Virus record (IMG/VR): IMGVR_UViG_3300010316_000043
Coordinates: 1 to 24,883 of that record
Reading direction: 5' to 3' (one strand)
Length of the DNA: 24,883 nt
Source: a virus
Shown in pieces: positions 1 through 24,883 of this stretch; within the stretch, counting starts at the first letter, position 1, and each line of letters begins with the position of its first letter. A program made the position numbers and the translations under genes. The notes below the pieces were generated by a model, which was given only the letters and a program-made list of their open reading frames with translations, made no database searches and was not told where the DNA came from.

Positions 1-21
1 ACCAATTACCAGCAGGTAAAT

Positions 22-51
22 TTGACCAAAGGGGGCTTTTAGTTTTATTAT
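22..51 (+). promoter_or_regulatory. Possible sigma70-like promoter ahead of the terminase genes
   Basis: TTGACC at 22-27 and TATTAT at 46-51 each match the sigma70 -35 and -10 consensus at 5 of 6 positions, with an 18-nt spacer. The expected start point, about 7 nt after the -10 box, falls on or beside the ATG at 58, so a transcript from here would be nearly leaderless. This fits the lack of a Shine-Dalgarno sequence near that ATG; the only purine-rich run, at 28-35, is too far away. Bases 1-57 otherwise show only short open frames: one closes at 40-42, another runs on to a stop at 75-77. Either could be the tail of an upstream gene, which would instead make terS translationally coupled. Confidence 0.35.
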
Positions 52-57
52 CTTGTC

Positions 58-534
58 ATGAACAAAAAACCACCTGAACTGCACTTAATTGATGGCACTA
101 GACCGATGGGCAAGTCTACAAAAAACGTTAAGCCATTGCCTGAAGCCATCAAAAATAGAATACCCAAAATTGAATGGGCTGATGACCCTGCTAGTTTTGA
201 CAAAGACAAGTTTATAAAAGAGACATCAGACTTTTTGTACGATGTGTACGGTATTGGTACTGACTATGACAAATTAACTTTGCAAGTTTTGGCTGACCAC
301 GTTGAAACATACGTACAAGCGTCAATCGGAATTAAAAAAGCTGGCATTATTACAAAGTACAACGCAGGAGCAAACATTGGCGCAAGTCCGTTTCTACTTA
401 TACGAAACAAGACCACAACCTTAATTATTCAAATTATGAATGAACTAGGGTTAACACCACGTAGCCGATTAAGTTTAAGCACACCTGCGCAAGATGTAGA
501 TGTGTCAAAGTTCCTTAGAGGGCCAAAAGGGTGA
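58..534 (+). CDS. terS: Terminase small subunit, P27-like
   Basis: The product (158 aa) is the likely DNA-recognition subunit of the packaging motor, which selects phage DNA and hands it to the large subunit. The N-terminus has the P27/Terminase_4 signature of a short basic leader with LHLIDGTRPMGKS, followed by a proline-rich linker. A helical middle (about residues 50-130) follows, and a C-terminal LGLTPRSRLSL motif that is typical of the family. Length is normal. It lies directly upstream of the large terminase and overlaps it by 4 nt (GTGA), so the two are translationally coupled. The ATG at 58 has no obvious Shine-Dalgarno. The family call rests on motif recognition and position; specific DNA-binding residues cannot be assigned. 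Confidence 0.82.
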   Translation: MNKKPPELHLIDGTRPMGKSTKNVKPLPEAIKNRIPKIEWADDPASFDKDKFIKETSDFLYDVYGIGTDYDKLTLQVLADHVETYVQASIGIKKAGIITKYNAGANIGASPFLLIRNKTTTLIIQIMNELGLTPRSRLSLSTPAQDVDVSKFLRGPKG

Positions 535-2195
535 ACTGGCAAGACGGTGTTGTTTATGCAAAGGAAGTGGTTAAGGGCAATGTCAATGTATGCCGTGATG
601 TCCGCTTAGCTTGCCAACGGTTCTTAAATCAATACGAGAATAGCGAATGGCAATGGGTGTTTGATGAAGACTTCCCACAACACGTATTAGACTTTGCTGA
701 GCAATTGCGACATACTAAAGGCCATCAAGCTGGTCAGCCTATTGTGCTTGAGCCATTCCAAATATTCTTTATTGTTGCTGTCTATGGGTTTAGGAATAAA
801 AAAGACCGAAACAAACGCATGGTGTCAGACGTCATTTTGTACATTCCACGCAAGGCGGGTAAGTCTACATTAACAGCCGTGATTGCCTTGTATGAGTTGG
901 CATGTGGTGAAGCAGGTGCAGAGGTATTTACGTTGGCCACCAATAGGGAACAGGCAACTATTGTGTTTGACGCTGCCAAAGGTTTTATTGACAATATGCC
1001 TCCCCAGTTTGCCAAACTGTTTAATCAAAGCAAGTATGAGATTAAAAAGGTTGGTGACAGTCAATCGATGTTTAAAGCATTAAGCCGTGACACTAAAAAG
1101 ACGGGTGACGGTAAGAACCCATCGTGCGTGATTGTTGACGAAGCTGCTCAGATTGTTGACCGTAATTCAATTGAAGTACTACATTCAGGCATGGTGGCCA
1201 GACAGAACCCGTTGCGTATTTACATCACTACAGCCTCATTTACTAAGGAAACCAAGTTTTACGAAGACATGAGTATGTATCAATCAATGCTCACAGGTGA
1301 GGCTACAGATAACCCAAAATGGTTTGGTCTTATTTATGGGCTTGACCCACAAGACGATTGGCGTGACCCTACAAATTGGGCTAAAGCAAACCCAATGCAC
1401 GGCATAAGCGTATTTGAAGAAGCCATTGCACAAAGGGCTGAAGAAGCTAAATTTAAACCAGCAGCGTTAAATGAATTTTTATGTAAGACCCTTAACATCT
1501 TTGTTTCTGCCAATTCTGCATGGGTAGACCGTGCCTACTGGGATGACAAGAAAACAAACATTGTTCAGGGCAGAGAGCCAGAAGCCGTGTTCATTGGTTT
1601 TGACTTGGCGGCTACCCGTGACCTTAACGCTGTCTGTACGCTTAAACGATATGCCGAGCTAGAGTATGAGGCAGAATGGCAATTCTTTTTACCAGAAGAA
1701 GGTTTAACGCACGTTCCCAAGCATTATTTGGACATCTTTAGAGTCGCCATAAATTCAGGCATATTAAAGCTGACTGAGGGAAATGTTATGGATGACCGAG
1801 AAATTAGCGAATACATAAAACAACAATGCAGCAAATACGATGTTAAAGAAGTTGGGTACGATGCTTACAACGCAGCATCACTTGTGGCACGTTTACATGA
1901 TGATGGCATACCCGTTAAGAAAGTCGGACAATCAATGGCCACACTTTCCAACCCAAGCAAATATGTAGAAAAGTTAATCTTAAACAACAACATTAAACAC
2001 GATGGCAACCCGTTTGTAGGGTGGCAATTGGGCAACTGTGAAGTATACGAAGACGTGAACGGTAATATAAAGGTACGCAAAAACGAAGCCGATAAGTCAG
2101 CTAAAGTAGACGGTATTATTGCCCTAATAATCGCAGCACATTGTTCACTAGACAACCCATTTGTAAACAATACGTTTGGATTTCGTAGTTTTTAG
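531..2195 (+). CDS. terL: Terminase large subunit (ATPase/nuclease)
   Basis: This 554-aa protein is the packaging motor: an N-terminal ATPase pumps DNA through the portal and a C-terminal RNase H-fold nuclease cuts the concatemer. Walker A is RKAGKST at about residues 107-113, Walker B CVIVDEA at 199-205, and the coupling motif YITTAS at 231-236. The nuclease acidic residues fit D358 (FIGFDLA), D444 (GYDAYNA) and D527 (KVDGIIAL). The order and length match the Terminase_1/HK97 TerL family. The start is GTG, chosen because it overlaps the terS stop and AGAGGG at 517-522 sits 8 nt upstream. All active-site motifs appear intact, so the gene should be functional. Confidence 0.95.
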   Translation: MNWQDGVVYAKEVVKGNVNVCRDVRLACQRFLNQYENSEWQWVFDEDFPQHVLDFAEQLRHTKGHQAGQPIVLEPFQIFFIVAVYGFRNKKDRNKRMVSDVILYIPRKAGKSTLTAVIALYELACGEAGAEVFTLATNREQATIVFDAAKGFIDNMPPQFAKLFNQSKYEIKKVGDSQSMFKALSRDTKKTGDGKNPSCVIVDEAAQIVDRNSIEVLHSGMVARQNPLRIYITTASFTKETKFYEDMSMYQSMLTGEATDNPKWFGLIYGLDPQDDWRDPTNWAKANPMHGISVFEEAIAQRAEEAKFKPAALNEFLCKTLNIFVSANSAWVDRAYWDDKKTNIVQGREPEAVFIGFDLAATRDLNAVCTLKRYAELEYEAEWQFFLPEEGLTHVPKHYLDIFRVAINSGILKLTEGNVMDDREISEYIKQQCSKYDVKEVGYDAYNAASLVARLHDDGIPVKKVGQSMATLSNPSKYVEKLILNNNIKHDGNPFVGWQLGNCEVYEDVNGNIKVRKNEADKSAKVDGIIALIIAAHCSLDNPFVNNTFGFRSF

Positions 2196-2199
2196 TTTA

Positions 2200-2219
2200 A
2201 AATAGTTAAACAACTATTT
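2200..2219 (+). repeat. Perfect 8-bp AT-rich inverted repeat between terL and portal
   Basis: AAATAGTT (2200-2207) and AACTATTT (2212-2219) are exact reverse complements around a 4-nt AAAC loop, just after the terL stop. Only one G-C pair is present and no T-run follows, so it is not a convincing terminator. It could be a weak RNA hairpin or a protein-binding palindrome. It fills most of the only gap between terL and the portal gene. Confidence 0.4.
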
Positions 2220-2236
2220 ATCTAGTGGGTAAAACA

Positions 2237-3634
2237 ATGGGTATTTTAGACATATTTAAGAGTAAATCTAAAGCTCAAAATGAGGCGAATACCTTATTCG
2301 GCCAGACCCAGCTAGGCAATAATGTTATTTATCAGGGTCAAGGTGGCAAACAAACCGTTAGCCAACAGCTGTTATATGTGACCACAAGTAGTACGACCAC
2401 AGCGGGTCGTGCGGTTGATATGTCTATGCTAACCCGTAACAGTACAGTAATGGCAGCGGTTGGCGTCAAGGCACGGGCATTGGCTCAGTTGCCCATTAGC
2501 ATTATGTCTAAAAGCGATGATGGTACATTTGTTGATGCTTTACAGTCACCTAAAGTTGGAGCAAGAGACAGGGCTAAAGCTAAACAGGTTCTTAATTTAT
2601 TACGCTCACCAAACCATTTTGAAAGCCAGTACGAATTTTGGTATCAATGGTGTATGTGGCAAGACTTAGCGGGTGAAACATTTACTCTTTGGTGGCGAGC
2701 CAAGCAAGATGACCCTATGCAGACACCGATTGAGATGTACAACTTAGACAGTACGCTTATTACTGTAAGGCTGACTGAAACACGTTACCCTGCATACACA
2801 TTATCGACACCATCTTACGGTTTTAACAAAGATGAGCCATTATCAGCCCATCAAGTTATGCACGTTAAGGAAGCAGCGTGGCAAGGTAGCGCAGGATTCA
2901 ATAAAGGAATACTAGCAGCCGAGTTAGTGGGGCTTGACCAAGACATTGATTTGTACGCAAACTTTGTTATGCAAAATGGCGCCAAGCCTAGCGGTATGTT
3001 TGTGACTGAACAGGTTATACCTGACGCAAAGTACAAAGAGATAGCAGGGCGTCTTAAAGAAGCTTGGTCTAGTATGACGGGTAGTCGTGCGACAGATATG
3101 TCAAAGCCTGGCCAAGGTATGTTGTTAGACCAAGGTATGAAGTATCAACCACTTGATATGCTTACCTTGCAAGACACGGAAACTAAAGAGTTAAAGAACC
3201 AAACAATGAAGCGTATATGTGGTTTGTTTGGCGTACCACCTGCGATGATTGGTATTGCTGACCAAAAATACAACAACACTCAAACAATGATGGATGAGTT
3301 TTACAAAGCTACGATGTATCCGATGATTATTAACATTGAGCAAAAATTAAACTATCATTTGTTTAAAGGCTATCCAAATCTAGTGGTGCGTTTTGATACT
3401 AAAGACTTCCTAAAAGGCGCAGCCCTTGACCAAATGAACTTTGCGGTGCAAGGCGTCAATGCTGGCGTCTTGACACAAAACGAAGCACGAGAATATTTAA
3501 ATATTGCTCGCATAGATGGCTACGATGAATTGAAAGATGGTAAGCCACAAGATTTGTTACCCGGCAGTTCAGCGCAATCAACTGGTGGGGGTGGTGGCAA
3601 TCAAACAAGACGAGCAAATATAGGTACAACATGA
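2237..3634 (+). CDS. Portal protein, HK97 family
   Basis: This protein (465 aa) would form the dodecameric ring at one capsid vertex, through which DNA enters and to which the connector and tail attach. Supporting features are the N-terminal MGILDIFKSK, the central stem/clip region, the conserved segment LKNQTMKRICGLFGVPP (about residue 310-330) with the following MIG, and a flexible Gly/Gln-rich C-terminus. Length is typical of the family. I prefer the ATG at 2237 over the in-frame GTG at 2225 because GTGGG at 2225-2229 then serves as a ribosome binding site 7 nt upstream and the protein begins in the usual family way. It sits between terminase and protease, the canonical position. Confidence 0.93.
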   Translation: MGILDIFKSKSKAQNEANTLFGQTQLGNNVIYQGQGGKQTVSQQLLYVTTSSTTTAGRAVDMSMLTRNSTVMAAVGVKARALAQLPISIMSKSDDGTFVDALQSPKVGARDRAKAKQVLNLLRSPNHFESQYEFWYQWCMWQDLAGETFTLWWRAKQDDPMQTPIEMYNLDSTLITVRLTETRYPAYTLSTPSYGFNKDEPLSAHQVMHVKEAAWQGSAGFNKGILAAELVGLDQDIDLYANFVMQNGAKPSGMFVTEQVIPDAKYKEIAGRLKEAWSSMTGSRATDMSKPGQGMLLDQGMKYQPLDMLTLQDTETKELKNQTMKRICGLFGVPPAMIGIADQKYNNTQTMMDEFYKATMYPMIINIEQKLNYHLFKGYPNLVVRFDTKDFLKGAALDQMNFAVQGVNAGVLTQNEAREYLNIARIDGYDELKDGKPQDLLPGSSAQSTGGGGGNQTRRANIGTT

Positions 3635-3792
3635 CCACAATAGATAAAATGTGTAAATTATTACTTGCACAAATTAAGAAACCTAGTGTTAAACTACAAA
3701 AAACCGTAAAATTGCCGAAAATACAAGATAATAACCAGTCAATAAAACTTGGGGCAATAAATGAAATCAATAACTCTAATCTGCGAAGCTAA
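3631..3792 (+). CDS. Small basic hypothetical protein between portal and protease
   Basis: A 53-codon frame starts with an ATG that overlaps the portal stop (ATGA) and ends 32 nt inside the protease gene in another frame. The product begins MTTIDKMCKLL and is very basic (about 11 Lys/Arg against 3 acidic residues). The ATGA coupling and its filling of an otherwise empty 126-nt gap argue that it is translated. The lack of a recognisable family and the overlap with the protease start argue for caution. No function is assigned; a basic peptide at this place could be a head-associated or coupling peptide, but that is only inference. Confidence 0.42.
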   Translation: MTTIDKMCKLLLAQIKKPSVKLQKTVKLPKIQDNNQSIKLGAINEINNSNLRS

Positions 3793-4552
3793 ACTTGACA
3801 TACCTAATCCCGCAGATGAGGCAATGCCAACAGGCGCAATAGAAGCTCGTGTAACTACTTGGGGCGCACGAGAAGGCGCAGATGGTCGCAAGTTTAATTA
3901 CCAGCCAGAAGGTTTTATGGACTTTGCGAATGAATTTGCTAAAGCCGAAAAACCGTTGCCAATGTTTTTAAATCATAACGATGTTGGTATGCCGATTGGT
4001 CAATGGGACGAACTCATGTTTGACGATGACGGTATGTCAGCCAAAGGTCGCTTGTATTTAAACACTTCTGCTGGTCAAGACGCATATACAGTCTTAAAAG
4101 AATCACCCAATATGTTTGGTGGTGTATCGGTAGGTGCGTATGCAGACGAAGCCCGATATGTAAACGGCATGGGCGAAGAATTTGATATGGATGCAATGGA
4201 TGATGAGCAAGACGCTTATTTCCAAATTACCAAAGGGGGCTTGCGTGAAATATCGGTGGTTATGTACCCGAATAATCCAGAGGCGAATATTCAGCAATTG
4301 GAATATTTTGATGCTGAAGGAAACGCAAATCCTAGAGCAGTTGAGAAGGTCTTGCGTGATGCAGGGCTATCCCGAAAAGATGCGACCACCGCATCTTCTA
4401 TCCTTAAGAAAGTATTAGAAAAGCGTGACGCTACTAATAAACTTGAGGAAGCCCCAAAGCAGGGTGAGCCTGATGCGGTGGTCAATGAGGCCGATATACT
4501 CTTAGCATTAGAAGAACGAGAGTTATTGAAGGCACTTTCAAAACGTATTTAA
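3761..4552 (+). CDS. Prohead maturation serine protease (HK97 gp4-like, S78/U35 type)
   Basis: The protein (263 aa) would cleave the capsid scaffold (delta) domain inside the prohead before DNA filling. The expected catalytic elements are present: His72 in MFLNHND, Ser123 in FGGVSVGAY, and the Glu163-containing block LREISVVMYPNNPEA that marks the end of the protease core. The tail from about residue 190 is Lys/Glu-rich and helical; in this family such tails are auto-cleaved or interact with scaffold. TTGGGG lies about 6 nt before the ATG at 3761. It directly precedes the capsid gene that carries a scaffold domain, its probable substrate. Confidence 0.92.
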   Translation: MKSITLICEAKLDIPNPADEAMPTGAIEARVTTWGAREGADGRKFNYQPEGFMDFANEFAKAEKPLPMFLNHNDVGMPIGQWDELMFDDDGMSAKGRLYLNTSAGQDAYTVLKESPNMFGGVSVGAYADEARYVNGMGEEFDMDAMDDEQDAYFQITKGGLREISVVMYPNNPEANIQQLEYFDAEGNANPRAVEKVLRDAGLSRKDATTASSILKKVLEKRDATNKLEEAPKQGEPDAVVNEADILLALEERELLKALSKRI

Positions 4553-4561
4553 AGGAATATC

Positions 4562-5902
4562 ATGTTAGATAAAATTACCGAAAAGCTTGACGCAATTGAA
4601 GCGACAAACGTTGCCAAGATTGCCGAAGCACAAGCCGCAGCGGTTGCAGCCGTTGAAGAAGCTAAAGTGTCGTTTGAGGAAAAGGTGGCAGCATTAGAAG
4701 CTAAAATTTCATCAGTCAATGCCCCACCTGTTATTAAAACGTATACAAGCATTACGCAAGAAGTTAACCGTTCAGTAAAAGAGCAAATTAGCAATTTTTA
4801 CAAATCGGGCGCAAAGGTTGAAAAAGAATTAACCATGTTTGCTGATGAGTCACAATATGACGCATACATGAAAGAAGCTTCAGCCTTAACGGGTGGTGGT
4901 GCTGGTGTTGGTGGCCGTACTGCTTATGACCCCGTTTTTGTTGCTTTGCGTTTAGCTAATCCCATGCGTGGTGTTGCTCGTGCGGTTTCGACAGACGGTT
5001 CTACTTACCAATTCCGTGCAAAGACTGGCAATGCTGGCGCAGCATGGGGTTATGCAATTCAGAACAACGGTTCAGCTACAACTCAAGGCACTAACGTTTG
5101 GCAACTTACACTTCAAGACTTAAACGTACAGTTCCCAATTCGTACCGCAGCACTTGATGATATTGATGGCTTAGAAGGTAATGTCGTATCTGACATGATG
5201 GCTGAATTTAGCCAAGCTGAAGCCTTTTCAATGATTCAAAACAACGACCAAGGCGCAACCTCATTGCCCTACGGTGGCTCTAACGGTCTACGTGGTTTAA
5301 ATCAATATGCAGGTCAAGCAGGTACATACGCAGGTGGTAAAACAACCGTAGCAGCGTTTGGTACAAGTGGCACAGGTTCATCAAGCGGTTTACATAGCTT
5401 GGCAACTTATGACCAGTTGACTTCAAACGTCAATACAGTTGGCGCATCTAACGTGACTTACAAAGACTTAGTAAACTTTGTATTCTCATTAGCACCTCAA
5501 TATCGTGTGCCTACATCTAAGTTTTTAGTTAACTCAACCTTTATGGCACAGATTCGTGGCTTAGTGGATTCACAAGGCGCACCAATCTTTAATCGTAACC
5601 AAGGTTTGTCGGTTGACGGTGTGATTGGCACGATGCTTGGCTTTGACGTTGTTGAATCTACTTACCTTGACTTGCCCTCACAGGCAGCAACAGGTTCAGC
5701 AGGTACAACTAGCTTGTACCCAATGTACTTTGGTGATTTCCAAAAAGGGTTTACCATTGTTGACCGTTTGAACATGATTCTGCGTAGATACGACCAGACG
5801 TTGCCAGGCTTTATCACTTTTTACGGTGAGAAGCGTTTAGCAACCTCAGTTGTTGACCCGTTCTCAATCGTGCGTTATCGCTCGACAGGCACAGCTACCT
5901 AA
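4562..5902 (+). CDS. Major capsid protein, HK97 fold, with N-terminal scaffold domain
   Basis: This 446-aa protein should form the icosahedral shell. Residues 1-55 are an alanine/glutamate/lysine-rich coiled coil typical of a delta (scaffold) domain, followed by a linker to about residue 100. The capsid body begins near KEASALTGGG (residue 104), with a Gly-rich N-arm, and includes blocks such as FPIRTAALDDI and AEFSQAEAFSM. The C-terminal block DQTLPGFITFYGEKR is typical of freshwater-type HK97 capsid proteins. Protease cleavage probably falls between the coiled coil and residue 104, but the exact site cannot be read. AAGGA lies a few bases before the ATG. An intrinsic terminator follows immediately, and then a shorter paralogue. 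Confidence 0.93.
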   Translation: MLDKITEKLDAIEATNVAKIAEAQAAAVAAVEEAKVSFEEKVAALEAKISSVNAPPVIKTYTSITQEVNRSVKEQISNFYKSGAKVEKELTMFADESQYDAYMKEASALTGGGAGVGGRTAYDPVFVALRLANPMRGVARAVSTDGSTYQFRAKTGNAGAAWGYAIQNNGSATTQGTNVWQLTLQDLNVQFPIRTAALDDIDGLEGNVVSDMMAEFSQAEAFSMIQNNDQGATSLPYGGSNGLRGLNQYAGQAGTYAGGKTTVAAFGTSGTGSSSGLHSLATYDQLTSNVNTVGASNVTYKDLVNFVFSLAPQYRVPTSKFLVNSTFMAQIRGLVDSQGAPIFNRNQGLSVDGVIGTMLGFDVVESTYLDLPSQAATGSAGTTSLYPMYFGDFQKGFTIVDRLNMILRRYDQTLPGFITFYGEKRLATSVVDPFSIVRYRSTGTAT

Positions 5903-5912
5903 GTAGTGCAGG

Positions 5913-5944
5913 GGGGAGATTAAAAACCTCTCCCCACTTTTTTT
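5913..5944 (+). terminator. Intrinsic terminator between the two capsid genes
   Basis: GGGGAGA (5913-5919) pairs perfectly with TCTCCCC (5929-5935) across a 9-nt A-rich loop, and a run of seven T follows at 5938-5944. This is the clearest rho-independent terminator in the window. It lies 10 nt after the major capsid stop and ends 17 nt before the preferred start of the second capsid gene. No promoter fits in the remaining space, so the downstream late genes must be reached by readthrough, antitermination or a promoter inside the capsid gene. Confidence 0.85.
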
Positions 5945-5961
5945 ATCTAATGGAAATGACT

Positions 5962-6996
5962 ATGAGCATAATCCTTGAATCCGTAAAAGAAGCCCTGCTT
6001 GACGGCAAGGCAACAATCAATTTAAAAGAAGCATCTGCACTTACAGGTTCGGGTTCAGGTGTTGGTGGTCGGGTTATTTATGATGATGCTTTTGCATCAA
6101 AGCGTGAACATAACCCATTGCGTGATGTTGCACGAATAATTGAAACAATTGGTTCGGAAGAAGCGTTTGTTGTGAAGACGGGCAACGCTACACTAATTGA
6201 AAATAGTACAAATAACCCTTGGGGCTATCCTGTTAACAACAACACGGGTTCACCTAACATTGCAACATCATTTTGGCAATTACCCGTGCGGTCATTAAAC
6301 GCAGGTGTGCCAATTCGTACCTCAGTTATGTCTGACATTAACGCTTTAGAAGAAGCTGTTGTAATGGACTTGATGCTTGAGTTTTCGCAGCAAGAAGCAT
6401 TGTCAATGATGTTTAATAGTGACCAAGCGGGTAGCACAACAGTTAATTACGGTGCAACAAGTGGTTTACGTGGCCTTAACAGTTATGCAGGTAGCACAAG
6501 CGCAGCAGCGTTTGGTACAAACGGCTCGGCAATTACAAACGGTTTGCACACAATATTACAAGTTGAGCACACAAACAGTTCAAGCATTGTTTATGATGAT
6601 TTAGCTAAATTGCAAGAAGCTCTACCATCACAATATTTGTATAAAGACACAACTGCATGGATGATGCACCCAAGCACCATTAGTTTATTGCGACAAATGA
6701 AAGCATCCACTTCTAAAAATAACTTTATAGAAGTTGGTAGTTATGAAGGTGGCGCAGTAGTTTATATATTTGGTCATCGTGTTATTCCAAACCCATATAT
6801 GGATGTAATCGGAGTAGGTGGCTTTCCTATTTATCTTGCTGAATGGTCACAATTTTTTACGATTGCAGATTATTCCGAAATGACTTTAAAACGATTTGAC
6901 CAGACAGCACCAGGCTTTATTTATTTGTTTGCTGAAAAACGTGTTTGCTCTACTGTGCGTGATGTGTTTGCAGGCGTTCGTTTGGTCGGTGTTTAA
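5962..6996 (+). CDS. Second, shorter HK97-fold capsid paralogue lacking the scaffold domain
   Basis: The product (344 aa) aligns with the body of the preceding capsid protein. Both share KEASALTG, GVGGR, the NP.R.VAR and KTGNA blocks, and FSQ.EA.SM; by hand count 33 of the first 58 aligned residues are identical. The C-terminal DQTAPGFIYLFAEKR also matches. Here the shared body starts at residue 22, against 104 in the first protein, so the coiled-coil scaffold domain is absent. Three in-frame ATGs occur (5950, 5956, 5962); I prefer 5962 because TGGAA at 5951-5955 gives a ribosome site at 6 nt. The body is intact without stops, so it is not a pseudogene. Likely a minor, vertex or alternative capsid subunit; the role is inference. 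Confidence 0.85.
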   Translation: MSIILESVKEALLDGKATINLKEASALTGSGSGVGGRVIYDDAFASKREHNPLRDVARIIETIGSEEAFVVKTGNATLIENSTNNPWGYPVNNNTGSPNIATSFWQLPVRSLNAGVPIRTSVMSDINALEEAVVMDLMLEFSQQEALSMMFNSDQAGSTTVNYGATSGLRGLNSYAGSTSAAAFGTNGSAITNGLHTILQVEHTNSSSIVYDDLAKLQEALPSQYLYKDTTAWMMHPSTISLLRQMKASTSKNNFIEVGSYEGGAVVYIFGHRVIPNPYMDVIGVGGFPIYLAEWSQFFTIADYSEMTLKRFDQTAPGFIYLFAEKRVCSTVRDVFAGVRLVGV

Positions 6997-6998
6997 TC

Positions 6999-7661
6999 AT
7001 GTCTGATACTTTAGCTAACCCTTATTTAGGCACAAGTCGTAACCCGTTCAACTATCAAAAGGTTGAGCAGGTAAGCCGTGACATTGTGACCGAATGGTTA
7101 ACGCTTGATGAAATCACACAACAGTTAAATTTGTTTCAAGACGAAAGCCAAGACAGCTATTTGTCTAGCCTTGAGTTAGCCACACGTATGGCAATAGAAG
7201 ACTATTTGGGAATGAGTATTTTCCCTGTCACTTATAAGACTTACTACGGCACGTTTAACGGCATAAGTGGCAGTCAGGTAAGCCTAGACTTGCCAGAGGT
7301 GTCACAAGCTTTTCAGGGACAATCAGGCGTCACTATTCTTTCGGTAGAATACTACAGCGGTGACACACCACCAGTTTTGACAGCAGTTGCAACAACAGAT
7401 TATTACTATGACCCAACAGGCAACAAAGTGGTTGTAACTGGTTTACCAAACACGGTAAATAATTTTATAAGTAACCCGATTGTCTGCACATACACTTGCA
7501 ACGCTAACCCTGTTGCACAATATCCTGTTATAAAACAAGCTGGGCTATTATTATTGACGCACATTTACAACAATCGTAGCAACACAACAGAAACAAAATT
7601 AAACGATATTCCGTTTGGTGTAACGCAATTATTACGACCATACAAAGATTTGGTGATGTGA
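6999..7661 (+). CDS. Head-tail connector (adaptor) protein, phiE125 gp8 / gp6-like
   Basis: This 220-aa protein probably forms the adaptor ring bound under the portal. The N-terminal helical part (about residues 35-75, with WLTLDEITQQLNL and LELATRMAIEDYLG) and the C-terminal part (KQAGLLLLTHIYNNRS, then PFGVTQLLRPYKD) match the connector family seen in HK97-like phages. The middle is a beta-rich insertion. It starts 3 nt after the second capsid gene and ends directly against the head-closure gene (TGA then ATG). Its place after the capsid genes and before the closure protein is canonical. No strong Shine-Dalgarno is seen, so coupling to the upstream gene is likely. Confidence 0.85.
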   Translation: MSDTLANPYLGTSRNPFNYQKVEQVSRDIVTEWLTLDEITQQLNLFQDESQDSYLSSLELATRMAIEDYLGMSIFPVTYKTYYGTFNGISGSQVSLDLPEVSQAFQGQSGVTILSVEYYSGDTPPVLTAVATTDYYYDPTGNKVVVTGLPNTVNNFISNPIVCTYTCNANPVAQYPVIKQAGLLLLTHIYNNRSNTTETKLNDIPFGVTQLLRPYKDLVM

Positions 7662-8006
7662 ATGGCCATTGCTCGATACGAGAATATAGATGTAAACAAT
7701 GTCACAAACAGCATCAATGCTTATGGTGAGCAAACTACGACTATATCTAAATGGTTTGCAACTAGAGCGCAAGTGTCAGACGTTAACAATAATTTGCGTA
7801 TTTCAGAGCGTTATCGTGTTTATTCTGACCTAGTAAATTTGACATTAAGCTTTACGCCTAATACAAAACAAATAGTAGATGAACAAAACTTGTTTGCAAT
7901 TACTTGGCGTGGTTATGATTGGCGCATTATTGATTGTCGTGAATCTAACGACAGAATGAATGTGACATTTATTTGTTACCGTAATGACCCGAGTACACCT
8001 GTATGA
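7662..8006 (+). CDS. Head closure (stopper) protein, SPP1 gp16-like
   Basis: A 114-aa beta-rich protein of the length usual for head-tail joining proteins, which seal the portal channel after packaging and provide the tail docking surface. The pattern of an N-terminal strand pair, RISERYRVYSDLVN and a C-terminal ITWRGYDWRIIDCRESNDRM block, resembles the Phage_H_T_join family (compare I.W.G..Y.I.....D...R). It begins immediately after the connector stop and overlaps the next gene by 4 nt (ATGA). The family call combines motif resemblance with its position between the connector and tail terminator. Confidence 0.75.
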   Translation: MAIARYENIDVNNVTNSINAYGEQTTTISKWFATRAQVSDVNNNLRISERYRVYSDLVNLTLSFTPNTKQIVDEQNLFAITWRGYDWRIIDCRESNDRMNVTFICYRNDPSTPV

Positions 8007-8416
8007 GCCAAAATAATCCAGCCGAATATGCAAAAGCTATTCAGTATCAATTAGCTAATATTGTTACGCCTATACCTGTTTACGCAAACTTTAATCGTAA
8101 CTATGCAACGCAACCAAAGTTCTTAACGTGGAATCTGCGAAACGTGCATCAAGAGGTTTACACAGGTACGAATCAAAACAATAAAGGTATTGATAGACCC
8201 GTTTTTCAAATCTCGGTATTCACTCAGACTTTTGAAGATGCTATGACAATCAGTAATTTAATATTACAATCGCTACATGGCTATAGTGGTCAATTTGGTG
8301 GCGTAGCAGGGTTTTACATAAGTAAAGCTGACGTTGATTGGTTATACAACACATACGACAATGAAATAGGGTTGCAGCAGGTGATTATGGATTGCACCTT
8401 GGACATTCCAACATAA
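8003..8416 (+). CDS. Tail terminator / tail completion protein (DUF3168-like)
   Basis: This 137-aa protein is probably the ring that caps the finished tail tube and joins it to the head (gp17/gpU-like). The order of an N-terminal helix with IQYQLANIVTPIPVY, a central FQISVFTQTFEDAM strand-helix unit and a C-terminal strand LQQVIMDCTLDI is what DUF3168-type proteins show (P.Q...W..........I...L...). The start overlaps the head-closure stop by ATGA. It lies directly before the tail tube genes, the normal place for a terminator. No catalytic residues are expected. Confidence 0.7.
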   Translation: MSQNNPAEYAKAIQYQLANIVTPIPVYANFNRNYATQPKFLTWNLRNVHQEVYTGTNQNNKGIDRPVFQISVFTQTFEDAMTISNLILQSLHGYSGQFGGVAGFYISKADVDWLYNTYDNEIGLQQVIMDCTLDIPT

Positions 8417-8450
8417 TATAGAACTCATTTAATTTTATTAAGGAACGAAA

Positions 8451-8945
8451 ATGGCTCTCCCTAACAAAGTACTCCCAGGCTTTAGTGCAGCTCTCTACGC
8501 TCAACCTACAGCTACACCTACCCCATTGACCACGGCACAATTATCTTTGGTTGCAAGTGTTGCACCAATTGCAATAAGTGGCAACCTTATAAACGTTGAG
8601 GCTGTTCCTGCATTCGGCCAAGATGATGCAATGGCAAACTTTAGCATTGCTGGGTCACGTCAATCAGATAAAATTCCAACGCAATCAGCACCCACAAGTT
8701 TAACCATTACAGCACCTTGGAATCCAAGCGATTCGCAATTGTTAATTATGCGTGGTGATGCTTATTCAGGTGTTATTGACCGTACCTTTGTTATCTCTGC
8801 TACTGAAGGCACAAATATTGTCTATTACGCTTTTAATGGTCGTGTTTCACAGTTTCAAATTGATGCACAACCAGGCGCAGAAGCAAAGGCTATATTTACA
8901 ATCCACCCACGAGGCAACCAGTTCGGTTGGTCTAACAACGCATAA
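8451..8945 (+). CDS. Tail tube protein, copy 1
   Basis: The protein (164 aa) is a probable tail tube subunit whose hexameric rings form the DNA conduit. It is beta-rich, with a conserved N-terminus (KVLPGFSAALYAQ) and the blocks VEAVPAFGQDDAMAN, TSLTITAPWNPSD, GDAYSGVIDRTFVI and FTIHPRGNQFGW. A good ribosome site (AAGGAA at 8440-8445) precedes the ATG after a 34-nt gap, one of the larger gaps in this region, suiting a highly expressed gene. The next gene is a clear paralogue. The tube assignment rests on position (after the terminator, before chaperones and tape measure), size and fold class; a major tail protein with another name would be the same thing. Confidence 0.75.
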   Translation: MALPNKVLPGFSAALYAQPTATPTPLTTAQLSLVASVAPIAISGNLINVEAVPAFGQDDAMANFSIAGSRQSDKIPTQSAPTSLTITAPWNPSDSQLLIMRGDAYSGVIDRTFVISATEGTNIVYYAFNGRVSQFQIDAQPGAEAKAIFTIHPRGNQFGWSNNA

Positions 8946-8954
8946 AGGTTTATT

Positions 8955-9476
8955 ATGGCTATCCCATCAAAAGTATTGCCAGGCTTTGCTGTATCACTAT
9001 GGATGCAATCGGGTGCAACACCCACATCATTTTCTACAGCTAACTTGTCTGTTTGGACAGGACAGGTCGCAACCATTGTCGGTACTGTTGCAAACGGCAC
9101 AGGCGCAGCGGGTGTCCCTGTTAATGTTGAAGCCGTGCCAGCGTTCGGTCAAGATGACGCAATGGCTAACTATTCACTTGCTGGTTCACGTCAATCGGAC
9201 AAGATACCTACGCAATCAGCGCCAACATCGTTGACAATCACAGCACCTTGGAATCCATCAGACGCAGGTTTACTTTTGATTCGTGGCGATGCTTACAGCG
9301 GTGTCATTGATAGAACTTTTGTAATTGCTGCGGTAGATGGTGCAAACACAATTGCCTATTCGTTTAATGGTCGTGTCAGCCAATTTCAAATTGATGCCCA
9401 GCCTGGTGCTGAAGCCAAGTGTGTATTCACAGTACACCCAAGGGGCAATCAATATGGTTGGAGCAACAACACATGA
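8955..9476 (+). CDS. Tail tube protein, copy 2 (divergent tandem paralogue)
   Basis: This 173-aa protein is paralogous to the preceding gene. From the shared NVEAVPAFG block to the end, 98 of 117 residues are identical by hand count, while the first 50 or so residues differ and contain an insertion here (about residues 35-55, with VATIVGTVANGTG). At DNA level synonymous positions differ widely, so the duplication is old and both copies have been kept under protein-level selection. AAAGG at the end of the previous gene lies 8 nt before the ATG. It could be a second tube component, for example for the tube ends or tail tip, or a ratio variant; this cannot be decided from sequence. Confidence 0.75.
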   Translation: MAIPSKVLPGFAVSLWMQSGATPTSFSTANLSVWTGQVATIVGTVANGTGAAGVPVNVEAVPAFGQDDAMANYSLAGSRQSDKIPTQSAPTSLTITAPWNPSDAGLLLIRGDAYSGVIDRTFVIAAVDGANTIAYSFNGRVSQFQIDAQPGAEAKCVFTVHPRGNQYGWSNNT

Positions 9477-9667
9477 AATTAGCCGAAGCAATTAAAATAC
9501 TGTCAACTACACATCGAAGTTTGGATACCGTTGCACTTACGTTAATTGTTGACGCTAACGAAGTGCATGAGGCATTAGCAAAAGCTGAAGCAGGTACAGT
9601 TGAGGAACTTTGCTTGCAACATTTGGCACGGGTAAACCCAAAACCAAAACCAAAGAAAGAGGCTTAA
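9473..9667 (+). CDS. Small hypothetical protein after the tube genes
   Basis: A 64-aa protein, not recognised. It begins with an ATG overlapping the stop of tail tube copy 2 (ATGA). Residues 1-55 look helical (KLAEAIKIL, then NEVHEALAKAEAG and VEELCLQHLARV), and the C-terminus is a lysine/proline tail (PKPKPKKEA). It is followed after 2 nt by another small gene. Position between tube and chaperones suggests a tail-assembly or neck accessory role, but nothing in the sequence proves it. The frame, overlap and spacing make it a real gene with good probability. Confidence 0.65.
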   Translation: MKLAEAIKILSTTHRSLDTVALTLIVDANEVHEALAKAEAGTVEELCLQHLARVNPKPKPKKEA

Positions 9668-9669
9668 AC

Positions 9670-9915
9670 ATGAGTACGACAATACAAAACAGCAACGAGT
9701 TATTAAACTATCTTTTGATGCAAAGTAACTCGGGTATCAAAAATTGGTTTGGTTTCACGCAACAACGTATTACGGGCATTAACTTAGCGCATGAAATAGC
9801 AGCACGTCATGCTGACTGTATGTCACCCGAAGAAGTTACGGATTACGTTATGCGACTTAATAACTCTATCTATCACAAGCTCATTAAAGGTGATGGAAAT
9901 GGCAACAATAGTTAA
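9670..9915 (+). CDS. Small hypothetical protein between tube and gp10-like genes
   Basis: An 81-aa product, not recognised. It appears helical and soluble, with NELLNYLLMQS, WFGFTQQRI, INLAHEIAARHAD and EEVTDYVMRLNNS segments and no membrane helix or cysteine motif. AGAGG about 8 nt before the ATG at 9670 decides the start. The 3' end overlaps the gp10-like gene by 17 nt, so translation of the two is likely coupled. It has no obvious similarity to tail chaperones, which are found instead at 10429. A tail assembly helper is possible on position only. Confidence 0.65.
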   Translation: MSTTIQNSNELLNYLLMQSNSGIKNWFGFTQQRITGINLAHEIAARHADCMSPEEVTDYVMRLNNSIYHKLIKGDGNGNNS

Positions 9916-10432
9916 AGTAGAGTTTGAAGGTTGGGAAGAAACAACCGAGTTATTTAAACAAATCAGTAATGATTTTAGCAAGAAAGACTCAACCAACATT
10001 ATGCGTAGTGCTGTGCGGTTATCAATGAAAACTGTTTTAGCAAAAGCAAGGTCATTGGTAGCAAAGGACACAGGCGCACTTGCCCACAGTTTACAAGTTG
10101 AAGCACGTAAGCCAAGAAAGCAAGACTTTAAGTCTAAATACATTTTGGATGGTGATGTGGTAATTGGTGCAGTCACCACAGCAAGCGGAAAGCAGTTAGC
10201 TAAAATGACATTTAAAAACAAAAAGACAGATAGTAAATTTAAGCAAGTAGGTATTGCCAGCGATGCACGGGCAACAGCATTAGAGTTTGGTACATCTAAG
10301 ATGGCAGCTAGACCGTTTTTAAGAACAGCATTAGAAAGTTCGGCACAAGAAGTCACAGGCACACTTGGCAAATCGTTAGGTGTTGCACTTGAAAAATACA
10401 AAGCAAAACAAGCTAAGAGGGCATTAAAATGA
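9899..10432 (+). CDS. HK97 gp10-like neck/tail component
   Basis: This 177-aa basic protein has the HK97 gp10-like layout: an N-terminal strand (VEFEGWEETTELFK), a helix, the KDTGALAHSLQVEA block (family: P..TG.L..S), a Lys-rich middle, and ALEFGTSKMAARPFLRTALE (family: .EFGT...P..P.lR.A). Members act at the head-tail neck or in tail completion. The preferred start is 9899 because AAAGG at 9886-9890 lies 8 nt before it; the in-frame ATG at 9893 is too close to this site. In most HK97-like phages this gene sits before the tail terminator and tube; here it is after both tube genes. It overlaps the chaperone start by ATGA. Confidence 0.82.
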   Translation: MATIVKVEFEGWEETTELFKQISNDFSKKDSTNIMRSAVRLSMKTVLAKARSLVAKDTGALAHSLQVEARKPRKQDFKSKYILDGDVVIGAVTTASGKQLAKMTFKNKKTDSKFKQVGIASDARATALEFGTSKMAARPFLRTALESSAQEVTGTLGKSLGVALEKYKAKQAKRALK

Positions 10433-10887
10433 ACGGATTATCCAAAGCATTTAACTTGTCAAAAGATGAGTTACGCATCAGAACATTTGAGTTTGCAGGA
10501 CACACCTTTAAGGTTCGTGTACCGTTAACCGTAGAACTTGATTCTATGAATGAACGCCTAAAGAAACCAGACCCAGAACTGGCTAAAAAATTCTACGATG
10601 AGATGACCAAAGACCTAACCGAAGCATCGGAGATGGTAGTCATTACTGACGATGATGTCATTTACGATGGCAACTCAATCAAGAAGTTTTCAAATGACAA
10701 GGCTGTTGTGCAAGAACGCATCACGTTAATGTTGCAATACTTAGTGCCAGAGGAAGACGGTTTTGATATGTCTAGCATTACGTATGAAATGATTGATGAA
10801 CTATTTCCATACCCAATACAGCTTGAATTGGTTAAGTTAATTGGTGAAACGATTAGTCCGTCTTATAATCAAACAAAGGTAAAGTAA
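10429..10887 (+). CDS. Tail assembly chaperone (gpG-like)
   Basis: A 152-aa protein that probably coats the tape measure protein during tail assembly, as lambda gpG does, and is absent from the virion. It is mostly helical and acidic (LTVELDSMNERLKK, PELAKKFYDEMTKD, EMIDELFPYPIQL). The start overlaps the upstream stop (ATGA), with AGAGGG about 9 nt before. The next open frame downstream is in the -1 frame and overlaps only a short window (10869-10887), the classical arrangement for a programmed frameshift. Direct evidence for the chaperone role is position, size and this arrangement rather than a sequence motif. Confidence 0.8.
   Translation: MNGLSKAFNLSKDELRIRTFEFAGHTFKVRVPLTVELDSMNERLKKPDPELAKKFYDEMTKDLTEASEMVVITDDDVIYDGNSIKKFSNDKAVVQERITLMLQYLVPEEDGFDMSSITYEMIDELFPYPIQLELVKLIGETISPSYNQTKVK
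10869..10887 (+). promoter_or_regulatory. Probable -1 ribosomal frameshift window
   Basis: The gpG-like frame stops at 10885-10887. The -1 frame is opened by a stop at 10866-10868, so a shift must occur within 10869-10884. Two candidate slip sites read AACAAAG (10872-10878) and GGTAAAG (10878-10884). Both place AAG in the A site, which can re-pair with AAA after a -1 slip, and the second differs by one base from the lambda G/T heptamer GGGAAAG. Either gives the same 266-residue total. P-site re-pairing is imperfect in both, so the exact site is uncertain. Confidence 0.6.
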
Positions 10888-11228
10888 TTGGGTCAGTCCG
10901 TAAGCAGGTTAAAGCATATCTAACAGCTCACGGTGCTGACCCTGCATTAGTAGATGAGGAAACGTTTGCCGACATATCGGTTATGTATCACGCAGGACTA
11001 ATTGGCAACATTGGCTTGCTAGAAGTTTTAGGAAACCTAACGGCTGGACAGTTTAATAAAATGTTACCCAAAGGCAAAGCTGGCTATAAGTTGCAAGACA
11101 TTATTCCTAATACGTATGATTTTATTTACCCACCACTAAGTGAACAAGACAAGAAAGCACAAGTAAATCAAAGTCTGTTAGCTTTTGCGCTAATGAGTCC
11201 AGGCGCACCGAGCATATTAAAAGGGTAA
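10869..11228 (+). CDS. gpT-like extension, expressed as a gpG-T fusion by -1 frameshift
   Basis: This open frame has no start codon with a ribosome site. Its first ATG is at 10983, without a Shine-Dalgarno, and coding-like sequence begins well before it (GSVRKQVKAYLTAHGAD). Read from the frameshift it adds about 114-116 residues to the gpG-like protein, giving a fusion of 266 aa against 279 in lambda. The content (helical, with FADISVMYHAGL, LLEVLGNLT, YDFIYPP) suits a tape-measure-binding extension. It lies directly before the tape measure gene, whose ribosome site AAGGG (11221-11225) is in its last codons. Independent translation from 10983 (81 aa) is the less likely alternative. Confidence 0.72.
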   Translation, partial: SNKGKVIGSVRKQVKAYLTAHGADPALVDEETFADISVMYHAGLIGNIGLLEVLGNLTAGQFNKMLPKGKAGYKLQDIIPNTYDFIYPPLSEQDKKAQVNQSLLAFALMSPGAPSILKG

Positions 11229-11231
11229 ATA

Positions 11232-13304
11232 ATGGCAAACATTGCACGTCTTGGGGTAGCACTAGGTTTAAATACTGCTGAGTTTCAGACAGGTTTAAAG
11301 GGTGCAATGGCGTCTCTTGACAAGGTTAAGAACGCTGCCGTTGTAGTCGGTACTGCTATTGTCGCAGCAAGTACTGCTTTTGCATACATGACCAAGCAAT
11401 CTATAAACAATATGGATGCGCTTGCAAAACAAGCGCAAATGGCAGGTGTTACAACCGAAAGCCTGTCAGCACTTGCTTATGCGGCAGACCTTGCAGGGGT
11501 TAGCCAAGAAAGCCTTGTTACTAGTATGGTTCGGCTATCCAAGGGCATGAGTGATGCTGCTATGGGTACGGGCGAAGCCATCAAAGGCTTTAACGCACTT
11601 AAAATTGATTACAAAAGTTTACAAAGTACAGATGATGCGTTATTGCAAATTGCAGAACGGTTTGAACAATTAGCCGATGGCACAAATAAGACGGCTATTT
11701 CAAACAGTTTATTTGGGCGTTCAGGCGCAACGTTAATCCCGTTCTTAAACGCTGGCAGAGAAGGCGCAGAAAAGCTCAGAATAGAAGCAGAAAAATTGGG
11801 GTTAGTGCTGGCTGGCGATACAACCAAGTCGGCAGAACAGTTTAACGACAGCTTGACCAAATTGGGTAGCATTTTTAAAGGGTTAATAAACCAAACAACT
11901 ACAGCATTACTGCCAATCTTAAATAGCATTACTCAAGAAATGTTTAATTCTTATCTTGAAGCTGACCAGTTTAGAGGTTCAATACAAGATATTATACGTA
12001 CAGATTTACCACGGTGGCTTAATAAAATAGCCTATGGTTTTGCATTTACTGCTGACATAATCGGTAATGTCATAAACGTACATCGTGGTTTAGCTATGGT
12101 TTTACTTCACGCAGCTGATGTTGTCAGTTACGTGATGGCAAACATTCAATATTCAATGTCAGTTACTGATGCACAACAAGAAGCAGCTTTAGCAAAGCAA
12201 GCATCAACATTGGCAAAGCTAAAACAAAACGAACAAGACTTTGATGCGTTTCAAAAAGAAAGTTATAAAAATAGGTTAAGTTTTAGCAAAGCAATGGAAG
12301 ATTTACAGAATAGTGCAATAGATAAACCAATAATAGAAATGGATTTAGTAAAGCCACAAGCACCTGCAATGGTTGACCCAAAGGCTGTTGACAAGATGGG
12401 TAATATGCTTAAAGAAGCACAACTAGTGGCTGCCGAGTTTGAGAGAGAGCGTCAGCACGGTCTTGAGATGCTTCAAATCAAAGCAAGCATGGCAGGTATG
12501 GCTACTAATGAAAAAAGAGTACAGGAGGCGGTTAACGCAGTCCTAGACGCCACAAGTGCCAAGTTACAGGAAATATCAGACAAACGGGAAAAGGCAGCGG
12601 GTCAAGGTGCAGATTCTGCAACGCTTAACGAGTATGACAGACAAGCATCAGAGGTTGAAAGGCTTGGCGGTATGTATGCAGAGATTACCCGACAGATGGA
12701 AGAGGCAACAATAGCATCACAAATGACATTTACATTTGGGTGGAATAAAGCGTTTGCACAATTTAGCGAAGATGCTCAAAACTATGGCGCAATGGCTGCC
12801 GATATGTTTGGCTCTTTAGTTAGCAACATGAACACGGCTATAGACAATTTTGTTGAAACAGGCAAATTGTCATTTAGTAACTTTGCAGAAAGTGTGATTC
12901 AAGACATTATTAAAATACAGCTAAAAATGCAAGCAAGTCAACTATTACAAATGGGTATTAAGTTTGCAATAGGTGCGTTTAGTGCGGGTACTGCATCGGG
13001 TGGTGTGCCAGGAGGTGACCCAGGCTCTTACTCAACATTTGCAAGTGGTGGCACGATTACAGGGCCAAGTATAGTGGGCGAGAATGGCCCTGAATTGTTT
13101 ATCCCTGGCAGGTCAGGTGCAATCATTCCAAACAACAATTTGAGTGATGTTATGGGTGGTGGTGGTGTTACTTACAACGGCACAGTCATTCAAAACATGA
13201 GCGCAATAGATACTCAGTCTGGCTTGCAATTTTTAGCAAAGAACAAGATGAACATTTACGCACTTAACATGTCTGCTATGCGTTCGATTCCAGCGGGAAG
13301 ATAA
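11232..13304 (+). CDS. Tape measure protein
   Basis: This 690-aa protein sets tail length and is probably ejected ahead of the DNA. It has the family layout: a helical, Ala-rich N-terminus (TAEFQTGLKGAMASLDKV), the segment MDALAKQAQMAGVTTESL, hydrophobic stretches near residues 35-55 and 265-305, and a long coiled coil (about 385-490). A further hydrophobic stretch precedes the terminal motif GPSIVGENGPELFIPGRSG, common at tape measure C-termini. At about 0.15 nm per residue the tail would be near 100 nm. AAGGG at 11221-11225 is 6 nt before the ATG. The position after frameshifted chaperones is canonical. No lytic transglycosylase or peptidase domain was recognised inside it. Confidence 0.93.
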   Translation: MANIARLGVALGLNTAEFQTGLKGAMASLDKVKNAAVVVGTAIVAASTAFAYMTKQSINNMDALAKQAQMAGVTTESLSALAYAADLAGVSQESLVTSMVRLSKGMSDAAMGTGEAIKGFNALKIDYKSLQSTDDALLQIAERFEQLADGTNKTAISNSLFGRSGATLIPFLNAGREGAEKLRIEAEKLGLVLAGDTTKSAEQFNDSLTKLGSIFKGLINQTTTALLPILNSITQEMFNSYLEADQFRGSIQDIIRTDLPRWLNKIAYGFAFTADIIGNVINVHRGLAMVLLHAADVVSYVMANIQYSMSVTDAQQEAALAKQASTLAKLKQNEQDFDAFQKESYKNRLSFSKAMEDLQNSAIDKPIIEMDLVKPQAPAMVDPKAVDKMGNMLKEAQLVAAEFERERQHGLEMLQIKASMAGMATNEKRVQEAVNAVLDATSAKLQEISDKREKAAGQGADSATLNEYDRQASEVERLGGMYAEITRQMEEATIASQMTFTFGWNKAFAQFSEDAQNYGAMAADMFGSLVSNMNTAIDNFVETGKLSFSNFAESVIQDIIKIQLKMQASQLLQMGIKFAIGAFSAGTASGGVPGGDPGSYSTFASGGTITGPSIVGENGPELFIPGRSGAIIPNNNLSDVMGGGGVTYNGTVIQNMSAIDTQSGLQFLAKNKMNIYALNMSAMRSIPAGR

Positions 13305-13306
13305 TC

Positions 13307-13987
13307 ATGAGTTTAAGTTTAATACTAGCCAATACTGAGTCACTTGGAATAAATGACCAAAGGTTTGTCGGTCAAGTAGTCAGTCGCAACCAGCAAATAA
13401 TTACAAGTGAGATAATCACCGTTGTGCCGTTTGCTTTTGACATGAAGCCTATGAATTATTTGCTTTACAGTCAAAGCAGGTCATTGTTAAATGCGCTACG
13501 CATACCTGATAAATCATTAACTCAATATTTAAATTTCGGCTCAACTGGTTGGGTAAATTATATAAATTATCAAGGTGACTTGACATCAGGTCAGATAGCC
13601 ACCTGTCAATGGCAAACAAGTTCATTAAATAAAAACCTTGTTTTAGGCAATTTACCAGCAATCAGTTCAAGTCTTTTTATAGTTAAAACAGGTGACTTTT
13701 GTCAAGTTGGGCTGTACGCTTACATTGCTACTGCTAATGTATTAAGGGGCAGCGGGTCAACAGTCACCATTCCAGTTCATCGAAACCTTATAACTACACT
13801 TGCAAGTCCGATTAACGCTGTCATTGGCCAATTTGGTACAACAGTTAGCATGGGTGGCTCTACGTATTCAGGCACAACGTTTCCCGTTGTTTTGCGTGAG
13901 TACCCAACTTATACATTAGTGCCCATGACAAATGATTCTTTTATACAATGGAACGGAAACTTTCAAGCATTTGAGAGCGTTTTATGA
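13307..13987 (+). CDS. Minor tail protein near the tail tip (gpM-position)
   Basis: A 226-aa beta-rich protein of unknown family. It starts 2 nt after the tape measure stop, with a GGAAG ribosome site, and overlaps the next gene by ATGA. No membrane segments or catalytic motif are seen. The composition, rich in Ser/Thr/Asn/Gly with alternating hydrophobics (for example QVGLYAYIATANV and PVVLREYPTYTLVP), suits a virion beta-sandwich. In lambda-like order the gene after the tape measure is gpM, at the tail tip; a distal tail protein is a possible alternative. The call rests on position and fold impression. Confidence 0.6.
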   Translation: MSLSLILANTESLGINDQRFVGQVVSRNQQIITSEIITVVPFAFDMKPMNYLLYSQSRSLLNALRIPDKSLTQYLNFGSTGWVNYINYQGDLTSGQIATCQWQTSSLNKNLVLGNLPAISSSLFIVKTGDFCQVGLYAYIATANVLRGSGSTVTIPVHRNLITTLASPINAVIGQFGTTVSMGGSTYSGTTFPVVLREYPTYTLVPMTNDSFIQWNGNFQAFESVL

Positions 13988-14589
13988 ATGTCATTACACC
14001 TGTTGAAAATACAAACAACCTTAGATATGCTGACTTTGTACGTGTGACTACACCAGATGCGGTTTATCGGTTTGCCACTACATCTTCACCAATTACTGTA
14101 ACAGCTGTTGACGCTGAAGCGTTTAGTGCGCTTGGCATTTTAATGAAGGTAGGTGATACACAGCGAGACATTAAAAGCACGGCAAATGAGACATCATTTA
14201 CATTGGTTGGCATTGACACAGCGATGCTGGGTTGGGTCTTAGGTAATCAAATCAAAGGTAGTCAAATAGAGGCGTGGAAAGGTTTTTTTAATACTAATGG
14301 CGAACTGATTACTACAGGTGGCACGGGTGGACTGTATCAATTCTTTAATGGTTACATAAATTCGTTTTCAATAAATGAACAATGGATGGAAGAAGTGCGT
14401 TCGTTTGTCGGTGTGATAAGTGTGTCGGCATCTTCTACGCAACTCATCTTAAAGAACAGAACTGCTGGCAGGTTTACTAACGATAACAACTGGCAATTCT
14501 TTGCACCTAATGACACTAGTATGGATAGAGTAGCTTTTATTACAAACATCAACTACAACTTTGGTAAAGATGCACCTAGAAACTCATGA
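13984..14589 (+). CDS. Minor tail protein, tail-tip hub (gpL / DUF2163-like)
   Basis: The protein (201 aa) is beta-rich. Its C-terminal region resembles the gpL/DUF2163-type signature, in which an Arg-rich segment is followed by a PGDTGF-like turn: here NRTAGRFTNDNNW and then FAPNDTSMDRVAFI. It overlaps the preceding gene by ATGA and the next by ATGA. In lambda-like tails gpL follows gpM and helps build the tip between tape measure and gpJ, matching its place here. Lambda gpL carries an iron-sulphur cysteine cluster; no cysteine is present in this protein, so such a cluster is absent. Confidence 0.55.
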   Translation: MNVITPVENTNNLRYADFVRVTTPDAVYRFATTSSPITVTAVDAEAFSALGILMKVGDTQRDIKSTANETSFTLVGIDTAMLGWVLGNQIKGSQIEAWKGFFNTNGELITTGGTGGLYQFFNGYINSFSINEQWMEEVRSFVGVISVSASSTQLILKNRTAGRFTNDNNWQFFAPNDTSMDRVAFITNINYNFGKDAPRNS

Positions 14590-15020
14590 TAAGACAAGCC
14601 ACAATACACGATAAAGTTCAAATTATTCAGATGATGAAATTGTTTCGTAAAGAAGCAAATATTCAGCAATACAAAAATTTGGACAATGAGCCATATTGGA
14701 ACAAGCTACTAGATACGATATTAGCTGGTGCTGGCATTGTGTTTATAGAAGATAACGTGGGCTTAATAATGGCATTGATAACACCGACAGTATGGTGTGA
14801 CAAGACTTTATATATGCAAGAACTTGCGTGGTATGTAGTACCTGAAAAAAGAAACACAAGCGTTGGCTATCGGTTATTAAAGAAGTATGTTGAGTATGGC
14901 AATAAATTAAAAGCTGAAGGTAGAATTTGTTTGTTTGCAATAGCAAAGATGGTTACAAGTCCTGACATAAAGTATGGCAAATTTGGCTTTAGTAAATTAG
15001 ATGAAAACTGGATTCAATAA
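14586..15020 (+). CDS. GNAT-family N-acetyltransferase-like protein in the tail module
   Basis: A 144-aa protein with the GNAT layout: MIRQATIHDKVQIIQMM (strand 1, helix 1), a central GIVFIEDNVGLIMALI strand pair, YMQELAWYVVPEKRN (strand 4), and then TSVGYRLLKKYVEYGNKL, corresponding to the acetyl-CoA-binding loop and helix. The R-N-T-S-V-G-Y-R-L loop fits the R/Q-x-x-G-x-G/A consensus only loosely. It ends KYGKFGFSKLDENW, the usual GFxxxE end. It overlaps both neighbours (ATGA and TAATG) and so is an integral part of the tail operon. It occupies the place where many phages carry the NlpC/P60 gpK. Substrate unknown; modification of a tail or host protein is inference. Confidence 0.75.
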   Translation: MIRQATIHDKVQIIQMMKLFRKEANIQQYKNLDNEPYWNKLLDTILAGAGIVFIEDNVGLIMALITPTVWCDKTLYMQELAWYVVPEKRNTSVGYRLLKKYVEYGNKLKAEGRICLFAIAKMVTSPDIKYGKFGFSKLDENWIQ

Positions 15021-18000
15021 TGTTTAAAATTTGGGTAGCAATATTCCTCTCAATGTGTGCTGTACCTGCTTATGCGGTTGGCGTCACAATTGCTATGGCC
15101 ATTGGCGGGTTTGCAACTGCGGGGGCTATGACGGCTGGCTATATGGCTTTAGCAATGGCTATCAACATGGTTGTTGCAACCATTGTTACAAAAGCGTTTT
15201 CCAATCAACCATCTTTTGATTCAAACGCAGGTCAAAGCCCAAACCCTGGTAATCGGCAACAATTGCCACCTGCTACAGATAATAAATTACCAGTACTGTA
15301 TGGCTCGGCTTTTGTGGGCGGTCAAATAGTTGACTTATCTATCAGCGCAAACAACCAAGAGCTGTATTACGTCATAGCACTTGCAGAGGTAACAAATACA
15401 AATGCAGGACAGACAGCCGACACAATGACTTTTGGTGACATATATTTTGGTGGCAAAAAAGTACAGTTTCAAGGTAACGGCTATACGGTAGCAAGCCTAT
15501 TAGATGAATCGACAAGCATTGTTGACACTACTGCCAACGGTAAGATTGAATTTTACCTTTATAGTAACGGCAGCAATACTCCTGCTAATTCACCTTTAAC
15601 AGCAATACAGGTTATGCAGACAGCAGGTCTTGTTTATACTTGGGACTCTAGCAAGTTAATGACTAATTGTGCCTTTGCTATTTTGCATTTATCTTATAGT
15701 CAATCAGCCAATGTTAGAGGTATTGAGCCTACTAAATTTCAAATTACTAATAGCAGAAACTCAGCGGGTGATTGCATACAGGATTACTTAGTTAATACAA
15801 GGTACGGTTGCGCAATTGCGTCAACTCAAATTGACACAGATAGTTTAGATGCGCTAAACACCTACTCTAATGAAAGTTTTACATATATAAACAATAGCGG
15901 TGTGCCGTCAACGCAGCCAAGGTTTAAATTTAACGGCATATTAGAAACTACTAGAACAGTCATGCAAAACTTGCAAGACATGGCTACGTGTTGTGACTGC
16001 TTAATTAAGTACAATGAAATTACAGCAAAGTGGGGCGTCATAGTACAAAGCCCCGACTACACAGCTGCAATAAACATTAACGACAGCAATATGATTTCAG
16101 CAATACAAATTACACCAATGGATATTGCTTCATCGTACAACGTCATTGAGTGCAAGTTTCCCGATGTTAGCAATCAAGATGCTTTTTCATCCACAACTTT
16201 TGACTTAGCGCAAATTAACCCTGCGCTACTGTACCCAAATGAGCCTGTTAATAAATTGTCTCTTAGTCTGCCTTTGACTAACAATAGTGTGACGGCACAG
16301 TACATTGCCAATCGATTTTTAAAAGTCGGCAGAGAAGACTTGCAGATACAAGTGTCGGTAAGTTTTGTAGGTGTACAGCTTGATGCGGGTGACATTGTTA
16401 CGGTCACAAATTCTAATTATGGCTGGACAAACAAACCATATCGAATTAACAAAATAGTGCAACAATTTAATGATGATGGCTCTATTGCTGTACAACTCAA
16501 TATGTCAGAGTTTAACGCCACCGTTTACGATGATGTAAGTGTTACTGAATTTTTACCAACACCAAATACTGGTTTAGGTGACCCAACATTTTTTGGTACG
16601 TTAGCACCTGTTGTCACAGTAGATGTATTTCCAACGGCATTAAACCCATATTTCACAGTACGTGTGACAACGAGTCAGTCGGGCATCACTCAGTATGCAG
16701 AAGTATGGTATTCGGCTTTTTCTAATCCATTAGAAACGCAGATGTATTTTGCGGGCACAAGCGAAGTGCAATCCAACGGCACACCGTGGACAACCAATTT
16801 CCAACTTCCATTAGTGACGCTTAACATACCTGCTGGCAATTGGTACATATTTAGCCGTATGGTAAACAGCCTTGCCAGCTCCTCATTCAGCCCTGCAAGC
16901 ACCTTATTGCAATGGAGACCCACCACATTTCAATATAGCGAAAAGTATTTGGCTATTGCGTATGGCACAAGCCTTGCGGGTGATGGTTTTAGTCTTAACC
17001 CTAGAGGCAAAACTTATTACGGATTACTGAACCAATCAAGCACATTTATAAGCACAGACCCAGCTGACTATACTTGGTACGATGCTGTGCCTGATTTTGG
17101 AACTGTGGTGTATCTGTTGTACGCTAATCGGACTGGAAGAAAGTTTAGTTTATCAACAGGTTTTGCTCAGTACGCTGCGGGGACAGCTCGATTTACGCCT
17201 ACACAAGTATTATTGTATGACCCATCTTTGTGGGCAGCATTGCCTGATGAAACCAATTTAATTGACTTAGACCAGCGCACAGGTCAGCTACTGCAAACAG
17301 GCACAACCACAGTTGGAACTGGACAGGTAGCAATCACAAACAACACAGACGGCAACATCATTGCCAGCTTACAACAGTACCTAGACTTTGGCGGTGCTTA
17401 CACACAAACGTCATCCGTAGCCACACTTACGATTGACATCTATGGCCGAGTAGTTGGCTTTGAAACACCTGATGATTTTAATTACACAGAGCAGAACTTT
17501 ACAGCCACTAGTGGCCAGACTGTCTTTAGTGTTACTAGAGGTGCTGATTATATTTCTGGTCAATGCTGGGTGTTTAGAAACGGCATAAAGTTACAGCCTA
17601 GCCTATATACAGATACGGGTGGCGCAACAGGAACGGTCACTTTAGCCAACGGTGCTATAACAGGTGACTTTATTGCCATTGTGTCTTTCAAATCAGTAAA
17701 TGCCTCTACTGGTGTGTATGTATCATTTACAGTCAATCAAGCTACGCTGACAGCTCAAGGTAGCTACACAGCGTCAGGGTTCACAATTGATGACGGCTAT
17801 GAATTGTTGTTTTTAAACGGCACAATAATTAACTCGCAAGATTACAATTTGTCTGGGCAGACGATTACATTTACAGACAATGTAAGTGGCATATTAGAAG
17901 TCGTGCAATGGTCACCAAACAATCTAGGTGTTGCAACGGGAACGCCAGCTAATGTGGATGCGTTTACTATTATTGGTCAAACAATATACCCATTTAGTTA

Positions 18001-18157
18001 TAATAGCTTGGCGTTTAATTTATACAGTAACGGTTTGTATTTGCGAGAAGCTGTGGACTTTACGACAGGTACTGGCACGTATACATTGCAATACACTCCA
18101 ACTAACAATTACACTATTATGGTTCAACAAACTTTTGCTAGAACAGGGGCAGTCTAA
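15020..18157 (+). CDS. J-like tail-tip / host-specificity protein
   Basis: A 1045-aa protein probably forming the central tail tip, with C-terminal host contact. The N-terminus is strongly hydrophobic: MFKIWVAIFLSMCAVPAYA looks like a signal peptide, followed by a second hydrophobic stretch to about residue 60. NKLPVLYGSAFVGGQIVDLS (about 87-107) matches the conserved gpJ-type opening. Long beta-rich hub domains follow to about 510, a fibronectin-III-like segment is near 530-640, and from about 820 there are three successive beta modules, each with an NG turn. Those modules resemble receptor-contact repeats in phage fibres. It starts with TAATG overlap and ends with TAATG overlap. The J-like call is good; domain limits are approximate. 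Confidence 0.82.
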   Translation: MFKIWVAIFLSMCAVPAYAVGVTIAMAIGGFATAGAMTAGYMALAMAINMVVATIVTKAFSNQPSFDSNAGQSPNPGNRQQLPPATDNKLPVLYGSAFVGGQIVDLSISANNQELYYVIALAEVTNTNAGQTADTMTFGDIYFGGKKVQFQGNGYTVASLLDESTSIVDTTANGKIEFYLYSNGSNTPANSPLTAIQVMQTAGLVYTWDSSKLMTNCAFAILHLSYSQSANVRGIEPTKFQITNSRNSAGDCIQDYLVNTRYGCAIASTQIDTDSLDALNTYSNESFTYINNSGVPSTQPRFKFNGILETTRTVMQNLQDMATCCDCLIKYNEITAKWGVIVQSPDYTAAININDSNMISAIQITPMDIASSYNVIECKFPDVSNQDAFSSTTFDLAQINPALLYPNEPVNKLSLSLPLTNNSVTAQYIANRFLKVGREDLQIQVSVSFVGVQLDAGDIVTVTNSNYGWTNKPYRINKIVQQFNDDGSIAVQLNMSEFNATVYDDVSVTEFLPTPNTGLGDPTFFGTLAPVVTVDVFPTALNPYFTVRVTTSQSGITQYAEVWYSAFSNPLETQMYFAGTSEVQSNGTPWTTNFQLPLVTLNIPAGNWYIFSRMVNSLASSSFSPASTLLQWRPTTFQYSEKYLAIAYGTSLAGDGFSLNPRGKTYYGLLNQSSTFISTDPADYTWYDAVPDFGTVVYLLYANRTGRKFSLSTGFAQYAAGTARFTPTQVLLYDPSLWAALPDETNLIDLDQRTGQLLQTGTTTVGTGQVAITNNTDGNIIASLQQYLDFGGAYTQTSSVATLTIDIYGRVVGFETPDDFNYTEQNFTATSGQTVFSVTRGADYISGQCWVFRNGIKLQPSLYTDTGGATGTVTLANGAITGDFIAIVSFKSVNASTGVYVSFTVNQATLTAQGSYTASGFTIDDGYELLFLNGTIINSQDYNLSGQTITFTDNVSGILEVVQWSPNNLGVATGTPANVDAFTIIGQTIYPFSYNSLAFNLYSNGLYLREAVDFTTGTGTYTLQYTPTNNYTIMVQQTFARTGAV

Positions 18158-18765
18158 TGACACAAGCACTCAACCTTGCGATATTTGCTAACAAGCTAAA
18201 CACGTCAGGCGCAACTGACAATACTGGCCTACAAAATTCTTCTATCACGGTGTCACCTGGCACAGGAATGTCAGGCGGTGGAGAAGCTGCATTGGGCAGT
18301 TCTGTCACTTTGACAAATGCTGGCGTCACCTCTATTGTGGCTGGTACAAATGTTAGTGTTTCAAGTGCAACGGGTGCGGTGACAGTTAATGCTACGTTTC
18401 CATCTAGTGTGTTAAGCCTTAACGGTCAAGCGGGTACAATTGTAAATACCGATTTAAATAGCATTGGCAGTTATATGTCGCTAATTTATGCCATAAGTTC
18501 ACCTACTGCTGTTAATGCTAGCACCATAACTAACGTTAATACAACGATTGCAGGTTCAAGTCTACGTTACAACGCTGGAAGCCCACCAGGCATTGATGCT
18601 ACGTCAACGAATTCAGGCTCAAGTGGAGTAGCAGTACCTTATGCGGGTGGTGGGTCAGCACCTGCTGGCACATGGCGAGCAATGAGTAGGTTAAGTGTTA
18701 CAAAATATTATGATGGTACTTATTTTGCGACATGGACATCAGGTCTTTTTGTTAGAATTTCGTAA
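18157..18765 (+). CDS. Tail-fibre-like protein
   Basis: This 202-aa protein is low in charge and rich in Gly/Ser/Thr/Val, a typical fibre composition (SSITVSPGTGMSGGG, AGTNVSVSSATGAVTVNA, VLSLNGQAGTIVNTD). The end (AGTWRAMS, then YDGTYFATWTSGLFVRIS) resembles the C-terminal tip of pyocin- and phage-type fibres. The start overlaps the J-like gene stop by one base (TAATG). It may be a side fibre or a tip extension mounted on the J-like protein. No enzymatic domain is seen. It is shorter than most complete fibres, so it could be an exchangeable distal piece. Confidence 0.65.
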   Translation: MTQALNLAIFANKLNTSGATDNTGLQNSSITVSPGTGMSGGGEAALGSSVTLTNAGVTSIVAGTNVSVSSATGAVTVNATFPSSVLSLNGQAGTIVNTDLNSIGSYMSLIYAISSPTAVNASTITNVNTTIAGSSLRYNAGSPPGIDATSTNSGSSGVAVPYAGGGSAPAGTWRAMSRLSVTKYYDGTYFATWTSGLFVRIS

Positions 18766-18775
18766 GGATAAAATA

Positions 18776-18985
18776 ATGTTTACTATTCAATATGTTAAAA
18801 AATTACAATGGTGTGATGCAGAACATACTATGTTTTCGTGCAACGTGAAGTATTACGAATTCAACGAAGAACACCCATCTGGCATTAATGCAACGGATGA
18901 TTACGCACACATTAAAGAGATTTGGGCAAAAGCGAACGCTGGGAAATATGGTGTCATTGCTGAATACGTGCCTATTGCTGAATAA
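18776..18985 (+). CDS. Small hypothetical protein, fibre-associated
   Basis: A 69-aa acidic/aromatic protein (MFTIQYVKKLQW, then VKYYEFNEEHPSGI, HIKEIWAKANAGKYGVIAEYVP). It begins 10 nt after the fibre-like gene, with AAGGA at 18764-18768 seven nt before the ATG, and overlaps the next small gene by one base. I recall similar small proteins next to tail fibres in environmental phages, but cannot name a family. A fibre-assembly helper role is a guess from position. Its clean ribosome site and coupling support it being real. Confidence 0.7.
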   Translation: MFTIQYVKKLQWCDAEHTMFSCNVKYYEFNEEHPSGINATDDYAHIKEIWAKANAGKYGVIAEYVPIAE

Positions 18986-19155
18986 TGGTTTATCCAAATT
19001 CAACACCTGAATTTCGTATATATAAAAAACTAAACGGTGATGTTTTATTGCAAGTACGTTATATAAACATCACACAAGGCTACACTAGTAAGTGGCAAGA
19101 CATACCTATAGTTGAAGAAATCTTGCCAATAGAAACAACAAACATTACAATCTAA
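18985..19155 (+). CDS. Small hypothetical protein (56 aa)
   Basis: The ATG at 18985 overlaps the upstream stop as TAATG, and the frame runs 56 codons to TAA at 19153-19155. The product begins MVYPNSTPEFRIYKKLNGD and continues LQVRYINITQGYTSKWQDIP. This looks like the short conserved QVRY-N-xxGYTxKW protein I recall beside tail fibres in freshwater phages, but I know no function for it. Without this gene the stretch 18986-19219 would be an unusually long empty gap for this genome, which supports calling it. Confidence 0.65.
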   Translation: MVYPNSTPEFRIYKKLNGDVLLQVRYINITQGYTSKWQDIPIVEEILPIETTNITI

Positions 19156-19174
19156 ACAATACAAGACATGATTA

Positions 19175-19198
19175 ACCTGCTGTGAGTTCATAGCGGGT
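19175..19198 (+). repeat. Hairpin in the gap before the 159-aa structural gene
   Basis: ACCTGCT (19175-19181) can pair with AGCGGGT (19192-19198), giving 7 bp including one G-T wobble, around a 10-nt loop. No T-run follows, so it is not a standard terminator. It sits in the 64-nt gap between the 56-aa gene and the gene at 19220, whose AAAGGA ribosome site lies just downstream. It may be a mild RNA structure only. Confidence 0.3.
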
Positions 19199-19219
19199 AA
19201 TTCCAAGTAAAGGACAATC

Positions 19220-19699
19220 ATGCCAGTATTTAACAAGGCCACACTATCGCAGGTGTCTGGTTTTGACAACCCCATTATTGCGGGTGAATTAGTCTACCAA
19301 CAGCGCACGTTTTGGAATCTAGCATTTACAAACGGCACAACACCAGTCAGTTTGGTGGGCGCAACTATTGATGCTCAGATAATCAGACGCCAATTAAGCA
19401 ACGTTAAAGACAGCAGGTATGGTCTGACGTTTGACATAGCAGATTATTCTCCACCACCCACAGCCGTACCATTAACTATCACTAACCGTGTGGATGCAAA
19501 CGGCACGTTTACGCTTGTCATTGACTCATCAGCTTGGGGGTTGATTGCAAGTGACCCAGAGTTAGACATAGCGTCAATCAATGGTTCAGGGTTTAGTGGT
19601 CGCATTAAGATTGGCTACCCTGCCTTAGGTACAACCCCAGCGGAGGACAGCATTATATTCTTGCTGTTCCTTGTACGCTCTGACGCAATTGTGAATTGA
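19220..19699 (+). CDS. Conserved structural protein ahead of the large fibre
   Basis: A 159-aa beta-rich protein. Features seen are FDNPIIAGELVYQQRTFWNL, a GATIDAQIIRRQ strand, then DYSPPP, a GTFTLVIDSS strand, a GRIKIGYPA turn and a hydrophobic C-terminus (IIFLLFLVRSD). It resembles a conserved fibre-neighbour protein in environmental siphophages, though I cannot name the family. AAAGGA precedes the ATG by 6 nt, and the large fibre starts 1 nt after its stop. Likely a virion protein that seats the fibre (adaptor or base), inferred from position and conservation of the pair. Confidence 0.65.
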   Translation: MPVFNKATLSQVSGFDNPIIAGELVYQQRTFWNLAFTNGTTPVSLVGATIDAQIIRRQLSNVKDSRYGLTFDIADYSPPPTAVPLTITNRVDANGTFTLVIDSSAWGLIASDPELDIASINGSGFSGRIKIGYPALGTTPAEDSIIFLLFLVRSDAIVN

Positions 19700-19700
19700 T

Positions 19701-22562
19701 ATGGCAAACTTACAAATTACATCTACCCAAGCGAATAACATTGTTGTCACAGTAAATCGTGGCATATCAGGTGTAGGCATAGAAAGTATATCTATTGTTT
19801 ACGAAGACCCACTTTATTACCTTGATTTTTTATATACCGATGGCACAAATGAACTAGTTGAGCTTCCTGCTATTTCGGCAGGTGTCACATCGTTTAATAC
19901 TAGAATTGGTGCTGTCACGCTTACTTCTGCTGATGTCACTACAGCATTAGGCTACACACCGCCTACACCAAGCGGTACGGGTGCAACAGGCACATGGACT
20001 ATAAGTATTAACGGTAACGCTTCTACTGTCACCAATGGCGTATATACAACCGACACGGGCACGGTTACTAACACAATGCTTGCGGGGTCAATTGCTAACG
20101 ACAAGTTAGTTAACTCTGCAATAACAGTCAACGGCACGTCTACTAGTTTGGGCGGTTCTGTAAATGTAGGAACCGTAACAAGCGTAGGCGGTACGGGTAC
20201 GGTCAACGGTATATCGTTATCGGGTACTGTTAGTTCTACGGGCAACTTAACATTAGGTGGTGCGTTAAGCGGTGTCAATCTAACGTCACAAGTAACAGGT
20301 ACATTACCACTTGCTAACGGTGGCACAAACGCTACCACAGCACCAGACGCACGTACTAGCCTAGGTTTAGGCACATCAGCGGTATTAAACTCAGCGGTGG
20401 CATTAGGTACAGCAACGCTTGATGCAGGTGGCACAGTACCATTAAGCCAAATACCTGCTTCCATACAGGGCGGGTTAAATTATCAAGGTACGTGGAACGC
20501 AAGCACCAATTCACCTACATTGACTTCTAGCGTAGGGTCTAAGGGTTACTACTATGCTGTGTCTGTTGCGGGTTCTACAAACTTAAACGGCATTACTGAT
20601 TGGAACATAGGTGACTTAGCTACATATAGTGGTACGGCTTGGCAAAAGATAGACAACACCGATGCGGTAACAAGTGTTAACGGTTTTACTGGCTCTGTTG
20701 TTTTAAGCACCACCAATGTAGCTGAAGGTACAAACGAATACTTTACTACTGCACGGGCAAGGTCATCAGTTAGCGCAGGTACAGGTATTAGCTACGCAAG
20801 CGGTACGGGTGTTATGACTAACTCAGCACCTGACCAAACGGTAGCATTAACTGCGGGTACAGGGATTACGACTAGTGGCACATACCCTAATTTTACAATT
20901 ACAAACTCATTACCATCTTTGGGTGGCAATGTGGTGGGTGCAGCGTCAGCAACAGACAACGCAATTGCACGATATGACGGCACTACAGGCAAGCTAATAC
21001 AAAACTCAACAGTCACAATTGGTGACGATGGTGCATTGACCCTTAATTCAGGCACAGCCAACGGTGTGACTTACCTCAACGGTTCAAAGGTGTTGACGAG
21101 TGGTAGTGGGTTGACGTTTGATGGGACGAATTTAACCGCATCATCTGGTTATATTTCTGCTAATAGCGGTCAGTTTACTGCTGGCCCAACAGGCTCAAAC
21201 ACAGTTTTTCTTGAGGGCGTTCAGCATATCTTTAGAAGAGGAAGCGCTGGAAGTTATCAAACGGTGCTTGCACTCGACACTTCTGGGAATGCAATCTTTT
21301 CTCCAAGCGGCTCAGAACAAATGCGCCTAACCTCCACAGGGTTGGGTATTGGGACTAGTTCGCCAACAGCTAAGTTAGATGTTAATGGAACTATTAGAGC
21401 TTCAACAGTTGAAGCAACTTCAGCAGATAGCATTAAATTGCCAGCCACAACTGCCAATATTGACATTGGTACGGCTTGGGGGGCGCATCTAATCAATTTT
21501 AGAGCTGGTGGAACGTCATTCTTTTCTATATCAACAACAGCAAATGTTACGTCTTACACAGGTGGTTTTGTTAGCGGTTTGTCAGCCCCAGCACCGTTTG
21601 GTAATAATGTGAATTATGACGTGCAATTTATTCGAAACAACACAGAACAAATGCGCCTAACCTCCACAGGCTTGGGGGTTGGGACGAGTTCACCTATCAC
21701 TAAACTGCACACATCAGCGTATGCTTCTATTAGCGCAACAATTGACCGTGTTGGTGATTTTGGTCAGTCACTTCAGTTTGTCAGAAATGGTGTTGCTGGA
21801 AATGCCGCTTTAGGTCTTGCTAATGACAACTCTCTTGGTTTGTACACATCCAACACAGAACGCCTCCGCATAGACTCTGCAGGTAACGTAGGTCTAGGTG
21901 TTACTCCGAGTGCTTGGTTTGCTAACCGCAGAGCAATTCAGATTGGCGGCAATGCTGTTGGTGTTTATGGGACAACACAAGACGGATTAGATTTATATTG
22001 CAATGGATACAACGCATCAGGGACTGCATTCGACACATATGCATCAAATGGTTTTGCAACTAAATTGGCTTTAGATGCTGGTCGATTTCGTTTCTTTACC
22101 GCCCCATCAGGCACAGCAGGTAATGCTATCTCGTTCACGCAAGCGATGACGCTAGATGCTAGTGGTCACCTAATCGTCCCCGCAGGCATCACACTTGGCA
22201 CAACAGCAGGTACATACAATGCCGCTAATACGCTTGATGACTATGAGGAAGGGACTTGGACGCCAGACACTAGTTACGCTACTTTTGTTGGCGCACCAAG
22301 TTCTGAGGGGACATACACAAAAATTGGTCGCACGGTTGTTGTACGTGGAAGCGTTGCTGGTGGTACATCTGTTGCCGTGGGCGCAACTGGCATTTTAGTA
22401 GGCGGTTTGCCGTTCACAACTGCTTTAGATTCAATCGGAATCATGGCGGCATCGACAAACACAGAAAGCGGTGGTGTCCGTGCTACAGGCACTTTTCTCG
22501 TTGCGACAAATAATATGACGCCTACCCCAAGCATTACATTTACGGCAACATATTTTGTTTAA
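19701..22562 (+). CDS. Large repeat-rich tail fibre
   Basis: This 953-aa, Gly/Ser/Thr/Asn-rich protein has little charge in its middle, typical of trimeric beta-fibre proteins. Residues 1-65 form a distinct, probably attachment, domain (YEDPLYYLDFLYTDGT). It is followed by repeats with TRIGAVTLTSADVTTALGYTP and LPLANGGTNATT.PDARTSLGLG, motifs frequent in phage fibres. From about residue 535 come three related repeats ending in the EQMRLTSTGLG / TERLRIDSAGN pattern at about 538, 648 and 718. A C-terminal region opens with DDYEEGTWTPD (about 843) and carries a TKIGRTVVVRG strand. No chaperone or enzymatic domain was recognised. Overlapping frames on the other strand reflect its biased codons, not genes. 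Confidence 0.85.
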   Translation: MANLQITSTQANNIVVTVNRGISGVGIESISIVYEDPLYYLDFLYTDGTNELVELPAISAGVTSFNTRIGAVTLTSADVTTALGYTPPTPSGTGATGTWTISINGNASTVTNGVYTTDTGTVTNTMLAGSIANDKLVNSAITVNGTSTSLGGSVNVGTVTSVGGTGTVNGISLSGTVSSTGNLTLGGALSGVNLTSQVTGTLPLANGGTNATTAPDARTSLGLGTSAVLNSAVALGTATLDAGGTVPLSQIPASIQGGLNYQGTWNASTNSPTLTSSVGSKGYYYAVSVAGSTNLNGITDWNIGDLATYSGTAWQKIDNTDAVTSVNGFTGSVVLSTTNVAEGTNEYFTTARARSSVSAGTGISYASGTGVMTNSAPDQTVALTAGTGITTSGTYPNFTITNSLPSLGGNVVGAASATDNAIARYDGTTGKLIQNSTVTIGDDGALTLNSGTANGVTYLNGSKVLTSGSGLTFDGTNLTASSGYISANSGQFTAGPTGSNTVFLEGVQHIFRRGSAGSYQTVLALDTSGNAIFSPSGSEQMRLTSTGLGIGTSSPTAKLDVNGTIRASTVEATSADSIKLPATTANIDIGTAWGAHLINFRAGGTSFFSISTTANVTSYTGGFVSGLSAPAPFGNNVNYDVQFIRNNTEQMRLTSTGLGVGTSSPITKLHTSAYASISATIDRVGDFGQSLQFVRNGVAGNAALGLANDNSLGLYTSNTERLRIDSAGNVGLGVTPSAWFANRRAIQIGGNAVGVYGTTQDGLDLYCNGYNASGTAFDTYASNGFATKLALDAGRFRFFTAPSGTAGNAISFTQAMTLDASGHLIVPAGITLGTTAGTYNAANTLDDYEEGTWTPDTSYATFVGAPSSEGTYTKIGRTVVVRGSVAGGTSVAVGATGILVGGLPFTTALDSIGIMAASTNTESGGVRATGTFLVATNNMTPTPSITFTATYFV
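21313..21340 (+). repeat. 28-bp direct repeat in the fibre gene, copy 1
   Basis: These 28 bases are identical to 21643-21670, and similarity continues about 20 bases further with few differences. They encode the EQMRLTSTG part of the fibre repeat. Exact nucleotide identity here, while flanking codons differ, suggests recent recombination, gene conversion or a conserved building block. Confidence 0.8.
21643..21670 (+). repeat. 28-bp direct repeat in the fibre gene, copy 2
   Basis: Identical to 21313-21340, 330 bp away and in the same reading frame (330 is divisible by 3). Unequal recombination between the copies would therefore delete or duplicate exactly 110 residues without breaking the frame. 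Confidence 0.8.
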
Positions 22563-22571
22563 GGAACACAA

Positions 22572-22634
22572 ATGTCGCTTACTAAAGCAACTTATTCAAT
22601 GATTAACCCAACCCTGAGTGGATTCTCAGGATAG
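22572..22634 (+). pseudogene. 20-codon tailspike-like N-terminal fragment
   Basis: AAGGA at 22561-22565 lies 6 nt before an ATG that opens a 20-codon frame ending in TAG. The peptide is MSLTKATYSMINPTLSGFSG. Its first 11 residues match what I remember as the standard beginning of pectate-lyase-fold phage tailspikes (MSLTKATYSMI, normally continuing into an NVLDYGA block). The rest of such a protein is absent, and an unrelated small gene follows 16 nt later. It reads as a remnant of a replaced tailspike, with ribosome site and start intact, or possibly a translated mini-peptide. No neighbouring frame restores a tailspike sequence. Confidence 0.5.
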
Positions 22635-22650
22635 AACAGGAGCATTAAAA

Positions 22651-22896
22651 ATGTTAGAAAAGATTCAAGTAGTAGACCGTATAGAAGTGTTAGAGAACGG
22701 TTGCGTTCAAGTACGCACCAAGACAGCTATTATGGAAGACGGCAAGCAAATCTCAGGCACGTTCCACCGCCACGTTGTAGCACCGAATGATGACTACTCA
22801 AACGAAGACCCACGGGTACAAGCTATCTGTGAAGCGACACATACCGCAGAAGTTATCTCAGCGTACCTTGCATCACAACTTAACTCAGGAGTATAA
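22651..22896 (+). CDS. Hypothetical protein (81 aa)
   Basis: A small soluble protein (MLEKIQVVDRIEVLENG, VQVRTKTAIMEDGKQIS, FHRHVVAPNDDYS, HTAEVISAYLASQ). AGGAG at 22638-22642 with an 8-nt spacer fixes the start at 22651; an in-frame extension upstream lacks such a site. It ends 2 nt before the next gene. I recall similar proteins paired with the next gene in environmental phages, with no known role. The two-strand N-terminus with a His-Arg-His cluster and a helical C-terminus gives no clear fold. Confidence 0.7.
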   Translation: MLEKIQVVDRIEVLENGCVQVRTKTAIMEDGKQISGTFHRHVVAPNDDYSNEDPRVQAICEATHTAEVISAYLASQLNSGV

Positions 22897-22898
22897 AA

Positions 22899-23192
22899 AT
22901 GATTAACTATAACTGGACTATCGACACTTGCGAGCATCTCGTATCAACGGGCTACATTACCGTAGCGCATTGGCGTTGTACAGCCACAGATGGCGATTAC
23001 TCTTCATCAGTCTACAGCACAGTAAGTTTTGGTGAAGGTGACCCATCTATTCCTTACTCTGATGTAACACAACTTGAAGTGCTAGATTGGGTTTGGGCGA
23101 ATGGCGTTGATAAAGACGTAACAGAAGAAAGCCTTGCTAGTCAGATAGAAGCACAAAAGAACCCCGTGCAAGAATCGGGCGTACCTTGGTAA
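22899..23192 (+). CDS. Hypothetical protein (97 aa), DUF7936-like
   Basis: An acidic protein with MINYNWTID, then a YITVAHWRCTATDGDYSSSVYS beta segment, IPYSDVTQLEVLDWVWANG, a helix and a short tail ending in Pro-Trp. The opening MINYNWTI, the HW.C.A.DG.Y block, the LTE/QLEV.W.W motif and the terminal PW closely fit a small phage family that I believe is DUF7936; function unknown. AGGAG at 22887-22891 is 7 nt before the ATG. It sits between fibre and lysis genes. Confidence 0.7.
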   Translation: MINYNWTIDTCEHLVSTGYITVAHWRCTATDGDYSSSVYSTVSFGEGDPSIPYSDVTQLEVLDWVWANGVDKDVTEESLASQIEAQKNPVQESGVPW

Positions 23193-23206
23193 TAGTTTTG
23201 GGGTAA

Positions 23207-23234
23207 GCTAGTAGCCCTTTTTACTAGCATATTT
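23207..23234 (+). terminator. Terminator-like hairpin between fibre-associated and pre-lysis genes
   Basis: GCTAGTA (23207-23213) pairs perfectly with TACTAGC (23222-23228) over an 8-nt loop, GCCCTTTT. Only a weak T stretch follows (ATATTTT). A competing short fold pairs GG and GCT with AGC and CC just before TTTTT (23218-23222). The site lies in a 53-nt gap, large for this genome, before a gene with its own GGAG ribosome site. Partial termination is plausible. Confidence 0.4.
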
Positions 23235-23245
23235 TGGAGCATGTT

Positions 23246-23482
23246 ATGGGAAAAAATGAAAAGACCCCACTAACAATTGATGGTGTTGAATATCAGTACG
23301 AAGACTTAACGCAAGAACAACAGGTGCTTGTTAACCATTGCTTAGATTTAGACCGTAAAATTTCATCATCTCAATTTAACTTAGACCAACTTATGGTTGG
23401 CAAGCAAGCGTTTATAAGCAGGTTAAAAGATGCTTTAAGCGAGCAGGGTGTTACAGATATTGCGAGTAATGATTTAACTTGA
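23246..23482 (+). CDS. Hypothetical protein (78 aa), DUF6447-like
   Basis: A small acidic, mostly helical protein (TIDGVEYQYEDLTQEQQVLV, then HCLDLDRKISSSQFNLDQL, and FISRLKDALSEQG). The opening TIDG.EY...DL and a following coiled coil match a short phage family I believe is DUF6447. GGAG at 23236-23239 with a 6-nt spacer favours the ATG at 23246 over the upstream TTG at 23234. It lies just before the lysis cassette; function unknown. Confidence 0.65.
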   Translation: MGKNEKTPLTIDGVEYQYEDLTQEQQVLVNHCLDLDRKISSSQFNLDQLMVGKQAFISRLKDALSEQGVTDIASNDLT

Positions 23483-23508
23483 TTTAAACACTTTGTTGGA
23501 TTAAAAAA

Positions 23509-23781
23509 ATGGAAGAGCAACGACTGGCACGTATAGAACAGAAACTTGACAAGTTAAGCGAGGCTGTCATAAGTCTTGCAAGAATGGAAGAGCGCATCAT
23601 TACTCTATTTAACAGAATGGACACCTACGATACTAGACAGTTAAATATGGAAGACAGAGTGGCTGATATTGAGAAAATAAGTGTCAGTCGTGGCGCTGTG
23701 TTTAAACTTGTCGACAAGCTCATTTGGATTGTGGTTGGTCTGGTCACAGCCGTAGTCATTGAAGGCATAATGAAAAGATGA
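23509..23781 (+). CDS. XhlA-like coiled-coil membrane protein, lysis cassette
   Basis: A 90-aa protein with an N-terminal coiled coil (RLARIEQKLDKLSEAVISLARMEE, residues about 5-60) and one C-terminal membrane helix (IWIVVGLVTAVVIEGI, about 72-87) followed by basic residues. This is the layout of haemolysin XhlA-type proteins, which assist holins at the inner membrane. The ATG follows GGA and a long A-run; the 3' end overlaps the holin by ATGA. The assignment is by topology and neighbourhood, not by close sequence match. Confidence 0.65.
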   Translation: MEEQRLARIEQKLDKLSEAVISLARMEERIITLFNRMDTYDTRQLNMEDRVADIEKISVSRGAVFKLVDKLIWIVVGLVTAVVIEGIMKR

Positions 23782-24044
23782 AACTTACAATTGTAGATGA
23801 TGCAAAAGACTGGTCTAAGTGGTGGTCAGTACGACTGTCAATCATAGGCGGTGCAATACTTACATTCTTGGAGGCTTTCCCTCATGCTGTCGCAACTGTT
23901 ATCCAAACTCTTCCCGACTCCGTCACGACCCAAGTCGGTGACGAAATCCTCAGAGTCATTGCCATCGTCTGCATCTGTGCAAGCCCAATTGCCCGAGTCA
24001 TCAAACAGTCAAAACTTGTTGACGAAAGCAACAAAGCAGATTAA
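23778..24044 (+). CDS. Holin (two membrane segments, DUF7940-like)
   Basis: An 88-aa protein with two hydrophobic segments, at about residues 18-35 (VRLSIIGGAILTFLEAF) and 56-76 (EILRVIAIVCICASPIARVI), and a charged C-terminus ending KLVDESNKAD. The opening VDDAKDWSKWWSVRL fits a holin-like family (LVDDW...W.WSVRL) that I believe is DUF7940. It would form the inner-membrane lesions that let the lysozyme reach the wall. The start overlaps the XhlA-like stop (ATGA). The last 161 nt also encode the N-terminus of the lysozyme in another frame, and base composition changes there. Confidence 0.72.
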   Translation: MKLTIVDDAKDWSKWWSVRLSIIGGAILTFLEAFPHAVATVIQTLPDSVTTQVGDEILRVIAIVCICASPIARVIKQSKLVDESNKAD

Positions 24045-24447
24045 AAGACATGAGGGATTTGTAAGCCACGGTTATAAAGATAGCCTAGGCTTTTTAACGG
24101 TAGGGTATGGTCGACTGATAGACAAATCAAAGGGTGGTGGCATTAGTGAAGTAGAAGCTGAGTATTTATTAGCTAACGATGTTAATCATGTCTATGACAG
24201 CCTGATGCACAATTTGTCGTGCTTTACGACCCTTGATGCACCTCGGCAAGCAGTCCTACTTAATATGGCTTTTCAGATGGGAATCCACGGGCTTTTGCAA
24301 TTTAAGAATACTTTGCGATTGATTGAAGTTGGCAATTACGATGGTGCAGCCGACAATATGTTGCAGTCCCTTTGGGCAGAGCAGACACCAAATCGTGCAC
24401 AAGAAATGGCAACGCAAATGAGGACTGGTGTATGGCAATCTGGCTGA
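23884..24447 (+). CDS. Endolysin, T4-type lysozyme (GH24)
   Basis: This 187-aa muramidase should cleave peptidoglycan between N-acetylmuramic acid and N-acetylglucosamine. The catalytic triad is intact: Glu57 in RHEGF, Asp66 in YKDSLG and Thr72 in FLTVGYGR, with the same 9- and 6-residue spacings as Glu11/Asp20/Thr26 of T4 lysozyme. VEAEYLLANDV and the C-terminal NRAQEMATQMRTGVW complete the fold. The start at 23884 is chosen because TTGGAGG (23868-23874) lies 9 nt upstream. This adds a Ser/Pro-rich 50-residue leader with no signal peptide or SAR helix, so export should rely on the holin. Alternative starts are TTG codons at 24016 and 24019 just before the catalytic domain, without a good ribosome site. 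Confidence 0.88.
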   Translation: MLSQLLSKLFPTPSRPKSVTKSSESLPSSASVQAQLPESSNSQNLLTKATKQIKRHEGFVSHGYKDSLGFLTVGYGRLIDKSKGGGISEVEAEYLLANDVNHVYDSLMHNLSCFTTLDAPRQAVLLNMAFQMGIHGLLQFKNTLRLIEVGNYDGAADNMLQSLWAEQTPNRAQEMATQMRTGVWQSG

Positions 24448-24677
24448 GATTTAAAGGGTACATAATAGTCGCTGCTGGGGCTGTATTAAGCGTTATAGCG
24501 ATTTATTTAGCAGGGCGCAAGCAAGGTTATGACTTAGCAGAAAACGACATGAGAGAGGCTGATAATGCAAAAGCAAGGACAATTCAGGATTTGGCAGATA
24601 GGGTGCGCAGGGCTGACGGTGACAATGTTACTGCTATTGAACGGCTGCGGGTCGCTAAAAGGCTCAGAGACCTCTAG
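24432..24677 (+). CDS. Rz-like inner-membrane spanin
   Basis: This 81-aa protein has an N-terminal signal-anchor helix (YIIVAAGAVLSVIAIYLAG, residues about 10-28) and a charged periplasmic part (ENDMREADNAKARTIQDLADRVRRA) predicted as coiled coil. This is the inner-membrane spanin layout, which with the lipoprotein partner fuses inner and outer membranes at lysis. It is shorter than lambda Rz (153 aa). GAGGA at 24420-24424 is 7 nt before the ATG, and the start overlaps the lysozyme end by 16 nt. The o-spanin gene begins inside it in another frame, as in classical overlapping Rz/Rz1 pairs. Confidence 0.8.
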   Translation: MAIWLRFKGYIIVAAGAVLSVIAIYLAGRKQGYDLAENDMREADNAKARTIQDLADRVRRADGDNVTAIERLRVAKRLRDL

Positions 24678-24807
24678 GACAATTTGTAGAGAGTTAGAGA
24701 GGGACTTGCCTACCTACTCTGTTAAAGACACGCCACAGACCTTAGAATCAGGCGCACGGTTCATTGATATATTTAACGCTGTGTGTGGTGTGGCGAATCC
24801 TCGATAA
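24565..24807 (+). CDS. Rz1-like outer-membrane spanin lipoprotein
   Basis: An 80-aa protein with a signal sequence ending in a lipobox (LLLLNGCGS, lipidated Cys28). This leaves a 53-residue mature lipoprotein with SETSRTICRELERDLPTYS. GAGAGAGG at 24551-24558 is 6 nt before the ATG. The gene overlaps the Rz-like gene by 113 nt in another frame and then continues 130 nt past its end, so it is overlapping rather than embedded. Positions and lipobox make the spanin assignment solid, and they argue for a Gram-negative host with an outer membrane. Confidence 0.85.
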   Translation: MQKQGQFRIWQIGCAGLTVTMLLLLNGCGSLKGSETSRTICRELERDLPTYSVKDTPQTLESGARFIDIFNAVCGVANPR

Positions 24808-24867
24808 AGCACGATTTTCTGAGAATAAATAAACTATTGGGTCGCTAATTCCCAACGATTCGCCACA
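24789..24867 (+). repeat. 79-nt inverted-repeat structure at the end of the window
   Basis: TGTGGCGAATC (24789-24799) and GATTCGCCACA (24857-24867) are a perfect 11-bp inverted repeat. Between them lies a second perfect stem, TTGGG (24837-24841) with CCCAA (24851-24855). The left arm is inside the Rz1-like C-terminus; the rest follows its stop. There is no T-run after the right arm, so it is not a standard terminator. The length and the CTGAGAA loop recall a tRNA, but conserved D- and T-arm bases are missing. It could be a structured RNA, a recombination or integration site, or a degraded tRNA. No gene is seen in 24808-24883. Confidence 0.55.
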
Positions 24868-24883
24868 GGTAAAAAAGTATATC

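Follow-up and report, generated by a model that had tools for sequence, protein, structure and literature searches.

The gene that follows the major capsid gene (MCP1) in this siphophage encodes a second capsid protein, MCP2, and the annotation of this gene in the cultured relative P19250A as a 'hypothetical protein' needs correction. We consider it somewhat better than an even bet (probability about 0.57) that MCP2 is a low-copy shell subunit working as a vertex (penton) protein in the manner of T4 gp24, a position in the virion that we infer from conservation, divergence and expression proxies.

A tandem pair of capsid genes

The DNA that we analysed, an IMG/VR virus contig of 24,883 bases (hereafter the window), holds the packaging-head-tail-lysis half of a siphophage genome. 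The features that bear on the capsid pair, together with two downstream landmarks, are as follows:

3761-4552, plus strand: prohead protease, Peptidase_S78 (PF04586, E 1e-9; phrog_80 match)
4562-5902, plus strand: MCP1, major capsid protein, 446 aa (PF05065, E 2.6e-31; phrog_10; GTA capsid 6tb9)
4562-4870, plus strand: delta-type scaffold region of MCP1 (predicted helices 2-51 and 64-81, then the KEASALTG junction)
5903-5948, plus strand: G+C-rich hairpin and T-run in the MCP1-MCP2 spacer (folding energy, covariation in relatives)
5950-6996, plus strand: MCP2, second capsid protein with a predicted HK97 fold, 348 aa (PF05065, E 6.6e-19; AlphaFold2 model; adjoins MCP1)
5962-6027, plus strand: N-terminal pro-segment of MCP2, short and PDAR-like (MSIILESVKEALLDGKATINLK; helix-turn-strand predicted, up to the junction)
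6025-6069, plus strand: KEASALTGSG..GG junction in MCP2, putative site of cleavage, where the mature N-arm would begin (conservation 0.86)
6999-7661: gp6-like connector (PF05135)
11232-13304: tape measure (PF09718)

The S78 protease lies directly upstream of both coat genes, and no other capsid-type protease was identified near the pair. The small terminase matches PF05119, the large terminase and portal are assigned from position and size, there is a weak HK97 gp10-like match, and tail tip, fibre and lysis genes are present. The window holds a second tandem duplication, 8451-8945 and 8955-9476, whose proteins are 70% identical and, from their major-tail-tube position, are inferred to be tail tube proteins; among 158 relatives with enough sequence, 50 carry only the first type, 72 only the second and 36 both. 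Two short ORFs 5' of the tape-measure gene (10429-11228) occupy the position of the tail assembly chaperones, which are joined by a frameshift in many siphophages. In the tail-tip cluster, 14586-15020 gives a weak GNAT acetyltransferase match below the Pfam cut-off (E 0.005), and the cultured phage P19250A has a gene of similar size at the same place. After the lysozyme ORF (23851-24447) come two overlapping ORFs, 24372-24677 and 24565-24807, resembling the inner-membrane and lipoprotein spanins of an Rz/Rz1-style pair.

BLASTP aligned MCP1 and MCP2 over 349 columns with 38% identity and an E value of 7e-67, which excludes a chance likeness. Both proteins scored above the 24.2-bit cut-off of PF05065 (Phage_capsid), MCP1 with 109.5 bits and MCP2 with 68.8 bits, and the family was matched by 40 of 42 MCP2 relatives. 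These results confirm the two related, adjacent capsid genes of the original prediction. In the case of MCP1 the AlphaFold2 model was too poor (pLDDT 52), so that the fold assignment rests on the strong profile match. The phrog_10 match spans residues 4-445, and the profile match to the Rhodobacter capsulatus GTA capsid (6tb9) has an E value of 1e-10. The MCP2 model, built from 41 sequences, reached a pLDDT of 67 and a pTM of 0.71, with confidence lowest in the N-arm. Its best solved matches in Foldseek were the same GTA capsid (E 8e-17) and HK97 prohead I (8fqk, E 1.5e-14), with TM scores of 0.5-0.6 against the HK97, GTA and D3 capsids. MCP2 is thus predicted to have the HK97 fold, which is how the structure prediction proposed earlier as a check on the second gene came out. 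Among solved structures, Rcc01687 of this GTA gave the best sequence match to both MCP1 and MCP2 and the best structural match to MCP2; it differs in that its deposited capsid holds a single coat protein, as far as the entries show.

MCP2 keeps an E-loop, a P-domain and an N-arm of normal size. One relative (L063:2858-4105) has a 67-residue in-frame insertion at the MCP2 E-loop that resembles phrog_21413 and the tail-fibre family phrog_38233; judged from the sequence, such an insertion fits an exposed position of MCP2 on the shell.

N-terminal region of the two proteins

About 103 residues precede the shared junction KEASALTG in MCP1, the size of the HK97 delta domain, and helices 2-51 and 64-81 are predicted within them in a low-confidence model (pLDDT ~65 there), in agreement with the N-terminal scaffold of about 100 residues originally proposed. 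With this scaffold and the adjacent S78 protease, MCP1 carries two features of an HK97-type self-scaffolding coat protein. HK97 gp5 and the D3 coat protein likewise have a fused N-terminal scaffold of ~100 residues, in which a coiled coil is followed by a helix-turn-strand element (PDAR or 'spoke') and then by the cleavage site. In the HK97 prohead, a coiled-coil tower makes up one part of the scaffold; the other is a helix-turn-strand at residues 76-103, which binds the P-domain, adding a strand to its sheet, and leads up to the cleavage site (PMC10275583), and the D3 scaffold also ends in such a P-domain clamp, at residues 81-113 (PMC12749128). HK97 and D3 differ from the phage studied here in that one protein makes pentons and hexons, whereas here a second, tower-less coat gene comes next.

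MCP2 has 25 residues before the junction if it starts at ATG 5950 (348 aa) and 21 if it starts at ATG 5962 (344 aa). The latter is the more probable start, because a GGA motif lies upstream of it and MS(L/I)ILES opens the protein in close relatives. Within the pro-segment of ~22 residues, I8, L9, K13, A15 and G19 are each conserved in at least 91% of 102 relatives, and the junction KEASALTGSG that follows is the best-conserved stretch of the protein (mean conservation 0.86, compared with 0.70 in the rest of MCP2). DSSP analysis of the AlphaFold2 model gave a helix at residues 2-18, a turn and a strand at 20-23, in a part where pLDDT is 48-68. In place, length and predicted elements, the pro-segment resembles the HK97/D3 P-domain clamp, a likeness between a model and solved structures that should be taken as a structural lead only. 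Profile comparison revealed no sequence similarity between the pro-segment and either half of the MCP1 scaffold, and gave no support to the idea that the MCP2 N-terminus is the MCP1 scaffold with an internal deletion that kept its first or last helix (p 0.40 and 0.59, respectively).

The claim that MCP2 lacks a scaffold domain holds for the coiled coil and is too strong for the rest: MCP2 is without the coiled-coil tower only, and retains a short pro-segment and a likely cleavage junction. With its predicted clamp-like pro-segment and its conserved junction, MCP2 is likely to be processed at KEASALTG by the S78 protease, as MCP1 would be. The view that MCP2 would not need protease cleavage is thus not supported, the more so as T4 gp24, the protein with which it was compared, is itself trimmed: the T4 protease removes 65 residues from gp23 and 10 from gp24 (PMC9958956). 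A much shorter pro-segment in the minor paralogue is common to both systems, MCP2 having ~22 residues before the junction and MCP1 ~103.

In a subclade of five relatives (L031, L034 and L036-L038), ~95 extra residues stand before the MCP2 pro-segment (extended genes at L031:5691-7013 and L034:2816-4141) and match phrog_2859, a family of unknown function, with an E value of 2e-31. The same module is N-terminal in long MCP-annotated proteins of the Synechococcus phages S-CBS1 and S-CBS3 and of Roseobacter CRP phages; the length of these phrog_2859-headed capsid proteins, ~800 residues, suggests protease-capsid fusions.

Retention, divergence and expression of the pair

Two MCP1-seeded scans of viral contigs, which did not select for MCP2, returned 122 distinct MCP1 proteins. 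On every contig that extended far enough (112 of 112 distinct MCP1), MCP2 was the next gene in the same orientation. The remaining 10 contigs run out within 700 bases, and not one case of a missing MCP2 was seen. All scans together gave the pair in 241 of 241 loci, and the longest contigs of the phages that bear it are mostly 36-40 kb. The search for the pair in related phages that had been suggested as a check thus found retention in all testable loci and no decay. A split MCP2 was found only in L055, where the protease and tail-tube ORFs of the same contig are split as well, and is probably a sequence error. In another relative (L059:8888-9520), an ORF with a NUMOD3 motif, of homing-endonuclease type, sits in the MCP1-MCP2 spacer. 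Genome contigs searched for a prophage or host link yielded only five phage-like contigs in unrelated MAGs; these contigs of the MCP1/MCP2 family (L123-L127), one of them labelled archaeon Nitrosotalea, probably owe their placements to binning errors.

Among named phage records, Methylophilaceae phage P19250A (KX815270), the one cultured relative in the pair-bearing family, is alone in carrying both genes. It has the same gene order, with 64% identity to the MCP1 and 53% to the MCP2 of the window, and differs in that its MCP2 is annotated 'hypothetical protein' and one tail-tube-type gene was found. The MCP2 junction of P19250A reads EAAGLQG in place of EASALTG. The more distant phages VW-6S, Bcep176 and ctuI7215, which have a related MCP, possess only one coat gene, and the small ORFs behind it are annotated as something else. 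Methylophilales phage Venkman EXVC282S (L119, MT375522) is said to be syntenic with P19250A (PMC8163748); we rejected it as a relative. Its GenBank record shows podovirus-like genes, among them a scaffolding gene of its own, and neither MCP1 nor MCP2 was matched. We found no paper on tandem HK97 paralogues in small phages in the open-access literature.

A maximum-likelihood tree was computed for both paralogues of 51 genomes and three outgroup coat proteins. All MCP2 sequences fell on one side of a single branch with 100/100 support, so the pair goes back to one old duplication that preceded the diversification of the phage family. Purifying selection acts on both copies with equal strength (dN/dS 0.143 for the MCP2 body and 0.144 for MCP1), and this, together with the retention, rules out a pseudogene or decaying copy. 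MCP2 has changed faster, with a mean column identity of 54% versus 72% for MCP1. Gene conversion between the copies was also rejected: MCP1-MCP2 identity was no higher within than between genomes (excess ~0). MCP1 and MCP2 are an obligate and ancient pair, a stronger observation than the one first stated.

The subunits of one capsomer meet at the A-domain, and it is here that the paralogues are most diverged. The ratio of between-paralogue to within-paralogue identity was 0.49 in the A-domain and 0.60-0.74 outside it (N-arm 0.74, P-domain core 0.70), the domain borders being approximate. Three loops of 7-9 residues, at 252-259, 288-294 and 374-382 of MCP1, are missing from MCP2.

In nearly all genomes the spacer, usually ~55 bases long, contains a G+C-rich hairpin, which a T-run often accompanies. 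In the window its folding energy is -14.6 kcal/mol with a modest z of -1.9; in 97 relatives the medians are -20.6 kcal/mol and -3.1, and z is below -2 in 88%, unlike the stretch 3' of MCP2, where z is ~0. The stems show two-sided letter changes across relatives with pairing retained. Its loop of 9 bases explains why the hairpin of the window escaped a scan for consensus terminators. We expect the hairpin to be a terminator-like or 3'-end stabilizing element that lowers downstream expression. C-ending codons among NNY are the usual sign of high expression in A+T-rich genomes, and the NNC fraction was 0.50 for MCP1, 0.39-0.43 for the tail tube, 0.37 for MCP2, 0.33 for the protease and 0.32 for the portal. 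It was higher in MCP1 than in MCP2 in 96% of 102 genomes (p 5e-18), and MCP2 did not differ from the portal gene. Because of the hairpin and of this weaker codon bias, which is a proxy and not a measurement, MCP2 is probably made in a much smaller amount than MCP1.

MCP2 in the shell

In the model that we favour, a duplicated major capsid gene would have become a low-copy HK97-fold shell subunit. MCP1 would form the hexamers (~360 copies) and MCP2 the pentamers at the 11 non-portal vertices (~55 copies) of a T=7 head, T number and copies both being estimates. The coiled-coil scaffold towers would be supplied by MCP1, the tower of MCP2 having been lost; in the procapsid the MCP2 pro-segment would clamp its own P-domain, the S78 protease would cut MCP2 at KEASALTG as it would MCP1, and the hairpin 3' of MCP1 and the weaker codon bias would hold MCP2 well below MCP1. 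Codon bias, spacer hairpin and A-domain divergence lend support to the gp24-like division of labour originally put forward, and the virion position of MCP2 stays as conditional as it was there. Against the model, the portal-like codon bias makes fewer than 55 copies possible, the A-domain may be the fastest-diverging part of any HK97-type protein, the AlphaFold2 model of MCP2 is of moderate confidence, and the pro-segment showed no sequence likeness to the MCP1 scaffold.

The essential role of T4 gp24 is known from mutants, which counts against a full parallel with MCP2. Among 42 MCP2 members, no credible Pfam match other than PF05065 was found at E values up to 0.1; on sequence grounds MCP2 is outside the T4 gp24 family and would only work like gp24. 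Its nearest paralogue is its own MCP1 family, with which it groups in the tree, and for this reason the duplication is taken as independent of that in T4. The phages also differ, in that here a ~38 kb siphophage has an S78 protease and, as part of MCP1, a fused delta-type scaffold, whereas T4 has a separate core and gp21. T4 gp23 and gp24 resemble MCP1 and MCP2 in being two HK97-fold paralogues, the minor one shorter, with a diverged intracapsomer interface, and some of the bypass-24 mutations, by which gp23 becomes able to form pentons, fall in the A-domain (PMC9958956).

The same interface bears on the possibility that MCP2 is a minor hexamer subunit that sets capsid size or curvature, or an alternative coat for a second particle type. 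For the PDAR, perhaps retained by MCP2, a controlling influence on dihedral angles and on the size of the capsid has been proposed (PMC12749128), and the normal-size E-loop, P-domain and N-arm would suit a hexamer. Yet the intracapsomer A-domain is the most diverged part, which disfavours mixed capsomers, and the strict single pair occurs in ~36-40 kb genomes with no obvious size variation, so we regard this role as unlikely. The portal-like codon bias has a further reading, namely that MCP2 occupies a special site other than an ordinary vertex, for instance around the portal, where an MCP1 tower would clash or the 5:12 symmetry mismatch would have to be bridged. The portal has 12 copies in known phages. 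No phage is known to us in which paralogues form a ring of this kind. In HK97 at least 30 scaffold domains touch the portal, unlike those of regular pentons, and a tower-less subunit would differ there; but the scaffold domain also recruits the portal (PMC10275583), which makes a tower-less subunit a poor choice and the portal site rather improbable. Least probable of all is that MCP2 is absent from the mature head, whether as a factor that helps assembly and is then removed or as a dispensable relic, since its lower conservation and weak codon bias are offset by purifying selection equal to that on MCP1, retention in every testable contig, an intact predicted HK97 fold and a conserved junction.

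Returning to the vertex model, we propose tentatively, at somewhat less than even odds, that a ~38-kb siphophage family has a dedicated vertex coat, independent of that of T4, which would be a natural separation-of-function scaffold with clamp and protease site kept and the tower dropped. If this is true, MCP2 shows which half of the HK97 scaffold a penton needs. According to a 2026 review (PMC13185644), a single gene supplies both pentons and hexons in phages of ~40 kb, HK97 and P22 among them, and the far larger T4 is named as an exception. A family of small aquatic phages, widespread and never seen to lose its second coat gene, runs counter to the argument of one-gene economy. The division of gp23/gp24 type, otherwise known mainly from the larger T4, would extend to a large family of small freshwater phages, and P19250A would offer a compact culturable system in which to study why a separate subunit is needed at the pentons and how tasks are divided between the parts of an HK97-type scaffold.
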